64,000 bases of DNA from Oceanidesulfovibrio indonesiensis. GTDB lineage: Bacteria; Desulfobacterota; Desulfovibrionia; Desulfovibrionales; Desulfovibrionaceae. Of this stretch, positions 1 through 64,000 are shown one piece after another (position 1 is the first letter of the stretch; each line of letters opens with the position of its first letter). A model generated the notes under the pieces. The model worked only from the letters and a program-made list of their open reading frames with translations. It searched no databases and was not told where the DNA came from. Where the stretch lies: NCBI RefSeq assembly GCF_007625075.1, contig NZ_QMIE01000020.1:1-64000 (forward strand), given 5' to 3'. The position numbers were made by a program, and so were the translations under genes.

Positions 1-59
1 GTCCCGATCCGATATCCTTCCCATCCGCCCAGGAGCCGCGTAATATCCTGTTTCGACAA
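1..59 (-). CDS. Gene fragment at window edge, possible transposase N-terminus
   Basis: Reading leftward from a TTG start at 59-57, an open frame of 19 codons runs off the window edge. It encodes MSKQDITRLLGGWEGYRIG. A strong ribosome site (AAAGGAGG, 73-66) lies six bases before the TTG, which is why I treat this as a real start. The short 'LLGGWEGYRI' stretch recalls the N-terminus of some ISL3-like transposases, but 19 residues cannot settle this. No terminal inverted repeat of an insertion sequence was found beside it. Confidence 0.45.
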   Translation of the reverse strand, partial: MSKQDITRLLGGWEGYRIG

Positions 60-88
60 CGGTAGCCTCCTTTGGTGATCTCTATAGC

Positions 89-104
89 CTCGATAACTAT
101 CGAG
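89..104. repeat. Perfect 7-bp inverted repeat upstream of the edge gene
   Basis: CTCGATA and TATCGAG are perfectly inverted around two bases. The repeat lies about 30 bp upstream of the TTG start of the edge gene, so it could be an operator or a small hairpin. Nothing else supports a function. Confidence 0.3.
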
Positions 105-164
105 ATACCGGATGGTTACCGTTGTCTCAACTCAAATCATCCTTCCCGGAATTCTCGGAAGAAC

Positions 165-198
165 CAAAAAAGAGCGGCCCTGCGAAAGGACCGCTCTT
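165..198 (-). terminator. Rho-independent terminator of the Skp-like gene
   Basis: Arms AAGAGCGG (170-177) and CCGCTCTT (191-198) pair perfectly, and the stem extends inward past one mismatch. On the minus strand the stem is followed by a run of T residues. It lies about 30 bp after the stop of the lipoprotein gene at 227-937. Confidence 0.85.
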
Positions 199-226
199 CG
201 GAATCGTCGTTCACTACAGTGCGTTG

Positions 227-937
227 CTACTCGGTGGCGTTGCCTCCGGAGGCATTCTGGGCGTCAGGCTCCTCTGCGGCCTCGGGCTGCGTAGCGTTCT
301 CGTCAGCAGGCGCTTCCTCAGCGGCTTCGGGAGCTTCGGCTGCGGCTTCAGGGGATTCCTCCGTCACGGCCGGAACGGTTTCCTCGGCTGCGGGCGTGCC
401 CGCCAGGCTGTATTCAGTCGGATCGATGGCCGGAAGTTCCACACTGGCGCTGTTCAGCGCGGCGATCACTTCTTCCGTGATGTCCACATCCGGGTTGTAG
501 GAAAGTGCGTTCTCCTGGCCGAAGACCACATCGATATCATTGGCCCGGCGGAACTCGGCGAGAACTGCCACATACTCCTCCTGCACCGCGTCATAGAGGG
601 CGCGCTGCTGGTTGTTCGTGATCTCCTGGTAGCGTTGCACGGCGGCGCGGAAGTTAGCGACGTCTTCTTCCGTCCCATTGCCCTGCGCTGCGTCCTGCAT
701 GGCGGCAAGCTCTTCTCGCAGAGACTGATTCAGCGCGTTGAGCATCTTGACGCCTTCAAGGCCGGCGTTGGATTCATTGAATATGCGGGTTTCGTCCACG
801 ACGGCAACGCGCATCGCAGGCTCGGGGGAAGTTTCGGTCTGCGTGGTCTGATCCTGCGAGCAACCGGCGGCGAGGACGAAAAGAAGCAGCAAAAGGCCGG
901 CAGACAGCCGGATGGGACGAGAAAGAACACGGTTCAT
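227..937 (-). CDS. OmpH/Skp-like periplasmic lipoprotein
   Basis: This 236-residue protein starts with a basic region, a hydrophobic stretch and a lipobox (LAAGC, cysteine near residue 26), so it should be a lipid-anchored envelope protein. The middle (residues about 45-160) reads like the Skp/OmpH fold: 'MRVAVVDETRIF', then a long charged helical segment with many Gln and Glu, then 'VVFGQENALSYNPDVDITEEVIAALN'. Skp proteins hold outer-membrane proteins during transit. The last 65 residues are a low-complexity Ala/Glu/Pro tail not found in classical Skp. The start at 937 was chosen because AAGGAG lies just upstream; an upstream in-frame ATG has no such site. Classical Skp is not a lipoprotein, so the exact role is inferred. 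Confidence 0.8.
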   Translation of the reverse strand: MNRVLSRPIRLSAGLLLLLFVLAAGCSQDQTTQTETSPEPAMRVAVVDETRIFNESNAGLEGVKMLNALNQSLREELAAMQDAAQGNGTEEDVANFRAAVQRYQEITNNQQRALYDAVQEEYVAVLAEFRRANDIDVVFGQENALSYNPDVDITEEVIAALNSASVELPAIDPTEYSLAGTPAAEETVPAVTEESPEAAAEAPEAAEEAPADENATQPEAAEEPDAQNASGGNATE

Positions 938-1219
938 GCATTCAGCTCCTTGTATTTCTATGCTGGTCGTGACTGTGACGCCGACAGCCCGAGTGCAGGC
1001 TGGCGAGCCGCCGGCATAAGTGGCAAAGATCAATATCTACCTATGCGGATTTCTTCTGGCAAGGGGTTTGCCTCGAAATGGCGCATAATTGCATAAAATT
1101 CACCCGATAATTGCCGGAAAAGCGTGTTCAACCGCATTCTCGCTGAGATTTGTCACGCAAATCGGTATGCGGTACGCTTAACTTTTGTTCCTGCACCAGT
1201 CGCCAACCAAGGAGAAGCC

Positions 1220-1636
1220 ATGAAATCATACCGCAAAGAACTGTGGTTCAACGTGCCGGCACGCATGGATTTCGTGCACATCACCCCGGACGTGGAGGAA
1301 TGCGTGCGCGAATCCGGCGTCACGGAAGGATTTGTGCTGGTCAACGCCATGCACATCACGGCTTCGGTATTCATCAACGACAACGAGTCCGGCCTGCACC
1401 ACGACTACAAGGTCTGGCTGGAAAAGCTCGCCCCGCACGAGCCGGTTCCCGGCTACAGGCACAACGTGGGCGAGGACAACGCCGACGCGCACATGAAGCG
1501 CCAGATAATGGGCCGTGAGGTCATGGTGGCCATTACCGAAGGGCGGCTGGACCTCGGCACCTGGGAACGCATCTTCTATGGCGAGTTCGACGGCCGCCGC
1601 AACAAGCGTGTGCTCGTCAAGATCATCGGCGAATAG
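1220..1636 (+). CDS. yjbQ: YjbQ family protein (UPF0047)
   Basis: The 138-residue product has the usual length and signature of the YjbQ/UPF0047 family: the N-terminal '[28 protein letters not shown]', a central '[13 protein letters not shown]', an '[18 protein letters not shown]' segment, and the C-terminal '[24 protein letters not shown]'. His and Glu/Asp residues in these segments form the putative metal site. Family members have been annotated as secondary thiamine-phosphate synthases on the basis of weak activity in E. coli. The ATG at 1220 follows AAGGAG. The gene stands alone. Confidence 0.9.
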
Positions 1637-1957
1637 TCCATGATTATGGACAATCGCCTGCCGTGCGCAGCTGCCGACGGTCCAAAGCGGCTTTCGGTCT
1701 GCAATTGTCTGGCAGGTCGAACCGCTGCCCGGGAGCATACACGGCATCCGGCGCAATCCAAATGGACGTCGCGCTGCGTCGTGCTCCGCGGACGCTCGCA
1801 TGGAGCAGGCTTCTCCGTGGCGCGCATCTGCCCGGCAAAGTGAAGCGGATGTGGTGGCGGCAAACAAGAGACAACTGCGTGCTCTAAATAATACCTTGCC
1901 GGCATCGCCGCCGGTTGGCTAGGATGCGACCCGGAGCATCCTGCAGGAGTCACCGCC
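1637..1957. other. Intergenic gap, no recognised feature
   Basis: This 321-bp gap lies between yjbQ and the fucose synthase gene. Short open frames exist on both strands but none has a ribosome site and family-like composition together. I see no clear terminator and no repeat. The promoter of the downstream gene presumably lies near its right end. Confidence 0.5.
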
Positions 1958-3007
1958 ATGAACCAATCCGATACCGTATATATCGCCGGCCACCGCGGCA
2001 TGGTCGGCTCGGCATGCCGCCGATTGCTGGAATCGCGAGGCTACGAGAATCTCGTGTTCCGCACGTCGCAGGAGTTGGACCTCACCCGGCAGGCCGAGGT
2101 GGAGTCGTTTCTCTCAGAAACCAGACCGGACTACGTGATCCTCGCAGCAGCCAAGGTAGGCGGCATTCTGGCCAACGCCACACGGCCGGCCGAGTTCATC
2201 CACACGAATCTCGCCATCCAGACCAACGTTCTGCATGCGGCGTATCAACAGGGGGTGCGGGGGCTCGTATTCCTCGGCTCTTCATGCATCTACCCTAAAT
2301 ACTGCCCGCAGCCCATACGTGAGGAATCCCTGCTGACGTCCGAGCTGGAGACGACCAACGAAGCCTACGCCGTGGCCAAGATCGCCGGCGTGATGATGTG
2401 CCGTCACTACAACGCGCAGTACGGCACGCGATTCTGGCCGCTCATGCCCACCAACCTGTACGGCGATAACGACACCTTCGATCTGCAGAAAAGCCACGTG
2501 GTGCCGGCGATGATCCGCAAGTTCCACCTTGCCGGACTCGCCGCGGCAGGCAATTCCGCTGGCATCCGCAAGGACGCGGCGCGTTTTGGCCCCATACCGC
2601 CGGACATCCGCGAGAGCCTGACCCTGAACGACGACTGGAGCGTCCAGAATCCGGATGCCGTGGCGGTCCGCTTGTGGGGAACGGGCACGCCCCGACGGGA
2701 ACTCATGCACGTGGACGACCTGGCCCGCGCCTGCGTCCATGTTCTGGAGCAGACCGGGGAGGCTGAACCCATGCTGCTCAACGTGGGAACGGGCGAGGAC
2801 ATGACCATTGCCGAACTGGCTGAGACGGTGCGCCGGGTGGTCGGCTTCGAGGGTCCTGTCATTTGGGACGATTCAAAACCGGACGGCACGCCGCGCAAGG
2901 TGTTGGATGTATCGAAATTGCGAGAAACAGGGTTCGCGCCTGCCATCCCCCTGGAAGAGGGCCTGACGCGCAGCTACGCTTGGTATCTGGCGCAAATCGA
3001 AAACTGA
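1958..3007 (+). CDS. fcl: GDP-L-fucose synthase
   Basis: The 349-residue enzyme belongs to the short-chain dehydrogenase/reductase superfamily and converts GDP-4-keto-6-deoxymannose to GDP-L-fucose with NADPH. The N-terminus has the family motif GHRGMVGSA (residues 11-19). The catalytic residues are visible as Ser108/109 (LGSSCIYP), Tyr137 and Lys141 (YAVAK). 'MPTNLYGDNDTFD' and the late 'HVDDLARAC' are also typical. It is about 28 residues longer than the E. coli enzyme, mostly from an insertion around residues 190-225. No GDP-mannose dehydratase gene is adjacent, so the supplier of its substrate must be elsewhere. The product feeds surface polysaccharide synthesis. Confidence 0.93.
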   Translation: MNQSDTVYIAGHRGMVGSACRRLLESRGYENLVFRTSQELDLTRQAEVESFLSETRPDYVILAAAKVGGILANATRPAEFIHTNLAIQTNVLHAAYQQGVRGLVFLGSSCIYPKYCPQPIREESLLTSELETTNEAYAVAKIAGVMMCRHYNAQYGTRFWPLMPTNLYGDNDTFDLQKSHVVPAMIRKFHLAGLAAAGNSAGIRKDAARFGPIPPDIRESLTLNDDWSVQNPDAVAVRLWGTGTPRRELMHVDDLARACVHVLEQTGEAEPMLLNVGTGEDMTIAELAETVRRVVGFEGPVIWDDSKPDGTPRKVLDVSKLRETGFAPAIPLEEGLTRSYAWYLAQIEN

Positions 3008-3014
3008 CGGCCTA

Positions 3015-3338
3015 TTATTTCTGATTCGGCCTGCTCCGCCAGTATTTTCGCCGCCGCATGAGCGCGGAGACCCTGCCGCCCACGCCGAGCACCACTCCGG
3101 TGAGCAAGCTGGCCGAGGCCCACGCCGCCTGGTCCGCCACGAGCAGCGCCAGCCCTGCCGCCAAAAGTACGCCTCCGGAGATCATCAGCAGCAACGCTGA
3201 TTCGCCAGGCCCCCCGCTCCGTTCGGGAATGTCCACGGTGGGAATGTCGTCCACCGGCGCCGGCCGCCCGCAATTGGGACATGCCGGCGCCTGATCCGAG
3301 ACATCGTTGCCGCAGTCGGCGCAGATAAGCAGCGCCAT
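3015..3338 (-). CDS. Zinc-ribbon membrane protein at the end of the V-ATPase operon
   Basis: This 107-residue protein begins with a zinc ribbon (CADCG at residues 6-10 and CPNCG at 20-24), then a short linker, two closely spaced hydrophobic helices (about 46-66 and 70-90) and a basic tail. Its start lies one base from the stop of the ATPase K gene, so it should be the last gene of that operon. Zinc-ribbon proteins of this shape have no assigned function. The position suggests a link with the ATPase, perhaps in assembly, but this is an inference from order alone. Confidence 0.8.
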   Translation of the reverse strand: MALLICADCGNDVSDQAPACPNCGRPAPVDDIPTVDIPERSGGPGESALLLMISGGVLLAAGLALLVADQAAWASASLLTGVVLGVGGRVSALMRRRKYWRSRPNQK

Positions 3339-3339
3339 A

Positions 3340-3834
3340 CTATCCCCCTGCTGTGAGTGTCCCCTGGATGAAGACCATGACGAAAAGCGCCACGGTTTCC
3401 ACCACGCCGAGCGTCATGAGGTAGTTGCCGAAGCCCTGGCCCGTCTCACCCAGCGCATCGGACGCCGCCGCGCCGGCCTTGCCCTGAAAGTAGGCGGATG
3501 CGCCCATGGCGAGTCCGCCGATGAAGCCGGCCACGAGCATGGCCGGCCAGTTGATCATGGCCGAGGCGCCGCCCTGCGCCGCGGCCAGCGCTTCGTTGCA
3601 CATGCCCACCATCGCGTTCATCAGGATCATGCCGTATATGGTTTGCGAGAGCGGCGCGCCGATGAACGTGATGAGGATGAAGGGCGCGGCCTTGTTCTGG
3701 GCGTAGCGCTTTTTCCACGCGCCGATGGCGGCCATGCCTGCCGTGCCTGTGCCCAGGGCGGATCCCGCCGCGGCCAGCCCCAGTGCGGCGGCCGCGCCCG
3801 CCTTGCCCAATGCTGCCATGAGTTGAATGTCCAT
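3340..3834 (-). CDS. ntpK: V-type ATPase subunit K (rotor ring)
   Basis: This 164-residue membrane protein has four hydrophobic helices arranged as two hairpins, as in V-type rotor subunits. The second hairpin holds the ion-binding glutamate (Glu146 in VVETVALF); the first hairpin has Gln64 at a comparable place, so there is one carboxylate per subunit. Ser63-Gln64-x-x-Tyr67, Gln117 (YFQGKAG) and Glu146 line up with Thr64, Gln65, Tyr68, Gln110 and Glu139 of Enterococcus hirae NtpK, a Na+ site. This alignment is from memory and by eye. The ATG at 3834 follows AAGGAG, 50 bp after the subunit I gene. Confidence 0.93.
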   Translation of the reverse strand: MDIQLMAALGKAGAAAALGLAAAGSALGTGTAGMAAIGAWKKRYAQNKAAPFILITFIGAPLSQTIYGMILMNAMVGMCNEALAAAQGGASAMINWPAMLVAGFIGGLAMGASAYFQGKAGAAASDALGETGQGFGNYLMTLGVVETVALFVMVFIQGTLTAGG

Positions 3835-3884
3835 TCCCGTTCTCCTTGGAATATCGTCTCGTGCGCACCATGCCGCGTGCGCGA

Positions 3885-5723
3885 TTATCCTTCCTTATCC
3901 CCGTCGCCGGACCTGCCCGGTTCGGCAAAAGGCCGATACGGCGTGCCCGACCACGTGAGATCCATGTGCTGCGCAAACTCAAGGGTGTTGAGCCGCACCC
4001 CATGCACCAGAACGCCCATGGCCGCCAGCAGGATGTTCAACCCATGGCCCAGAAAAAGCACCACCGCGGCAAACAGCCCGGAGAGTATGCCGTCCACACC
4101 GCCGCCGAGGGCCATCTGATTGAAGGCCTGGGCCATGGCCAGCGAGGCCGCGCCCACGGCGAACAGCCGGACATAGGAAACCACGTCCACAAAATTGCTG
4201 ATGAACTTGAGCGGCAGCATGACATGCTCGAACCACTGTCCCCTGATGCGCGAGAGCGGCGTCATGAACGCCACGATGAGCAGCGCCCCCAGCCCCAGGA
4301 CCCAGAACATGGCGGCCGGGAAATCCTGAAGCAGCACCATGGACCGCGCAGCGAAGAACATGACCCACGTGGTTCCCACCCACCCCAGTTGCGCCAGGAA
4401 AGGCGGCGAGGGGAAGTAGCGTACGGCCTGCCAGGCATGCGCGATGGTCAGGTGAATCGCCCCGAGCAGGAAGCACAGGAGAATGATGTTGTCCTCGGCG
4501 CCAGGACCGGTAAGCCAGTCCACCTTGATTGCGGCCAGCGGCGCCGACAGTTCCTCGATGCCGAACCACGTTCCTGTGAGACCGCCCCAAACCACCGTGG
4601 CCGCGCTCATGATGTACAACAGGCTTGTGACTTTTTTCGGTACGTTGCGCAGGAGCTTCTGCACGGCGAACGTCATGGCGATGAACAACACGCCGTAGCC
4701 GGCGTCGCCAACAAGCATGGCGAAGAAAATTGACAGAAAGACGAGGAACACCGGGCTGATGTCTGCTTCGCGGTAGCCCGGCACCACGCCGATCATCTCG
4801 AATACGGCTTTTACCGGCCGCACCCAGCGCGGGTTGCGGATGTAGGTAGGCGGGGTCTCGTCCGGCGCCGGGTCGCGGAACCGCACAGCCCAGCCGTGGC
4901 GCGCCGCGGCCTGGAGTATGTCCTGCTCGCTCTCGGCCGGAGCCCAGCCCCGCAGCCAGGAGAGCTTGCGTACATCGCCGGCAACGCCCATGGACTGCCG
5001 CGCCTCCAGATATTCCACCCTGGCGCGCAGTTCGGTTTCTGCACGCTGCACCACGTCCCGGTCGCCGGCGTGGCTCTGCGTGTGCCTGTCAATGGCTTCT
5101 ACGTTGTGCTCAAGTTCGTAAATTTCCAGCTCTACTTGCCTGAGGGATCGCTTCGGACGTCCTATCGGCCTGATCTCGTTGCCCTTGCTGTCCCGAGGCA
5201 GATTGCCCGGAACGAAGGGCTTTCGGGATACAATCGCCACCGGACAGCTGCGCCGCTTGCGGGACACCAGGTCGCAGGCAGTCATATCAACGGCTGCCGC
5301 GCCTTCGGGCGGGTGGATCCGACCGCGTTTGCTCCGCCAGAACAGGCCCACGTACAACCCTTTCTCTTCCAGGGCGGCGATGTCCGCCGGCGAGGCCTCG
5401 CCCCATGGCGCCTGGGCGGCGCGTTCGGCATAGAGCGCGTCCAGCCGCTCCACGAGAGTGCGCCGACGTGCAATGCGTGGCAGCAACTCGTCCACAACCA
5501 CCGCAGCGGACATGCCCGTGGGCGATGCCTCGGACTCCCTGGGCAGGAGGTCCAGCACCTGGCGCACGCCGGAAAGCCTGTCGCGGGCCTGCTCCAGCTC
5601 CTCGTTCGACGGCGGCTTTTCCGCAATGATATGCATCACGCCCAGATCGCGCAGGGCCACGAGCGCCTCGTCCCGGCTCTTGAGCGTGACCACTATTTCG
5701 ACTTTGCGCATGGGTACGATCAT
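3885..5723 (-). CDS. ntpI: V-type ATPase subunit I (stator membrane subunit)
   Basis: The 612-residue protein is the 'a'-type stator subunit. The first 290 residues are a soluble region that begins 'MRKVEIVVTLKSRDEALVALRDLGVMHI', a classic start for this family, with coiled-coil arms. The rest holds about seven membrane helices and includes 'LAMAQAFNQMALGGG' and 'LGHGLNILLAAMGVLVHGVRLNTLEF', the region that carries the conserved arginine facing the K ring. I chose the ATG at 5723 because it overlaps the subunit D stop (ATGA) and has GGAGGT upstream. A longer open frame to 6140 is only the shadow of subunit D. Confidence 0.93.
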   Translation of the reverse strand: MIVPMRKVEIVVTLKSRDEALVALRDLGVMHIIAEKPPSNEELEQARDRLSGVRQVLDLLPRESEASPTGMSAAVVVDELLPRIARRRTLVERLDALYAERAAQAPWGEASPADIAALEEKGLYVGLFWRSKRGRIHPPEGAAAVDMTACDLVSRKRRSCPVAIVSRKPFVPGNLPRDSKGNEIRPIGRPKRSLRQVELEIYELEHNVEAIDRHTQSHAGDRDVVQRAETELRARVEYLEARQSMGVAGDVRKLSWLRGWAPAESEQDILQAAARHGWAVRFRDPAPDETPPTYIRNPRWVRPVKAVFEMIGVVPGYREADISPVFLVFLSIFFAMLVGDAGYGVLFIAMTFAVQKLLRNVPKKVTSLLYIMSAATVVWGGLTGTWFGIEELSAPLAAIKVDWLTGPGAEDNIILLCFLLGAIHLTIAHAWQAVRYFPSPPFLAQLGWVGTTWVMFFAARSMVLLQDFPAAMFWVLGLGALLIVAFMTPLSRIRGQWFEHVMLPLKFISNFVDVVSYVRLFAVGAASLAMAQAFNQMALGGGVDGILSGLFAAVVLFLGHGLNILLAAMGVLVHGVRLNTLEFAQHMDLTWSGTPYRPFAEPGRSGDGDKEG

Positions 5724-6325
5724 GCGGACCTCCACTGCTCTGACGTCTTGCGCTTGGTGAGCTTGGCGCGCGCCACGGCCGCGGTCTGCTGATCGCCCAG
5801 AAAAATGCGAATGCGGCGGATGTTGTCCAGCGTTTCCGGGATCTTGATCTTCTCGAACAGGTTCACCCGTTGCGTCGTGGTCCTGAGCTCCTCGGCGAGC
5901 ACAGCCCGCTGCTCCGTGAGGTTGCGCTCCCAGAGCTCCAGCTCCACCTGGGTGCGCAGCGCATGCACGGCCTCGTCCGCCCAGGCCGGAGAATCGTGCA
6001 TGTCCGGCAGGTCCCGGGCGAACACGATCTTGTCCAGAACCGGCAGGTTCACGCCCACGATGTTCACGGTGCTCACCTCCACACGCTCCACGGCGGCGAA
6101 CGGTTCGAGGTCGTACGGATCGTCGAACAGCGCGATCCACGGCCTGATCGAATCCTCAAGCTCGTCCATCTTGGAACGCGTGTCCCGCAGGGCCAGCGTG
6201 ACACGGCGCACCTCCCCCTGCAACTGCTCCTTCTTGAGCCGCAGCGTGGGCAGAAAACGCTCGTACCGCGCGAGGGCGTCGCGCTGGTTCTTGAGCTCGT
6301 TCTTGGTGAATTTGACCTTGGCCAT
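5720..6325 (-). CDS. ntpD: V-type ATPase subunit D (central shaft)
   Basis: This 201-residue protein begins 'MAKVKFTKNELKNQRDALARYERFLPTLRLKKEQL', the standard V-type subunit D start, and ends with a matching C-terminal helix (NLFEKIKIPETLDNIRRIRIFLGD). Subunit D is the coiled-coil rotor shaft inside the A3B3 head. The gene starts 20 bp after subunit B stops and overlaps subunit I by four bases, which suggests coupled translation. Confidence 0.94.
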   Translation of the reverse strand: MAKVKFTKNELKNQRDALARYERFLPTLRLKKEQLQGEVRRVTLALRDTRSKMDELEDSIRPWIALFDDPYDLEPFAAVERVEVSTVNIVGVNLPVLDKIVFARDLPDMHDSPAWADEAVHALRTQVELELWERNLTEQRAVLAEELRTTTQRVNLFEKIKIPETLDNIRRIRIFLGDQQTAAVARAKLTKRKTSEQWRSA

Positions 6326-6344
6326 GTGGCGGACCCCGCGTGGA

Positions 6345-7649
6345 TCAGGCGCTATCGTGTTTCGGCCAGAATTTCTGGATCACGGCCGTGGGTATGCCGG
6401 TTTCCTCGCTGTCGAAGCAGTCGGCCATGATCTCCCAGCCCAGATCCAGGGCCTTTTCCAGCGGCAGGTTCACGGAAAGATCCATCATCTCGCCTTCGAA
6501 ACGCCTGCCGTACTTGAGCAGTTTGCGGTCCCAGTCCGAGAGCCGGAACCCCATGGCCAGCTTCTCCTGCACCTCCTTGAACTGGGCGTAGAGCTGGATC
6601 ATGGAGTCCATGACTATGCGGTGGTCTTCTCGCGTCTTGCTGTTCACCTGCTGCTTGAGCCTGGAGAGGGAGCCGAACGGCTCGATGCGGCCGTTCTTCA
6701 GATAGAACTGCCCTTCCGTGATGTACCCGGTGTTGTCCGGCACAGGATGGGTCACGTCGTCGCCGGGCATGGTGGTCACTGTCAGGATCGTCACGCTGCC
6801 CGCGCTGTCGAAGTCCACGGCCTTTTCGTAACGCCTGGCAAGCTGGCTGTAGAGGTCGCCTGGGTAGCCGCGGTTCGAAGGAATCTGCTCCATGGTGATG
6901 GAGATCTCCTTGAGTGCGTCGGCAAAGTTCGTCATGTCCGTGAGCAGCACCAGCACGCGTTTGTTCTCCAGGGCGAACTGCTCTGCCACGGCCAGGCAGA
7001 TGTCCGGCACGAGCAGGCATTCCACGGTGGGATCGGCCGCCGTGTGCACATAAAGCACGGAACGTGTGAGCGCGCCGTGCTCGTCCAGCGTGTCGCGGAA
7101 AAAGAGATAGTCGTCGTATTTGAGGCCCATGCCGCCGAGCACGATGACGTCCACCTCGGCCTGCAGGGCTATGCGCGCAAGCAACGGGTTGTACGGCTCG
7201 CCCGCCGAGGAGAAGATGGGCAGCTTCTGCGACTCCACCAGGGTGTTGAAAATGTCGATCATGGGAATGCCGGTTCGCACCATGCGGTCCGGAACGACGC
7301 GCCGCGCCGGGTTCACGGACGGCCCGCCTATGTCGATCATTCCGTCTTCCAGAACCGGTCCGCGGTCGCGCGGGACGCCGCTGCCCGTGAAGGATCGGCC
7401 CAGCAGGTTCTCGGTGAAGGGCACCTGGAGCGGCTTGCCGAGAAAGCGAACCTTGGCGTCCGTGGCGATGCCCCGGGAGCCGGCGAACACCTGCAGATAG
7501 ACCCGGCCGCGCTCCAACCGGATGACCTGCGCAAGGGATTCCCCGCGACGGGACGTTACCCGGGCGAGCTCCCCATAGGTCACGCCGTCTGCCTGGACCA
7601 TGATGACGTTGCCCACGATCTGGTGGATGCGGTGGTATATCTTAAACAT
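6345..7649 (-). CDS. ntpB: V-type ATPase subunit B
   Basis: The 434-residue protein is the non-catalytic B subunit of the A3B3 head. Recognisable parts include '[15 protein letters not shown]', '[28 protein letters not shown]', '[40 protein letters not shown]' and 'SLSRLKQQ'. As expected for B, there is no canonical P-loop. Its ATG lies inside the last eight bases of the subunit A gene, so the two are probably translated in balance. Confidence 0.95.
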
Positions 7650-9549
7650 GGGCCGCCTCCTCGGCCTGTTCCTTCAGCCGTTTCTCCATGTCCAGGAATT
7701 CCGCATCATGCATGGGGATACGATTCCAGTCGCGATACATCTGGGTGAGCCGCTGGAAGAACCGCCGCGCCGCATCCTTGGCTTCGAACGTGTAGTCATA
7801 CTCCAGCAGCCTGGCCATGCACGAGAACATCCGGCGCTGGCGTTCCGCATCCGTGGCGCCGTCCACCTTGTCGAAGGCGTCCTGCTGCAAGTAGGCGGCG
7901 TCCAGAAACTCGGACTTGAGGTAGACGATGAAATCCTCGATGGGCGTTCCTTCCTCTCCGAGAACCTTCATCATCTGGGACACCTCCCGGCCCTTTTCCA
8001 AAACCCTGCGAGCCGCCCGCAGCTGTTCCTCGTCCACTACGCTTCGGTACTTGGACCAACTCTCCAGCGGTTCGATGGCCGGGTAGCGCCGGGCGTCGGA
8101 GCGTTCCCGCGAAAGGCCGTGGAACGCGCCCACCACCTTGAGGGTGGATTGTGTGACGGGTTCTTCGAAGTTGCCGCCGGCAGGGCTGACCGTGCCGCCG
8201 ATGGTGACGGAACCGAAGGAGCCGTCCCGCAGGCGGAGCATGCCGCCGCGTTCGTAAAACGATGCGATGACCGATTCCAGATACGCGGGGAAGGCCTCCT
8301 CGCCCGGAATTTCCTCAAGCCGTCCGGACATCTCGCGCAACGCCTGGGCCCAACGCGACGTGGAGTCGGCCAGCAGCAGCACGTTGAGCCCCATCTGCCG
8401 GTAATACTCGGCAATGGTCACTGCCGTGTATACCGATGCCTCGCGCGCTGCCACGGGCATGGACGAGGTGTTGCAGATTATGCAGGTGCGCTCCATGAGC
8501 GAACGGCCGGTGCGCGGATCTTCCAGCTCCGGGAACGTGCGGATGGTCTCCACCACCTCGCCAGCGCGCTCGCCGCATGCTGCGAGCACGACGACATCCA
8601 CGGCGGCGTGGCGGCTGGTTATCTGCTGGATGACGGTCTTGCCCGCGCCGAAGGGTCCGGGCACGCAGTACGTGCCGCCCAGGGCAACGGGAAAAAACGA
8701 ATCGATGATGCGGACCTTGGTGACCATGGGCTCGGAGGGTTTGAGCCGCTCGGCATAGTCGCGGATGGGTATCTTGACAGGCCAGGTCTGCACCATGGTC
8801 ACGTCAAGGCGCTCGCCGTGCTCGTCCTCCACCACGGCCACGACCTCGTCCACTGTGTAGGAGCCGTTTGGCTTGATCTCCACGAGGCGGTACCTGCTCC
8901 GCTCCTCTCCCACGCCGAAGCTGAACGGAACCATGATGCGGTGTTCGAATACGGATTCGGGCACGGTCCCCACGGTATCGCCTGGTCTGAGCCATGCTCC
9001 GACCTCTGCTTTCGGCGTGAAATCCCAGCGCGTGCTCCGATCCAGCGCCTTGAAGTAGTGGCCGCGGCCCAGGAAAAAGCCCAGTTCCTCGGCCATGTCC
9101 TCCAGCGGATTCTGGAGGCCGTCGTACACCCGGGTGAGCAGACCCGGCCCCAGTTCCACGGAAAGCAGTTCGCCGGTGAAACGAACGCGGTCGCCTGCGG
9201 CCAGGCCCACGGTATCCTCGAACACCTGGAGATCGGCGTAGCGGCCGCGCACGCGGATGACCTCCGCCTTGAGCTCCAGCTTGCCCTCAGGCGTCTCCAG
9301 CCCGGCGTAAGCCACCTCGTTCTGTGTCACGGGTTTCTCGAACTCCACGGTAACGAGGTTGCCATTGACGCCGACGACACGGCCTTCAGCGGTCGATGCG
9401 CCGTCCTGGGATGCGCCGCCACGGCGCGCAGGCACGGATTGTTCCGCTTCCGGCAGGACATCAACCCCGCCCCCGAACTCGGATTGCTCCGGCGATTCGT
9501 GCGTGGTCGCTCGTTCAGTACGTGGTTCGTTCCGCTCTATGGAGCTCAC
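7642..9549 (-). CDS. ntpA: V-type ATPase subunit A (catalytic)
   Basis: This 635-residue protein is the catalytic subunit. The P-loop GPFGAGKT has its lysine at residue 304, followed by 'ACGERAGEV' and the nucleotide-binding segment '[28 protein letters not shown]'. The usual N-terminal beta barrel starts only near residue 53 ([16 protein letters not shown]). The preceding 50 residues are an acidic, low-complexity extension unlike the family. The extension appears real: its GTG start (9549) overlaps the upstream stop as GTGA and is preceded by AAGGAG. Confidence 0.95.
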
Positions 9550-10121
9550 GATTCACTCCTTGCATGGTCGCTGACGTCATGTTTGCGCCAGATGCGTTCT
9601 GCTACACGTTCGGCAATATCCCGGAATGTCTCGCGGCCGCTTTCCGGGTCGATCCCGGCAAGACGCAGCGCGAGACGCAGCTTGAGCGCGTATGCAAGCA
9701 CCGCCTCTTCACCGTAGGGACGCCCCACGACGAGGTCGTCCAGCAACGAGAATCGCAAGGCGGCGAGCTCTCGTTCGCGCAACAACGGGTTCTCGGCCTG
9801 GAACGCCTCGTTCACGCCGTGGACCACGGAAAGGTCCACATGGTCGTACGGCAATCCGGCGCCCGGCTCGGTGTTACGCGCCTCGGCGCGTCTCTGGGCC
9901 TGGGCGTTGACTATCTGCGCCTCGAAATTCAGCACCGTATCGAGAAACGGATGCGCGACGTGGCCCTCGTCCTCGTGCATGATCGCCCGCACGATCCTGA
10001 ACAGCGGCGCCGGCAGCGCAGTTTCGGCAGCGGCCAGGAAACCTTCGGCCGTCACAGGCGATGTCTTGCCCGGCGTAAGCAGGGGCATGGAGGCGAGCAG
10101 ATAGTAATAGCCCACGTTCAT
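9546..10121 (-). CDS. DUF2764 protein, likely V-ATPase subunit C analogue
   Basis: This 191-residue protein begins 'MNVGYYYLLASMPLL', typical of the DUF2764 family that sits between E and A genes in the short V-ATPase operons of chlamydiae and spirochaetes. It is thought to take the place of the missing C subunit, which joins the rotor to the ring. The rest is helical and charged with no catalytic motif. It overlaps the E gene by four bases (ATGA) and the A gene by four (GTGA). The C-like role is inferred from position and family. Confidence 0.85.
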   Translation of the reverse strand: MNVGYYYLLASMPLLTPGKTSPVTAEGFLAAAETALPAPLFRIVRAIMHEDEGHVAHPFLDTVLNFEAQIVNAQAQRRAEARNTEPGAGLPYDHVDLSVVHGVNEAFQAENPLLRERELAALRFSLLDDLVVGRPYGEEAVLAYALKLRLALRLAGIDPESGRETFRDIAERVAERIWRKHDVSDHARSES

Positions 10122-10756
10122 TCGCTCCCGGCGGCGTTGTCGTTCTCCCGCGCAGCCACCTTGACGATCTCGGCCAGACGAGGCCTGAGATAGAGGGACA
10201 GCGCCTCGGCCACGGCTTCGTTGGTGAAGTCGAGATAGACCTCGCCCTCCTTGAACGCGACCTTGAAGCCCTTCTCGATCTCCTGGTCCACCCGGATCTT
10301 CACGCCGGAGGCCATCTTCTCACGATATCGCGAAGCAAAGAAGGCAACGAGCTTCTCCTTGTCCTGCGGACTCAGGAGGAACTCCAGCCGATGGTCGCCG
10401 GCCTTCTCGGCGCAGGACTGGGCAATGCCGGCGAGCATCTGCTTGAGCACGTCGATGGTCATGGCCTCGTCCACGGCCTCGGCCACCAGCAGTTCGAGGA
10501 TGTTTTCGATACCGCGCTTGACCGATATGAGCAGGTCGCGGGAGGCCTGATGCAACTGCGCCTCGGCCCGTTCCTCGTACGCGGCGGCTTCCTCGCGGCC
10601 GTTTTCGATGATTGCGGCCTTTTCCTGCTCGGCCTGCTCCACAATCGCGCGGGCTTTTTCCTGAGCGTTGGAGACAATGGTGCGGGCCTTGGACTCGGCC
10701 TCCTGCACAGCCTCCTGCTGCAGACGTTCTATGAGATGTTCCAACGATTCGGACAT
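10118..10756 (-). CDS. ntpE: V-type ATPase subunit E (peripheral stalk)
   Basis: The 212-residue protein has a long N-terminal helix rich in Glu, Ala and Lys (about residues 1-95) that forms the stator stalk, then a globular C-terminal domain ending in 'LYLRPRLAEIVKVAARE'. It is the first gene of the ATPase operon. I chose the start at 10756 (MSESLEHLIERLQ) because AAGGAG lies upstream at a workable distance; an in-frame ATG 24 bases earlier has none. Confidence 0.92.
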   Translation of the reverse strand: MSESLEHLIERLQQEAVQEAESKARTIVSNAQEKARAIVEQAEQEKAAIIENGREEAAAYEERAEAQLHQASRDLLISVKRGIENILELLVAEAVDEAMTIDVLKQMLAGIAQSCAEKAGDHRLEFLLSPQDKEKLVAFFASRYREKMASGVKIRVDQEIEKGFKVAFKEGEVYLDFTNEAVAEALSLYLRPRLAEIVKVAARENDNAAGSE

Positions 10757-11288
10757 GGGATCGACTCCTTGCGACGCCAAGTGCTTTGTATGGATCGTGT
10801 CCCAAAACCTACCCGGTTCTCAGGCAAATGGGAATATCAACGACGGAAATCGACAGCATCCCGACATCTCCACAGCTAAAGACACCCTGTGGAACAGCTG
10901 GGAATCATGCCGTGAAACAAAAACGCCGCCTCTGTATTTTTTCGAGCCCGCTCAGTGCTCGGCAGAATTCAGAGCACACGGACCGCAGGGGCGCCAAAAC
11001 AAACAGACCATATGAACTCCATGCACCTGTCACATGGAACGTCTGATTATTCACTTCTGACTCTCGCGGCATTCGCAATGCGGCCTGCCGAAGCCGCCGC
11101 CTTCGTATCAGGAGACCGAAGTCATGCAGACCTTTTCGCTCCATGCAAGGGAATATTTTATACCTTCGCGTATCTGGCCTTGCAAGATAGCTACACCTGC
11201 CGGCGTGTGGAAAATACGAGGCTGGTTATTGACTGAATATTTCCAGTGGCTACAATAGCCGTGATCATGCCAGCCGAGGAGGTCCGAG
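10757..11288. other. Divergent promoter region between V-ATPase and hsp20 operons
   Basis: This 532-bp region must carry the ATPase promoter (leftward) and the hsp20 promoter (rightward). The hsp20 promoter is clear and listed separately. For the ATPase operon I see only weak sigma-70-like candidates. No convincing small gene, tRNA or repeat was seen. Confidence 0.6.
11229..11256 (+). promoter_or_regulatory. Sigma-70-type promoter of the hsp20 pair
   Basis: TTGACT (11229-11234) and TACAAT (11251-11256) are separated by 16 bp, close to the housekeeping consensus. Transcription would start near 11263, about 25 bases before the ATG, with GAGGAGGT as the ribosome site. No CIRCE element or ROSE-like thermometer was seen. 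Confidence 0.7.
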
Positions 11289-11693
11289 ATGGTTATCGAC
11301 TTCAGTCCGTTTTATGATTTCCACAGGAATATCGACAAGCTGCTGAGCGACGTCTGGAGCACCGGCGGTTCCCGCGGACAGTCGTCCTACCCCCTGGTCA
11401 ATGTCAGCGAGGATGACTCTGCAATCTATGTCCAATGCGAAATACCCGGTGTTCCGCGCGAGGACATCGACATCACCATCGTTGAATCGAGCCTTTCCAT
11501 CAAAGGCGAACGCAAGCCGGCCCAAGGCAAGTATTATCGCCAGGAACGTCCCACCGGTGTGTTCCAGAGACTCATCGCACTCAACACGTCCGTGGACCCT
11601 GAACGCGTCAAGGCCTCGCTTTCGGACGGCGTGCTTTCCATCACCCTGCCCAAAACCGCCTTGTCCAAGGCGCGCAAGATCGCCATAGACTGA
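11289..11693 (+). CDS. Hsp20 small heat-shock protein (first copy)
   Basis: This 134-residue protein is a small heat-shock chaperone, an ATP-independent holdase. The alpha-crystallin domain spans about residues 35-125: 'YPLVNVSEDDSAIYVQCEIPGVPREDIDITI' at its start and 'SLSDGVLSITLPK' at its end, the latter holding the G-V-L motif. The N-terminal arm is short (DFSPFYDFHRNIDKLLSDVW). It is followed after 15 bp by a second Hsp20 gene, and the two probably form a mixed oligomer. Confidence 0.92.
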   Translation: MVIDFSPFYDFHRNIDKLLSDVWSTGGSRGQSSYPLVNVSEDDSAIYVQCEIPGVPREDIDITIVESSLSIKGERKPAQGKYYRQERPTGVFQRLIALNTSVDPERVKASLSDGVLSITLPKTALSKARKIAID

Positions 11694-11708
11694 TGGAGGA
11701 ACCGGACA

Positions 11709-12095
11709 ATGGCCGCTCACCTGATGAAAAGGGACAAAGAGACCAGGGACCTGCCCCGCTACCGTCCGGCTACGGACATTATCGAAATGGCTGACGGGTT
11801 CCACATTTTCATGGATGTGCCCGGCGTGGTGCGGGATACGCTCTCCATCGACCTCAACGAAAACGAACTGGTCGTAACCGCCCGCACTTCATACAAAGCA
11901 GATCCCTCGGAGCACGCCAGGCCCAAGTATCTGCACATGGAGTTCGGCGGCGGCGAGTATCGCCGGGTGTTCACCATATCGGACGATGTGGACCGGCAGC
12001 GGATCACCGCACATCTTGAAAACGGCGTGCTCGAACTCGTGCTGCCCCGCGCCGAAGACAAGACCCCCAAACGCATCGATATCTCCACGGGGTAA
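11709..12095 (+). CDS. Hsp20 small heat-shock protein (second copy)
   Basis: This 128-residue protein is a second alpha-crystallin chaperone. The domain runs from 'YRPATDIIEMADGFHIFMDVPGVVRDTLSIDL' to 'AHLENGVLELVLPRAE'. It differs clearly from its neighbour, so the pair is an old duplication or a class A/B pair. It shares the promoter of the first gene; GGAGGA lies ahead of its ATG. Downstream lies a fold-back repeat and no clear terminator. Confidence 0.9.
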   Translation: MAAHLMKRDKETRDLPRYRPATDIIEMADGFHIFMDVPGVVRDTLSIDLNENELVVTARTSYKADPSEHARPKYLHMEFGGGEYRRVFTISDDVDRQRITAHLENGVLELVLPRAEDKTPKRIDISTG

Positions 12096-12103
12096 GAGCC
12101 CTT

Positions 12104-12232
12104 AACAGGCTGCTGGAATTCCCCCGCCGGGCTGCGTCGCCTGGAAATGTTCCAAGCCGATGCGTGTATAGAAATACATGAGGAGTTGAACTTTTCTCGC
12201 GCCTTGCCAGCGCTGTTTTTGAACAGCCTGTC
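12104..12232. repeat. Fold-back intergenic repeat with CAGGCTG ends
   Basis: The segment begins AACAGGCTGCTGGAA and ends TTTTTGAACAGCCTGTC, so its ends are inverted copies of each other (8 of 9 bases). Just beyond it, AACAGTCTGTTCCGAAAC (12249-12266) repeats the end sequence in direct orientation with a period of 27. A 17-bp relative of the left end lies inverted near 42230. Elements with such ends are common between genes in related bacteria, to my recollection; mobility by a transposase acting in trans is a guess. Confidence 0.55.
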
Positions 12233-12386
12233 GGGAAACGATTTTCTCAACAGTCTGTTCCGAAACCGGTCTTTCAGGTCTGCGACAAGGATACTTCCGT
12301 AGCTCCAGTAAACCACGCACCGGCAGGCAGCCTTTCCCCCACGCAGCACCTTCCGCATCGCGCCCGCTTGCGCTATCGTGCGCGCC

Positions 12387-13247
12387 ATGGCTCGCGAGCT
12401 TTGCATCCTCCATGCGAACTGCCAGGGCGACCCGCTCGCCTGGCTCCTGGAACGTCATCCCGGCTTCGCCCAGCGCTTCGAACTGCGCCGGTACGTGAAC
12501 TATCTGCGCGAGCCCGTGCCCTCTTCCGAGCTCGCCAGCGCAGCCGTGCTCATCCACCAGCAACTCGGCCCCAAGTGGAACGAGCTCGCCAGCGCAAACA
12601 TGCGGGCGCAACTGCCCGAAAGCGCCACGGCCATCTGCCTGCCCAACCTGATGTGCCGAACCTGCTGGCCGTTCTGGGAATCCCGGCCGGGCATGGACTT
12701 CAGCGATTCGTTCCTCAATGCGCTCCAGGACCGTGGCCTCTCCAAGGCCGAGATACTCCACATCGCCTGCCGCACGGACCTTTCAAGATACCACGACGTG
12801 CAGGCGCTGGCCGAAAGTTCACTGGTCATCGAGCGAGAGAAGGAAAAGGACTGGGATATCAAACTCACCGACCACATCGAAGCGAATTACACCCGGCGCC
12901 GGCTCTTCACCACCATCAACCACCCGTGTCCCGAACTGAATGCGACTATTGCCCGGGGCGTGCTGGATTTGTTGGAACTCGAATCGCCCTCCCCGGAGCT
13001 GGAGGCGGCCATGCCGGCCATCGAACCGGAGCTTGAGCTGCCCTTTCACCCCCAGGTCGCTTCCATTCTGGGCCTGGATTGGGTGGAGCCCGGCAACAGC
13101 TTCCGCATTTATGAACACCGCCTCACCTACGAGGAGTATGTCTCCCACTATCTGGACTGCCGCAGCCTGGGAGAGTCCGCGCTCATCGCCTTCATTCGCC
13201 TCCGCCACGGGGCGATGACGGAGCGTGGCGGAGACGCCGCCAGCTGA
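12387..13247 (+). CDS. WcbI-like polysaccharide biosynthesis protein
   Basis: The 286-residue protein resembles the WcbI family, whose members take part in capsule synthesis as probable acyl-transfer enzymes. The family hallmark is the early 'LHANCQGDPLAWLL' (Asn-Cys-Gln), followed by 'CLPNLMCRTCWPFW' and 'TTINHPCPELNATIARGVLDLL'. There is no signal peptide, so it should act in the cytoplasm. The start is uncertain: ATG at 12387 lies nearest to the NCQ motif as in the family, but a GTG at 12378 is possible and neither has a good ribosome site. It converges on the next gene with directly abutting stop codons. The exact reaction is unknown. Confidence 0.75.
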   Translation: MARELCILHANCQGDPLAWLLERHPGFAQRFELRRYVNYLREPVPSSELASAAVLIHQQLGPKWNELASANMRAQLPESATAICLPNLMCRTCWPFWESRPGMDFSDSFLNALQDRGLSKAEILHIACRTDLSRYHDVQALAESSLVIEREKEKDWDIKLTDHIEANYTRRRLFTTINHPCPELNATIARGVLDLLELESPSPELEAAMPAIEPELELPFHPQVASILGLDWVEPGNSFRIYEHRLTYEEYVSHYLDCRSLGESALIAFIRLRHGAMTERGGDAAS

Positions 13248-14072
13248 TCACTGAGTTGCATGCGGGCTTGATGTCCCGCCCTGTGCTGCCGCCCTGGCCT
13301 CCAGTTTCCCGGCAAGATCCAACAGCACACTGGCGGCTTCTGCCTGCAGACGGTCGGCATCCATCTCAGGTCCGGCCAGCCCTGCCATGAACGCACGAGC
13401 GAAACGGCAGTCCGGCGTGTCGACATCATTCCCTTCCCGGCAGGCCGCCAGCTGCCGCGCCTTGTCCGCCGTGGATTCCAAAAGATCGCGCGTCCACGCA
13501 TTCCGGCCGGCGTCCTCTGCCACAGCGTCCGGCCCTGGTTCGCTGCCGGCAGATTCCCGCCCCATGAGATCCTGCTCCTGGAGCGGGCGCAGCCTGTCTC
13601 CCTGCGCGACAAGAGATTTCACGAACCGCTCCGCCACCACGAAGTAGCCCAGCTTGAGGGCCACCGGCGTGATGCCGGGTGAAGGCGGCCGCTCTTCCTC
13701 CGGCAAGGCGTACACATCCAATCCGTACAGCGCGGCCAGCTCCCGTGCCGGGAGGAACTCGCCGCCGTAACCGCGCCAAGCGCGATGCCGCTCTGCAATA
13801 TACCGCGCGAAGTCGGCAATGGGGTCGAGAGGCGTCTGGCGAAGGTCAGGTTGCGACTCAGGCCCCGGGACACCCCATGTTTCCGGTTCTTCTGGCGGGA
13901 GCGAACTCGCCTCCGGTTTCTCGGGGGTCGGCTCGGTCGATTCGATCACCTCTGTCGCATCCGGCTCGCCGCCACCTCGCTCCCACAGTTCATAAGCTCC
14001 CACGACCATGAAAAAAGCCGCTGCGACGAGCAGCATGACGCCAAGAAGCAGACCGGATTTTCGGCTACGCAT
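13248..14072 (-). CDS. Membrane-anchored protein of unknown function
   Basis: This 274-residue protein has a basic N-terminus and one membrane helix (about residues 8-27), then a Pro/Glu-rich linker (30-75) and a soluble domain that should face the periplasm. The domain has two cysteines (ACREG and DCRFA) near residues 210-222. No enzyme motif was recognised. It converges with the WcbI-like gene, and the two stop codons are adjacent with no spacer. Confidence 0.7.
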   Translation of the reverse strand: MRSRKSGLLLGVMLLVAAAFFMVVGAYELWERGGGEPDATEVIESTEPTPEKPEASSLPPEEPETWGVPGPESQPDLRQTPLDPIADFARYIAERHRAWRGYGGEFLPARELAALYGLDVYALPEEERPPSPGITPVALKLGYFVVAERFVKSLVAQGDRLRPLQEQDLMGRESAGSEPGPDAVAEDAGRNAWTRDLLESTADKARQLAACREGNDVDTPDCRFARAFMAGLAGPEMDADRLQAEAASVLLDLAGKLEARAAAQGGTSSPHATQ

Positions 14073-14212
14073 ACACCCCCTCGAAACCTCCGCATAGAAG
14101 CAGTCAATACATTCTCCGCTTGCTCATTCTGTTTAACTATTGGCCCATTTCCCACAACTCGTGCACATACAGATATTGTTTGCCCTGTCAATGATTCTGG
14201 GGGTTGGAATCG

Positions 14213-14755
14213 ATGCGCACGTACGAACAGGCACGGGAATCATCGCGCGATCCGTCGATTGCCGTTGACTTCTTGTTCCGCAGCCGTTTGCCGTATCATG
14301 CCTTGCGGTTGACGCTGGCCGGCTTCTTTCTCGTGGCTGCTGTCTACAAATTTGCCGATCTGCACGGTTTTGCCGACACCATCGCGGCGTTCGGCATCGT
14401 GCCGGCGCCGCTTGCGGGCTGGACGGCGCTTTTCCTGCCGATTGCCGAGCTTGTCGCTGCTCTGGCCCTTGCGTTCGACATCCGCGGCGGACTCTCCGCC
14501 ATCACCGCGCTCACCCTTCTGTTCATTGTTGTGCTCGCTTACGGCATCGCCCTCGGCCTGGATATCGATTGCGGTTGCTACGGTCCCGGAGACCCGGAAG
14601 CCGAGGCGTTCTCCAGCCTGCGCACGTCCCTGTACCGTGATTTCTGGTTCCTGGCCCTTGCCGGCTACTGTTTTTTCTGGCGCAGGTTGAACCGACACCG
14701 CCCCTTGGGCATTCGCGAATCCGTCCAGCGATTGCTCCGTGCCGTGCACCATTAA
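14213..14755 (+). CDS. MauE/DoxX-like membrane protein
   Basis: The 180-residue protein has four predicted membrane helices and matches the MauE-type DoxX superfamily: 'LRLTLAGFFLVAAVYKFADLHGFADTIAAFGIVP' at the start and 'GLDIDCGCYGPGDPEAEAF' between helices 3 and 4, with the paired Cys (DCGCYG) characteristic of the family. MauE-like proteins are linked with disulfide or sulfur transfer in the envelope. The start at ATG 14213 was preferred to a TTG nine bases upstream. The next gene, 20 bp on, is an exported rhodanese, which fits a shared sulfur role. Confidence 0.82.
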   Translation: MRTYEQARESSRDPSIAVDFLFRSRLPYHALRLTLAGFFLVAAVYKFADLHGFADTIAAFGIVPAPLAGWTALFLPIAELVAALALAFDIRGGLSAITALTLLFIVVLAYGIALGLDIDCGCYGPGDPEAEAFSSLRTSLYRDFWFLALAGYCFFWRRLNRHRPLGIRESVQRLLRAVHH

Positions 14756-14775
14756 CACCATCAAAAGGACTCGCC

Positions 14776-15303
14776 ATGAAACGACTTATTGCATTCGCCG
14801 CTCTCGTTCTGGCTCTTACCGCATTCGCTTCTCCCGCTTCAGCCCTGTTCGGCAGCGACAAATTCGAGAAGGAACTGGAAATGGAGGCCGCCGTGGTCAA
14901 ATACCTGGGCGAGGCTGAACGCGGCGACTACCAAACCGTGGACACGCCCACGCTGAAGCAGTGGATCGAAGAAGGCAAGGACATGATCATCGTGGACACC
15001 ATGCCTTTCGAGGATAGCTACGCCAAGGAGCACATCCCCGGCGCGTTGAATTTCGTATTCCCCATCCCGGACATGGACGAGTGGGATGCAAGCGAGACCA
15101 GCGGCTCTCTGGAGGAGTTTGAAACGCTTCTCGGCCCGGACAAGGACAAAACCATCGTAATCTACTGTGGATTCGTCAAATGCACCCGCAGCCACAATGG
15201 CGCCGCATGGGCGCGCAAACTGGGCTATACGGATGTCTACCGGCAGCCCGGCGGCATATTTGCCTGGAAAGGTGCAAAACACCCCACCGAGAGCGCCAAG
15301 TAA
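14776..15303 (+). CDS. Exported rhodanese-domain protein
   Basis: This 175-residue protein has a signal peptide (about residues 1-23, ending SPASA) and one rhodanese domain: 'TLKQWIEEGKDMIIVDTMPFEDSYAKEHIPGALNF' and the active-site loop 'IVIYCGFVKCTRSH', where the first cysteine is in the catalytic place. Rhodaneses move sulfane sulfur. The loop is longer than the usual six-residue loop and contains a second cysteine, so disulfide chemistry is also possible. It is the partner of the MauE-like gene just upstream. Confidence 0.88.
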   Translation: MKRLIAFAALVLALTAFASPASALFGSDKFEKELEMEAAVVKYLGEAERGDYQTVDTPTLKQWIEEGKDMIIVDTMPFEDSYAKEHIPGALNFVFPIPDMDEWDASETSGSLEEFETLLGPDKDKTIVIYCGFVKCTRSHNGAAWARKLGYTDVYRQPGGIFAWKGAKHPTESAK

Positions 15304-15337
15304 CCTGTATATTCGAAGGTGCCCGATAAACCATTGT

Positions 15338-15370
15338 GCGGACGCGTTGGTTCCATGTGGACGCGTCCGC
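15338..15370 (+). terminator. Strong hairpin after the MauE-rhodanese pair
   Basis: GCGGACGCGT (15338-15347) and ACGCGTCCGC (15361-15370) pair over ten bases around a 13-base loop. It starts 35 bp after the rhodanese stop. There is no T run, so it may be a processing or stability hairpin instead of a classical terminator. Confidence 0.6.
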
Positions 15371-15512
15371 GCAAGTCGCTGACCCTCTGCCTGCCACGTC
15401 GGCGCACCGAAAAAAATGGCCCCCTGCCGAGATAGCGAGAGGTACGAAAGAAAGCACCGGAGATCTGAGGAAGTCTACCCCATACACGGACACTCCGTTC
15501 GCAATTCTTTTG

Positions 15513-15668
15513 TCAGGGATCCATTTCTTCCAAACCACCCGAAGGCGTCTCTTCGGTCTCTCCGTTGGTTTCCTGCTTTCGCGCCAGCTTGCGCTGTTCC
15601 TTTTCTTCCTTCTTCTTTTTCGCTATTTCGTTCTGGCGTTTCTCATACTTGTAGTTTCGTTTTGCCAA
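15513..15668 (-). CDS. Small lysine-rich protein of unknown function
   Basis: A TTG at 15668 with an excellent ribosome site (CGGAGGT, five bases upstream) opens a 51-codon frame. The product starts MAKRNYKYEKRQNEIAKKKK and continues as a highly charged Lys/Glu helix with an acidic tail. Such basic helical mini-proteins can bind RNA or ribosomes, but no function is known for this one. The frame is open further upstream, but that part crosses a terminator and a repeat and does not look coding. Confidence 0.65.
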   Translation of the reverse strand: MAKRNYKYEKRQNEIAKKKKEEKEQRKLARKQETNGETEETPSGGLEEMDP

Positions 15669-15705
15669 TTCTACCTCCGGGTTGGATTGCCATTGCGGAA
15701 CCTGA

Positions 15706-15744
15706 AACAAAAAAGCGCCCGTCTCCCGGAAAAGAGACGGACGC
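15706..15744 (-). terminator. Rho-independent terminator downstream of the RRM gene
   Basis: On the minus strand GCGTCCGTCTC and GAGACGGGCGC form a stable stem followed by TTTTTTG. It lies 155 bp after the stop of the RRM gene and ahead of the small lysine-rich gene, so it most likely ends the RRM transcript. Confidence 0.8.
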
Positions 15745-15754
15745 CGGATGCACG

Positions 15755-15880
15755 TATTACTTGGAGTACAAAATTCTTTAACTCCGCGTTTCCACGGCAC
15801 TCGCCGCATGACCACGCTTCGAGCGCGGCCGTCCATATAACTGGGGAGCGAAAATGCGAAATTTTCTGCTCCCAGTTATA
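15755..15880 (+). repeat. Structured intergenic repeat, copy A
   Basis: This is the first of four copies of a roughly 126-bp element. It begins TATTACTTGGAG and ends CTCCCAGTTATA. The right half is a long hairpin: TATAACTGGG pairs with CCCAGTTATA and the inner AAAAT/ATTTT continues the stem. The left half and centre are more diverged than in the other copies (GGCACTCGCC replaces the GC-rich centre). The element lies between the RRM gene and its terminator, so it is likely part of that transcript. Confidence 0.85.
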
Positions 15881-15899
15881 TCGCCCTGTAATTTGGGAG

Positions 15900-16163
15900 C
15901 TACCAGCGAGGCTTTTCTGCGCGGGGCCTGGCCTCGTTCACCTTGAGATTGCGGCCGCCGAAATCTTTGCCGTCCATATTCTTGATCGCCTCCATGGCGC
16001 CGGCGTCGTCCATTTCCACAAAACCGAAACCACGGGGACGGCCGGTTTCGCGATCCGAAATCAGGTTCACGGAGTTCACCTGGCCATATTGCTCGAAAGC
16101 AGAGCGGACTTCGTCCTCAGAAACGGACCAGGGTAGATTGCCGACGTAAATGTTCTTCGACAT
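15900..16163 (-). CDS. RNA-binding protein with one RRM domain
   Basis: This 87-residue protein is a single RNA recognition motif: RNP2 is IYVGNL (residues 5-10) and RNP1 is RGFGFVEM (about 44-51). The C-terminus is short and basic (EARPRAEKPRW). Such proteins bind single-stranded RNA and in cyanobacteria and other bacteria are often induced by cold. The start at 16163 gives a product beginning MSKNIYVGNLPW, standard for the family, and AGGT lies upstream. A terminator-like hairpin lies in its leader, which suggests control at the RNA level. Confidence 0.93.
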   Translation of the reverse strand: MSKNIYVGNLPWSVSEDEVRSAFEQYGQVNSVNLISDRETGRPRGFGFVEMDDAGAMEAIKNMDGKDFGGRNLKVNEARPRAEKPRW

Positions 16164-16211
16164 GAAAAAATACCTCAACTGTTTTAGATGATTGTGCGCA
16201 AACGGTACGCA

Positions 16212-16243
16212 ATAAAAAAAGCAACGCACATTGCACGCTGCTT
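16212..16243 (-). terminator. Terminator-like hairpin in the RRM leader (attenuator or small RNA end)
   Basis: On the minus strand AAAGCAGCGTGC pairs with GTGCGTTGCTTT across a three-base loop, counting G-T pairs, and is followed by seven T residues. It ends about 50 bases before the RRM start codon. No gene lies just upstream on this strand, so it either attenuates the RRM transcript or ends a small RNA. A possible promoter (TTGACT, 17 bp, GATTAA) lies about 110 bp upstream. Confidence 0.65.
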
Positions 16244-16480
16244 TGATGTCGTCCTGTCTCAATTCGAAAACCAGCCCGGCCAACAAACAGACCGTGCTTT
16301 CACGGGTGTCATTGGATACATTTTCATCCTTAATCAATGATCCTACGCGAGAAGTCAAACAATATTCGACAACTCTCCGAAATCTACCTGTGTAAGCCTG
16401 TGGGACGCTCGGCATCCGGGGCGCCATCACGCGCCTGCCAGGCGCCCTGAGAGAACCTTAAAGCCGGGCGAATGCATATG

Positions 16481-16608
16481 TATTACTCAGAGCAGAATCT
16501 TTGAAACATTCTGCTCTCGCGGCGTTCGCCGCGTGGCCCCGCTTTCTGCGTGACCGTGCTTATTACTTCGAACCACAAAATGTTTCGCATTTTGTGCTCT
16601 CAGTAATA
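16481..16608 (+). repeat. Structured intergenic repeat, copy B
   Basis: This 128-bp copy begins TATTACTCAGAGCAGAAT and ends GTGCTCTCAGTAATA. It keeps the GC-rich centre GCGGCGTTCGCCGC exactly. The left arms are AGAGCAGAAT and ATTCTGCTCT, and the right arms are CACAAAATG and CATTTTGTG. These sequences differ from copies C and D, yet both arms changed together so that pairing is kept. Confidence 0.88.
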
Positions 16609-16749
16609 ATGAACAGTGATACGGAACTCTCTTAAGAGCGCACCGTACAGATCGTCCGGAGTCGTCTCAACAATAGTTTTTCGCTGGCCTGTAGTATTCC
16701 TGCCGATTGAAGAAGTCCTTTCGCAGAGTGTCCAAAAATGTCCGAGGCC

Positions 16750-18114
16750 CTACGGCTTCTTCAGCACCCGGCGCGCTGCAACCTGCGTGGCCAAAAAAAG
16801 AAATGCATTCACCACGGCAGTGGACCAGGCAATGCCGGCCACGCCGAAGTACTGCATGAGCACGAGATTTCCAGCCACATTCACCACCAGAGCCGTGGCT
16901 GTAACGCGGGCCATGACGCCGGTGCGGCCCAGCGCCGCCAGAAGGCGCATGGACACGGCGGCGGCCAGATTGGTGGGTACCTGGAACAGATACGCCGTCT
17001 GGACCTTCGCCACGAGGGCGGCGTCCGCTGCGCTGAATTCCCCCCGCAGGAACAACAGGCGGACGACATCTTCGGAGAAAAGTACGGTGGCGATGGTGAG
17101 CGGGATGCCGGCGGCCAGCGCCAGCAGCGTGAAGCGGTTCAGCACCCGCCTCGCTCCGGTCCAGTCCCCTGCGGCGGCCTGCTCGCTGAAGAACGGCAAA
17201 ACGGCCGTCGCCAGCGCTACGGAACCGAGTCCGCGGAACAGGTTGGGCACCCTGTCCCCGTAGCTGAGCGCCGCCACGGCTCCCTCGCCCAGCACAGCGG
17301 CCATGGAACGATCCACCAGCACGGAGAGCGATATGAATACCGACGCCAGCGCCAGCCTGCCCGCGTGGGAGAGCAGCCTGCGTTCCCGCTCTCCGGAAAA
17401 ACGTCCCGGCAGCAAGAACAGTCTTCGCTTCCTGAGCAGCACAGCCAGCGCCGCCGTCTCCAGTGCGAGTCCTGCGACAACAGCCAGGGCGAGCAGCGTG
17501 ACGGTGGCGTGTTCCCCGGACATAAGCAGCGCCGTGAAGGCTGCGATGTGGCTCAGGGCCGGCAGCAGACCCGAGAGAAAAAAGCGCCGTTCGCTCTGCA
17601 ACACGCCGTGGGCCAGGCCGTTCACGGGCGAGATGACCAGGAGGGCGCCAAGAATGAGCGCGAGCTGCCTTGTTTCGCCTGAGCCCGTCTGCGCCAGGGC
17701 CGGAGACAGAAGCGGCAGCAACTCGGGCAGGACCGCCACGGCAGCGACCCAGAACGCGCCGCCGGCGGCCAGCGCCATGGCTACGGCGGCGGAGAGCAGC
17801 AACTGCCGCTCGCCCCTGGACGCATCCACCTTGCTCCAGGCCGGAACGAACGAGACCTGAAACGCGCCGGACAGCAGGCCGGAGCCGAGCACGACCACTG
17901 CCAGCACGAGCAGGTACAGGTCCAGTCCCGCGGAAAGGCCGAAAGAGGCCGCGACCTGAATCTCTTTGAGGAAGCCCGCGCCGAACACCAGGCCCGTGCC
18001 CAGCGCAACGCGGACCGCCCCGGCGAATATTGACGCATGCACCTTGCCGGACGTTCCCGGCCGGCCGGAATCGCCGGAATTTTCGCCCCTCGGAGCGTGA
18101 TCGTCGCTGGCCAT
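16750..18114 (-). CDS. murJ: MurJ/MviN-family lipid flippase
   Basis: The 454-residue protein has about 13-14 membrane helices and matches the MurJ/MviN family of the MOP superfamily, which flips lipid-linked cell-wall precursors. Visible family parts are 'FGAGFLKEIQVAASFGLSAGLDLYLL', 'GAFQVSFVPAWSK', 'GAVAALSYGDRVPNLFRGLGSVALATAVLPFFSEQAAAGD' and 'LFLRGEFSAADAALVAKVQTAYLFQVPTNLAAAVSMRLLAALGRT'. It is somewhat shorter than E. coli MurJ (511). Because it stands alone, it might serve a surface polysaccharide instead of peptidoglycan. Confidence 0.88.
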   Translation of the reverse strand: MASDDHAPRGENSGDSGRPGTSGKVHASIFAGAVRVALGTGLVFGAGFLKEIQVAASFGLSAGLDLYLLVLAVVVLGSGLLSGAFQVSFVPAWSKVDASRGERQLLLSAAVAMALAAGGAFWVAAVAVLPELLPLLSPALAQTGSGETRQLALILGALLVISPVNGLAHGVLQSERRFFLSGLLPALSHIAAFTALLMSGEHATVTLLALAVVAGLALETAALAVLLRKRRLFLLPGRFSGERERRLLSHAGRLALASVFISLSVLVDRSMAAVLGEGAVAALSYGDRVPNLFRGLGSVALATAVLPFFSEQAAAGDWTGARRVLNRFTLLALAAGIPLTIATVLFSEDVVRLLFLRGEFSAADAALVAKVQTAYLFQVPTNLAAAVSMRLLAALGRTGVMARVTATALVVNVAGNLVLMQYFGVAGIAWSTAVVNAFLFLATQVAARRVLKKP

Positions 18115-18304
18115 GGTCGGGGTGTATCAGATTCTCCGGCGGTTCGGCACCATCCGTATACAGCCCGCTGCGGAACTTGTCGCCCGGTTTGTGAAAAATG
18201 TCCCGCTTGACCCGGGTGCAAATACCCTTACTTTATTATATTGCCCAAACATGAACGACCGGCGGCTCCAGCGCCGGCAATGTATCCAACCGCGAGGTGT
18301 CATG

Positions 18305-19381
18305 ATGTCCAATGTCGAAGCCATGGACTTCGGCTTTCTGCGCAAGGAGCCCCTGCCCCCCAAAGGTCGCAAGGTGGCCGTCATCGGAGCCGGCCCTTCA
18401 GGCCTGGCCGCCGCCGGCTATCTGGGCAGCCAGGGGTATCAGGTGGATGTGTACGACAAGCTTCCCCAGGCCGGCGGGTTGATGACCTTCGGCATACCCA
18501 GCCACCGCATTCCCGCGGACCGCATCCAGGCCGGCGTGCGTCAGCTCTCTCACCGCTACGGCGTGAACTTCCACCTGAAGACGAAAATCTGCTGCTCGGC
18601 TCCGCTGCACGAGGAGGAAGGCGACCACTTTTCCTGCGACATCCGCGGCCTGGGCGAACTCGTGGAAGACTTCGACGCCGTGATCATCTGCACGGGCTCA
18701 TGGCGTTCGCGCAAGCTGTGCATCGAGGGCGAGGACCTGCCCGGGGTGTTCTCCAGCCTGGAGTTTCTCTTTCCCATCCGCGCGGCGCGGTACGATACGT
18801 CCTCGGTCAAGGTCCCGCAGGTCAAAGGCCACGATATCGTGGTCATCGGCGCGGGGCACTCCGCCGTGGACGTGGCGTCCAGCGCAATCCACCTGGAAGC
18901 GGCTTCCGTAACCATGCTCTACCGCCGCACAGCCAGGGAGGCGCCCTGCGGCTCCTTTGAGATCGAGCGCCTCGTGCATAGCGGCATGACATTCCTGGCG
19001 CACATGACGCCGCAGCGGTTCACCGGCCAGGACACGCTGGACGGCGTGGAATGCGTGCGCAGGACACCGGAAGGCGTTCAGGAAACGGTACACGTCCCGT
19101 GCCGGATCGCCGTGACCGCCATTGGCGAGATTCCCACGCCGCCCTTTGCCAAGGAGCTCGGCCTGGAAAAGGTGCGCAAGGGCGAGGTCAAATGGTTGAA
19201 CATGACCGCCATCGAGAATGTTTTCGTGGCCGGCGACGTGCTCACCGGCCCTTCCAAGATCGGCAAGGCCATCTACAGCGGACTCATGGCCGCGCGGAGC
19301 CTCTCCAACTGGCTGGACCTCAAGGTGCTGCACCGCGAGGACGAGTTCACCGCGGACGGCGGCCCCATGATGCCGAGATGA
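18305..19381 (+). CDS. GltD-like FAD/NAD(P) oxidoreductase
   Basis: The 358-residue flavoprotein has an FAD motif (VIGAGPSGLAAAGYLG, about residues 22-37), the GltD hallmark 'GGLMTFGIPSHRIP', and a second dinucleotide motif (VVIGAGHSAVDVASSAI) for NAD(P)H. It ends with the usual 'VFVAGDVLTGPSKIGKAIYSGLMAA'. It lacks the N-terminal cysteine-rich domain of GltD and no glutamate synthase large subunit is near. The start at 18305 was chosen over 18302 because GAGGTG then sits five bases away. The next gene, 19 bp on, is a four-cluster ferredoxin, so the pair should pass electrons between NAD(P)H and an iron-sulfur chain. Confidence 0.9.
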   Translation: MSNVEAMDFGFLRKEPLPPKGRKVAVIGAGPSGLAAAGYLGSQGYQVDVYDKLPQAGGLMTFGIPSHRIPADRIQAGVRQLSHRYGVNFHLKTKICCSAPLHEEEGDHFSCDIRGLGELVEDFDAVIICTGSWRSRKLCIEGEDLPGVFSSLEFLFPIRAARYDTSSVKVPQVKGHDIVVIGAGHSAVDVASSAIHLEAASVTMLYRRTAREAPCGSFEIERLVHSGMTFLAHMTPQRFTGQDTLDGVECVRRTPEGVQETVHVPCRIAVTAIGEIPTPPFAKELGLEKVRKGEVKWLNMTAIENVFVAGDVLTGPSKIGKAIYSGLMAARSLSNWLDLKVLHREDEFTADGGPMMPR

Positions 19382-19400
19382 CGTGAGGAGTTACTTCAGA

Positions 19401-19967
19401 ATGTCCGAACCCAAGAACGACGTCTGCGTGGACGAATCCATGACGGACGAGAACGACAGCAGCAAGCCCCGGGGCAAGACCCTCTTCATCGACTACTCCA
19501 AGTGCATCGGCTGCGAGACGTGCGAGGCGGTCTGCGGTTTCATCAACGATGCTCCGCGCATCAACATGACCCGCACCCCGGACGGCGTGATGGTGCCGCT
19601 CTACTGCCGCCACTGCGAGAAGCCTCACTGCCAGCGCGTGTGCACCAAAGGCGCGGTGGTGCGCGATCGCGACGACGCCGTGGTGCTGTTGACCATGCAC
19701 TGCCGCGGCTGCGAAACCCGTCAGTGCGTGCAGGCCTGTCCGTACAGCGCCGTGTTCCTTTCGGACAAGGGCGTCAACGTGCGAAAGTGCGACCTGTGCG
19801 CTTCCCGCCGTGATATCGGCATGGAGCCCGCGTGCGTAGCCATGTGCCCCACCGGCGCAATCCGCTATGTCGACCGCAGCGAAGTCGATATGTTGGAAAC
19901 CGAGGAATCCAAGGAGGCCCTGGAAAAAGTCCTGAAGCACCTGCGCCCGTCATCCCACAAGTGCTGA
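19401..19967 (+). CDS. Ferredoxin-like protein with four [4Fe-4S] clusters
   Basis: This 188-residue protein has 16 cysteines in four groups: CIGCETCEAVC, CRHCEKPHCQRVC, CRGCETRQCVQAC and CDLC followed by CVAMC. This is the pattern of HycB/DmsB-type electron-transfer subunits. There is no export signal, so it is cytoplasmic. The start at 19401 is preferred because GAGGAG lies upstream; an earlier GTG (19383) has none. It follows the GltD-like flavoprotein. The pair resembles the ferredoxin and flavoprotein subunits of bacterial aldehyde oxidoreductase complexes, but no catalytic subunit is present here. Confidence 0.92.
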   Translation: MSEPKNDVCVDESMTDENDSSKPRGKTLFIDYSKCIGCETCEAVCGFINDAPRINMTRTPDGVMVPLYCRHCEKPHCQRVCTKGAVVRDRDDAVVLLTMHCRGCETRQCVQACPYSAVFLSDKGVNVRKCDLCASRRDIGMEPACVAMCPTGAIRYVDRSEVDMLETEESKEALEKVLKHLRPSSHKC

Positions 19968-19997
19968 CCGCGGCCGGACGAACAGGGGGCGGGACGT

Positions 19998-20576
19998 TTA
20001 CCAGTAGCCTCGCTTTGCGGCCGGTTCGTCCAGCATCTCGATGAAACTCTCCGCGTCCTTGACTGCGACATCCGAAGGCAGGTGCACGTAGCCGATGCGG
20101 AACTTGCCCGTGTTGCGGTCTGCTTTGTGGGTCACGACAAGCCGGCCGAGCCGCCACTGCGCATAGCTGACCCCGAAACGGGACCAGCGTTCGCCCTGGC
20201 CGTACTCCAGCCGTAGCGAGGTGAGCATGGATTCGGCTGTTTCTGCCGTCTGGGGCTGGGTGTAGACGCCGCACAAGGCGCCCTGGTAGAATGCGTACAC
20301 GGTCGGCACGGGTTGCAGTCCGGCTGGACGGTACTCCTTGTCCTTGCGACGGAAAAAGCGCACCGTGTCGCTCTCCGGCTGACGCGCCGCCGGGGCCATG
20401 GAGCCTTCCAGAACTTTCAGCGGAGTGCCCCAGGCGATGCCGTCGAAGGCGACCGGACCGACACCCGTGGCCGCGCGAGCGTCCTGGACAAACCAGGCAG
20501 CGCCAAGCAGGAGGCAGGCGATGCACGCGAGGCGACGCATCGAAAAACGTTGAATCATCGATTGTGCAGGGTTCAT
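19998..20576 (-). CDS. Exported protein of unknown function (paralogue of 24789-25385)
   Basis: The 192-residue protein has a signal peptide (hydrophobic LACIACLLLGAAWFV, cleavage after ARAA). The mature part has 'FDGIAWGTPLKVLEG', 'VYAFYQGALCGVYTQPQTAE', 'LRLEYGQGERW' and 'YVHLP'. The same order of motifs is seen in the protein at 24789-25385, so the two are paralogues of a small periplasmic family. No catalytic motif is visible. The start could be 20576, 20558 or 20540; none has a clear ribosome site. Confidence 0.75.
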   Translation of the reverse strand: MNPAQSMIQRFSMRRLACIACLLLGAAWFVQDARAATGVGPVAFDGIAWGTPLKVLEGSMAPAARQPESDTVRFFRRKDKEYRPAGLQPVPTVYAFYQGALCGVYTQPQTAETAESMLTSLRLEYGQGERWSRFGVSYAQWRLGRLVVTHKADRNTGKFRIGYVHLPSDVAVKDAESFIEMLDEPAAKRGYW

Positions 20577-20648
20577 GGCTTTGTGTCTGTACTCGAAGCG
20601 GACCGTTGCCGCAAGATCGCGCCCACCCACGAAACAATCCGTATTCCC

Positions 20649-21299
20649 ATGGCGAAAATAATCCCCATAACCAGCCCCCGCTCCACCAGAGACAAACTCG
20701 TGGAGGCCACAGCCATTGTGCTGGCCCGCGAAGGCTACCTCAGGATATCCTTGCAGCAGGTGGCCGAGAAAGCCGGCGTGAGCTACGGCATGGCTCTGCG
20801 CAAGTACGGCGGGTTGCGCGCGCTGGTCCGCGCCCTCGGCGAGAGTCCGGGATTCTGGCCGCCGGCGTCCGAGTTGCTCGGCGACGACGCCACGTCCCTG
20901 AGCGCCATGGAATCCCACGCGCAGATGGCCGCCTACTTCAAGCGCTGCCTGCGGGCGCTGCTGGACAGGCCCCGCACCCTGGACATCCTGGCCTGGGAAG
21001 CCGTGGAGCGCAATGAACTGACCAGGCTCATGGAGGATTCCCGCGTGCACTCTGCGCTGGAGTTTTTCGAGCACCTCACCGGCGAGGTCCCGGAGGAAGA
21101 CGATCTTTCAACGGTAGTCCTCATCCTGGCCGTGGCCGTGCAGCAACTTGCGGTCCGCTCGCGCAACACCAGAAGCATGGGCGGTGTGGACCTGACCTCG
21201 GACATAGGCTGGGCGCGAGTGGAGCGCGCCATCGACAAGCTCGTGCACGGCTACTTCGCACTCAGCGCGCCGGACGATTCCGCCGGAGGCTGCCCCTGA
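20649..21299 (+). CDS. TetR-family transcription regulator
   Basis: This 216-residue protein has the TetR DNA-binding domain at residues about 10-60: 'RDKLVEATAIVLAREGYLRISLQQVAEKAGVSYGMALRKYGG'. The C-terminal ligand-binding domain is typical in length. It is divergent from the exported protein at 19998-20576 with only 72 bp between them, so it may control that gene and itself, although no clear palindromic operator was seen there. The start is by homology; no good ribosome site was found. Confidence 0.85.
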   Translation: MAKIIPITSPRSTRDKLVEATAIVLAREGYLRISLQQVAEKAGVSYGMALRKYGGLRALVRALGESPGFWPPASELLGDDATSLSAMESHAQMAAYFKRCLRALLDRPRTLDILAWEAVERNELTRLMEDSRVHSALEFFEHLTGEVPEEDDLSTVVLILAVAVQQLAVRSRNTRSMGGVDLTSDIGWARVERAIDKLVHGYFALSAPDDSAGGCP

Positions 21300-21419
21300 G
21301 CACTCCCGATTTCCGGACCATTCTCCTCCAGCCAGCGTGCAAGTTAACGATAGCTCCCGCTCCTGCATGACAGGTGTGTCGGCGGTGGCCATGAATCGTC
21401 CATTCCTTCCGGAGACCCC

Positions 21420-22463
21420 ATGCTGCTCTACGATCCAGACATTGCAATCCGCTTTCCCGACTATGGCTTTCAGATCCCGGATCCTGGCGACCGCGCCTCC
21501 CGCGTGGTTCGAGAACTGCTGGAATCCGGCGTCGTCGCTGGAACTGGCGGTGGCGGCCTGTCGCAATCCACGCTCCTGGAGCCGGTGACTCGCGATGACC
21601 TCGCACGGGTCCACACCGCCGACTATCTGGACAGCATCCTTTCTTCCGATCCCGCTGCGGCGCTGCATGCTGTGTACGAGCTTTTCGACGCCCATGGTCG
21701 ACCCAACCGGTACTACCCGGACGCTGCAATCCTGCCACTGCCCGATCTGGTGGATCGCGCACGACGGCACGTGGCCGGCACCATGCTCGCTCTGTCCCAT
21801 GTCCTTGAACATGCCCGCAACGACAGCTTCTGCTACTTCCTCGGCGGCGGCATGCACCACGCCACGGCTCACGCAGGCAGGGGGTTCTGCCCGTTCAACG
21901 ACATCGTGGTCGCGCTGCGCGCAGTCCGCGCCCAGGGCAACGCCAAACGATTCTGGATCATCGACACGGACGCCCACCGCGGGGACGGAACCGCCGCGCT
22001 CTGCCTGGAGGACCCGGACGCAGCCACCCTTTCCATCCACATGGCGCACGGCTGGCCGCTGGACGGCCCGTTTTTCGAGGAGGACGGCCGGCTGCACCCT
22101 GCGCGGATTCCGTCCGACCTGGACATTCCCATCCCGGAAGGCGGCGAGCCCCACTACCTGCCGGCCCTGGCGCGCGGCCTGGACATGCTGGACGCCATGA
22201 CCCGCGCCGCATGGAACGGCGCTGGTCCGGACGCAGCCATCGTAGTGGCCGGCGGCGATCCGTACGAGCATGACGAGCTGCCGAGCGCCTCTCCCTTGCG
22301 GCTCACCCTGGAGCAGCTGCGCAAACGCGACGTGCTCGTGCACAGCTATCTGGCGCAACGCTCCATCCCCCAGGCCTGGATCATGGCCGGAGGTTATGGC
22401 GCACGCGCCCACGAGCCCGTTACGCAGTTTCTGCGCTACGCGGCATCGCACGGACTGACCTGA
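21420..22463 (+). CDS. Histone deacetylase-fold amidohydrolase
   Basis: The 347-residue protein has the arginase/deacetylase fold of acetoin-utilisation AcuC and bacterial polyamine deacetylases. Catalytic parts are visible: tandem histidines (GGGMHHATAHAG), zinc ligands in DTDAHRGDGT (Asp and His), the third ligand in AGGDPYEHDEL, and a tyrosine in AGGYGARA. The usual 'DVDVHHGNGT' is altered to DTDAHRGDGT, but the metal ligands stay. GGAG precedes the ATG. The natural substrate (acetyl-lysine, acetyl-polyamine or other amide) cannot be told from sequence. Confidence 0.88.
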   Translation: MLLYDPDIAIRFPDYGFQIPDPGDRASRVVRELLESGVVAGTGGGGLSQSTLLEPVTRDDLARVHTADYLDSILSSDPAAALHAVYELFDAHGRPNRYYPDAAILPLPDLVDRARRHVAGTMLALSHVLEHARNDSFCYFLGGGMHHATAHAGRGFCPFNDIVVALRAVRAQGNAKRFWIIDTDAHRGDGTAALCLEDPDAATLSIHMAHGWPLDGPFFEEDGRLHPARIPSDLDIPIPEGGEPHYLPALARGLDMLDAMTRAAWNGAGPDAAIVVAGGDPYEHDELPSASPLRLTLEQLRKRDVLVHSYLAQRSIPQAWIMAGGYGARAHEPVTQFLRYAASHGLT

Positions 22464-22518
22464 GGCTGCACCCCCGCGGCCCAAAACACAGATAGACGAA
22501 ACCCCTGAAAAAGATGCT

Positions 22519-23355
22519 CTAGCCTTCTTCGTCGAGCAGACTGCCGGATTCGCGGAGGATGAGATTGATGAGCAGGTTTTCCACAGAGAGGGAGGTCGTG
22601 TTCTGCCGCCTGGCTTCCACGGCCTGGTCCAGGAGCACTGCCTGGGATTCGAGAGAGTCGGCCTGGGATTCCAGCATGGTCTGACGGTTCTTGTAGAGAT
22701 CGTCGATGGTCGAGATCGCTCCGCTGAACCTGTCCACCAGGAGAGTCTGGCCGGCGAGGTCCGTTTCCAGCTCGCTGCCCTGCAGGTCGTTCCAGTTGTT
22801 CCCATCCACGGGATCATCCACGGAATGGAACGAGATGTTGAACCCGCCGTTCTTGTAGGCCTGGATGTAGACCTGGCCGCTTGAGTTGATCTGCTCCGTG
22901 CCCCACTTGCTGGAATCGAGCATGTAGATGCCGTTGTAGTCCGTGCTCTCGTAGATGCCGATGATCTGGTCGCGCAGGGCGTTGTAATCGGCCTGTACCT
23001 GGGCGTCGGATGCGTCCAGCTTGCCGGTGTTGATCTTGTCGATGATGTCTTCCATGCCGGCAAGGGCTTCGAGTATCTGGCTGGTGCCGCTCCGGGCCGT
23101 GCCCACCAGCGCGGCGGCTTCGGTCACGTTGTCCGCGTTCCGGCGAACGGCAGCGGCGTCGCCACGCAGAGTGCCGGTGATGGCTTCGTCGAAAGGATTG
23201 GTGAGGGGCTGGACCGGTTGCCTGGCGAGCACCATGTCGCGCAGAGAGCGGCCTACCTGCGAACCCGCGAAGTAGGCGTTGTTCAGCAGATCCTGCGTGA
23301 GCAGACGGCTGGAAACGTCATAGATGAAGTTTTTTTCGAAATCGCTGAGCGCCAT
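22519..23355 (-). CDS. Flagellin-like protein
   Basis: The 278-residue protein shows weak but ordered similarity to flagellin. The N-terminal part has 'NADNVTEAAALVGTARSGTSQILEALAGMEDIIDKINTG' and 'YNALRDQIIGIYESTDYNGIYMLDSS', the region where flagellins carry the D1 helices and 'FNG' segment. The C-terminal part is a long amphipathic helix (AISTIDDLYKNRQTMLESQADSLESQAVLLDQAVEARRQ). No flagellar genes are nearby. It could be a minor flagellin, a hook-associated protein or a cytoplasmic relative. The start at 23355 gives MALSDFEK; AGGG lies upstream. Confidence 0.7.
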   Translation of the reverse strand: MALSDFEKNFIYDVSSRLLTQDLLNNAYFAGSQVGRSLRDMVLARQPVQPLTNPFDEAITGTLRGDAAAVRRNADNVTEAAALVGTARSGTSQILEALAGMEDIIDKINTGKLDASDAQVQADYNALRDQIIGIYESTDYNGIYMLDSSKWGTEQINSSGQVYIQAYKNGGFNISFHSVDDPVDGNNWNDLQGSELETDLAGQTLLVDRFSGAISTIDDLYKNRQTMLESQADSLESQAVLLDQAVEARRQNTTSLSVENLLINLILRESGSLLDEEG

Positions 23356-23470
23356 GGCGATACCCTGCCGCCTTTGATCGACCGTGAAGCCTCGGGCGGA
23401 CAAATCCAGATATCGTCTTATCGGACGGCGTGCAGCGGACCTTTAGGGGGGTTTGTGCGCTTCACTACTT

Positions 23471-23596
23471 TATTACTGGGAGCAAGAAATTTTAAACTTC
23501 TTGCTCCCGCGGCGTTCGCCGCGTGGCCCCGCCTGTAGCGTGGCCGTCCTTATAACTGGGGCGCGAAAATGTAAAGATTTTCTGCTCCCAGTAATA
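23471..23596 (+). repeat. Structured intergenic repeat, copy C
   Basis: This 126-bp copy is the cleanest. It opens TATTACTGGGAGC and closes GCTCCCAGTAATA, a 13-bp perfect terminal inverted repeat. Left hairpin arms are GGGAGCAAGAA (23478-23488) and TTCTTGCTCCC (23498-23508). The centre has the perfect hairpin GCGGCG-TT-CGCCGC, followed by GTGGCCCCGCC. The right half is a second A/T-rich hairpin. It lies between the divergent flagellin-like and EF-hand genes. Confidence 0.9.
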
Positions 23597-23683
23597 TCAC
23601 CTTGCTCGGCACGTTCGCATTTCTAAAATGGGGGACCATTGAGGCGGTTTTCGTCGAGAAACCTTTATCAGAGGAGCACCCCC

Positions 23684-23977
23684 ATGTTTAACAAAATTTT
23701 CCGCATCGTCCTGGCTCTCGTGGTCGCCATGACACTCGCATTCGCTTCCACGGCCCTTGCAGCAGAAACGACCTTCGAAAAACGGTTCGAGGAGATGGAC
23801 ACCAACGACGATTCCTATGTGGATCGTGAGGAGTTCATCGCCAACTACGAAGGCGTCGACGCGGAGAAAACTTTTGAGAAGATCGACAAGGACAAAAGCA
23901 ACACCTTGTCCAAGGAGGAATGGGTCGAGTACAAGTCCAAGAAAAAGGACAAGGACCGCAAGGACAAATCCGAGTAG
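23684..23977 (+). CDS. Small exported EF-hand protein (first)
   Basis: This 97-residue protein has a signal peptide (residues 1-26, ending ALAA) and a pair of EF-hand calcium loops: DTNDDSYVDREE and DKDKSNTLSKEE, each with acidic or oxygen ligands at positions 1, 3, 5 and 12. The tail is very lysine-rich. It should be a periplasmic calcium-binding protein. GAGGAG precedes the ATG. A similar gene follows at 24344, after a terminator. Confidence 0.88.
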   Translation: MFNKIFRIVLALVVAMTLAFASTALAAETTFEKRFEEMDTNDDSYVDREEFIANYEGVDAEKTFEKIDKDKSNTLSKEEWVEYKSKKKDKDRKDKSE

Positions 23978-24002
23978 CATTCCATGAACACCTCTGGCGC
24001 AA

Positions 24003-24048
24003 GGCGCCGGCCTCCCAGGCGAAACGGAGGCCGGCGCCTTTCCATTTT
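24003..24048 (+). terminator. Rho-independent terminator after the first EF-hand gene
   Basis: GGCGCCGGCCTCC and GGAGGCCGGCGCC pair over 13 bases around a ten-base loop, followed by TTTCCATTTT. It lies 25 bp after the stop codon. Confidence 0.9.
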
Positions 24049-24343
24049 GACAGCGAAATCTCCTCGAAGGAGCGTCGTGTCCTGTTGCCAGTCATCATGA
24101 TCATGAAACGCCTGGACGTTGCTTATCGAACCCCTGTGAACTCCGTGCTCCAGCCGCATTCGCGGTGTGGACATGTCCGATGCGCGTGGCTCTCCCCTTG
24201 GCTGCGGAGCGAGAACGAGAAAGTTCACCTGCCCCCGGAGTAACTGAGTCGGAGAGGCTCACGGCATGGCTTGCCAAATCACAATCCATGGCTATGATGG
24301 GCCGACACCCTTACACACCACACACGACTTCAGGAGAAACCCT

Positions 24344-24682
24344 ATGCGCACGCAAATCTTCCGCATCGCACTCGCGTTCATGGCCGCCGCGACTTTCGCC
24401 CTCGCTCCCGCGGCCCACGCCGGCAGCGGCAAGTACTTCGCCGAGTTCGAGGACATGGACGCGAACGGTGACGGCATCGTGGAGATGGACGAATTCACCG
24501 AGCACTTCAAGGATAACGCCGACCCGGCCGGGGCGTTCTCGATCATCGATCGCGACTCCGACGGCACGTTGGATAAAGAGGAATGGGATTCCTTCATGAA
24601 GGTCCATGGTCACGGCGGCGGCATGAAGGGCAAAGGTGACGCCCACGGCATGGAGAACCCGCACGGCAAAATGGGCGAGTAA
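24344..24682 (+). CDS. Small exported EF-hand protein (second)
   Basis: This 112-residue protein has a signal peptide (ending AAHA) and two EF-hand loops: DANGDGIVEMDE and DRDSDGTLDKEE, both close to the ideal calcium-loop pattern. The tail is His/Gly/Lys-rich (VHGHGGGMKGKGDAHG) and may bind transition metals. It is a paralogue of the protein at 23684, but its tail differs. CAGGAG precedes the ATG. It has its own terminator. Confidence 0.9.
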   Translation: MRTQIFRIALAFMAAATFALAPAAHAGSGKYFAEFEDMDANGDGIVEMDEFTEHFKDNADPAGAFSIIDRDSDGTLDKEEWDSFMKVHGHGGGMKGKGDAHGMENPHGKMGE

Positions 24683-24714
24683 CTCTTGTTGCGCCCATCC
24701 TGTCCCTGAAAAAG

Positions 24715-24757
24715 CAAAGCCGCCGGTTCCTGTCTCGGGTGTCCGGCGGTTTCTTTG
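24715..24757 (+). terminator. Rho-independent terminator after the second EF-hand gene
   Basis: AAGCCGCCGG and CCGGCGGTTT pair around a 16-base loop, followed by TTCTTTG. It ends just before the converging gene at 24789 and could also slow transcription from that side. Confidence 0.8.
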
Positions 24758-24788
24758 TTGCACATCCCAAAATGTGACCAGACATGTT

Positions 24789-25385
24789 CTACGGCATTGA
24801 CGAGTCCCGCATACGCATCATTTCCAGCCAGTAGAGACGGTCCGACTTTTTCTCGTCAATCTCCTGCACAGCTTCATCCATCACGAGCTCCACGTGCTCG
24901 TAAAGCGGCGTGTGGTAGTAGGCGAGCTTCATGGCGCCGCTTCGTTTATTCTTCTTGAGCTTGACCTTGAGATGCTCGAAACGCCATTGCCGCACATACG
25001 TTTCCAGTTCGTCCACGATACGCGGTTCGCCGTACCTCGCGGTCCACTGCTCCAGGAGTCTGTCGTACAGTTCCTGGGAGTCCACATCCACATACACGCC
25101 GTAGAGTCTGTCGGCGATAAAGCCATACACGATGCGGGGTTGAGGGAACCCTTCGTATCGAAAATCTTCCTTCGTGTTGATGTAGAAGTCGGCGTTGCCC
25201 CGCTGCTTGAGTTTGACGAGGTTTCCCAGTCCTTCTCGCGACGCACCCCAGGGAATGCCATTGAACCCGTCCGGACCCTGCTCCTGCGCGAATCCCGCCC
25301 CTGCGCACAGCAAGACGCCGAGAAACGCAGCACATGCCGCGGCAAGCAAACGCTTCGCCCACTTCTGTCTGATCACGGATGCCAT
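24789..25385 (-). CDS. Exported protein of unknown function (paralogue of 19998-20576)
   Basis: The 198-residue protein has a signal peptide (residues about 1-32, ending GFAQ). The mature part carries 'FNGIPWGASREGLGNL', 'RIVYGFIADRLYGVYVDVDSQELYDRLLEQWTARYG' and a 'KLAYYHTPL' near the end, in the same order as the protein at 19998-20576. The family seems to be a small periplasmic fold with no known activity. GAGGA lies ahead of the ATG at 25385. Confidence 0.8.
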   Translation of the reverse strand: MASVIRQKWAKRLLAAACAAFLGVLLCAGAGFAQEQGPDGFNGIPWGASREGLGNLVKLKQRGNADFYINTKEDFRYEGFPQPRIVYGFIADRLYGVYVDVDSQELYDRLLEQWTARYGEPRIVDELETYVRQWRFEHLKVKLKKNKRSGAMKLAYYHTPLYEHVELVMDEAVQEIDEKKSDRLYWLEMMRMRDSSMP

Positions 25386-25722
25386 GCTGCTTCCTCTGTA
25401 CGCATGCGCCGGCCTATTTCCCGGGCGACAGGACCAGGACGTATTCCGTCGCCCTGTTCCGATGGACAACCTGCACATTGTCTGTCCGGAGCGTACCGTT
25501 GCGAACACTGCGCTCCTGCGGCAAACGCCGCGTGATTCGTGGTTCCGGCAAAGGGGTGGTCGTCTTCAACCGGGGGCGCGAGCATTCAAAGACTTTCTGC
25601 TTCAGCATTACCAGGAATGCCCCTCTTCTCAAAGGAAAAACGCCGGAAAAGTGGACGCGACCGGTTCGGCTTGGTATGATTATCATTGGATTCACCAACC
25701 TCAAAGTCAAGGAGAAGCATTC
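25386..25722. other. Intergenic region, mostly featureless
   Basis: This 337-bp gap lies between divergent genes. Apart from the Fur-like palindrome at 25675-25687, no gene, repeat or terminator is supported. Short open frames lack ribosome sites and family features. Confidence 0.5.
25675..25687 (+). promoter_or_regulatory. Fur-like palindrome overlapping a putative -10 box
   Basis: ATGAT-T-ATCAT is a perfect 11-bp palindrome that matches the centre of the classical Fur box (AATGATTATCATT). It overlaps TATGAT, a plausible -10 element, 36 bp before the start of the lipoprotein at 25723. Iron or zinc control is only a suggestion. Confidence 0.35.
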
Positions 25723-26367
25723 ATGTCTCCCGAAAACCGCCCCGGACCACATTCCCGCATTGTGTTCCTCGCCGCATGCCTTGCCCTGTTGCTTGCCGCG
25801 GGCTGCTCCATGCGTGGCGAACTGGTGCAGACTCCACCGCCTGCAGAAATGGAACTGTTCAAAGAATACAGCTTCACGCGCAAGGTGTCGGATGATTTTC
25901 AGCCCGGCCCCAAGTTCCGTGTGGACGGCACCCCGGTGCTTGGCCTGTTCAACAGCAAGAACCCCTCGTGGGACCGCGAAACCACGCTGACCCTCACCGG
26001 CCTTCCCGAGGGCAAACGTGTGGTCCTGCAATACGATCTCTACATGATCGGCGAATGGGAAAGCTCGGGCAAGTTCAAGGACAGATACTATGTGCATATC
26101 CCTGACGGCCCCACTGTCTATGAGCAAACAGACTTCCCCTGTGAACTTGCCCAGTTCGGCATAGAGGAATCCGCCATTGGCAATGACGGATTCGTCGTCG
26201 TCAAACGCCACACCCTGGGATACTGGATACAGCCGACAACCGTGGTCATTCCCGCTTCCGCAGTGCAGAACGGCACGGTGAAGGTCATCTTCTACGCAGA
26301 CCTCTCCGGCCGCGGCACCGAGTTCATGGCTATGGACAATTTCAAGGTTTTCGTGGAGAAATCCTAG
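25723..26367 (+). CDS. Lipoprotein of unknown function
   Basis: This 214-residue protein has a lipoprotein signal (LLLAAGC, cysteine near residue 27). The rest is a beta-rich domain: '[54 protein letters not shown]' resembles carbohydrate-binding or jelly-roll domains, and '[36 protein letters not shown]' fits its last strands. No catalytic residues were recognised. AAGGAG precedes the ATG. It lies 82 bp before glnS on the same strand. Confidence 0.8.
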
Positions 26368-26449
26368 CGCGACGCAAACGAAACGCGTCCGGCCTCTTCT
26401 GCTCGGGGTCGGGCGCGTCCACGAAACCAACTTGAACGAGCACTCCGCA

Positions 26450-28162
26450 ATGAGCGACAAAGCCACCATATCGGACAGCAAGACCCCTGAATCCGGCTCC
26501 AGGAAGAATTTCATCCGCGAGGCGATCGACGCCGATCTTGAAAGCGGCAGGTTCGAAGGCCGCGTCCAGACGCGGTTTCCTCCCGAGCCCAACGGCTACC
26601 TGCACATCGGACACGCCAAGTCCATCTGCCTCAACTTCGGCATAGCGCGGGATTACGGCGGCCGGTGCAACCTTCGCTTCGACGACACGAATCCCCTCAC
26701 CGAAGAAGTCGAGTACGTGGACTCCATCAAGGAGGATGTCTGCTGGCTCGGGTTCGAGTGGGACGAGCAGCACTTCGCCTCCGACTACTTCGAGCAGCTC
26801 TTCGAGTACGCCGTGCAGCTCATCAGAATGGGCAAGGCGTACGTGGACGATCTTACGGCCGAGGAAATCCGCGAGTATCGCGGCACCCTCACCGAGCCGG
26901 GCAAGAACAGCCCCTACCGCGACCGCAGCGCAGAAGAAAATCTGGACCTCTTCATGCGCATGAAAAACGGCGAGTTTGAAGACGGAACCCACGTGCTGCG
27001 CGCCAAGATTGACATGGCCCACCCCAACCTGGTGATGCGCGACCCCACGCTCTACCGCATCCGCAAGGCGCCGCACCACCGCACCGGGGACAAATGGGTC
27101 ATCTACCCCATGTACGACTTCACCCACTGCATCTCCGACTCCCTGGAGCGCGTCACCCACTCGCTCTGCACCCTGGAGTTCGAGATCAACCGGGAGCTCT
27201 ACGACTGGGTCCTCGACCAACTCGACGTCTACCACCCCCAGCAGATCGAATTCGCGCGGCTCAACCTCTCCTACACAGTGCTCTCCAAGCGCCGGCTCAT
27301 CCAGCTGGTGCGCGAAAATCACGTGGACGGCTGGGACGACCCTCGCATGCCCACCATGGTAGGATTGCGCCGAAGGGGCATTCCGCCGGAAGCGATCCGC
27401 GACTTCTGCGACCGCATCGGCGTTGCCAAGGCGGACAACCTCGTGGACATCGCCCTGCTGGAACACTGCGTCCGTGAAGAGCTCAACCGCACGGCGCCGC
27501 GCATCATGGGCGTTCTCAACCCCATCAAGGCGACCATCGAGAACTATCCGGAAGGCCAGGTGGAGTGGTTCGAAATGCCCTACTACCCGGACGAGCCCGA
27601 GAAAGGCACGCGCCAGGTGCCTTTCTCCCGCACTCTGTATCTGGAACGCGAAGACTTCCGCGAGGAAGCGCCCAAAAAGTTTTTCCGGCTCGCACCAGGA
27701 CGCGAGGTACGGCTGCGCTACGCCTACTATGTAACCTGCACGGACGTGATAAAAGACGCCGAAGGCAACGTCACCGAGCTCATTCTGCGCTACGATCCCG
27801 AAACCAAAGGCGGCTGGTCGCAGGACGGCCGCAAGGTCAAGGGCACGCTCCACTGGGTCAGTTCCGAACACGCCCTGCCCTGCGAGACGCGGCTCTACGA
27901 CCGGCTTTTCACCGTGGAAAATCCCATGGACAAAAAGCACGGCGACTTCAAATCCACCATCAATCCGGATTCGCTGGAAGTGGTCACAGGTTACATGGAG
28001 CCGTCCGTGGCCGATGCCGAGCCCGGCATGCGCGTGCAGTTCGAGCGCCTCGGCTACTTCTGCGTGGATTCCAGGGACTCCAGGCCCGGGCAGCCCGTCT
28101 TCAACCGCACGGTCACGCTCCGCGACAGCTGGGCGCGCATCGAACGCTCTCAGAAGAAATAA
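26450..28162 (+). CDS. glnS: Glutaminyl-tRNA synthetase
   Basis: This 570-residue class I enzyme attaches glutamine to tRNA-Gln. The HIGH signature is at residues 52-55 ([13 protein letters not shown]) and the KMSKS equivalent is VLSKR near residue 278. Also visible are 'RFDDTNP', '[23 protein letters not shown]', and a C-terminal anticodon-binding region that contains '[10 protein letters not shown]'. Length matches E. coli GlnRS (554) with a short N-terminal tail. The start at 26450 is preferred over a TTG 18 bases upstream. Confidence 0.96.
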
Positions 28163-28215
28163 CGCCTCGACGCTGCACCGGCAGGTGTGGCCATTACCCA
28201 ATACCAGAAACAGCG

Positions 28216-28248
28216 ACGCGGCGTCCCGACCAATTCGGGGCGCCGCGT
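28216..28248 (+). terminator. Strong hairpin downstream of glnS
   Basis: Arms of 13 bases, ACGCGGCGTCCCG and CGGGGCGCCGCGT, pair fully with one G-T pair around a seven-base loop. It lies 54 bp after the glnS stop. It lacks a T run, so it may protect the 3' end or terminate with help. Confidence 0.6.
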
Positions 28249-28460
28249 GCTGCTGTGGAGGAGTGTGCCTGAACCGTGCATGTCCCGCATGGTTACAAGC
28301 AGAAACCGGGCCAATTCTACCGACACACTTCTATTTTTCTCCCAACGCACCATAATCACATTGGTTTTTCCGACAGATTCGTGCCCATTCCAATTCATGT
28401 CACCGCTCCCGGACACACGTGGGGCCGTTTTTTATCGTTTGCGTCAACACTCCTGAAGCC

Positions 28461-28482
28461 ATATCTACAATTTTGTAGATAT
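28461..28482. promoter_or_regulatory. Perfect A/T-rich palindrome with 10-bp arms
   Basis: ATATCTACAA and TTGTAGATAT are perfectly inverted around two bases. The site lies between the 3' ends of glnS and nfo, so it is not in an obvious promoter. It could be an operator, a chromosome-organisation site, or a weak bidirectional hairpin. Confidence 0.4.
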
Positions 28483-28529
28483 TACAATACTGGCATCTGC
28501 GGTTTGGTCGTTCTCCCCGAGCGTCACCG

Positions 28530-29489
28530 TCAAGGCGCGATACAGGTCTTTCCAACTTCTCCCGCCAACTCCCTGAGCACCCGCAGATTCTTGTGGTCGA
28601 ACTCCATGTCCTCGCCCTTGGGCGTTTCTATGACCATGGGCGTCCGGCGCAACAAGGAATGGTTGACCACCCCGGCAAATCCGTCCAGCCCGATCTCTCC
28701 TTCGCCGATGTGCGCGTGTCTGTCTTTTCTGGACCCGAGCGGCGTCCTGGAGTCGTTCAGGTGGATCAAGTGCAGCCGGTCGCTCAGGCCGGCGGCAGAC
28801 ATCTCATCCACCATGCGCTCCAGGCCGGCCGGCGTCGCCACATCGTACCCCGCGGCATAGGCGTGGCATGTATCCAGGCAGATGCCGAGGCGATGGCTCC
28901 GATCCGCCGCAGCAATGATCGCGGCTAGCTCGGCAAAGGTGGCCCCGAGCGCGGAACCCTGCCCTGCCGTAATCTCCAGCAGCACCTTAGGCTCCGAGAA
29001 TGTCGGGACATTTTCATTCCTGATATCCTGCTCAGCGCGCTCGAACGCCGTGTCCAGACCGCTCGCCACGGCGGCTATTCCGGCCTCGACGCCGGCTTCC
29101 TGCGGCGCTCCGGGATGCAGTACCGCGAAAGGAACGCCGAGACGTGCGCAGCGGTAAATTTCCCGGGCTAATGAGGCCACGGACTTATCCACGACCTCGG
29201 GCTTGGGACTGGCAAGATTGATGAGATAAGCTGCATGGGAGGCCACCGGGTAGTCTCCCCACTCCGCCCATGCTGCACGAAACGCCGCGACTTCGTCTTC
29301 ATCCATGGGCGCGTCGGCCCAGGTTCGCTGATTCCGGGTAAATACCTGCAACGCCGTGCCGCTTACCTGGCGTATGCGCTCAAACGCCTTGTGCAGGCCG
29401 CCGGCCACGCTCATGTGCGCGCCCAGCCGCAACCCGCTTTGCGGTTGCGCTCCTGTTCCTTCAATCTGCGTGTTACGTATTTTCCTCAT
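28530..29489 (-). CDS. nfo: Endonuclease IV (AP endonuclease)
   Basis: This 319-residue enzyme cuts DNA at abasic sites in base-excision repair. It is a TIM barrel with a three-zinc centre. Family motifs are 'LRLGAHMSVAGGLHKAFER', 'LHPGAP', 'LEITAGQGSALGATF', 'GICLDTCHAYAAGYD', 'HLIHLNDSRTPLGSRKDRHAHIGEGEIG' and 'VIETPKGEDMEFDHKNL'. The N-terminus is about 20 residues longer than E. coli Nfo. The start at 29489 is tentative; other ATGs lie upstream and no site is decisive. Confidence 0.94.
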   Translation of the reverse strand: MRKIRNTQIEGTGAQPQSGLRLGAHMSVAGGLHKAFERIRQVSGTALQVFTRNQRTWADAPMDEDEVAAFRAAWAEWGDYPVASHAAYLINLASPKPEVVDKSVASLAREIYRCARLGVPFAVLHPGAPQEAGVEAGIAAVASGLDTAFERAEQDIRNENVPTFSEPKVLLEITAGQGSALGATFAELAAIIAAADRSHRLGICLDTCHAYAAGYDVATPAGLERMVDEMSAAGLSDRLHLIHLNDSRTPLGSRKDRHAHIGEGEIGLDGFAGVVNHSLLRRTPMVIETPKGEDMEFDHKNLRVLRELAGEVGKTCIAP

Positions 29490-29727
29490 GCTCCATATCT
29501 TCCTGGTTTTCTGCATATCCTGCGCGGCGCCATCTCCATTGCGCCAGTCGCCTGCATAATTCCCACCCTTGCCGGAACCGAGCAGCACCGGAATCGGCTT
29601 CTTACGCCTCGGTGCCCTCTCCCCGATTTTCGCCTGTGAAAAACGATACGGTTTGTGGACTCGGCTGAATTCTAAGGATATACTGTGTACTCTGTGGACT
29701 TTTTACCTTTGCAAACGACGGTCGAAG

Positions 29728-30519
29728 ATGAAAAGCAACAAATTCTCCCTGCGCGTGTGCTTTAATCGCACATCGCTCCTCTCCCTGTTCATCGTCGCTT
29801 TCGTTGCAGGTTTCCTGCTTGCTCCTCCTTTGTCGGGAGATCTGAGCGCAACGCACCGCATCGTCATCAACTCGAGCCACTCCCCGCCCTACTCCACCCC
29901 TCAGCGCGACGGATACTTCGATCTGCTGCTCATCGAAGCGTTCGGCCGGCTGGGGTATCTGGTCCAGATCAACAACCTGCCGGCAATGCGCTCCCTGGCG
30001 GACGCCGCCAACGGCGTCGCCGACGGGGAAATCGGGCGCGAATTGGGGCTCGACCATGAATTCCATACGCTGAAACCCGTGCCCGAACCGGCATTGGAGC
30101 GCCGTGAGTTCGTTGCCTTTTCACGCAATGTGAAGATCGAGACGAAGGACTGGAGCGACCTGGAGCCATACCATGTCGCTTACGTCGAGGGCCTGCAGCT
30201 CTTCGCGAACAACACGAAAGACGCGCGATCCGTCACGGCGCTTCGCTCCACCGACATTCTGTTCCGTTTTCTGGACATGGATCGTTGCGATATCGCCCTC
30301 AGCGCTCGTCTCGACGGCATGACCACGCTCAGAAAGCTCGGAATCAAAGACGTCCACGTGCTGGAGCCTCCGCTCGAAGCGACTCCCATGTACCTGTACC
30401 TGCACGACAACCGCAAGAACCTGGTTATGCCCTTGGCGCGTATCTTACGGGAAATGAAGGAGGACGGAACCATCGATTTCATCAAGAGCCAGGTCGTGGA
30501 AAAATACATCGGAATATAA
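29728..30519 (+). CDS. Periplasmic solute-binding protein-like domain, partner of the hybrid kinase
   Basis: The 263-residue protein has a signal or anchor helix (about residues 14-35) and the features of a family 3 solute-binding protein: 'HRIVINSSHSPPYSTPQRDGYFDLLLIEAFGRLGYLVQINNLPAMRSLADAANGVADGEIGRELG'. It is on the short side for the family. The hybrid kinase starts only three bases after its stop, so the two are co-translated. It probably senses a small molecule for that kinase and is not part of a transporter. Confidence 0.85.
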   Translation: MKSNKFSLRVCFNRTSLLSLFIVAFVAGFLLAPPLSGDLSATHRIVINSSHSPPYSTPQRDGYFDLLLIEAFGRLGYLVQINNLPAMRSLADAANGVADGEIGRELGLDHEFHTLKPVPEPALERREFVAFSRNVKIETKDWSDLEPYHVAYVEGLQLFANNTKDARSVTALRSTDILFRFLDMDRCDIALSARLDGMTTLRKLGIKDVHVLEPPLEATPMYLYLHDNRKNLVMPLARILREMKEDGTIDFIKSQVVEKYIGI

Positions 30520-30522
30520 ACC

Positions 30523-33500
30523 ATGCCGCTTGCCTCGAACAGACTTTCCCGAAAGCTCATTCTTCAGGCGCTCACGCTCTGCGCCGTGATCTTCTTTATT
30601 TTCGGAAGCATCGAAACCTACTCCTCTTACCGTCAGCGCTTCGACGCCGTCGGCAAGACCGTCGCGGACATCCGAAAAAGCCACCTGCCGGCCCTTTCCG
30701 AGGCATTGTGGGTGCTGGACGAACGGCTCATCGCCGCCAGCCTGGAAGGCATCTACGATCTGGAGTTCGTCGAGCGCGTGGTCATTCGCGAGGGCGCCGA
30801 TGCAGTCGCCACGTTCGGCGCCGTTCAGTCCAGGGACGTGATGGTCGAGCTTTTTCCTTTGCACGCCACATATAAGGGCAGTGTACGGGACCTCGGCAAG
30901 CTGGAGGTCATCTTCGGACTGGACAGACTGCACGCCGCGTTCCGGCGCGATCTGGCTACGTTCTTCATACGGCAGAGCGCGGAAATTCTGTTCATCGCCG
31001 CCGTGCTCTTCCTGCTTTTCCATTTCCATGTCACGCGGCCCCTTACAGCCATGGCCAACCAGGCCCAGGCGCTGGACATGACCACGGGCCTCAAGCCGTT
31101 CGTACTGCCGCGCCGGCCCTCCCGCGCCAGCCGTCAGGACGAGCTCGACGCCGTAGTCGAAGCACTCAATGACATGGAAACGCGAGTGCAGGCCTCGCAC
31201 GATGCCCTGCAGCAGGAACTGGATCTGCGGCGCGCCACCGAAAGCCAGCTTCGCGAGGCGCGGGACAATCTGGAGCGCCGGGTGGAAGAGCGCACGCACG
31301 AACTCGGGAAAGCGAACATGGAACTCGATCTGGCCAACGAAGAACTGGCCGCCACGAATGCGGAGCTCATGGGAATAAACCAGGAGCTGCATTTCGAAAT
31401 CGAGGAACGTAAACGCGCCGAGCAAGCGCTGCGGGAAAGCGAGGCGCGGCAGCGCACCATAGTCGAGCGCATGCCGGTCATGCTCGTCGCGTTCGATGAG
31501 AGCGGCTCCATTGTCGCCTGGAACAGGGAATGCGAGCGGGTATCGGGGTATTCGGAAAAAGAGATGGTGGGCAAAGCCGAGACGCTGTCCATGGTGTGTC
31601 CGGACGAGGCGCTTCAGGAGGAAGCTGTCAACTCGTTCCTCGCCGAGACCAACTTCCGCGGCATCCACATTCCATTTGTCTCCAAGAACGGCACCATGCG
31701 CTCCATCGCCTGGTCGTCCATCGCCCAGACCTTTCCCATTCCGGGCTGGCACACCTGGGCCATTGGCGTGGACGTGACGGACCGCGAAACCGCCCAGCGC
31801 GAACTCAAAGGCCTGAACCGCGCTCTGGAGACTCTGGGGCAGGCGAACGAAGTCGTCCTGTTCGAGAATGACCCTGAGACGATGTGTCGCGAGGTGTGCA
31901 GAATCGGCGTGGAGAGCGGCGGGTACGCCTTCGTCTGGATGGCCTGCGCAGAATCGCAACAGGAGGGATTGCACGCCCTCGCCTCATTCGGTCCGCACGA
32001 AACTTTTCTCGACTACCTGAAGGAGCCATGGACCGATCCGGATTTGAGCAAAGACCCAGTGAACTCGGCTCTGCTGTCGAACCATTATTCGCTGGTGCGC
32101 TCCATACCCGACGACGAACCGTTCCATCCCTGGCTGGAAAAGGCCACGCTGGAAGGATTTCGATCCTGCCTTGCCCTGCCTCTGGTCTGCGGCGCACACA
32201 CCATAGGCGCATTGAGTTTCTACTCCTACGCCCCGGACGCCTTCGACGCCAAGGAGATCGAGGTGCTGGAGCGGCTGGCGAACAACCTCGCCCACGGCCT
32301 GCATTCACTGGACCTCGACGCTCGCAGACATCAGGCGGAACAGGATCTGCGCCGCCAGGAAAGCCTGCTTCTGGAGACCCAGGCCATCGCCAGAGTCGGC
32401 GGCTGGGAGCTCGATCTGACCACAGGCGACGGCCATTGGACTCCTGAGACGTATCGCATTTTCGGAGTCGATTCGGACTTTGTTCCAAACCTGCCCGCAG
32501 TGCGTACGTTCTTTCCGGAAGAAGCCCTCATTCGCGCACTGCACAAGGAATCCAGCGCTACGGGAACTTCCTTCGAGATTGAAACGCCCATCCTGACTGC
32601 CCAGGGCGAACGCCGCTTCGTTCGCCTGCAGGGCACCACGCACCTCAGCGACGGCAAGCCCGTCAAGACTTCCGGCGTTGTCCAGGACATTACGGAGCGC
32701 AAGACCGCCGAGCAACATCTGGAGCGGATCTTTCTCCACTCGCTGGACATGCTCTGCATCATCAGCTTCGAGGGGGACTTCCTTGAGCTCAACCCCGCCT
32801 GGGAGCGGACGCTGGGCTGGAGCCTGGATGAGCTGAAGAGCCGACACTGGCTCCACTACGTCCATCCTGAAGACCATGACGCCACCATCGAAGCGACAAG
32901 CAGGCTGCTTGCCGGCGAAGCGCTCACCAACTTCCAGAACCGATATCTCCACAAAGCCGGCGGATTTCGCTGGCTTTCATGGAACTCCTTTCCGGAAATG
33001 GAAAGCCGCCGAATGTTCGGCGTGGTGCGGGATGTCACACAAAACCGCCTTGAACAGGAAGAGCTTTTGGCCGCCAAACAACAGGCCGAGGCCTCCAATA
33101 TGGCCAAAAGCGAATTCCTGGCAAACATGAGCCACGAGATCAGAACGCCCATCAACGGGGTGCTCGGCATGCTCCAACTCCTCAGCATGACCGAACTCAA
33201 TGACGAGCAACGGGACTTCGTCGACACAGCCAGGTCGTCCGGCGAGAGCCTTCTCGCGCTCATTTCTGACATTCTCGACCTTTCTCGCGTGGAAGCCGGC
33301 AAGATGCTCATCACAGAAAGCCCGTTCGAGATCGAATCCGTCATCCAGACATTGCGCGATACGTTCCGCGAGACCGCCCGGCACAAGGGCATCCACCTTG
33401 GCGTCAATCTCGATCCCGCCACGCCGAAGGGGCTTTCCGGCGACGCAGGCAGACTGCGGCAGATCCTCTTCAACCTGGTGGGCAACGCCGTCAAGTTCAC

Positions 33501-34245
33501 GGAACGCGGCGGCCGTGTGGATGTGGACATTTTCACTGTCCCTGCCGCCGAAGAAGACATGTTCTACCTTGTGGCATCGGTGGCCGATACCGGCATCGGC
33601 ATGGACGAGGACATCCTGAACCACATCTTCGAGCCTTTCGCGCAGGCAGAGGTAGCCTACTCCCGCGCCTACCAGGGCGCTGGACTGGGGCTCGCCATCG
33701 TCAAGCGACTCATCCGTCTGCTGGGCGGCGAGATCTGCGTGGAGTCGACCGTGGGCCAGGGTACTACCTTCTGTTTCAGCATTCCCATGAAACGGCATGA
33801 GCCTCTCGTGGAGATACAGCCGGTGCCGGAATCTTCGCCCCGTAAAGGCCCCCTGCGCATCCTCGTCGTGGAGGACAACAACATCAACCGCTACGCTCTC
33901 GTCTCCATGATCAACAAATGGACTCACGAGGCCGTGGGGGCAGGCAATGCGGAAGAGGCTCTGGACATGCTCGCCAGCGAACGATTCGACCTGGTGCTCA
34001 TGGACGTTCAGATGCCGGGCATGAACGGCCTGGAGGCCACGCAGATCATCCGCTCTGGAGAACGCGAAAACATCGATCCGGCTATCCCCATCCTCGCCAT
34101 ATCGGCCTACGTCATGCCAGGAGACAGGGAGACGTTCATGGAGGCCGGCATGAACGAATACTTCTCCAAGCCCGTGGACATGAACGCTCTGAAAAAGTAC
34201 CTGGATGCATTCGGCAGCCATCACGATTCCTCCACGGAACCATGA
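30523..34245 (+). CDS. Large hybrid sensor histidine kinase with PAS, GAF and receiver domains
   Basis: This 1,240-residue membrane kinase has two membrane helices (about residues 12-30 and 147-167) around a periplasmic region of 115 residues, then a HAMP-like region and coiled coil to about 300. Next come a PAS domain (305-425), a GAF domain (440-605), two more PAS domains (about 620-725 and 735-850), and the HisKA domain with phospho-acceptor His871 (ANMSHEIRTPIN). An ATPase domain follows (GNAVKFTERG, DTGIGM, GAGLGLAIV). A receiver ends the protein, with Asp1161 (LVLMDVQMPGMNG). It follows a binding protein by three bases. Confidence 0.94.
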   Translation: MPLASNRLSRKLILQALTLCAVIFFIFGSIETYSSYRQRFDAVGKTVADIRKSHLPALSEALWVLDERLIAASLEGIYDLEFVERVVIREGADAVATFGAVQSRDVMVELFPLHATYKGSVRDLGKLEVIFGLDRLHAAFRRDLATFFIRQSAEILFIAAVLFLLFHFHVTRPLTAMANQAQALDMTTGLKPFVLPRRPSRASRQDELDAVVEALNDMETRVQASHDALQQELDLRRATESQLREARDNLERRVEERTHELGKANMELDLANEELAATNAELMGINQELHFEIEERKRAEQALRESEARQRTIVERMPVMLVAFDESGSIVAWNRECERVSGYSEKEMVGKAETLSMVCPDEALQEEAVNSFLAETNFRGIHIPFVSKNGTMRSIAWSSIAQTFPIPGWHTWAIGVDVTDRETAQRELKGLNRALETLGQANEVVLFENDPETMCREVCRIGVESGGYAFVWMACAESQQEGLHALASFGPHETFLDYLKEPWTDPDLSKDPVNSALLSNHYSLVRSIPDDEPFHPWLEKATLEGFRSCLALPLVCGAHTIGALSFYSYAPDAFDAKEIEVLERLANNLAHGLHSLDLDARRHQAEQDLRRQESLLLETQAIARVGGWELDLTTGDGHWTPETYRIFGVDSDFVPNLPAVRTFFPEEALIRALHKESSATGTSFEIETPILTAQGERRFVRLQGTTHLSDGKPVKTSGVVQDITERKTAEQHLERIFLHSLDMLCIISFEGDFLELNPAWERTLGWSLDELKSRHWLHYVHPEDHDATIEATSRLLAGEALTNFQNRYLHKAGGFRWLSWNSFPEMESRRMFGVVRDVTQNRLEQEELLAAKQQAEASNMAKSEFLANMSHEIRTPINGVLGMLQLLSMTELNDEQRDFVDTARSSGESLLALISDILDLSRVEAGKMLITESPFEIESVIQTLRDTFRETARHKGIHLGVNLDPATPKGLSGDAGRLRQILFNLVGNAVKFTERGGRVDVDIFTVPAAEEDMFYLVASVADTGIGMDEDILNHIFEPFAQAEVAYSRAYQGAGLGLAIVKRLIRLLGGEICVESTVGQGTTFCFSIPMKRHEPLVEIQPVPESSPRKGPLRILVVEDNNINRYALVSMINKWTHEAVGAGNAEEALDMLASERFDLVLMDVQMPGMNGLEATQIIRSGERENIDPAIPILAISAYVMPGDRETFMEAGMNEYFSKPVDMNALKKYLDAFGSHHDSSTEP

Positions 34246-34326
34246 TGCCGGGCGACGCCCGCCCTCGCCTCGAACCGCAACGCCTGTTCCGCCGCAGCAC
34301 AGGCGCCATACCGCAGGAGGGTACCC

Positions 34327-34512
34327 ATGCTTCATCGCATTCTTCGCGGCGCCGCAGGATTCTTCGTTCTGGCCAGCATTGCTCTCGCCCTGACACACTC
34401 CATGTACTGGCTGATCCTCACTGCGTTCGTCGGCCTCAATCTCCTCCAGTCCGCATTCACGGACTGGTGCCCGCTCAAGGCGGCGCTGGAAAAGTTCGGC
34501 GTCCGGGGCTGA
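34327..34512 (+). CDS. DUF2892 family small membrane protein
   Basis: This 61-residue protein has two membrane helices and the family ending 'LNLLQSAFTDWCPLKAALEKFG', in which the cysteine in 'DWCP' is conserved. Related domains are fused to rhodanese (YgaP) in E. coli, so a sulfur-related role is possible. The ATG at 34327 follows GCAGGAGG. It lies 81 bp after the hybrid kinase. Confidence 0.88.
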   Translation: MLHRILRGAAGFFVLASIALALTHSMYWLILTAFVGLNLLQSAFTDWCPLKAALEKFGVRG

Positions 34513-34609
34513 TCCGGGCCGGCGCGTCTCGGCGCGCAGATCGCCTGGCGTCGAGGAGACGGTCACTTTTTCAGTCTGTCAGGACGAAAAACCATAGAGG
34601 AGGAATCAC

Positions 34610-35482
34610 ATGGCTGAACGAATAGGTTTCATCGGCATGGGCATCATGGGCGTCCCCATGGCCCTCAATCTCGTGCGCGCCGGGTTCGATGTCATCGTCA
34701 CCAACCGCTCCCCGGACAAGTGCGCGCCTCTTGCCGAGGCTGGAGCCGAAGTAGCCGAGTCCCCGGAAGACCTCGCCAGGAAGGCTTCGGTAATCATTAC
34801 CATGCTCACCGGCCCGCACGCCGTGGACCACATGCTTTTCGGCGAGGACGGCGCCGCGGCCAACCTGAATGCGCAGAGCCTTGTCATCAACATGAGCAGC
34901 GTTCCGCCATCCTACAGCAGCGACCTGGCCCGGCGAATCGGCAATTACCGCGCCGGCTTCCTGGATGCTCCCGTCTCCGGCTCCAAAAAACCAGCTGAAG
35001 ACGGCACCCTGGTCATTCTGGCCGGCGGCGAGGCCGAGCACCTGGAGCGGGCGCGGCCGTATTTCGACGCCATGGGCAAGGCGACCATCCACTGCGGCCC
35101 TGCCGGCGCCGGCTCGCACATGAAGATGTCCATCAATCTGTTGCTGGGCTCCATGCTCGCCGGGCTCGCGGAAATGCTGGCCTTTGGCGAGAAGGGCGGG
35201 CTGTCGCGGGACGCGATGCTCGACGTGGTGCTCGCCGGACCGCTCTCCAACGAACTCTTCGCCATGAAGCGCGAGATGCTCGAACAGGGAGAATATCCTC
35301 CCCAGTTCCCAGCCAAACATATGGCCAAGGACCTGAAGTACGCCCTGGACACGGCGCATGAACTCGGCGCCTGGGCGCCGGCCACCCATCTGGCGGCGCA
35401 ACTGTACCGCATGCTCGTGGCCGGCGGACGCGGAGATGAGGACTTCGCCGCTGTGTTCGACGTGCTTCACGGACCTGTGTAA
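34610..35482 (+). CDS. Beta-hydroxyacid dehydrogenase (3-hydroxyisobutyrate dehydrogenase family)
   Basis: The 290-residue enzyme begins with a Rossmann motif (IGFIGMGIMGVPMALNLVRAG). It has the substrate motif DAPVSGSKKPAEDGTL and the catalytic lysine in 'GAGSHMKMSINLLLGSMLAGLAEMLA'. These features mark the beta-hydroxyacid dehydrogenase family, including tartronate semialdehyde and succinic semialdehyde reductases of the GLYR1 branch. 'TNRSP' after strand two suggests NADP+. GGAGGA precedes the ATG. The substrate cannot be fixed from sequence. Confidence 0.92.
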   Translation: MAERIGFIGMGIMGVPMALNLVRAGFDVIVTNRSPDKCAPLAEAGAEVAESPEDLARKASVIITMLTGPHAVDHMLFGEDGAAANLNAQSLVINMSSVPPSYSSDLARRIGNYRAGFLDAPVSGSKKPAEDGTLVILAGGEAEHLERARPYFDAMGKATIHCGPAGAGSHMKMSINLLLGSMLAGLAEMLAFGEKGGLSRDAMLDVVLAGPLSNELFAMKREMLEQGEYPPQFPAKHMAKDLKYALDTAHELGAWAPATHLAAQLYRMLVAGGRGDEDFAAVFDVLHGPV

Positions 35483-36014
35483 ATCGCGTGCAAAAATGAT
35501 GTCCCGATAACCTTCTGCCAGGCTCTCTCGGGTACGACTGCGCACCATGATGTGTTGTGCAGCAGAAATATTTCCGAGCCAAAGCGCTCCCTCGGCCCGG
35601 GCGTCAACCAGCATACACTGTCCGGCTTTCCCTGGGTCTCGCGATGCCGCGTTGTCCCCGTGCATTACAATCTGTTTATCGTGTCAACAAAACATGGTCC
35701 CGAGCGTTTTTATGGTAATATGGGTGTTGAATGCTTTGACGCTTGCCGCATGGTATAATATGGCCGTCTCTCGAACATGGCTACGCCACACCAACACCCT
35801 CAACGCCTTGTGATAAATCGATTTTTCATGAAGCACCCCCTCGCCGGCGCCACTCGAACAAACCTGTCCGAAGCAATTCATGTAATGAACAGGCACGACA
35901 TGAATTTCTTTCCTCGGCTTGTCCTTTTTCCGGGATTGTTTCATATTATAAATGCATACTGTTTTTCGGCTCGCGGTGCCGCAGCCGGTGTTAACTCATT
36001 CAAGGAGTCATTCC
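35483..36014. other. Long intergenic region with possible promoter
   Basis: This 532-bp, A/T-richer gap precedes the glycine-zipper lipoprotein. It contains an extended -10 sequence at 35751-35759. Small open frames are present but none has a good ribosome site with plausible composition. No repeat copy was seen here. Confidence 0.5.
35751..35759 (+). promoter_or_regulatory. Extended -10 promoter candidate
   Basis: TGGTATAAT is an exact extended -10 motif. No good -35 lies at 16-18 bp (TTGACG is only 12 bp away). If used, it gives a leader of about 250 bases before the lipoprotein gene at 36015. Confidence 0.35.
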
Positions 36015-36500
36015 ATGCAACGATTTTATCCCAAGCCCATACTTCTGCTTCTCATTGCAAGCATGCTTGCGATTCCTCTGCTCGGCTGTGAAACGAAACG
36101 CTCCGCGGGTACAGCCATCGGCGGCGCCGCCGGCGCTGGCCTCGGCTACGCCGTGGCTGGTGGAGGCCCCGGACAGCGCGCGGCAGGCGCTGCCATCGGA
36201 CTGGCGCTCGGCGCGCTCGCAGGCTACGCCATCGGCGACTACCTCGAATCGCGCGACAGAGAGCGTGTGGCCTACACGCTGGAGCAACAGCCTTCCAACC
36301 AGCCGGTCAATTGGCAAAACCCGGATACCGGCTACCAGTGGCAGGCCACTCCGTACGAAGCCTACCGGCGCGACGGCCGCGTCTACCGCAAGGTCCGCAT
36401 CGGCGTGGACAACAACAACGACGGTTACTACGACGAGTGGACCACGGCCACGGCATACCGCCGCGACGACGGCAGCTGGGAAATCGTCTCCTACGACTAG
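36015..36500 (+). CDS. Glycine-zipper outer-membrane lipoprotein
   Basis: This 161-residue protein has a lipoprotein signal (IPLLGC, cysteine near residue 25) followed by a glycine-zipper two-helix segment (AIGGAAGAGLGYAVAGGGPGQRAAGAAIGLALGALAGYAIGDYLE). The rest is a small domain: 'VNWQNPDTGYQWQATPYEAYRRDGRVYRKVRIGVDNNNDGYYDEWTTATAYRRDDGSWEIV', related to the 17-kDa surface antigen/OsmB-like group. The 'DNNNDGYYDE' segment looks like a calcium loop. AAGGAG precedes the ATG. Confidence 0.87.
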   Translation: MQRFYPKPILLLLIASMLAIPLLGCETKRSAGTAIGGAAGAGLGYAVAGGGPGQRAAGAAIGLALGALAGYAIGDYLESRDRERVAYTLEQQPSNQPVNWQNPDTGYQWQATPYEAYRRDGRVYRKVRIGVDNNNDGYYDEWTTATAYRRDDGSWEIVSYD

Positions 36501-36523
36501 CCGACAATCCGCTCGCTTCTTGC

Positions 36524-36558
36524 ACGAGGGAGGACGATATTCCGACGGCCTCCCTCGT
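36524..36558 (+). terminator. Hairpin between the glycine-zipper gene and the next gene
   Basis: ACGAGGGAGG (36524-36533) and CCTCCCTCGT (36549-36558) are perfect inverted arms of ten bases around 15 bases. It begins 24 bp after the stop and has no T run, so read-through into the gene at 36584 is likely. Confidence 0.6.
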
Positions 36559-36583
36559 ATCCGTCATCCCGGGAGGTTCAACC

Positions 36584-36967
36584 ATGGCCTCAATATCGCG
36601 CATCCCTTTCATGCTGGCCATGCTGTGTCTGATATTAGCCATAGCGGCTCCGCCCGCGTTCTCGCAGCCCCAACACGTGCCGCCTGGACAGGCCAAAAAG
36701 ATGGGCCCTGAAAACAAATCGCACGGACCGCCGCCGCATGCCCCCGCCCATGGCTATCGTAACAAGTATCGTTTCTATCCGGAGCACGACCTCTATTACG
36801 ACGTGGGCCGCGACCGCTACTTTCTCTACAGGGGCGGAGAATGGCGGCGTTACGACCACAACCCCCTGACGATCCAGCTCGGGCCTTTCTTCACCATTGA
36901 AATGGATACGGACGCACCGTACATCCACTACCGCGAGCACAAACGTCAGTTCCAGGTGCTCCCCTGA
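36584..36967 (+). CDS. Small exported YPxHDLYYD-family protein, copy 1
   Basis: This 127-residue protein has a signal peptide (ending AFSQ) and a His/Pro-rich linker. It then carries the family core: YRFYPEHDLYYDVGRDRYFL, then 'GEWRRYDHNPLTIQLGPFFTIEMDTDAPYIHYREH'. The same core is in the proteins at 37666 and, in part, 38416, so three tandem copies exist. No known function was recognised. GGGAGGTT precedes the ATG. A terminator follows. Confidence 0.85.
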   Translation: MASISRIPFMLAMLCLILAIAAPPAFSQPQHVPPGQAKKMGPENKSHGPPPHAPAHGYRNKYRFYPEHDLYYDVGRDRYFLYRGGEWRRYDHNPLTIQLGPFFTIEMDTDAPYIHYREHKRQFQVLP

Positions 36968-36998
36968 GCCGGACGCCCCAACTCTGGAGAGATTCTGA

Positions 36999-37035
36999 AA
37001 GCGGTGGCATCCTCCGGGATATCACCGCTTTTTTT
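36999..37035 (+). terminator. Rho-independent terminator after YPxHDLYYD copy 1
   Basis: AGCGGTG (37000-37006) and CACCGCT (37023-37029) pair and are followed by a run of seven T residues. Repeat copy D begins seven bases after the T run. Confidence 0.85.
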
Positions 37036-37041
37036 CAGACA

Positions 37042-37166
37042 TATTACTGGGAGCAAGAAATTTTAATTTCTTGCTCCCGCGGCGTTCGCCGCGTGGCCCC
37101 GCCTGGAGCGTGGCCGTCCTTATATCTGGGGCCCGAAAATGTAAGAATTTTCTGCGCCCAGTAATA
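37042..37166 (+). repeat. Structured intergenic repeat, copy D
   Basis: This 125-bp copy is close to copy C. It opens TATTACTGGGAGCAAGAAA, has the perfect GCGGCGTTCGCCGC centre, and closes GCGCCCAGTAATA. The left hairpin arms are identical to copy C. It directly follows the terminator of the gene at 36584, inside the tandem gene family. Confidence 0.9.
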
Positions 37167-37665
37167 ATTTCTGCGACTATTTCTTCTGTCTTTCTTTTGC
37201 TCGTGACAAACATCCCACAATCTGCAATATTATTGTTATGATGTGGCTTATCCTCCATGAGGTCGCCATGTTGCTGGGGACCAGTGCGTTGCGCGAGCGT
37301 TCGGGATCCGTCAACATGGGGAGGAACTGCTGAGCGCCAGCGACTTCCGGGAATGTCAGATGGAATGCAAAATTGTTCACGTCCTGTTCCCTCGACTTCC
37401 GCCGAATAGTCCCACTGTGGGCATGGCCGTCCTTATGACTTAGAAGCGCCACACAACAATTTTCTGATCCCGGTCTTGCTCCGCAGCATGATGCGGGAAC
37501 AGCGGCAACGATTTGAGGGGAGACCTGAGGCTATCGCAATGGGTCGTGACACTGCGGCATGAAGCACGTTTCGTCTCCAGGCGGCAGACCACAGCTCACT
37601 GCCCGACCATTGGCGGGACGGCTTCGCCTGATCGTCTTCCCCGGCACTTTTTCAGGAGGGCACCC
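37167..37665. other. Intergenic region with a decayed repeat
   Basis: This 499-bp gap lies between repeat copy D and the second YPxHDLYYD gene. It contains the decayed repeat at 37421-37473. Open frames here do not look coding. Confidence 0.5.
37421..37473 (+). repeat. Decayed right half of the structured repeat, copy E
   Basis: GCATGGCCGTCCTTATGACT matches the junction GCGTGGCCGTCCTTATAACT of copies C and D, and AATTTTCTGATCCCGG matches their right end. The left half is not recognisable. It lies 255 bp from copy D. Confidence 0.6.
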
Positions 37666-38055
37666 ATGATGCGATCCCCAGCGATTTGGTTCGTCCCATG
37701 TATTGTTCTGCTGCTTGCGACCGTGCTGCTTATCTCGGCTCCATCGGTCTCGGCTCAGACGCAGATTTCCCCGTACAAGGCTAAAGAGGTCAAACCCGGT
37801 TTCAGTCCGCCCGGTCCCAGAAGTGTTGCGCCGCCGGAGACACGCAATGTGTTCATCTATTATCCGAAGCACAACATGTACATGGACGTGGAGAACGAGA
37901 AATACATTTATCGCAAGAATGACAGGTGGTTGGTCGCCAGTCAAAACCCCGTGCAAGAGTCTCTCGGCCCGTCATTTACCATCGAATCGGAAACTGACAA
38001 GCCATACCTGCAGAACAGCGCGCATCGGAATCAGTATCCATACAAGGGCGAGTAG
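37666..38055 (+). CDS. Small exported YPxHDLYYD-family protein, copy 2
   Basis: This 129-residue protein has a signal peptide (ending VSAQ) and the family core VFIYYPKHNMYMDVENEKYI, then 'RWLVASQNPVQESLGPSFTIESETDKPYLQNSAHRNQYP'. It lines up with copy 1 over the whole mature part, with about one third of residues shared by eye. The ATG at 37666 was chosen because AGGAGGG lies five bases upstream. A clear terminator follows at 38078. Confidence 0.85.
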   Translation: MMRSPAIWFVPCIVLLLATVLLISAPSVSAQTQISPYKAKEVKPGFSPPGPRSVAPPETRNVFIYYPKHNMYMDVENEKYIYRKNDRWLVASQNPVQESLGPSFTIESETDKPYLQNSAHRNQYPYKGE

Positions 38056-38077
38056 ACAGCGCCAGCCACGGAATAGC

Positions 38078-38111
38078 GAGCGGCGACTTCTTTCCAGAGG
38101 TCGCCGCTTTA
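38078..38111 (+). terminator. Rho-independent terminator after YPxHDLYYD copy 2
   Basis: GCGGCGAC (38080-38087) and GTCGCCGC (38100-38107) pair around 12 bases and are followed by TTTAT. It lies 25 bp after the stop codon. Confidence 0.75.
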
Positions 38112-38415
38112 TCATGCGTTAACCTATTGCACGCATTCTGGTTACATCCCTTACCCGAAGCTCCACCTTTCCAGTACTCGCGTAACGTGTGTATTCTTTG
38201 ATGCATTGCTGTGCAGTGCGCGTTGTCATGTGCCTTTCTGTTTCTGCTTTAATTTTTGAATATGATTATACACCATTACACCGCCCTGACGCAGTATTTG
38301 GCACATGGACGCATGACGCCGACACTGATTTTCGGCAACCGGGTGCGGAGCCCCCCCCGCGGAACCACGGGAAAGCAGTTATTTTCTTTCCACTGCATTC
38401 CCTGGAGATATGACC
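38112..38415. other. Intergenic region upstream of the third family copy
   Basis: About 300 bp with higher A/T content. I see no gene, repeat or firm promoter. The GGAG ribosome site of the next gene lies at 38404-38407. Confidence 0.45.
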
Positions 38416-38808
38416 ATGAACCACATCGCATCCTGGTTCATGACGATACTCGCTGGAATTCTCGCAGCCGTCATGATGGTGTTCACGCCTCGGGCATTCA
38501 AGAACAGTTTCGATGCATTTGCATGTGCAGAAGATGAAAACGGGCTCCGCATTCTCGGAGGAACACCCCGTTTTCTGCCATTCAGGCAACGCCCCATGTA
38601 CATTTTCTACCCGCAGCATGACCTGTATTACGATATGACCCTCACGCGTGATTTGACCCTCACGCGTGATTTACAATTCGCCAACAGTAACAGACGTTCA
38701 TGCACTACGAATTCGGAAAAGGCATCGCCAGGGCAGCCCGCATCCGGGGGGATGAGTATGTACAAACCATCTCCACGCCTCGGTAAGCACAAAAAAGGCT
38801 CCCGCTGA
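38416..38808 (+). pseudogene. Degenerate YPxHDLYYD-family protein, copy 3
   Basis: An open frame of 130 codons starts with a membrane segment (SWFMTILAGILAAVMMVF) and reaches the family motif MYIFYPQHDLYYDM. There it is broken by a tandem 18-bp repeat that encodes TLTRDL twice. After it the sequence no longer resembles the family and is polar and basic. The expected 'GPFFTIE' part is absent in all three frames. The best reading is a third copy that decayed after a repeat expansion or rearrangement. GGAG precedes the ATG at 38416. Confidence 0.65.
38637..38672 (+). repeat. Tandem 18-bp repeat inside the third family copy
   Basis: ACCCTCACGCGTGATTTG is followed directly by ACCCTCACGCGTGATTTA. 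The unit contains the palindrome TCACGCGTGA. It encodes TLTRDL twice and marks where the protein loses similarity to its paralogues. Confidence 0.85.
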
Positions 38809-38981
38809 ACGCTGGACCTCAGCGCCAGCGCCACATTTTCAAGGGGTCATGACAAAAAAGACCGCGGCAGGTCTCGCCGCGTGGTGGTGTTGCTTGGATG
38901 GAGCTGAGCCGATCTGGCTTCGTCACCCTGTTGGGTGGGGCTGATGCATTCTCCGGTAGGACAGGGGCGAAAATCGTAATC

Positions 38982-39049
38982 AAAAAGGCAAGCCCCAACC
39001 GCACGCCGGCGCACTATGCGCCGTTCCCCCCGCCGGTCAGAAGCTTGCC
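38982..39049 (-). terminator. Terminator of the 39.0-39.8 kb membrane protein operon
   Basis: On the minus strand GGCAAGC and GCTTGCC bracket a 49-base GC-rich region that holds its own hairpin (GGCGCA and TGCGCC), followed by TTTTTG. It overlaps the end of the 53-residue gene. Confidence 0.7.
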
Positions 39050-39175
39050 TATGTTTCTAATTTTAATACGTGTCTTCTCATTTTGCCAAGCACTTTCTGG
39101 AATCGCATCCAAAAAATCACCTACAAATTCTGCCCCCTTGCTCAAGGTGTTCGCTCGCAGAACATTCTCGCGCAT
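39014..39175 (-). CDS. 53-residue protein downstream of the membrane protein
   Basis: An ATG at 39175, four bases past the stop of the membrane protein gene, opens a 53-codon frame ending in TAG. The product starts MRENVLRANTLSKGAEFVGD, then has an amphipathic, mixed-charge helix and ends GKLLTGGGNGA. GAGAGG lies right against the start, so translation probably depends on the upstream gene. A terminator overlaps its end. No family was recognised. Either a real small protein or a chance frame; the position and composition favour a real one. Confidence 0.5.
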   Translation of the reverse strand: MRENVLRANTLSKGAEFVGDFLDAIPESAWQNEKTRIKIRNIGKLLTGGGNGA

Positions 39176-39179
39176 CCTC

Positions 39180-39755
39180 TCACACAATTCTGTAAAGCAC
39201 CTCTTTCAACACCCCGAAATATTTCATGTAATAACTCAGAAGAATGGCTGTTGCACCTGCGGACAACAGCGCGAACACAAGCGCGTTCGTGGGCAGTCGG
39301 ACTGCCTTGAAAATCACTTCCAGGAACATGGCCACGACGAGTGCCATGAGAAAACTCATGAATCCCAGACATCCCGCCACCGCGAACCTGAGATATTCGG
39401 CCCACTCCGCCTGGTCTGCAACTTCCGGGAAGAACTGCCGCACCACCTTGAGATAGTCGCCGTCCTCGACCAGGCTGTTTTCCCGGAACACATACACGTT
39501 CACTGCCAACAAACCTGCGAGCAGCAGGAAGGCGAGCACGCCCCGAAGAACGGCCATACGAGATGCGCGCCTCTGCAGGCGGCGCTCCTCATCCAGCCAT
39601 TCTTCCAATTCCACCGCCACGTTGCCAATAGCAGAGGCTTCCTGCTGCACCGCGCCGCTGACGGATGAATCGGCCTCGATGCCTGCCAGAGACCGGGCAC
39701 GCTCCTGAAGGGTCTCGATCAACTCCTCGATGCGGTGTCTCGTCTTCGTGTCCAT
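39180..39755 (-). CDS. Membrane protein of unknown function, divergent from the CHAT-like gene
   Basis: The 191-residue protein starts with a soluble coiled-coil region (residues 1-70, rich in Glu and Arg) and then has three membrane helices (about 70-92, 125-148 and 158-178). A polar loop lies between the first two. No known family was recognised. The start at 39755 was chosen because GGGAG lies five bases upstream; the ATG 12 bases earlier has no site. It is divergent from the large gene at 39849, 93 bp away, so the two may share regulation. Confidence 0.75.
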   Translation of the reverse strand: MDTKTRHRIEELIETLQERARSLAGIEADSSVSGAVQQEASAIGNVAVELEEWLDEERRLQRRASRMAVLRGVLAFLLLAGLLAVNVYVFRENSLVEDGDYLKVVRQFFPEVADQAEWAEYLRFAVAGCLGFMSFLMALVVAMFLEVIFKAVRLPTNALVFALLSAGATAILLSYYMKYFGVLKEVLYRIV

Positions 39756-39848
39756 ACGTTCTCCCATTGGACTGAAATAGCTTGCAGTATAGACAGGTTG
39801 CGGTATATAGAATTCTTCTAGAGAATTTCGATCCCGTATGAGCTTTCC

Positions 39849-42140
39849 ATGGACGAACCACTCCGCAACGAGTCACCGAACGATACTCCACTGCGGCCCA
39901 CAGGCGACCCCGGCCTGCCGCGGTCGGATAGTGCCGCAACTTCTGCTTTGAAGAAAGTCCTTTCCGACATACTGACGACGTTCCGGACCGCCTGGCGCGG
40001 GCGCACCGCTTCGGATTTCATTGCAGCCCGAATCCTTACAGCAATGCGTGTCGTCCGCAAATTTTCGGAGCGCATCACGCAGCGTTTGCCCCGAGGACTC
40101 GAGGTCCCGATCATTGCGGCCTGTCTGGTCCTTGTGCTTGCGGCAGGCGCCCTTGCTCTGTACGGCGGCATCGTGGCAACCAAAGCCCTTGTCGGCGAGA
40201 AGACCACGGCCAATCCGGAAGAACTCTTTCGCAACGGGTACATAGGGCAGGGGTTGGCGCAGGGAATGCAACGCGTGGACGCTGCCCTCGACAAGCACGG
40301 CGCAGCCAGTCCACAGGCAGGGATGGCGTTCATCTCCCTGGCTCGCATGCTGCACTCGGCTGGTGAAGAGCAGAGAGCCAGGGTAATGTTCGAGCAGGCT
40401 CGCGCCGTCATCGACACCCTCGCCGGAACCGATCCGCATGCTGCCGGCCGCTGCTGCCTGGAGCTTGCCGCGGCATCCATGAAAGCAGGAGATTTTCAGG
40501 CTGCCGAGGCCGCAGCCAGACAAGCTCTGGTGTTGTCCTCTGCGGCGGAAGCCCCTGCGCTGCGCCTCCATTCTCTCGCTATGCTCGGCGCGGCCCTTGC
40601 CAATGCGGAGCACTTCGACGCCTCCTTCGCCGCGTACCAGGATGCCGTCTCCACCGCTGAGTCGCATGGGCTTGAATCGTTTGTCGAAGAAGCCTCCTTG
40701 CGCCTGGACGCCGCACGCGCCGCCCTGCTTGCCGAAAAACCACAGCTTACCCGCGCCATGCTCCAACAACTCCGCGCAGACTTGGCCGTTGCGTCCGATT
40801 CGCGCATTGCCGGTATAGATACTCGGAGCACGGCACTGGAATCCCGACTCTTCAGCATGGAAGGGCGGTGTTCCGAGGCTCTCCGTCTTTCTTCCCTGGC
40901 CATGGAAGGCGCAGAAGCGTTGCCCCTGCCGTTGAAACGCGTATTCGCGCGCAAGGCCGGCCAGGACATGCTGGCCGCCATGCGCATCTGCGGGGACGAT
41001 TCCGCTGCCGCGCAACCCATCATGGCGTTTCTGGAACGACTGGCAGTGTTTTTCGAGCAAACCCTGCCCCCGGTCAATGCGTTGCGCATCCAGACCCTGG
41101 AGCAACTCACCGAACTTTCAGACCAGGCAGGCGCGCATGAACAAGTCCTCGCACACAGCGCACGTTTGCTCGGCGCCCAGCCCCCGACCCAGTCCGATCG
41201 CCAGCACAACGGATTCGATTCGCTCATGGACCGCGACGCTCTGCTCATGGACCTGCTCGCCCGTATGGCCGTCGTCGAATCACCGCCTCAGGACATAGCC
41301 ACCCTGGCTTTCGGCGCCTGGCTTTCTCGAAGAGTGCTCTTTCCGCCCACAGGCGTTCCGGCAATCGGAATAGTCGGTGATGCGCCAGACGCTGATTTAA
41401 TCAAGGAGTTCAATCGGCTGACCGTCGCCATGGCGCCCACCGTGTACCCCGTGCATGTCGACGGCGACATCGAATCGGCCACGCTGGCCCGAAAGGCTCA
41501 TGAACGGCTGGCAAATCTCTCGCTATCCATTGCTGATCGACAGGCGTCCTTGAAACCGCTTCTGCAGTGGGCGACAGGTACAAACGACGGGTACGCAGGC
41601 GCCGTGCGCGCACTTGCCGCCGCATTGCCCGAGCACGGCGGTCTGCTTTTCTTTGCACGGGCAAGACCTGCCGAACAACCCAGAACCCCAGACTCGGGCC
41701 CTCGCGTCCTGGCGTTTCTGCTGACCCGTCCTCCGAGCGGCGACGCTGATGCCGCCTATGTGCATGTGCTGAATATAGACCCTGTGCGGGATGTCGAAAA
41801 ATCCTTGGCCGCGTGGCAAAAGGCACGCAGTGCCGAAGATGAAGACGGCAGAGCCGCTGTGGTGCTGGGGCTTGCCGAAGTGGAACTCTATTCCATGCTC
41901 TGGGCCCCGATACGCAAGGCCGCTCCGGATCTCAGGACCGTCTGGATCGGTCCGAGCGATCCCCCCAGCCGCAGTCTGTCGCAGCAGCCCTACGGCACCC
42001 TGCCCACGCCGGAAGGTAAACCGCTTTCCGCGGCCATGCATCTGCGCCGCATCGAGCGCGACGAATTGCTTGCTGCAATGCAGGGGGGCGCAGCCGAACA
42101 GCCTGCGATTGTCGGCCTGTTGAACAATTCCACGCGCTGA
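39849..42140 (+). CDS. Membrane-anchored helical-repeat protein with a truncated CHAT-like C-terminus
   Basis: The 763-residue protein has a cytoplasmic N-terminus, one membrane helix (about residues 87-110), then helical repeats of TPR character (about 120-420: 'GMAFISLARMLHSAGEEQRARVMFEQA', 'CLELAAASMKAGDFQAAEAAARQAL'). The last 140 residues resemble the start of a CHAT domain: 'GGLLFFARARP', 'RVLAFLLTRPP', 'VELYSMLWAPIRKAAPDLRTVWIGP' and 'LPTPEGKPLS'. The protein then stops before the part that holds the catalytic His and Cys of CHAT proteases. Hence it may be a pseudo-enzyme or a partner. The CHAT likeness is by eye. Confidence 0.7.
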   Translation: MDEPLRNESPNDTPLRPTGDPGLPRSDSAATSALKKVLSDILTTFRTAWRGRTASDFIAARILTAMRVVRKFSERITQRLPRGLEVPIIAACLVLVLAAGALALYGGIVATKALVGEKTTANPEELFRNGYIGQGLAQGMQRVDAALDKHGAASPQAGMAFISLARMLHSAGEEQRARVMFEQARAVIDTLAGTDPHAAGRCCLELAAASMKAGDFQAAEAAARQALVLSSAAEAPALRLHSLAMLGAALANAEHFDASFAAYQDAVSTAESHGLESFVEEASLRLDAARAALLAEKPQLTRAMLQQLRADLAVASDSRIAGIDTRSTALESRLFSMEGRCSEALRLSSLAMEGAEALPLPLKRVFARKAGQDMLAAMRICGDDSAAAQPIMAFLERLAVFFEQTLPPVNALRIQTLEQLTELSDQAGAHEQVLAHSARLLGAQPPTQSDRQHNGFDSLMDRDALLMDLLARMAVVESPPQDIATLAFGAWLSRRVLFPPTGVPAIGIVGDAPDADLIKEFNRLTVAMAPTVYPVHVDGDIESATLARKAHERLANLSLSIADRQASLKPLLQWATGTNDGYAGAVRALAAALPEHGGLLFFARARPAEQPRTPDSGPRVLAFLLTRPPSGDADAAYVHVLNIDPVRDVEKSLAAWQKARSAEDEDGRAAVVLGLAEVELYSMLWAPIRKAAPDLRTVWIGPSDPPSRSLSQQPYGTLPTPEGKPLSAAMHLRRIERDELLAAMQGGAAEQPAIVGLLNNSTR

Positions 42141-42224
42141 GCAATACCGAAAGAAAAAGACCCGGCAGGGTGTCGGAATATTCCTCGCCGGCAGCGAACA
42201 TGATGGACAGTTTGCCTGAGAATC

Positions 42225-42246
42225 CCTTTCCAGCAGCCCGTTAAAA
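42225..42246. repeat. Short relative of the CAGGCTG fold-back repeat end
   Basis: Read on the minus strand, TTAACGGGCTGCTGGAA matches TTAACAGGCTGCTGGAA at 12102-12118 in 16 of 17 bases. It lies between two converging genes, 111 bp apart. No partner end was found here. Confidence 0.45.
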
Positions 42247-42251
42247 CCACA

Positions 42252-44486
42252 TCACGTTGACGTCTTGGATCCCTGATCCGACAGCATTCCCTGGATGGCG
42301 CGCACGAGTGCTTCGGCGTCGAACGGTTTGTTGAGGACAGCATTGACGCCCGCGGCCAGGCAGCGCTCTCTGTCACCATCTCCGGAGAACTCATTCAGTG
42401 CGATGACGGGCATCTTCGGATTCACTCCCTGGATACGACGCCCTCTGATTGCGTGCACTATCTCAAGACCACTCCTGGACGTGTACTGCATGTCCAGCAC
42501 CGCAAGATCGAATTTCACTGACTGAAGCATTTGCAACGCTTCCGTCGTGTCATGCGCCTGGCCCACTTCCATACCCCACTGCCTGAGAACCTGCGATGTG
42601 GAATCCGGCCCGTGCTGAGTCGCAGCAGCTTCCACCAGAAGCACGCGGGCCTCGGCAAGTCCTGACCCCGCCTGCTTCCGTTCGTCCTGCTCTGCGGATA
42701 CTATGCCCTGCGATGTGGGCAATGGCACGCAGACCTTGAACGCGCTGCCCATGCCGAGCTCACTTTGCACCATGATGATGCCGCCCATCCGCTCCACCAG
42801 CTGTTTGCAGATGGCAAGGCCCAAACCGGAACCGCCGCTGCGCTTGGTGATGAAGTCCTCGGCCAGAGTAAAGCTCTCGAAAATGGTCTCCTGGCTCTGC
42901 GCCGAGATGCCGGGCCCCGTGTCCCGAACGCTGAAGGCGAACGGCGCGTATCCTTCTTTGCATGGCTCGGAAAGCAGGTCCGGCGCAATGCCCATCCACA
43001 CGTCCACCCGCCCTGATCCCGTGAACGTGACGGCGTTGTGCACGATGTTGATAAAAATCTGTCGCAGTCGGTCGGCATCGCCGATGAGGAACGGTGGCAT
43101 ATCGCTATCCCTCGTGCAGGCGAACTCCAGCCCCTTGCAACGGGCTTGCGTGGCGAATGCCTCGCAGATGGAAGCGAAAATGCGTCTGGTGGAGAAACTC
43201 GCCTGGTTGAGAGCCAGCCTGCCGTTTTCCAGGCTGGAAAGATCAAGGAGATCGTTGACGATACGCAGCACCTGGCCTGCGGAGTACATGATGTCCCGAC
43301 AGCTTTCCCGCTGCGTCTCGGAAAGACTGGTCGCCAGGAGCAGCTGCGTCATGCCCATAATTCCGTTGAGCGGCGTCCGCAGCTCATGGCTCATGTTGGC
43401 CAGAAACTCCGTTTTCGCCCGGCTGGCGGCCCTCGCTTCGTCCCGGGCCGCGGTGAGGGCGTCGTGCATCTGACGGTCTTCGGTCACGTCGCGGCTCAGA
43501 CAGGCCATTCGGTCCACATCGCCGTGGGCGTTTCTGAGCGGAAAAATGGAAAGCTCGTAGCGCCTGTCCATATAGACATCTTCCAGGACTATGGATTCCC
43601 CGCGGCGCCTGATCTCGCGAAAGCGTTGCAAACGCGGCCCATAGTAGTCCTGAGGCAGCAGCTCTTTGAGCGCACGGCCCTGGACGTTCTCCGGTTTCTC
43701 GCCGAGAATCGCTGCGGCTTGCCTGTTGACGTCCACAACCACGCCCTCCCCGTCGACGATGGTCATGCCGTCCTGGCTGGCCTCGAAAAACGCGCGGATG
43801 GTGGCGTTTTTCTCTTCGAGCGCCCTGTCCGCAGCCTCGGTCCTGCTTCGCTCCTCGGCGAGCATGCTGCTGGTCTCGCTCAGTTCTCGCTTGCGCTCTT
43901 CAACCTGTTGTTCGAGGTGCCTGTTCATTTCGCTGATGCGCCCGTACAACTCGAAGCTCTCCAAAGCCTGGGCTGCGCCCGAGAAGATGATGGTCAACAG
44001 GGCAAGGTAGGGATCGAGAATCGTCTCCTTGGGCTGGTCCAGAACGCCGACGAATATGCCACGCACCCGGGAGATGGTGGCCAGGGAATGGACCAGAAGC
44101 GTGGCGTCCATCGTATGTGCGGGCAGCATGACCGGCTTGCTGCGGCCGAGCGCCCAGGAAAACGTCTGGTTGGCGATGAGCGCGTCGACCTCTTCCTCCA
44201 TGCGTGAGCGCATATCCCCAGGCGTGCATATGGCGAGGTTGAAGTCGGAGTCCGCCTCATTGACCATGTACAGGGTCATGGCCTTGAAGCGTATGAGTGT
44301 CTGCACTTTTCTGGCCGTTTCCTGGAGGATAGGCACCGGGCTGTCCAGCTGGTTGAGGCTGGAGGCGAACGAGCCCATGGAGCCGGCCAGCTCCAGGGCG
44401 TTCAATGCGCGCCGGCGCTCTTCTTCGAGGCGCTTGATGCGCTCCTCGTAAGGCTCCGGGTTGAATGGGGCCATGTTATCTTTCAT
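42252..44486 (-). CDS. Hybrid sensor histidine kinase with degenerate receiver
   Basis: This 744-residue soluble kinase has a GAF-like N-terminal domain (about 40-190), a coiled coil, a PAS domain (about 228-340), and the HisKA domain with His367 (ANMSHELRTPLNG). An ATPase domain follows (IVHNAVTFTG, DTGPGI, GGSGLGLAI). The C-terminal receiver keeps the likely phospho-acceptor Asp (LAVLDMQYTSRSGLE) and the lysine (NKPFDAE), but the acidic pair that binds Mg2+ is altered to 'VEAAATQ'. The gene overlaps the upstream HDOD gene by 11 bases, so the two are co-expressed. Confidence 0.93.
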   Translation of the reverse strand: MKDNMAPFNPEPYEERIKRLEEERRRALNALELAGSMGSFASSLNQLDSPVPILQETARKVQTLIRFKAMTLYMVNEADSDFNLAICTPGDMRSRMEEEVDALIANQTFSWALGRSKPVMLPAHTMDATLLVHSLATISRVRGIFVGVLDQPKETILDPYLALLTIIFSGAAQALESFELYGRISEMNRHLEQQVEERKRELSETSSMLAEERSRTEAADRALEEKNATIRAFFEASQDGMTIVDGEGVVVDVNRQAAAILGEKPENVQGRALKELLPQDYYGPRLQRFREIRRRGESIVLEDVYMDRRYELSIFPLRNAHGDVDRMACLSRDVTEDRQMHDALTAARDEARAASRAKTEFLANMSHELRTPLNGIMGMTQLLLATSLSETQRESCRDIMYSAGQVLRIVNDLLDLSSLENGRLALNQASFSTRRIFASICEAFATQARCKGLEFACTRDSDMPPFLIGDADRLRQIFINIVHNAVTFTGSGRVDVWMGIAPDLLSEPCKEGYAPFAFSVRDTGPGISAQSQETIFESFTLAEDFITKRSGGSGLGLAICKQLVERMGGIIMVQSELGMGSAFKVCVPLPTSQGIVSAEQDERKQAGSGLAEARVLLVEAAATQHGPDSTSQVLRQWGMEVGQAHDTTEALQMLQSVKFDLAVLDMQYTSRSGLEIVHAIRGRRIQGVNPKMPVIALNEFSGDGDRERCLAAGVNAVLNKPFDAEALVRAIQGMLSDQGSKTST

Positions 44487-45747
44487 CTCGCTGCCCGGAG
44501 AAGAACATCGACACGATTTCTTCGAGCTGGCGGTCGGTTTGGCGGACCGAAGTGATCAACAACCCTTGGGGCAGGTCGAGAACGTCCCAGACATCCGCCT
44601 GCAAGGGAGGCACCAGGCAGGTGCCGCTACACCCCATTTCCATGGCTATGGTCATGATGTCCGCCAGATGGATAAATGACGTTTCAAACGTGTTCTCCGC
44701 CCGCACCGGACTGTGGTGCCGCGACACCATGCTCCGCAGATCCACCGGCATCAGCCATTCTTCCATCAGGAATCCGGCGACCATGCCATGGTCGTAGCCG
44801 AGGATGTCGCGCTCCGCGCGCCACATTTCCAGATTGTTCTCGGCCGCGTGGAGCATCGCCTTGCCCATGAGGTGAGGAATTTCCTTGAGCATTACCAGTC
44901 GACCGATGTCGTGCAGAAGCCCGGCCACGAAGAACCGTTCCTCCGAGAGCCCCGGCCGGCGACCTGCCAGCGCCCGGGCAATGAGGCCGCAGGCAACGGA
45001 ATGCTTCCAGAAGCTGTGCATGTCCAGACCGTCCAGCGGCATGTCCTCGAAGTGTCGGATGACCGTGATGCCGTGGGCGAGCGTGGCGAGTTCGTTGAAG
45101 CCGAGCAACGCCACGGCGCGATTAATGGAGTCGATTTTGGAAGGAAACCCGTAGAAGGGACTGTTCACCAGCTTGAGCAGCTTGGCCGAGAGGCTGACAT
45201 CCTTGGAAATCACGTCGGATATCGTGGCGGCTGAGCTTTTCGGATCACTGATGACTTCGACTACGCGGTAGTAAATGTCCGGCAGCGACGCCAGATTGAC
45301 ATGGCGGCGGACAAGCTCCATGGCCGATGGAATCTCGTCGCCGTTGGGTCCGCAGTGTTGCAGCAACTCCGGAGGGATATCCGTGTTGATGTGGCCGCTG
45401 CACAGTTCAGCGCCGTGTATGTTGCGTTCCGCACAGCGCAGCAGCGATATCTGGTAGAGCTCGCGCACAGCCTCGTGGCCGAGATTCGCGCGGGAGAAGA
45501 GTTCGGATGCTCGGGCTTCGCACGCGTGCAGTGTCTCCGGGGAAAGCTGGGCTATGGCTTCGCCCATGGTCTTTTCCCTGTCGGCCCCTTCTATGTCAGC
45601 TTCAGGTACGCCCCAGATGCTCAGGACGCGGACATGCTTATTGGTGAGTTTTGTACCCTTTGGCAGCAGAAACCGTCCATTTGGCGCATAAAGATCGGCG
45701 CCCAGCACCATCTTGGGTTTGACATCCTGTATGTTGATGATTCCCAC
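44476..45747 (-). CDS. HDOD-domain signalling protein
   Basis: The 423-residue protein has an N-terminal segment (1-130) beginning 'MGIINIQDVKPKMVLGADLYAPNGRFLLPKGTKL' and an HDOD domain (about 140-340): 'LVRRHVNLASLPDIYYRVVEVISDPKSSAATISDVISKDVSLSAKLLKLVNSPFYG', 'AVALLGFNELATLAHGITVI' and 'FFVAGLLHDIGRLVML'. HDOD proteins are catalytically poor relatives of HD phosphohydrolases that act in signalling. The 'HDIG' residues are present here. The start is GTG at 45747. It is the first gene of a two-gene operon with the hybrid kinase. Confidence 0.92.
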   Translation of the reverse strand: MGIINIQDVKPKMVLGADLYAPNGRFLLPKGTKLTNKHVRVLSIWGVPEADIEGADREKTMGEAIAQLSPETLHACEARASELFSRANLGHEAVRELYQISLLRCAERNIHGAELCSGHINTDIPPELLQHCGPNGDEIPSAMELVRRHVNLASLPDIYYRVVEVISDPKSSAATISDVISKDVSLSAKLLKLVNSPFYGFPSKIDSINRAVALLGFNELATLAHGITVIRHFEDMPLDGLDMHSFWKHSVACGLIARALAGRRPGLSEERFFVAGLLHDIGRLVMLKEIPHLMGKAMLHAAENNLEMWRAERDILGYDHGMVAGFLMEEWLMPVDLRSMVSRHHSPVRAENTFETSFIHLADIMTIAMEMGCSGTCLVPPLQADVWDVLDLPQGLLITSVRQTDRQLEEIVSMFFSGQRDER

Positions 45748-46101
45748 AAAGCCCGCCCTTCACGTTTCCGGGATGATTTTTCCTGGAACTGCCCCTTTCA
45801 TAATAGTATCTTTACCCGAGCGCCGCGTCGATACAAGGATCAAAGTGCAGGGCTCATGCTCGCCGTCGAATATACATTTGCTTCCTCTGTTTAATATTTT
45901 CTCTATATTACAAAATCCTTACAGCGTTGCAAAGCATTTTCTCGCGCTTCAGCAAGGCCTCGGAGGCAGCAATATATTCGCACGATCTCTGTTCCATCCG
46001 ATGCAACCCGACACGTCCATGCGATCCGGAAAAAGGGCTTGCGCACCAAGGGGCCTTCCGGGCTATACTCATGTTGAAAATTGCACCAAGGAGACAAACG
46101 C
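45748..46101. other. Divergent promoter region between HDOD and uspA genes
   Basis: This 354-bp region is A/T-rich around 45880-45920. It carries the probable uspA promoter at 46039-46069. The HDOD promoter was not identified. No gene or repeat was seen. Confidence 0.5.
46039..46069 (+). promoter_or_regulatory. Candidate promoter of the universal stress gene
   Basis: TTGCGC (46039-46044) and TATACT (46064-46069) are 19 bp apart, a wide but usable spacing. Transcription would begin near 46076 with a short leader before the GTG at 46102. Confidence 0.4.
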
Positions 46102-46560
46102 GTGAGCGACATCCGTATCAAAACAATACTGCTGCCCATCGACCTCTCGCCTGCCGCCCCCCACGTTGCAGCCCGGGCCCTGTACCTCGCCGAGGCCCTG
46201 GATGCGCGCATCATCCCCCTGTACGTGGCGCCCTCGTATGAGCGATACCACATCCTTCAGGTGGACGAAATCGAGACCAACCGCTTCGCCCAGTCCGTCA
46301 CAGAAGGCGCCCAGCGGACCATGGCGGAGTTTGTGGACGCGCACCTGAAGTCCGACCGCGTGGAGCCAGGGCGGGTCGTCGGCGGTTATCCGGCCGAGAC
46401 GATCCTCGATATTGCCTGGCAGGAAAAGGCCGACCTCATCGTCATGGGCACACATGGCCATACTGGCATCCAACGCCTTCTCCTTGGTTCCGTGGCGGAA
46501 AAGGTGGTGCGCTCATCTCCCGTGCCTGTATTCACCGTGCGTCCAGTCGATAACGCTTGA
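46102..46560 (+). CDS. Universal stress protein (UspA family)
   Basis: This 152-residue protein is a single Usp domain. It begins 'IKTILLPIDLSPAAPHVAARALYLAEALDARIIPLYV' and has the ATP-binding motif GTHGHTGIQRLLLGSVAEKVV (G-2x-G-9x-G-S pattern), so it is probably of the nucleotide-binding class. The start is GTG at 46102, with AAGGAG nine bases upstream; a TTG further upstream lacks a site. Confidence 0.93.
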   Translation: MSDIRIKTILLPIDLSPAAPHVAARALYLAEALDARIIPLYVAPSYERYHILQVDEIETNRFAQSVTEGAQRTMAEFVDAHLKSDRVEPGRVVGGYPAETILDIAWQEKADLIVMGTHGHTGIQRLLLGSVAEKVVRSSPVPVFTVRPVDNA

Positions 46561-46686
46561 TATGATCGAGAGCTGATGTTTCTCGTATTCCCATTCCCGG
46601 CCTTATGGGCGGCAACGCCGAGGATACCGCGCGAGTGCGACCCACCCTCCTTATTTCACAGTAAAGCAACGCTCTAGGAGACGACC

Positions 46687-47004
46687 ATGGACAAAAAGCC
46701 GAGTCACTTCCTGCGCATTATGGAAAAGTATCCCCGATACATGAAAGCCCACGAGGAGCTCGGCAAAGCCGTGAAGGAAGCCGGCCCCCTGGACGAAAAG
46801 ACACTGAACCTCGTGCAGCTCGCGGCGGCCGCGGCCGCCGGCAGCGAAGGCGCCGTGCACAGCCACGCCCGCCGCGCCCGCAATCTCGGCGTCACCGAAG
46901 CCGAACTGTGCCACGCCATTCTCGCATGCACCTCCACCGTCGGCTTTCCTGCAGTGAGCGCCGCCCTTTCCTGGATAGGACACCCTGACGAGGAGGAGGA
47001 CTAG
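46687..47004 (+). CDS. AhpD-like/carboxymuconolactone decarboxylase family protein
   Basis: This 105-residue helical protein matches the CMD/AhpD fold: 'LDEKTLNLVQLAAAAAAGSEGAVHSHARRARNLGVTEAELCHAILACTSTVGFPAVSAAL'. In AhpD-type peroxidase partners the helix carries a Cys-x-x-Cys and then His. Here that segment reads 'EGAVHSHARRA', so the histidine stays but both cysteines are missing. It is likely not a thiol peroxidase. The next gene starts directly after its stop codon. Confidence 0.88.
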   Translation: MDKKPSHFLRIMEKYPRYMKAHEELGKAVKEAGPLDEKTLNLVQLAAAAAAGSEGAVHSHARRARNLGVTEAELCHAILACTSTVGFPAVSAALSWIGHPDEEED

Positions 47005-47604
47005 ATGCGCGCGCTGCACCCCTCCACACTTTGGCCACTGGCCGTGTCGGCGCTGCTTTTTGTAGCTCTCGCCGCCCTGCCCGCACGAGCCGCATCGCTC
47101 GCAGACGAAGAAAAGGTCCTCGACGAAGGAATGGAGCTCGCTGACATCCAGCTTGCGGGAACGAATGAACAGTATGCCGAGTACCTCGGCATTCCAGCTG
47201 GGCAGCCGTTCGCCCTTTCGGACATCGAGGCCGACTACCTGCTCATCCAGGTCTTTTCCATGTATTGCCCGCACTGCCAGCGCGAAGCTCCGCATATGAA
47301 GGCGCTGCATGAACGGCTTCTGACATCCGATCACGCCGGCGCGCTCAAAATCATCGGCCTCGGCGTGGGCAACTCCGAATACGAGGTGGGCTTCTTCCGC
47401 GACGAGTACGACCTCGCCTTTCCCCTGCTGCCGGATCCGGACTACGCTGCATACGATCACGTAGGCGCTGTCGGCACGCCTTTCTACGCGCTGGTGGACC
47501 TGAAGGATGAAGGCGGCCACCCCGTGCTGTTCACGCAGGAAGGCACTTTCGAGGATGAAGATGCGTTCTATGAACTGCTGATGGAGAAGGCCGGATTGAA
47601 GTAA
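47005..47604 (+). CDS. Exported thioredoxin-fold protein (TlpA/AhpC-like)
   Basis: The 199-residue protein has a signal peptide (ending ARAA) and a thioredoxin fold with active site CPHC in 'LLIQVFSMYCPHCQREAPHMKALHERL'. The cis-proline loop is seen as 'VGTPFYALVD'. CPHC is the motif of oxidising disulfide enzymes such as DsbA, whereas the fold order is closer to TlpA/ResA. It acts in the periplasm. Its ATG abuts the stop of the AhpD-like gene, so the two are translated together. A terminator follows. Confidence 0.9.
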   Translation: MRALHPSTLWPLAVSALLFVALAALPARAASLADEEKVLDEGMELADIQLAGTNEQYAEYLGIPAGQPFALSDIEADYLLIQVFSMYCPHCQREAPHMKALHERLLTSDHAGALKIIGLGVGNSEYEVGFFRDEYDLAFPLLPDPDYAAYDHVGAVGTPFYALVDLKDEGGHPVLFTQEGTFEDEDAFYELLMEKAGLK

Positions 47605-47631
47605 TCACCTACTGACGATTTACAGACAACA

Positions 47632-47664
47632 TGCCGCTGGACTCTGTTCCGGCGGCTTTTTTCT
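47632..47664 (+). terminator. Rho-independent terminator after the thioredoxin-fold gene
   Basis: GCCGCTGGA and TCCGGCGGC pair (one G-T pair) around six bases and are followed by TTTTTTCTTTT. It lies 28 bp after the stop. Confidence 0.9.
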
Positions 47665-47826
47665 TTTCGAACAGCTTGATGCACTCCTTTGCATCCATAC
47701 TTGCGTTACCCTGCTTTCTATTGAATAATATATTGTGAGAACAACAACTATCCTCACAGGCAACCGCAGCTGCCGCGTTGCACCAACGGCTGCACCGACA
47801 TCACGTTCAGCAAGTGCAGGTCCCAC

Positions 47827-49641
47827 ATGCTCCGACGCTTTTCCATCCGTGTACGCATTCTGTTTGTTATCGGACTCATGGTGATCTTCGTCATCGGGGT
47901 CACTCTGGCCTTCCTCGCCAACTCCAACACCATCCGCGAGATCAGTCTCGAAGAAATCAACGATCTGATGCTTGAAGGGCAGAAGCAGAAGCTCCAGGTG
48001 GCCACGAACTCCCTGGCAGTGGCTCTGGGGCAGACGCTGCAGGGCGTCCCGCCGCACGAACGCATCGATATCATCAAAAAACTCACGGCGGATATCCGTT
48101 TCGAAGACGACGAGTCCGGCTACTACTTCGTGTACCAGGGAACCACGGCCCTGTCCGTTCCGGCAAAGACTTCCGTGGAGGGCGAGGACCTGAGCGGCTC
48201 AACGGACGCCAACAATGTCTATTACGTGCGCGAACTGGCCAAACGCGCCGAGCAGGGAGGCGGGTTCGTCCGGTACGTATTCCTGAAGCCCGGAGCCGGC
48301 GACCAGCCAAAGCTCGCCTACTCCGAGATGATTCCCGGCACGGACATGTGGATCGGCACCGGCGTATACATTGACAACATCGACGCGGCAAAGCAGCAGG
48401 TGAGCGCGCGCATCAAGGATGTCGTGGCTGCGAACGTCATGCGGATCGTGGGTGTGCTCGCGGCCATCTTCGTCATCCTCGTGCTGCCGCTGGCCCTGCT
48501 CATCTCGCGCAGCATCAGCACCCCCCTGGCAAACGCCACGGCCGCCGCCGGACAGATAGCCCGTGGCAACTTCGACGTGGACCTTTCCGCCGCGGGGCGT
48601 GACGAGGTGGCCGAACTCGAGACGGCTCTGACCAGTATGGCCGCCACCCTGCGCAGGAACATCGCCGAAATCGAAGCCAAATCGGCCGAGGCCGAGGACA
48701 AAGCCCGCGCCGCCGAAACAGCCAAGGCCGAAGCCGAGAAAGCCCGGCAGCAGGCCGAGTCCGCCAAGTCCGAAGGAATGCTCCACGCCGCCGAACGCCT
48801 GGACGAAGTGGTCCGCAACATCTTTGCCGCCAGCGAGGAAATCTCGGCACATGCCGACGAGATCAACTCCGGCACCGAGCACCAGCGCCAGCGCATCGAA
48901 GCCACAGCCACGGCCATGGAGGAAATGAACGCCACGGTGCTGGAGGTGGCCCGCAACGCCTCCGACGCCGCCCAGCAGGGCGAAGGCGTGAAAAGCAAGG
49001 CTCAGGACGGCGCAGACGTGGTGCGCGGCTCCATCGCGGCCATGGACGCTACTCGTAGGCAGGCCGGCGCTTTGCAGGAATCCATGAAGGAGCTGGAAGC
49101 GCAGGCCTCGTCAATCGGCCAGATCATGAACGTGATCACGGACATCGCCGACCAGACGAACCTGCTGGCGCTGAACGCGGCCATCGAGGCGGCGCGCGCT
49201 GGCGAGGCGGGCCGGGGATTCGCCGTGGTGGCCGACGAGGTGCGCAAGCTGGCCGAGAAGACCATGACCGCCACCAAGGAGGTGGGCGACTCCATATCCG
49301 CAATCCAGCGCGTCGCGGACGATAACGTCCGCGCCATGGACACGGCAGTGTCCGAACTGGAAAAAGCCACCGACCAGTCCCACCGCTCCGGCGAGGCGCT
49401 TGGGGAAATCGTAAGCGGCACCGAGGAAAGCGCCGAGCAGATTCGCTCCATCGCCACGGCCGCGGAGGAGCAGTCCGCCGCCTCGGACGAGATCAACCAG
49501 TCCATCGATGAGATCAGCAACATCGCTGCGGAAACGGCGCGCGGCGTGGCCGAGACCACGCAGGCCCTCTCGCAGCTGGCGTCGCAGGCATCCGTCCTGC
49601 AGAACCTCATCGAGGAGCTGAAGGCCGACGCGGGACGGTGA
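47827..49641 (+). CDS. Methyl-accepting chemotaxis protein with a single Cache domain
   Basis: This 604-residue receptor has a first membrane helix (about 11-30), a periplasmic sCache_2-type domain (35-190: '[12 protein letters not shown]', '[33 protein letters not shown]'), a second helix (about 198-218) and a HAMP domain. A long Ala/Glu coiled coil follows, then the signalling tip '[45 protein letters not shown]'. It reports small organic ligands to CheA. There is no C-terminal CheR pentapeptide. A terminator follows. Confidence 0.96.
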
Positions 49642-49676
49642 GACTCATTTGCAGCCCGGTGCGCCCAACAACGACA

Positions 49677-49712
49677 AGAGGCCGTCCCCACACGGAGACG
49701 GCCTCTTCCTTT
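49677..49712 (+). terminator. Rho-independent terminator after the chemoreceptor gene
   Basis: AGAGGCCGTC (49677-49686) and GACGGCCTCT (49697-49706) pair perfectly, followed by TCCTTT. It lies close to the stop of the converging gene at 49731 and may serve both directions. Confidence 0.85.
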
Positions 49713-49730
49713 GGCATTCTCAGTCAGTGG

Positions 49731-50147
49731 CTACTTCTTCGTCATCATCTGGCAGACCGCCACGCGGAAGTCGTCGCCGGCCTCCAGGACGCATACCTCC
49801 ATTTCGGCCCCGTGCAGCATGGCCATGAAGTGGCTGTCCTCGTCCGCCATGAGGATGGAGCCGTCCTTGCGCACCACGCCCACGAGGTCCTCGCACTCGT
49901 TGGGGCTGCACCACTCCCCGTGAAACGCCCCACCCTCCTGTTGCGCGATCTTCAGGGTCCAGGTGGCGCCTTTGGCCGCGTAGCGGTTATCCGGCCCGGG
50001 GGTGATCTTGTGGCCGCCTTCGCCGCTGAGCGCCCCCCAGGTCTCGCCCGTGGAGGTCCACTCGCCCACAAGATCGCCGGCCGCAGCCGAGGTTGTCAGG
50101 AACGCCATGCACGCCGCCACGACCAGGCACATCGTCAACCGTTTCAT
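49731..50147 (-). CDS. Small exported protein of unknown function
   Basis: This 138-residue protein has a signal peptide (ending SAAAG). The mature part reads 'DLVGEWTSTGETWGALSGEGGHKITP...WTLKIAQQEGGAFHGEWCSPNECEDLVGVVRKDGSILMADEDSHFMAML', which looks like a small beta-barrel of eight or more strands, similar in style to lipocalin-like or extracellular 'GxW' proteins. It has three cysteines near WCSPNECED and VCVLE, plus a last one in AVCQ. No function is known. AAAGGAG precedes the start at 50147. Confidence 0.82.
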   Translation of the reverse strand: MKRLTMCLVVAACMAFLTTSAAAGDLVGEWTSTGETWGALSGEGGHKITPGPDNRYAAKGATWTLKIAQQEGGAFHGEWCSPNECEDLVGVVRKDGSILMADEDSHFMAMLHGAEMEVCVLEAGDDFRVAVCQMMTKK

Positions 50148-50379
50148 ATCACTCTCCTTTTCAACGTGCTGGTTCTGCAAGCTGAGGCACTGTAGCAAAA
50201 GAGACACGGCAAACGAAGCGTTTTCCCTTCGTAGAAGCAGGCGAAGCGCCATTCAGCCGGACTGGCCTGAGACCTTCTGTTTCAAGGACATGTTCAGGAG
50301 CACGCCGCAACACCTCGCTTTTCGCCCTCAATCGCGCCAATGAAGCCAGGCTTACGGTGTGGGATTGTGGGGCGCCCGG

Positions 50380-51177
50380 TCACCTGCCCCCTGCTCTATA
50401 GTAGTACTGCATGGCCTCGGGCATGAAGCGCTGCAACTCGGCAATGCGGTTCTGGTCCGACGGGTGCGTGGAGAGGTACTCCGACGGCTTGGCCTTGCCG
50501 CGCTGCATCATGGTCTGCCAGAAGCTCACGGCGGCGCGCGGGTCGTACCCGGCCTGGGCCATGGTAATGAGACCGATGTAGTCGGCCTCGTACTCCTGCT
50601 TTCGGCTGAAGGGCAGGATGTAGCCGTACTGCGCGCCAAGGCCGAACGCGACGTTGGCAGCCTGCGTGGCCGTTGGGGACATGTCGCCCAGGGCGGCCAT
50701 GGCAGCCTGCTGGCCCATCTGCGCGGCCAGGACATTGGACACACGCTCGCCGCCGTGGCGCGCCAGGACATGGCCGATCTCGTGGGCGATGACCGCTGCG
50801 ACCTCATCCCGGCTGCGCGCCGCCTGCAGCAACCCTGTGTAGACGAAGACCTTGCCGCCCGGCAGGGCGAAGGCGTTGACCGTTTCCGAATCGTCCACCA
50901 CGAAGAACTGCCAGTCGAAATCCTGCCGCCCCGTGACCGTGGCGATACGCCGGCCGATGGCTTTGACCTCCTCCACCTGCGGACCGGCGCGCACCACGCG
51001 CTCTTTCTGCAGCACCTGCTCGGCGGCCTGGTTGCCGAGGGCGAGCTCCTGCTGCGGCGAGACGAGCATGAGCTGGCTGCGTCCCGTGTACGGCGCCACG
51101 GCGCATCCGGCCGCCACGAGCAGCAGGGCGAGAGCAACGAGGCAACCATATCGTGTGATCATGGAACGAATCTGCAT
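50380..51177 (-). CDS. M48-family metalloprotease lipoprotein
   Basis: The 265-residue protein has a lipoprotein signal (LLVAAGCA) and the M48 zinc protease domain: HEIGH (with 'AAVIAHEIGHVLARHGGERVS') as zinc site and 'EYEADYIGLITMAQAGYDP' with the third ligand Glu. This matches the YcaL/LoiP/BepA group, which trim or check outer-membrane proteins. It lacks the TPR domain of BepA, so it is closer to LoiP or YcaL. The start at 51177 follows AAGGAG. Confidence 0.93.
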   Translation of the reverse strand: MQIRSMITRYGCLVALALLLVAAGCAVAPYTGRSQLMLVSPQQELALGNQAAEQVLQKERVVRAGPQVEEVKAIGRRIATVTGRQDFDWQFFVVDDSETVNAFALPGGKVFVYTGLLQAARSRDEVAAVIAHEIGHVLARHGGERVSNVLAAQMGQQAAMAALGDMSPTATQAANVAFGLGAQYGYILPFSRKQEYEADYIGLITMAQAGYDPRAAVSFWQTMMQRGKAKPSEYLSTHPSDQNRIAELQRFMPEAMQYYYRAGGR

Positions 51178-51338
51178 GTCTGAAACTCCTTGAAGTGGCG
51201 AGGAATTATCTGGCAGCGAAGATTATAGCATGGACGCAGACGAATGGGCAGGCGATTCGTTGACGCGGTGCACAGAGCAAAACGGAATGCATCGCGTATC
51301 CATGCAATGCCCCGGGCAGATCAGATTGACGAGGAGTT

Positions 51339-51722
51339 TCAGTCATTTCTGCGCCCCACATCCACTACATCGTAGAACACGATGCCCAGAATGGCGCTCC
51401 AGCCCACGCCGTGAAACAGGATGTTGCCTGTGGCGTCCAGCGAGGTCGAAATGGTGTTCAGCACCGCGCTGATGAGGAAGACCGAGCACGCCAGCAGGAG
51501 CATGCCCAGGACGTGGCAGGCCCAGTACATGAGCCTGGTCTTCTGCTCCCTGTAGCTGATTGAGGTCCACATCTGCATCATGGTCGCCCAGATGATCGGG
51601 ATGGCGACGAAAAACAGCAGGAGATTGTTCTCGTCCGGCAGTCGGAAATCGAGATGCCATTCGAAATACCAGGCTCCCACGACAACGATGAGCAGGTCTC
51701 TGATGAGGACGAAAAGGGGCAT
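51339..51722 (-). CDS. Small integral membrane protein of unknown function
   Basis: The 127-residue protein has four predicted membrane helices (about 4-22, 33-52, 66-90 and 103-120). It starts 'MPLFVLIRDLLIVVVGAWYFEWHLDF'. No family was recognised. It lies between the M48 protease and the liv terminator, on the same strand, and probably has its own promoter. Confidence 0.7.
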   Translation of the reverse strand: MPLFVLIRDLLIVVVGAWYFEWHLDFRLPDENNLLLFFVAIPIIWATMMQMWTSISYREQKTRLMYWACHVLGMLLLACSVFLISAVLNTISTSLDATGNILFHGVGWSAILGIVFYDVVDVGRRND

Positions 51723-51835
51723 GCAGACACGGTACCTAAGAGCATTGCACCGGGCAAGCCGTCAGGCAGGCATTATCCGGACTCTTCATGGGTGCGACAG
51801 GCGTCTGTTCGATCCCACAAGAAAGCGGGGACCTG

Positions 51836-51879
51836 CAACAAAACGAGGCGGCGCTCCACGTCAGGGAAACGCCGCCTCG
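51836..51879 (-). terminator. Rho-independent terminator of the liv operon
   Basis: CGAGGCGGCG and CGCCGCCTCG (51844-51853 and 51870-51879) pair perfectly. On the minus strand TTTTGTT follows. It lies 57 bp after the livF stop. Confidence 0.88.
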
Positions 51880-51935
51880 GCATTTGTCTTGTGGCGGCTG
51901 CTGTCAGACAGCTGATACCAGCATTTTCGCAAGTA

Positions 51936-52663
51936 CTAGCCGCCGAGGTAGGCCTTCTTCACCTCGGGATCTTCCATGAGCTTGTCGGACGGGCCTTCGG
52001 CCACGATCTGGCCTGTGTCCAGCACATAGCCGCGATGCGCGAACTGGAGCGCGACGCGGGCGTTCTGCTCCACCACAAGGATGGTCATGCCCTCTTCGTT
52101 GAGTTGTTTGAGGGTGCGGAACAACTCGTACATGAGCAGCGGCGCGAGGCCCATGGACGGCTCGTCGAGCAGGATCACGTCGCACTTGGACATGAGCGCC
52201 CTGCCCACTGCGAGCATCTGCTGTTCGCCGCCGGAGAGCGATTCGCTCTGCTGGCGTCTGCGCTCGGCCAGCCTGGGGAACAGCGAGAAGACCCGTTCGA
52301 AGTCCTTGTCGATGTTCTCCTGACCGTCGGTTCGGGCTGTGGTGGCGATCCACAGGTTCTCGTAGACCGTGAGGTTGCCGAAGATGTGCCGGCCCTCGGG
52401 CACGAGGTTCATGTTCATCTTGCGGACCACGTCGTACGGCTCCGTGGTGAGGATGGACTGGCCGCGGAAGCGGATGTCCCCTTCCACTACCTTGGGCGCT
52501 TCCGGCGGGGGCAGCCGCATGATGGAATGGAGCGTGGTGGTCTTGCCGGCGCCGTTCGCCCCCAGGAGCGCGACGATCTCGCCTGTGTCCACGGAGAAGG
52601 AAACGCCGTGCAGGGCCTCGATAGTGCCGTAGCGGACCTTGAGATTTTCGATTTCGAGCAGCA

Positions 52664-52664
<1 letters not shown>
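51936..52664 (-). CDS. livF: Branched-chain amino acid ABC transporter ATPase LivF
   Basis: This 242-residue ATPase powers branched-chain amino acid import with LivG. It has the Walker A motif (LLGANGAGKTT), signature LSGGEQQMLAVGRALM and Walker B (VILLDEPSMGLAP). The family ending 'AHRGYVLDTGQIVAEGPSDKLMEDPEVKKAYLGG' is typical of LivF. The ATG overlaps the livG stop by one base (TGATG). Confidence 0.96.
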
Positions 52665-53431
<767 letters not shown>

Positions 53432-53435
53432 GGGA

Positions 53436-54452
53436 TCACTTCTTGAAGGAGACGAATTTCTTGAGCCGCGGGAATACGTCCGTCAGCTCACGGTTGCCCA
53501 TGATTCCCTCGGGCCGCATGTGCATGAGCAGCACCAGCATCAGGGGAATGACCACCCACTTGATGATCTGCAACGGCCGGAGCGCCTCCAGCAGCAACGT
53601 GAACAGGATGGCGCTCATCACCGAACCTGAGAGTGAGCCCATGCCGCCAAGGTAGACCATCACCATGACCTCGGTGGATTTGAGAATGGTGAAGGAGCCG
53701 GGGTTCACATAGCCCAGCACGTGGGCGAACAGTCCGCCGGCCAGACCGGCCAGGCCCGAGGACAGCATGAACGCGACGATCTTCATCTTGTTCGTGTTCA
53801 CGCTCATGATCTCGGCGGCTATCTCGTCCTGGCAGATGGCGATGATGCCCTTGCCGTACGTGGAGGAGATGAACCGCCAGACGATCCAGATGGTGAAGAT
53901 CGTGCCGATGAACACCCAGATCGTCATCCAGGGCAGGTCCACGGTCTTCTCCATGGCTTTGGTCACTCGGCTCATGCCCATGAAGCCGCGCGCACCGCCG
54001 ATGGCGTCGATATTCTCGATGGTCGACTTGACGATGTAGTTGGCTGCGATGGTGATGATGGCCAGATAATCGCCACGGGTCTTGAAAGACGGTATGGCGA
54101 CGATGAGGCCGGTGACGGCTGCCACGAGCGCGCCCACCAGCAGCACAACCGGGAACAGCACCAGCGCCAGATCCGGGTTGAGCAACGCCTCGCCGAAGAC
54201 TTTGTCCTTGGCGAACAGCATCACCGACAGCAGCGAGGAGACATACGCGCCTACGGCCATGAAGCCGGCGTGGCCGCACGCGAACTCGCCCATGTAGCCA
54301 TTGATGATGTTCAGGCTGACAGCCAGGATGATGTTGATGCCCATGAACATGAACACCGACTGCCAGTACAGGTTCATCGCGCCGGTCGCGGCGGTGACCA
54401 CGAAAAAGCCGAACAGAAGGCCGACAAAGATGGGGACAGCGAATTTCTGCAT
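53436..54452 (-). CDS. livM: Branched-chain amino acid ABC transporter permease LivM
   Basis: This 338-residue membrane protein has about nine helices and matches LivM: 'LNIINGYMGEFACGHAGFMAVGAYVSSLL', 'TRGDYLAIITIAANYIVKSTIENIDAIGGARGFMG' and 'PGSFTILKSTEVMVMVYLGGMGSLSGSVMSA'. With LivH it forms the membrane channel. It starts 12 bp after livH. Confidence 0.95.
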   Translation of the reverse strand: MQKFAVPIFVGLLFGFFVVTAATGAMNLYWQSVFMFMGINIILAVSLNIINGYMGEFACGHAGFMAVGAYVSSLLSVMLFAKDKVFGEALLNPDLALVLFPVVLLVGALVAAVTGLIVAIPSFKTRGDYLAIITIAANYIVKSTIENIDAIGGARGFMGMSRVTKAMEKTVDLPWMTIWVFIGTIFTIWIVWRFISSTYGKGIIAICQDEIAAEIMSVNTNKMKIVAFMLSSGLAGLAGGLFAHVLGYVNPGSFTILKSTEVMVMVYLGGMGSLSGSVMSAILFTLLLEALRPLQIIKWVVIPLMLVLLMHMRPEGIMGNRELTDVFPRLKKFVSFKK

Positions 54453-54464
54453 GCGCTTCGTCCC

Positions 54465-55376
54465 CTAAATTTTCTGGAACCGGGCCACGCCAAAGAGCCC
54501 CGTCGGTTTGTACGTGAGGATCACCAGCAGGATCGTGAAGGCGATGAGGTCCCGGTACGTGGACGGGAAGAACGCCACAACCATGATTTCCACGAAACCG
54601 AGCAGAAAGCCCCCGGCAAAGGCTCCGCGAACTGAGCCGATGCCCCCAACCACGGCGGCGATGAACGCCTTCCAGCCGATGAGCGCGCCCATGTACGGGT
54701 CGAGCACCGGGTAGCTCATGGCGAACATGAGCCCGGCCAGGCCCGCGAACGACGACCCGAGGATGAATGTGAAGACCACCACCTTGTCCGGGGCGATGCC
54801 CATGAGCGGAATGGCGAACTTGTCATAGGAGATGGCGCGCATGGCCATGCCCATCTTGGTCTTGGAAACCACGGTCTCCAGGAACACGAAGGACAGGATT
54901 GCCACGAGGATGACCGCGATCTTCAGGTTCGTGACAGCGATGCCGCCGATGTTGAAGACCTGCGTTTCGACCAGCGTGGGGAACAGACGGCGGCTGGCGC
55001 CCAGCAGCGCGAGGTTGCCGTTTTCCAGGATAAGGCCGCACATCAACGCGGTGATGACCACGTAGAGCCGGTGCGCCCCTTTTCGTCGCAATGGTCGGTA
55101 GGCCACCCGTTCCAGAGTCACGCCCACGAGAGCGGTCAGCGCCATTGTCAGCGGCACGCACAGAGCGATGACGGCCCAGCCCGGCAGCCCGACGGCCGCC
55201 AGAAAGAACGTGGCCACGAAAAAGGCGATGTACGCGCCCACCATGAAAATATCGCCGTGCGCGAAGTTGATGAGCAGCAGCACGCCGTAGACGAGACAAT
55301 AGCCCAACGCAATGAGCGAGTAAAAGCTTCCCCATTGCAACGCGTTGAGAATATTCTGAATTATCGACTCAAGCAC
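54465..55376 (-). CDS. livH: Branched-chain amino acid ABC transporter permease LivH
   Basis: The 303-residue protein has about eight helices and matches LivH: 'NALQWGSFYSLIALGYCLVYGVLLLINFAHGDIFMVGAYIAFF' and 'GWKAFIAAVVGGIGSVRGAFAGGFLLGFVEIM'. It begins with GTG at 55376, behind a GGGGA site. A stable hairpin separates it from livK, which may set a higher level of the binding protein. Confidence 0.95.
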   Translation of the reverse strand: MLESIIQNILNALQWGSFYSLIALGYCLVYGVLLLINFAHGDIFMVGAYIAFFVATFFLAAVGLPGWAVIALCVPLTMALTALVGVTLERVAYRPLRRKGAHRLYVVITALMCGLILENGNLALLGASRRLFPTLVETQVFNIGGIAVTNLKIAVILVAILSFVFLETVVSKTKMGMAMRAISYDKFAIPLMGIAPDKVVVFTFILGSSFAGLAGLMFAMSYPVLDPYMGALIGWKAFIAAVVGGIGSVRGAFAGGFLLGFVEIMVVAFFPSTYRDLIAFTILLVILTYKPTGLFGVARFQKI

Positions 55377-55415
55377 GCGTCAGTCCCCGATACGACCTGG
55401 TTTGAAATTCATGAA

Positions 55416-55446
55416 GCGGAGCCGGAGGGGAACCACCCGGCTCCGC
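55416..55446 (-). terminator. Hairpin between livK and livH (attenuating or processing site)
   Basis: GCGGAGCCGG (55416-55425) and CCGGCTCCGC (55437-55446) pair perfectly around 11 bases. It lies 20 bp after the livK stop. No T run follows, so it likely protects the livK message and lowers expression of the permease genes, as in other binding-protein operons. Confidence 0.65.
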
Positions 55447-55464
55447 AATCGTATCTGTTCGAAC

Positions 55465-56622
55465 CTACGGACAAACCTGCTTGTAGAAGCTGAACTCGCC
55501 AGCATCATCGATCTTCACGACCACGGCGCACTTGATGGGATCGCCCTCGGGGGTGAAGGTCATGGTGCCGGTGATGCCCTCGAAGTCCGTGACCGTGCCC
55601 AGGGCGTCCTTGATCTTGATGCGGTCCTCGTCGATGTCGCCGGTCAGGCCGCCGGTCATCTTGATCGCCTCGAGCATCAGGTTGGTGGAATCCCAGGTCA
55701 GCGCGGCTACGTCGTCAGGGGTTTTTCCGTAAATCGCCGTGTACTCATCGATGAACTCCTTGGTTGCACCTTCGGCCCCGGCAGCGGCGTAGTGCGTGGA
55801 GAAGAAGTAGCCTTTGCAGTCGTCGCCGCACAGGCTCATCAGGTCCCCGCCGGCCCAGGCGTCGGCGCCGATGATCGGCTTGTCCCAACCCAGGCTCTTG
55901 GCCTGCTTCACGATGAGCGGGACCTCGTTGTAATACTGAGGCACGAAGAGCACCTCAGCCCCGGATTTGGTGATGTTGGTCAACTGCGCGCTGAAGTCCA
56001 CGTCCTTGGTGGTGAAGGTCTCGAAAGCGACCACGGAACCGGCGCCGTGTTTGTCTTCCCAGGCGGCCTTGAAGACCTCTGCGAGGCCCTTGGGGTAGTC
56101 GCTGGCGATGTCGTACAGCACGGCGGCCTTGGTGGCGCCAAACTCTTCGCTGGCGAAGTTCACTACGACAGGGCCCTGGAAGGGATCCAGGAAGCAGCCG
56201 CGGAACACGAAGGGGCGATCCAGCGTGGTGTCCGGGTTGGTGGACCACGGGGAGATCATCGGAGTCTCCAGGTCGTCGGCAGCCTCGCCGGCAGGCACGG
56301 CCTGCTTGGAAGACTGCGGCCCGATGATGCCCAGCACCTTGTCCTGGGTGATGAGCTTGCGGGTCGCGGAAAGCGCGGATTCGGCCTTGGACTCGTTGTC
56401 CTCGTACACGAACTGAAGGGTGTACGTGGCGCCACCCACCTCGATGCCACCAGCATCATTGACCTTCTTGAGCAGCATCTCAGCCGCCTGTTTGGAAGAC
56501 TCGCCCACGTCCGGAATGTCTCCGGTCAGCGGAATGTTGAATCCGATCTTGATGGTCTCCGCGTGGGCCACGCCGGAGAACAGCAGAACACTGGCCAGAA
56601 GCGCGAACAGAATCTTCTTCAT
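55465..56622 (-). CDS. livK: Branched-chain amino acid-binding protein LivK
   Basis: This 385-residue periplasmic protein has a signal peptide (ending GVAHA) and the Peripla_BP_6 fold: 'IKIGFNIPLTGDIPDVGESSKQAAEMLLKKVNDAGGIEV', 'KVLGIIGPQSSKQAVPAGEAADDLETPMISPWSTNP' and 'LGWDKPIIGADAWAGGDLMSL'. It captures leucine, isoleucine, valine or a related amino acid for LivHMGF. It is the first gene of the operon. Cysteines in 'LCGDDCKG' and near the C-terminus probably form disulfides. Confidence 0.95.
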   Translation of the reverse strand: MKKILFALLASVLLFSGVAHAETIKIGFNIPLTGDIPDVGESSKQAAEMLLKKVNDAGGIEVGGATYTLQFVYEDNESKAESALSATRKLITQDKVLGIIGPQSSKQAVPAGEAADDLETPMISPWSTNPDTTLDRPFVFRGCFLDPFQGPVVVNFASEEFGATKAAVLYDIASDYPKGLAEVFKAAWEDKHGAGSVVAFETFTTKDVDFSAQLTNITKSGAEVLFVPQYYNEVPLIVKQAKSLGWDKPIIGADAWAGGDLMSLCGDDCKGYFFSTHYAAAGAEGATKEFIDEYTAIYGKTPDDVAALTWDSTNLMLEAIKMTGGLTGDIDEDRIKIKDALGTVTDFEGITGTMTFTPEGDPIKCAVVVKIDDAGEFSFYKQVCP

Positions 56623-56777
56623 GCGTCTCTCCTGAGGATGAATGTTCCCTGCGATTCAATACCCGTAACCGGGTTGTCACCTTGTGCGACTAACGGAAGT
56701 GTGCCTGATACCGCATTTTTTCCAAAATGTGAACAGGTATGGTTACAATAATGAAAAGTCTTTAAAATTTCAGACTG

Positions 56778-57404
56778 TTACTCGCAGGAGTCCTCGCCTG
56801 TCACCTCAGCGCTCTCAATAATCACCGGAGAGGTGGGCACGTCGTCATGGAATCCTTTGCGGCCTGTGGGCACCTGCTTGATCTCATCCACCACGTCCTG
56901 GCCTTCCACCACCCTGCCGAACGCCGCATAGCCCCAGCCCTGTGGAGACTTGCTCTTGTGGTTCAGGAACTGGTTGTCCGCAACGTTGATGAAGAACTGC
57001 GACGTGGCCGAGTGTGGATCCTGCGTGCGCGCCATGGCCACAGTGTACGCTTCGTTCTTCACGCCGTTGTCCGCTTCGTTCTCGACGGGCTCGCGGGTCG
57101 CGCGCTCTTTCATCTCGGCGTCCATGCCGCCGCCCTGGATCATAAAGCCGTCGATGACGCGATGGAATATCGTGCCGTCATAGTGTCCGCTGCGCACGTA
57201 CTCCAGAAAGTTCTCGGTGGTCTTGGGAGCTTTGTCCCGATAGAGTTCGATGACTATGTCGCCCTTGCTGGTATGCAAAGTGACCATGCAGTCGCTCCTT
57301 TGCGCCGTAGCGCCGTCGGCCGTTGTCAAAACAAGAATCGCCGCCAGGACCGGCCAGATGCACCGGACGACGAGAGACCTGACGTCTTGGGAATGAATTC
57401 GCAT
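56778..57404 (-). CDS. Exported cyclophilin-type peptidyl-prolyl isomerase
   Basis: The 208-residue protein has a signal sequence (about residues 12-35, ending ATAQ) and a cyclophilin domain: '[54 protein letters not shown]', '[17 protein letters not shown]' and '[17 protein letters not shown]'. The catalytic FHRVI and Gln of the QFFIN segment are present. It should help protein folding in the periplasm. GAGGT precedes the ATG. It lies 155 bp upstream of livK on the same strand. Confidence 0.93.
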
Positions 57405-57565
57405 GACGTGAACCTCATATGTTGCGGATTTTTCGGATGAGTCGCGGTTTCACTCGCATGTTTCACGCCGTCTGTCGAGTATTGAAAGTTTACTGACCAT
57501 TCGATTCGTTCTATTTGTAATAGACAGAACCCGCAGGATCATCGTGTTCGAAGGGAGAAACCGGC

Positions 57566-57835
57566 ATGTTCTCACTCAATGGCGTCGCCATAGACACCTC
57601 CACCATGGCCTACACGGCGCCGGCCGCGCGGGAGACGTTCACGGCGCCGGCCGCCAGAATCACAGTGACGGCGCCGCCCGCGCGCACAGTGTTCACGGCG
57701 CCGCCCGGGCGCGAAATATATGCGCACCCGGCGGGCAATGTCGTGGTCCAGGGCAGCGGTTTTCTCGTTACCGGGCCGGCCACCAACATGAACTTCGACG
57801 TATTGGCCGGCCGCATCGTCAACACGCGGGCGTAG
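57566..57835 (+). CDS. Small protein with tandem TAPAAR-type repeats
   Basis: This 89-residue protein has four degenerate repeats of about eight residues at positions 17-50: TAPAARETF, TAPAARITV, TAPPARTVF and TAPPGREIY. The C-terminal part is 'VVVQGSGFLVTGPATNMNFDVLAGRIVNTRA'. Alternating polar and hydrophobic residues suggest a short beta-solenoid. There is no signal peptide. GAAGGGAG lies ahead of the ATG. No family was recognised. Composition is strongly repetitive at DNA level too (ACGGCGCCGGCC units). Confidence 0.7.
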   Translation: MFSLNGVAIDTSTMAYTAPAARETFTAPAARITVTAPPARTVFTAPPGREIYAHPAGNVVVQGSGFLVTGPATNMNFDVLAGRIVNTRA

Positions 57836-57852
57836 TAGCGGCCCGAGCAGAC

Positions 57853-58461
57853 TCACCGCCTCCCCACGCAACGGGCCACGCACCCGCGAACCATCTCCAC
57901 GAAATCGCCCCCGCCCTCCTCGCTGCATTTCGCCTCGCAGGCCTCAAGCTTCTGCTGGGTCACGTTCCCGGCAATAACGAACGTATACGTGCCCGACGGT
58001 TCGATGTGTTCAGGCGCGTACTCTTCCATAAAACGACGCACCGCTCCGGATTCTCCGTGAATCGTATGGAAGTCCGAGCGTTCATTGTAATCCACTGTAA
58101 TGCCGAAGCGTTCCTGCACGGCAGGCGCCACAGGCCCCTTGAGATCATATATGGTGAACTGCCGGCCGCCTTCAGTCGAAAGCCAGAACAACATGAAGCC
58201 GTCCTCGGTCTCGATCTGCGCGAGCCGGCGGTCGCCGATGGCTACAGAGAAAACAAGGCGGCCGTCGTAGGTGTGAAGCATGGACTCATCGTCCCAGCCC
58301 ACAGCCAGCACATCCTCGCACGATTCGCACAAGTACACGCCCGGCGCCAGCAGGCGGCCGCGTCTGATTTCTGATTCCGAAAGAATAGGGACGTCGCTCT
58401 GCACGCAGCCAAGAACCGACAGAACGACGAAAACCAGGATGAACGGCAACGAGTTCCGCAT
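57853..58461 (-). CDS. Lipoprotein of unknown function
   Basis: This 202-residue protein has a lipoprotein signal (VLSVLGC, cysteine at 19). The mature part has a paired-cysteine segment 'LCESCEDVLAVGWDDES' and a C-terminal cysteine-rich end (CEAKCSEEGGGDFVEMVRGCVARCVG) with C-x3-C pairs that suggests a small helical hairpin locked by disulfides. No enzyme motif was seen. It starts 33 bp after the next gene upstream on the strand and is likely co-transcribed with it. Confidence 0.78.
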   Translation of the reverse strand: MRNSLPFILVFVVLSVLGCVQSDVPILSESEIRRGRLLAPGVYLCESCEDVLAVGWDDESMLHTYDGRLVFSVAIGDRRLAQIETEDGFMLFWLSTEGGRQFTIYDLKGPVAPAVQERFGITVDYNERSDFHTIHGESGAVRRFMEEYAPEHIEPSGTYTFVIAGNVTQQKLEACEAKCSEEGGGDFVEMVRGCVARCVGRR

Positions 58462-58494
58462 TGCGCTTCCTCCATGGCGGTGTACAGGAGCGCG

Positions 58495-59355
58495 CTACTG
58501 TCTGGTCGCGTTCTCTGCCCGCGTTGCGTTCGCGGCATCCGGCGGCGCTTCCACCATGATCGCCTCCGGCCCGCAGCGCTCATGCGTGAGCGGCGGCAGG
58601 ATATCGGCATCCGCTGTTTTACGGAGCGCGCTGAGCAACTGACTGGCATGCTCCGCCTGCTCCACGAGCTTGGACCATGGCGCTCCGGCAGCGCCGAGCC
58701 CTTCGACAGCCGCGGCCAGATCCTCGGGCGAGTTCGCGGTGAGCCAGGCCACGGCCGCCGCGGGTATTTCACCGGTCTCGGCAAGTCGCTTCAGTCGGGG
58801 GATAAGTGTGGATTCCTGCCAGTCCCTGTCCGTGGGATACCCGCGCCGCGCAAGCACGAACGCCTGGTAGGAGGCCAGCGTATCGAATGCGGACAGTGTG
58901 GGCCAGCCTCGTGCGCCCAGCGCCTCGCTTTCGGTGAGAATACGCTTGAGAAGCGCGTAATGCTCGCGATCCAGACGCTGGAGATAGCCCAGATCCGCTT
59001 CGCCTTCTGGATGGGGGTTGATGAAGAACCGGACGTAGGTATTGAACACTTCCGGCTCCCAGGAATGTTCCAGGGAAGCGTACAAGGCGTCCCGGGCCAT
59101 CTCGTCCGCCAAAGCCATATGCGTCAGGGCCGATTGCACCCACGCCGGATCGTCCAGTTTTTCCGGACGCTCGCTGAACTCTTTCCCCAGAGCTTCCAAC
59201 GTCGTCACTGTCTCGTGCAACAGGTCCTGAGCCTCGCACAGTTGCCGCTCCTGCAGCAGGTGCTCGCCCGGCAAAGCGGCAACGGCCCAGCGCCCTCCGG
59301 CCACAATGAATCCGACGGCGAGAATGATGGCGAGAACGACACGCGAATACGGCAT
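58495..59355 (-). CDS. Exported or membrane-anchored helical protein of unknown function
   Basis: The 286-residue protein has an N-terminal hydrophobic segment (about residues 5-27) that may be a signal peptide or anchor. The rest is helical and soluble: 'REHYALLKRILTESEALGARGWPTLSAFDTLASYQAFVLARRGYP' recalls DUF6624-like proteins, but I am not certain. GGAG precedes the ATG at 59355. The gene is probably in an operon with the lipoprotein at 57853. Confidence 0.72.
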   Translation of the reverse strand: MPYSRVVLAIILAVGFIVAGGRWAVAALPGEHLLQERQLCEAQDLLHETVTTLEALGKEFSERPEKLDDPAWVQSALTHMALADEMARDALYASLEHSWEPEVFNTYVRFFINPHPEGEADLGYLQRLDREHYALLKRILTESEALGARGWPTLSAFDTLASYQAFVLARRGYPTDRDWQESTLIPRLKRLAETGEIPAAAVAWLTANSPEDLAAAVEGLGAAGAPWSKLVEQAEHASQLLSALRKTADADILPPLTHERCGPEAIMVEAPPDAANATRAENATRQ

Positions 59356-59484
59356 GGGCAAGCTCCGATTCTGTTGCGGGGAATTACTTTTTGTCCCTAA
59401 AATGCTCCGGCAGAAAACACAAGGACAGCCTTGCCCGCTGGTGTCTTTTGTGGAAGCATCCACCCAAAATTCTGGAGGATTTTC

Positions 59485-60027
59485 ATGCCCGCCAAACGCA
59501 TCAACCCGTTCGCCACCATTTCCGGCCACCAGCGTTGGGCTACGGTGGACGCCACCCTGATCCGCGAGAAGGCTGCGGACGCCGCCGCCAACCCGCGCCG
59601 CCGGGATATCCATATACTCCACCAGGGCGACCCGGACCCGCTGCAACGGATGATCAACGCCATACAGCCCGGCACCTATGTGCAACCGCACCGCCACCTG
59701 CACCCGCCCAAGGCCGAGACCTTCATCGTGCTCGCCGGCCGGGCCGGATTCATCCTCTTGAATGACGAAGACCCAGCGGACCTGGACCGCGCCGGATACG
59801 TGATCCTCGACCACAGCCGCGGCGCGTTCGTCGTGGATATCCGGCCCGGCACCTGGCACGGACTGGTCTGCCTGGCGCCGGACACCGTGCTCTTCGAGGT
59901 GAAGAACGGCCCCTACGCGCCGCACTCGGACAAGGACTTCGCCCCCTGGGCGCCCGAACCCGGGACGCAGGAGGCAGCGGATTTCGTGCAGGAACTGGAG
60001 AGGCGGTTTTCAAATATCTCCGGATGA
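59485..60027 (+). CDS. WbuC-type cupin-fold metalloprotein
   Basis: The 180-residue protein resembles the WbuC family of cupin proteins often found near O-antigen genes. The metal site is seen in 'YVQPHRHLHPPKAETFIVLAGRAGFILLND' (His-x-His, then Glu) and 'GTWHGLV' (final His). It begins with the helical segment 'ATVDATLIREKAADAAANPRRRDIHILHQGDPDPLQRMINA'. The reaction is unknown. TGGAGG precedes the ATG. Its last 18 bases overlap the end of the converging PabB-PabC gene. Confidence 0.85.
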   Translation: MPAKRINPFATISGHQRWATVDATLIREKAADAAANPRRRDIHILHQGDPDPLQRMINAIQPGTYVQPHRHLHPPKAETFIVLAGRAGFILLNDEDPADLDRAGYVILDHSRGAFVVDIRPGTWHGLVCLAPDTVLFEVKNGPYAPHSDKDFAPWAPEPGTQEAADFVQELERRFSNISG

Positions 60028-61860
60028 CCCTCCAACCCCCTCCTTCACCAACTGCCAGCCGCGCACGGAGTTGACGAGCCAGACCTCGTCCGCTGCAGCC
60101 AGGTCGGCCAGGGTGAGGGGACGCTCGACCACGCTTCCCGCATCCAGAAGATACTGGCGGAACACGCCGTTCAGCAGTCCGCTCTCCCTCGGCGGCGTCA
60201 CCAGTTCCCCCTTGATGCGCGCCACCACGTTGGCCTGGCACGCCTCGGTCACCTCGCCGCGCTCGTTTGCAAGAACCACGTCGTCGCAGTCGGGCCATGC
60301 CTCCAGCGCCCGGCTGTACACGCCGCGATTCGTGGTCTTGTGGCACAGGAATGGGTCGGCGCTGCTCACTCGCAACTCGGGTTCATCGGCGAAGGCGATC
60401 CGCACCGTACGGCACGTTGCCGCGTCAGGCGGCGTAGCTTCGCGCATTGCCGGCGGTCCCACGCTATCTTCCGCGAGCCGGGCAATTTCCACGCGCACCC
60501 CGCCCGTATCGGATGCAAGCAGCCGAACCTTGTGGAACCCTTCCGCGCATCCGGACACAGCCGTTGCAAGCGCATCCTGAACAGCCTGGCCATCATACGG
60601 GAAGCCGAAGTGTCGGGCCGACGCCTCAAGCCGGGCCAGATGCCCATCGAGCAGGAACCACGCGCCCTGCCCTCCGCGCTGCTCGTAGAGCATGGTTTCC
60701 AGCAGATCGAACTCGGGTGGGGATTCTCGCAGGAAGCGCATCTTCTCCAGGCATTCCTCGTGCTCGTCGTCCTCGGCGGAATCCCAGACAATGCCGCCGC
60801 CTGCGCAGAACCGCGCCTGTCCAGCCTCCTTGTCCACCACCACGGTGCGTATGGGCACGCAAAAGGTCGCGGCCCGGCCCGGCCCCACCAGGCCCATGGC
60901 CCCGCAGTACGCCAGCCGCGGCCCGGCCTCCAGTTCGCGAATGATCTCCATGGTCCGTACCTTGGGCGCGCCAGTCACGGACCCGCACGGGAACAGCGCG
61001 GTCATGATCTCCGGCAGCCCAACCCCGTCGCGCAGCCTGGCGTCCACGCTGGACGTCATCTGGAACACCGTGGGGTACTGCTCTATATTGTGGAGCCTGT
61101 GCGGCCGCACGCTGCCTGGCTCGGCGATGCGTCCCAGATCGTTGCGCAACAGGTCCACGATCATCACGTTCTCGGCGCGATTTTTCGGGCAGGCCGCCAG
61201 CTCCGCGCGGCGGGTTTCGTCCTCCTCGGTCCAGCGCCCTCGGGCCATGGTGCCCTTCATGGGGCGGACGTCGAGCACAGACCCGCTGCGCCGGAAAAAC
61301 AGCTCGGGCGAAAAGCAGAGCACGGCGTGGCGGCCCATATCCAGATACGCCGGATAGCCCACGCCGGCGCGGGAGGCCACATCCGCATACCAGGCCGAAC
61401 AATCGCCTTCGAACGGCGACGTAAACGGCATGGTGTAGTTCACCTGATAGGTCTCGCCCTGGCGGATATACTCGCGCACTGCCCCCACGGCCCGGGCATG
61501 CTCCTCCTGGCTCACGGCCCGGCTCCACTCCCCCAGGGTGTACGGTCCGGCCGCGGGCGCACCCTTTGCAGATTCATCCTCATATATGGCAGCCCAGAGC
61601 AGCGGAAAATCTCCCGGATCGTGAACCCGGAACGCCGGATCGAACGCAGGCGCGGCCTCGTAGGCAAGCATCACCGCGGCGCGCAATCCGTTCGCAGCAG
61701 CCTCCTCCACGCAGGCAAGGCCGGCCTGCACCTCGGCGTTGCTGTGCGCAATGATCGTTTCCACAGGATTGCCGAATGTCCCGCTCCATACATTCCGCCG
61801 CCTGGCGCCAGGCGCCGCAGAGCCACACCACGGCACTCCGAAATATGCAAGGTTCTTCAC
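60010..61860 (-). CDS. pabBC: Fused aminodeoxychorismate synthase (PabB) and aminodeoxychorismate lyase (PabC)
   Basis: This 616-residue fusion makes p-aminobenzoate for folate. The N-terminal half (about 1-375) is PabB-like: 'GETYQVNYTMPF', 'SPELFFRRSGSVLDVRPMKGTMARG', 'ELAACPKNRAENVMIVDLLRNDLGRI', 'SVTGAPKVRTMEIIRELE' and 'FCAGGGIVWDS'. The C-terminal part (about 385-610) is a PLP-dependent class IV lyase: 'LLETMLYEQRGGQGAWFLLDGHLARLEASARHFGFPYD', catalytic lysine probably in 'FLCHKTTNRGVYSRA', and 'VVLANERGEVTEACQANVVARI'. Such fusions are known in other bacteria. It would use a separate PabA glutaminase. Confidence 0.94.
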   Translation of the reverse strand: MKNLAYFGVPWCGSAAPGARRRNVWSGTFGNPVETIIAHSNAEVQAGLACVEEAAANGLRAAVMLAYEAAPAFDPAFRVHDPGDFPLLWAAIYEDESAKGAPAAGPYTLGEWSRAVSQEEHARAVGAVREYIRQGETYQVNYTMPFTSPFEGDCSAWYADVASRAGVGYPAYLDMGRHAVLCFSPELFFRRSGSVLDVRPMKGTMARGRWTEEDETRRAELAACPKNRAENVMIVDLLRNDLGRIAEPGSVRPHRLHNIEQYPTVFQMTSSVDARLRDGVGLPEIMTALFPCGSVTGAPKVRTMEIIRELEAGPRLAYCGAMGLVGPGRAATFCVPIRTVVVDKEAGQARFCAGGGIVWDSAEDDEHEECLEKMRFLRESPPEFDLLETMLYEQRGGQGAWFLLDGHLARLEASARHFGFPYDGQAVQDALATAVSGCAEGFHKVRLLASDTGGVRVEIARLAEDSVGPPAMREATPPDAATCRTVRIAFADEPELRVSSADPFLCHKTTNRGVYSRALEAWPDCDDVVLANERGEVTEACQANVVARIKGELVTPPRESGLLNGVFRQYLLDAGSVVERPLTLADLAAADEVWLVNSVRGWQLVKEGVGGSSGDI

Positions 61861-62064
61861 AATTCATCACCATTACAACGTCTAATCCGTGCCGCGAATC
61901 CGACACATTGCGAACCGCAAAACGGCAGCCGCGAACGCCAGCCCACAACAACACCCTTCTATTATTGAACATTAACCGTCAATGATTCGTAACATTATTA
62001 TCGTCATGTCGTCACACCGGCGAGGCATTTTTGCAGTCCCGTTTGCCCACAATCCGGAGACACC

Positions 62065-64000
62065 ATGTTGCGAATCGCCCAGATAGCCTTTCATCTCAAG
62101 CTCCTCTTCGGCACGATAGCCGCCGTGGCTCTGGCCATAGGCATTCTCACAGCAGCAAACCTCCACCAGGTGGATACATCCCTCCGGACTCTCGGCCGGA
62201 CCTCGGTGAAGTCCTTTACCGAAAGCGTCAGCGCGATGATGGACATGCAGACCATGCTCCTTGCGGACAAAGCGAGGGCCGATCTCGGGTTCATGTCCAA
62301 GACCATCTACTCCATGGGATTTCCCGCTCGCAACCAGATGAACACCGTGGATATGGAGGTCGTGGACCAGGAAACTGGAGCAACCGAACGCCTCTCCCTT
62401 CCGGCCCTGGAGATATCCGGAACCCTCGTCACCGGCAACGCCACCATGGCCACCATCATTCAGGATAAAATGGCGAGCGAGGCGACGTTCTTCCAATTGC
62501 ACGAAGGCCGGCTCGTGCGCGTTTCCACATCCATTGAAAACAAGGACGGCAATACGGCCCTCGGCTACGCCATACCTGCGGACAGCCCCATCGCGGAGGC
62601 CCTTGCCGCCGGTAAGCATTTCGCCGGCATCGTGGAGGAACCGGACGGCTGGTACCAGGCTGCGTACATGCCCCTCCAGGACTTTGCCGAACGCATCATC
62701 GGCGTCATCGCCGTAGGCCGCGAGGTCATCACGCCCGAGTTCCAGCGAATCATCGATACCCAGAAGATAGGCGGCAAGGGGTATGGCTTTATTTTCACCA
62801 GGGACGGCGAGCTGGTGAGCCACCCGAGCAGGAAAGGCCAGAGCCTGGTTGGCGCGCCGTACTGGGATGCGTTCAAGGCAACCACGGACGGCTATGTGGA
62901 GTATGAGCGCGACGGCGTGCCCATGGTGGCCTATCTCAAGTACTTCGAACCCTGGCGCATGACATACGGCTTCGCCATGCCCGTGGCGGACATGGCGCAT
63001 GGCCTGGATGAAAAGCTCGTCATTACCGGCACGGTCCTCGCCGTGGCCGCCGTGCTTCTGGTCAGCGGCGTCATACTCCTCGTGGTGCGTGTGTCGGCCC
63101 GTCCGCTGCGCGAGCTATCCGCCTATACCAAGGCCGTGTCCGGCGGAAACTACGACGCCAGCATCTCGTATCAGGCCAACGACGTCATAGCCCGGACCAT
63201 CGCCTCCACCCAGGATATGGTCCGGGATCTGAAATCCAAGCTCGGATTCGCCCAGGGCGTGCTCAAGGGCGTCACCCTGCCGGCCGCCGTGGTCGCGCGG
63301 GATGGCGCAGTGAGCTGGGCCAACCGTCAGATGCTAGACCTGCTGCACAAGAAAGGTTCCCCGGAGGATTACACCGGAGTGCCGTTCAGCGAAATGGTGT
63401 ACGGGGACGCTTCCAGGCAAACCCTCTCCCACCGCGCCTTGCAAGAGAACCGCCAACTGCACGATGTCATGGAGCTGGACTTGCCGGCCCTGGGTCTGCG
63501 CATCATGGATGTGACCACCACCCCGTTCAGCGACATGGACGGCAACATCCTGGGAACGCTCACGGTCTGGTACGATCTGACGGATATTACACGGCAGCGC
63601 GAGCTCATCGAGGAGCAGAACCAGACAATAGCCGCCGCGGCCGATCGCGCCGGCACAATCGCCGAAGAACTCACCGAAGCCGCCCGCAGCCTTTCCCTGC
63701 ACGTGGAGGAGTCCAAAACTGGTGCGGACCTCCAGCGCACGCGTTCCAGCGAGAACTCTCTTTCCATGGAGCGGATGAACGAGTCCGTGGTGGAGATCGC
63801 GCAGTCCGCGTCCAATGCTGCGCAGAAAGCCGAGGACGCCAGGACCCATGCGCAGAATGGCGCCAGTCTCGTGGGGCGCGTGGCCGAGGTGTTCCGTTCG
63901 CTGGAGCAGCACTCCAAGGAGTTGGAGCACAGCCACACGGAACTGGCCGGGCTTGCCAAGAATGTTGGCTCCATCATCTCGGTCATTCAGGACATCGCGG
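62065..64000 (+). CDS. Chemoreceptor with Cache, HAMP and PAS domains, cut by the window end
   Basis: An uninterrupted frame starts at ATG 62065 (CCGGAGA upstream) and reaches the end of the window with no stop, so at least 645 residues are encoded. It has a membrane helix (about 10-32), a large periplasmic Cache-type domain (35-310: 'IGGKGYGFIFTRDGELVSHPSRKGQSLVG', 'VAYLKYFEPWRMTYGFAMP'), a second helix (about 318-340), HAMP and a PAS domain (about 400-510). The start of the methyl-accepting signalling domain follows (MNESVVEIAQSASNAAQKAEDA). The signalling tip lies beyond the window. Confidence 0.95.
   Translation, partial: MLRIAQIAFHLKLLFGTIAAVALAIGILTAANLHQVDTSLRTLGRTSVKSFTESVSAMMDMQTMLLADKARADLGFMSKTIYSMGFPARNQMNTVDMEVVDQETGATERLSLPALEISGTLVTGNATMATIIQDKMASEATFFQLHEGRLVRVSTSIENKDGNTALGYAIPADSPIAEALAAGKHFAGIVEEPDGWYQAAYMPLQDFAERIIGVIAVGREVITPEFQRIIDTQKIGGKGYGFIFTRDGELVSHPSRKGQSLVGAPYWDAFKATTDGYVEYERDGVPMVAYLKYFEPWRMTYGFAMPVADMAHGLDEKLVITGTVLAVAAVLLVSGVILLVVRVSARPLRELSAYTKAVSGGNYDASISYQANDVIARTIASTQDMVRDLKSKLGFAQGVLKGVTLPAAVVARDGAVSWANRQMLDLLHKKGSPEDYTGVPFSEMVYGDASRQTLSHRALQENRQLHDVMELDLPALGLRIMDVTTTPFSDMDGNILGTLTVWYDLTDITRQRELIEEQNQTIAAAADRAGTIAEELTEAARSLSLHVEESKTGADLQRTRSSENSLSMERMNESVVEIAQSASNAAQKAEDARTHAQNGASLVGRVAEVFRSLEQHSKELEHSHTELAGLAKNVGSIISVIQDIA

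Follow-up and report, generated by a model that had tools for sequence, protein, structure and literature searches.

The 64-kb window (the whole stretch of 64,000 nucleotides that was analysed) carries four clear copies of a short repeat, designated A, B, C and D, all on the + strand. The repeat is approximately 126 bp long, is bounded by ends of the form TATTA...TAATA and contains four hairpins, H1 to H4. The copies, the parts of copy B and a candidate fifth copy are located as follows.

15755..15880, + strand: copy A; left hairpin decayed, right hairpin intact.
16481..16608, + strand: copy B, a whole subfamily B element (TATTACT ... AGTAATA); E 1.7e-32 with covariance model R1.
16481..16487, + strand: left terminal repeat of copy B; its outermost TA is taken as one target copy, the duplication being known from other copies.
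16488..16518, + strand: left hairpin H1 of copy B (arms 16488-16499 and 16507-16518), containing four double-changed pairs.
16519..16532, + strand: hairpin H2 of copy B, GCGGC GTTC GCCGC; no kept double changes seen.
16535..16555, + strand: hairpin H3 of copy B.
16561..16608, + strand: right hairpin H4 of copy B; its outer arm is the right terminal repeat.
16602..16608, + strand: right terminal repeat of copy B, AGTAATA; its outermost TA is taken as the second target copy, again with the duplication known from other copies.
23471..23596, + strand: copy C, subfamily C (young, abundant).
37042..37166, + strand: copy D, subfamily C.
37354..37478, + strand: candidate fifth copy, weak and strongly decayed; E 8e-4.

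From left to right, the element consists of a terminal repeat, TATTA(C/A)T, followed by GGGAGCA and then by H1, H2, H3 and H4. H1 has 12 positions per arm and H3 has 8; H2 is made of GCGGC, a 4-base loop and GCCGC. The ends are of the TATTA(C/A)TGGGAGCA type and form an imperfect terminal inverted repeat that begins with TATTA on both sides; each end has a subterminal hairpin, and the other two hairpins lie between these. The left and right terminal repeats are alike, and each has its own inverted copy next to it. In a set of 95 full copies (60 from the same genome as the window, 7 from a genome of the same genus, G001, and 28 from a genome of another genus, G006), the left end is TATTACT in 54/95 copies, while the right end, read inward, is TATTACT in 44/95 and TATTAAC in 15/95, usually with GGGAGCA next. 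In the inner arm of H4, TATAA is common in place of the TATTA of the true end, which places an A.A mismatch at the fourth pair of this hairpin (78/95 copies; Watson-Crick in 8/95). Outside G006, 60 of the 67 copies have a C.T mismatch at the fifth H3 pair, and within G006 three H3 pairs are rewritten on both arms. Folding of the + strand as single-stranded DNA gave z-scores of -4.65, -6.30, -6.50 and -6.82 for copies A, B, C and D, respectively, with 0/200 shuffles folding as well for each of the four. The opposite strand of copies B and C folds slightly better than the + strand.

The genome from which the window derives (330 contigs, 99.74% complete) has covariance model matches at 63 places at E<=2e-17. 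At E<=0.01 there are at least 126 matches among the 150 of 2302 candidates that were scored, some of them being one place matched on both strands. Most of the copies used fall into subfamily C (47 copies, mean identity to the consensus 0.945), which is young and abundant; subfamily B is older (10 copies used, mean identity 0.871), and copy A is an outlier to both. The range of the element is patchy: the model matched 4 of 39 genomes and, under stricter filters than those of that scan, 9 of the 297 scanned from the order, the window's own genome being included in both counts. A strict left-end pattern was found in 14 stretches of genome contigs, all from the MAG Desulfovibrionaceae bacterium nDJH2bin10; viral contigs held no match to this pattern, and plasmids no match to copy C in a blastn search.

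Variant forms were also observed. In G024, a genome from another family of the order, several copies belong to a longer version of about 149 bp, which has one more hairpin and stem variants of its own (L081, L084, L093, L096, L099 and others). Solo hairpins of about 45 bp occur with proper ends on both sides at L151:1383-1427 and L152:1560-1604 and, further, at L143:2073, L149:2015, L145:2001 and L154:1118; a B/C hybrid is among the solo hairpins, which look like minimal or deleted forms of the element. At L136:266-394 (C14:15938-16063 in the genome of the window), two outward-facing right ends, one C-type and one B-type, lie around a central hairpin, and the model matches on both strands. This arrangement suggests recombination between subfamilies.

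The first-pass annotation had claimed that, relative to copy C, four base pairs in the left hairpin of copy B differ in both partners and still pair (G-C to A-T, A-T to G-C, G-C to A-T and A-T to T-A). This was borne out; in the common frame of the alignment the four H1 pairs are 9-38, 15-32, 16-31 and 18-29. The right hairpin, also as claimed, is rewritten yet paired, with CACAAAATG opposite CATTTTGTG in copy B and GAAAAT opposite ATTTTC in copy C. The outermost pair of H1 is lost in copy B (C.C), and its innermost position is unpaired in both (A.C in copy C, C.C in copy B). When all copies are considered, the B-type pair is present at the four positions in 8, 8, 9 and 8 of the 10 subfamily B copies of this genome, and the C-type pair in 43, 41, 44 and 40 of the 47 subfamily C copies; pair 9-38, for example, is A-T in 8/10 B copies and G-C in 43/47 C copies. 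The four B/C differences are marks of the subfamilies and are not private to copy B. Compared with the B consensus, copy B has private changes in paired columns that disrupt three pairs and form one. Since these changes are mostly pair-breaking while the new pairs are shared by the subfamily, copy B is to be seen as a decaying copy with an inherited re-paired hairpin. Inversion of the arm region would not be expected to produce the differences, because an inverted perfect hairpin should retain its own sequence.

Changes in the 95-copy set were counted on a tree of 94 distinct rows, using the common frame with 45 pairs, and compared to 300 null histories that preserved the number and type of changes on each branch. 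In the main count, ancestral ties were resolved alike for all columns. The set excludes 16 of the 111 places in the fetched loci, whose coverage or identity was too low, and the G024 copies, which are longer and lie beyond the five subfamily consensuses; it includes part of the copies present in G006. Internal branches carried 16 double changes that preserve pairing against 1.1 expected, and 29 pair-breaking single changes against 50.8 expected, with 0/300 nulls as high as the former and 0/300 as low as the latter; pair-losing doubles numbered 2 (1.1 expected). When the structure was slid by 1-3 columns, only 0 or 1 pairing-preserving doubles were scored on internal branches. On terminal branches there were 11 such doubles (4.2 expected) and 140 breaking singles (160.0 expected), the deficit of the latter residing mainly in G006. 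Pair-losing doubles were in excess on these branches, 14 against 5.9 expected (0/300 nulls as high), indicating that changes cluster on one pair for other reasons too. Neither chance nor simple duplication accounts for these results, given the tree null, the controls with a slid structure and the z-scores from folding, in keeping with the earlier suggestion that these elements are distinct from plain duplicated DNA. The accompanying claim, that the fold is selected or required for mobility, finds aggregate support in the 16 internal doubles.

Much the same comparisons were made on parts of the set. G006 alone yielded 9 pairing-preserving doubles against 0.6 on internal branches and 6 against 0.8 on terminal branches, and its terminal branches had 20 breaks where 36.0 were expected; this constraint at the tips may reflect lineages that were still active. 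With G006 removed, the doubles numbered 3 against 0.3 internally (1/300 nulls as high) and 6 against 3.0 terminally, and internal pair-losing doubles 2 against 0.4. Resolving ancestral ties column by column gave 13 internal doubles against 0.7 and, under the same treatment, 5 pairs with at least two pairing-preserving doubles against 0.23 expected. All four Watson-Crick pairs occur among the lineages at pair 15-32: A-T in most copies of subfamily C and of G006, G-C in subfamily B, C-G in the G001 copies and T-A in four copies of G006. In 18 copies from the window's own genome, 84.4% of cells were paired versus 80.5% in shuffles, and 38 cells were changed on both sides versus 19.0 (5-14 with the structure slid). 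A per-pair G-test with APC correction and the tree null returned 0/45 pairs significant at E<0.05, a score that cannot separate columns changed on one deep branch; the covariation term from RNAalifold, applied to 32 copies of which 30 belong to subfamily C, was +0.26, which lends no support, and 4/36 predicted pairs showed change on both sides. The kind of test proposed in the first-pass annotation, a statistic over many copies, gave support in the aggregate; the significant individual pairs in both hairpins that it called for were not obtained. Support for selection on pairing is aggregate, not per pair, and leans on G006.

Internal branches had pairing-preserving doubles and breaking singles in a ratio of 16:29, and terminal branches in a ratio of 11:140 (Fisher's test, p 1e-5). 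In subfamily C alone, internal branches had 0 preserving doubles against 0.1 expected, while terminal branches had 65 breaks against 70.1 and 2 doubles against 1.4; private changes in this youngest subfamily break pairs at about the chance rate. From the contrast between branches, and from the loss of pairs at close to chance level in subfamily C, it is apparent that pairing matters to the lineages that make copies and little to resident copies. The contrast between spreading and resident copies points to mobility as the role of the fold.

Double changes that restore pairing would also be the product of templated (quasipalindrome) correction, a known mutational route in hairpins whereby one arm templates the other during replication and complementarity arises without selection. 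The preserving doubles found on terminal branches as well (11 against 4.2) are in line with such a process. However, arm-to-arm copying is disfavoured because the mismatches persist, the A.A of H4 in 78/95 copies and the C.T of H3 in 60/67 copies outside G006. Moreover, resident subfamily C copies lose pairs at close to the chance rate (65 breaks against 70.1), and terminal branches likewise have more pair-losing doubles than expected (14 against 5.9). Templated correction therefore seems an unlikely source of the pattern.

If the elements acted as RNA, their hairpins serving in mRNA stability or termination, selection by the host would be expected on each resident copy. PMC2229807 characterises MITE transcripts as extensively base-paired and reports effects of Correia and ERIC elements on mRNA. 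There is also a hint that one particular strand folds: the internal branches have 20 single changes to A.C and 8 to G.T on the strand as written (p 0.036), as if it were the opposite strand that folds; on terminal branches the figures are 66 and 59. Little or no constraint after insertion is seen, however, in the abundant young subfamily, and the gene setting is mixed. According to a crude gene caller, the 62 copies with enough flank lie in 31 tandem, 10 convergent and 10 divergent gaps, with 2 inside an ORF and 9 without a called neighbour; 20 of the copies in tandem gaps are oriented opposite to the genes and 11 along them. By the same crude caller the copies are dispersed and mostly intergenic, 60/62 being outside a called ORF (including the 9 without a called neighbour). 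A search of the window for known structured RNAs returned 0 Rfam 15 matches at the gathering score. An RNA role of this kind has, in our judgement, a slim chance of accounting for the fold.

The 27 pairing-preserving doubles are distributed as 17 in H1, 7 in H4, 3 in H3 and 0 in H2. It is conceivable that the hairpin arms are inverted binding sites for a transposase, both of which change as the specificity of the protein changes and not on account of pairing; the resemblance of the terminal repeats to each other, each with its adjoining inverted copy, agrees with this. If the hairpins were made of two binding sites, the left and right ends would be expected to change together. Instead, changes in the left hairpin are rarely mirrored on the right: of the 17 doubles in H1, 2 are accompanied by any change at the homologous right-end pair and 1 by the same change in the right outer arm. 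In addition, the internal hairpin H3, which is outside the terminal repeat, has three preserving doubles of its own. The changes in H1 fit pairing rather than shared protein sites, and the binding-site interpretation is quite improbable, on a par with the RNA one.

The copies occupy numerous sites that are unrelated to one another. The insertion site was examined by joining the flanks of copies with one TA. Empty sites with a single TA and no gap at the junction were found for 4 of 82 copies, as listed below.

Empty site 1: copy nested in another copy; 89 bp, 84%, 0 gaps.
Empty site 2: L077, nested copy; 42 bp, 81%, one gap off the junction.
Empty site 3: L178, paralogous repeat; 76 bp, 80%, 0 gaps.
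Empty site 4 (weaker): copy A compared with G001; 131 bp, 71%, gaps off the junction, single TA.

The single TA in the empty form at the four sites implies that insertion duplicates TA. L092 also matched a repeat in L089 of G001 (89 bp, 76%), but this alignment is interrupted at the junction by a gap of one base and does not read TA. L029, L109, L119, L173 and L177 were rejected as empty sites, being self-matches or ends of neighbouring elements. At L109:204-457, L177:3402 and L173:4577, the element seems to be placed at the terminal TA of an older element, whole or fragmentary, the neighbours appearing to have one TA in common. The sites of copies B, C and D showed no readable junction in G001: the flanks of copy B could be aligned and were too diverged, and those of C and D were compared through local matches only.

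In the flanks of 94 copies, no duplication was found beyond the terminal TA. A or T is present at positions -3, -1, +1 and +3 in 65, 66, 81 and 70 of the 94, respectively, against a background of 0.443, and in 45 and 44 at -2 and +2, where there is no preference. The target looks like a palindrome centred on TA, as is the case for the IS630/Tc1-mariner group. Symmetric insertion at TA is typical of enzymes acting on double-stranded DNA. Such a target does not explain the fold, because double-strand enzymes generally do not need folded ends.

Candidate mobilising enzymes were sought in the genomes that carry the element. DDE_3 gave no match in any of the 4 carriers tested (the window's own genome, G001, G006 and G024), and matched at E<=0.001 in 7 of 35 other genomes. 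DUF4096 had one decayed or partial match in each of three carriers; element ends were not found beside these matches. A search with the end pattern produced 155 matches in the window's own genome. Fifteen stretches around unpaired or partial ends, drawn from the matches listed, contained solo hairpins, element fragments and complete copies, and in none of the 15 was a gene noticed between facing ends. Thus, by end pattern (among the matches listed), DDE_3 and DUF4096, no parent element or transposase sharing the ends was found, 3 of the 4 carriers being draft assemblies. As draft assemblies can miss multi-copy insertion sequences, the absence of an enzyme is weak evidence.

The coexistence of solo hairpins and longer elements is reminiscent of REPINs, and raises the possibility of a REPIN or an IS200/IS605-derived element moved by a Y1 enzyme (RAYT/TnpA) through folded single strands. 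Members of the IS200/IS605 group are not known to make a target duplication and use a one-sided target motif, whereas here TA is duplicated and the A/T preference is two-sided. The ends begin with TATTA (TATTACT and TATTAAC being the commonest) and not with a GTAG or CGTC tag. Y1_Tnp (PF01797) had no match in the window's own genome, although 5 of 14 control genomes matched. Compensatory hairpin changes are described as common in REPINs in PMC3116915, and the GTAG or CGTC tag is placed at one end of REP/REPIN sequences in PMC3733652. Overall, an origin of this type is largely refuted by the target-site evidence and must be considered very improbable.

We consider it probable that the repeats are a new family of non-autonomous, TA-targeting mobile elements, MITE-like in character, whose folding helps their mobilisation. 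An enzyme supplied in trans would recognise the ends only, or best, when they are folded, the folded state being either an extruded cruciform or a folded single strand that would be read together with the TATTA terminal sequence. The enzyme would then cut at TA and join the element to a new TA. Copies without a fold would drop out of copying and decay. A more specific form of this scheme, that the ends are read in the folded state by a system outside both Y1 and DDE_3, which targets TA, duplicates it on insertion and has a target preference on both sides, is put forward tentatively and is, on balance, doubtful. If it were true, structure-read ends, as in single-strand transposition, would be combined with a target site of the double-strand type, and the repeated switching of stem pairs would be the evolutionary footprint of a system that reads folded ends.

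Bacterial MITEs are small, measuring 50-500 bp according to PMC10969869, and are too short to encode a transposase. The present repeats share with MITEs their size of about 126 bp, the terminal inverted repeats, the TA duplication and the many dispersed, mostly intergenic copies. Of the features of IS630/Tc1-mariner MITEs, they have insertion at TA with a 2-bp TA duplication; no DDE_3 match turned up in the four carriers tested. The repeats are filed here as a new family within the MITE kind and not as a member of IS630. Judged by analogy, the family would work like TA-ended bacterial MITEs, the tested features being found except for a known parent.

The closest resemblances are to elements catalogued in PMC2229807. 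There, Correia/NEMIS, ERIC/IRU and RUP are given as about 100-200 bp long, with terminal inverted repeats, 5'-TA-3' termini, target duplication, many copies and highly paired single strands, in all of which they are like the elements described here. Unlike the stem formed by pairing of the 5' and 3' ends in Correia, ERIC and RUP, each end folds alone in the present family and two hairpins lie between. For RUP, the same text names IS630-Spn1 as candidate transposase, whereas the four carriers tested yielded no DDE_3 match. CIR elements of Caulobacter and Brucella, compared by description, are similar in having a terminal TA and two long stem-loop arms with a linker; they are listed in that source as lacking the terminal inverted repeats that are present here. 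REPINs with their RAYT enzymes, as portrayed in PMC3116915, are likewise short repeats made of inverted hairpins in which compensatory changes are common; they differ in that the present genome has no Y1 match and the elements duplicate TA and have another terminal sequence.

Among the papers listed for Desulfovibrio or Desulfovibrionaceae, most subscription papers lying outside this scope, no title or opening part of an abstract described the repeat family. Likened by description, the small dispersed repeats of cyanobacteria and bcr1 of the Bacillus cereus group, from other organisms, are also hairpin-rich dispersed repeats in which pairing is kept. PMC2267715 tabulates bcr1 among stem-loop repeat families. 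Small palindromic repeats are common in bacteria, and whether their folds serve the host, mobility or nothing is usually unclear. There are enough related copies here to begin separating these explanations, and the question of the fold is now testable, since the element, its ends and its TA target are defined and naturally re-paired variants exist for comparison.

Other repeats were noted in the window. Positions 57613-57712 hold a G+C-rich tandem repeat of 3.7 units of 27 bp, and positions 38632-38672 one of 2.3 units of 18 bp. Two diverged pairs are in inverted orientation, 33090-33183 with 43338-43431 (70%) and 33438-33502 with 43019-43083 (78%); the bases near 33.1 kb match many places in G001 and G006, and the pairs near 33.1 and 43 kb probably represent a common protein domain.
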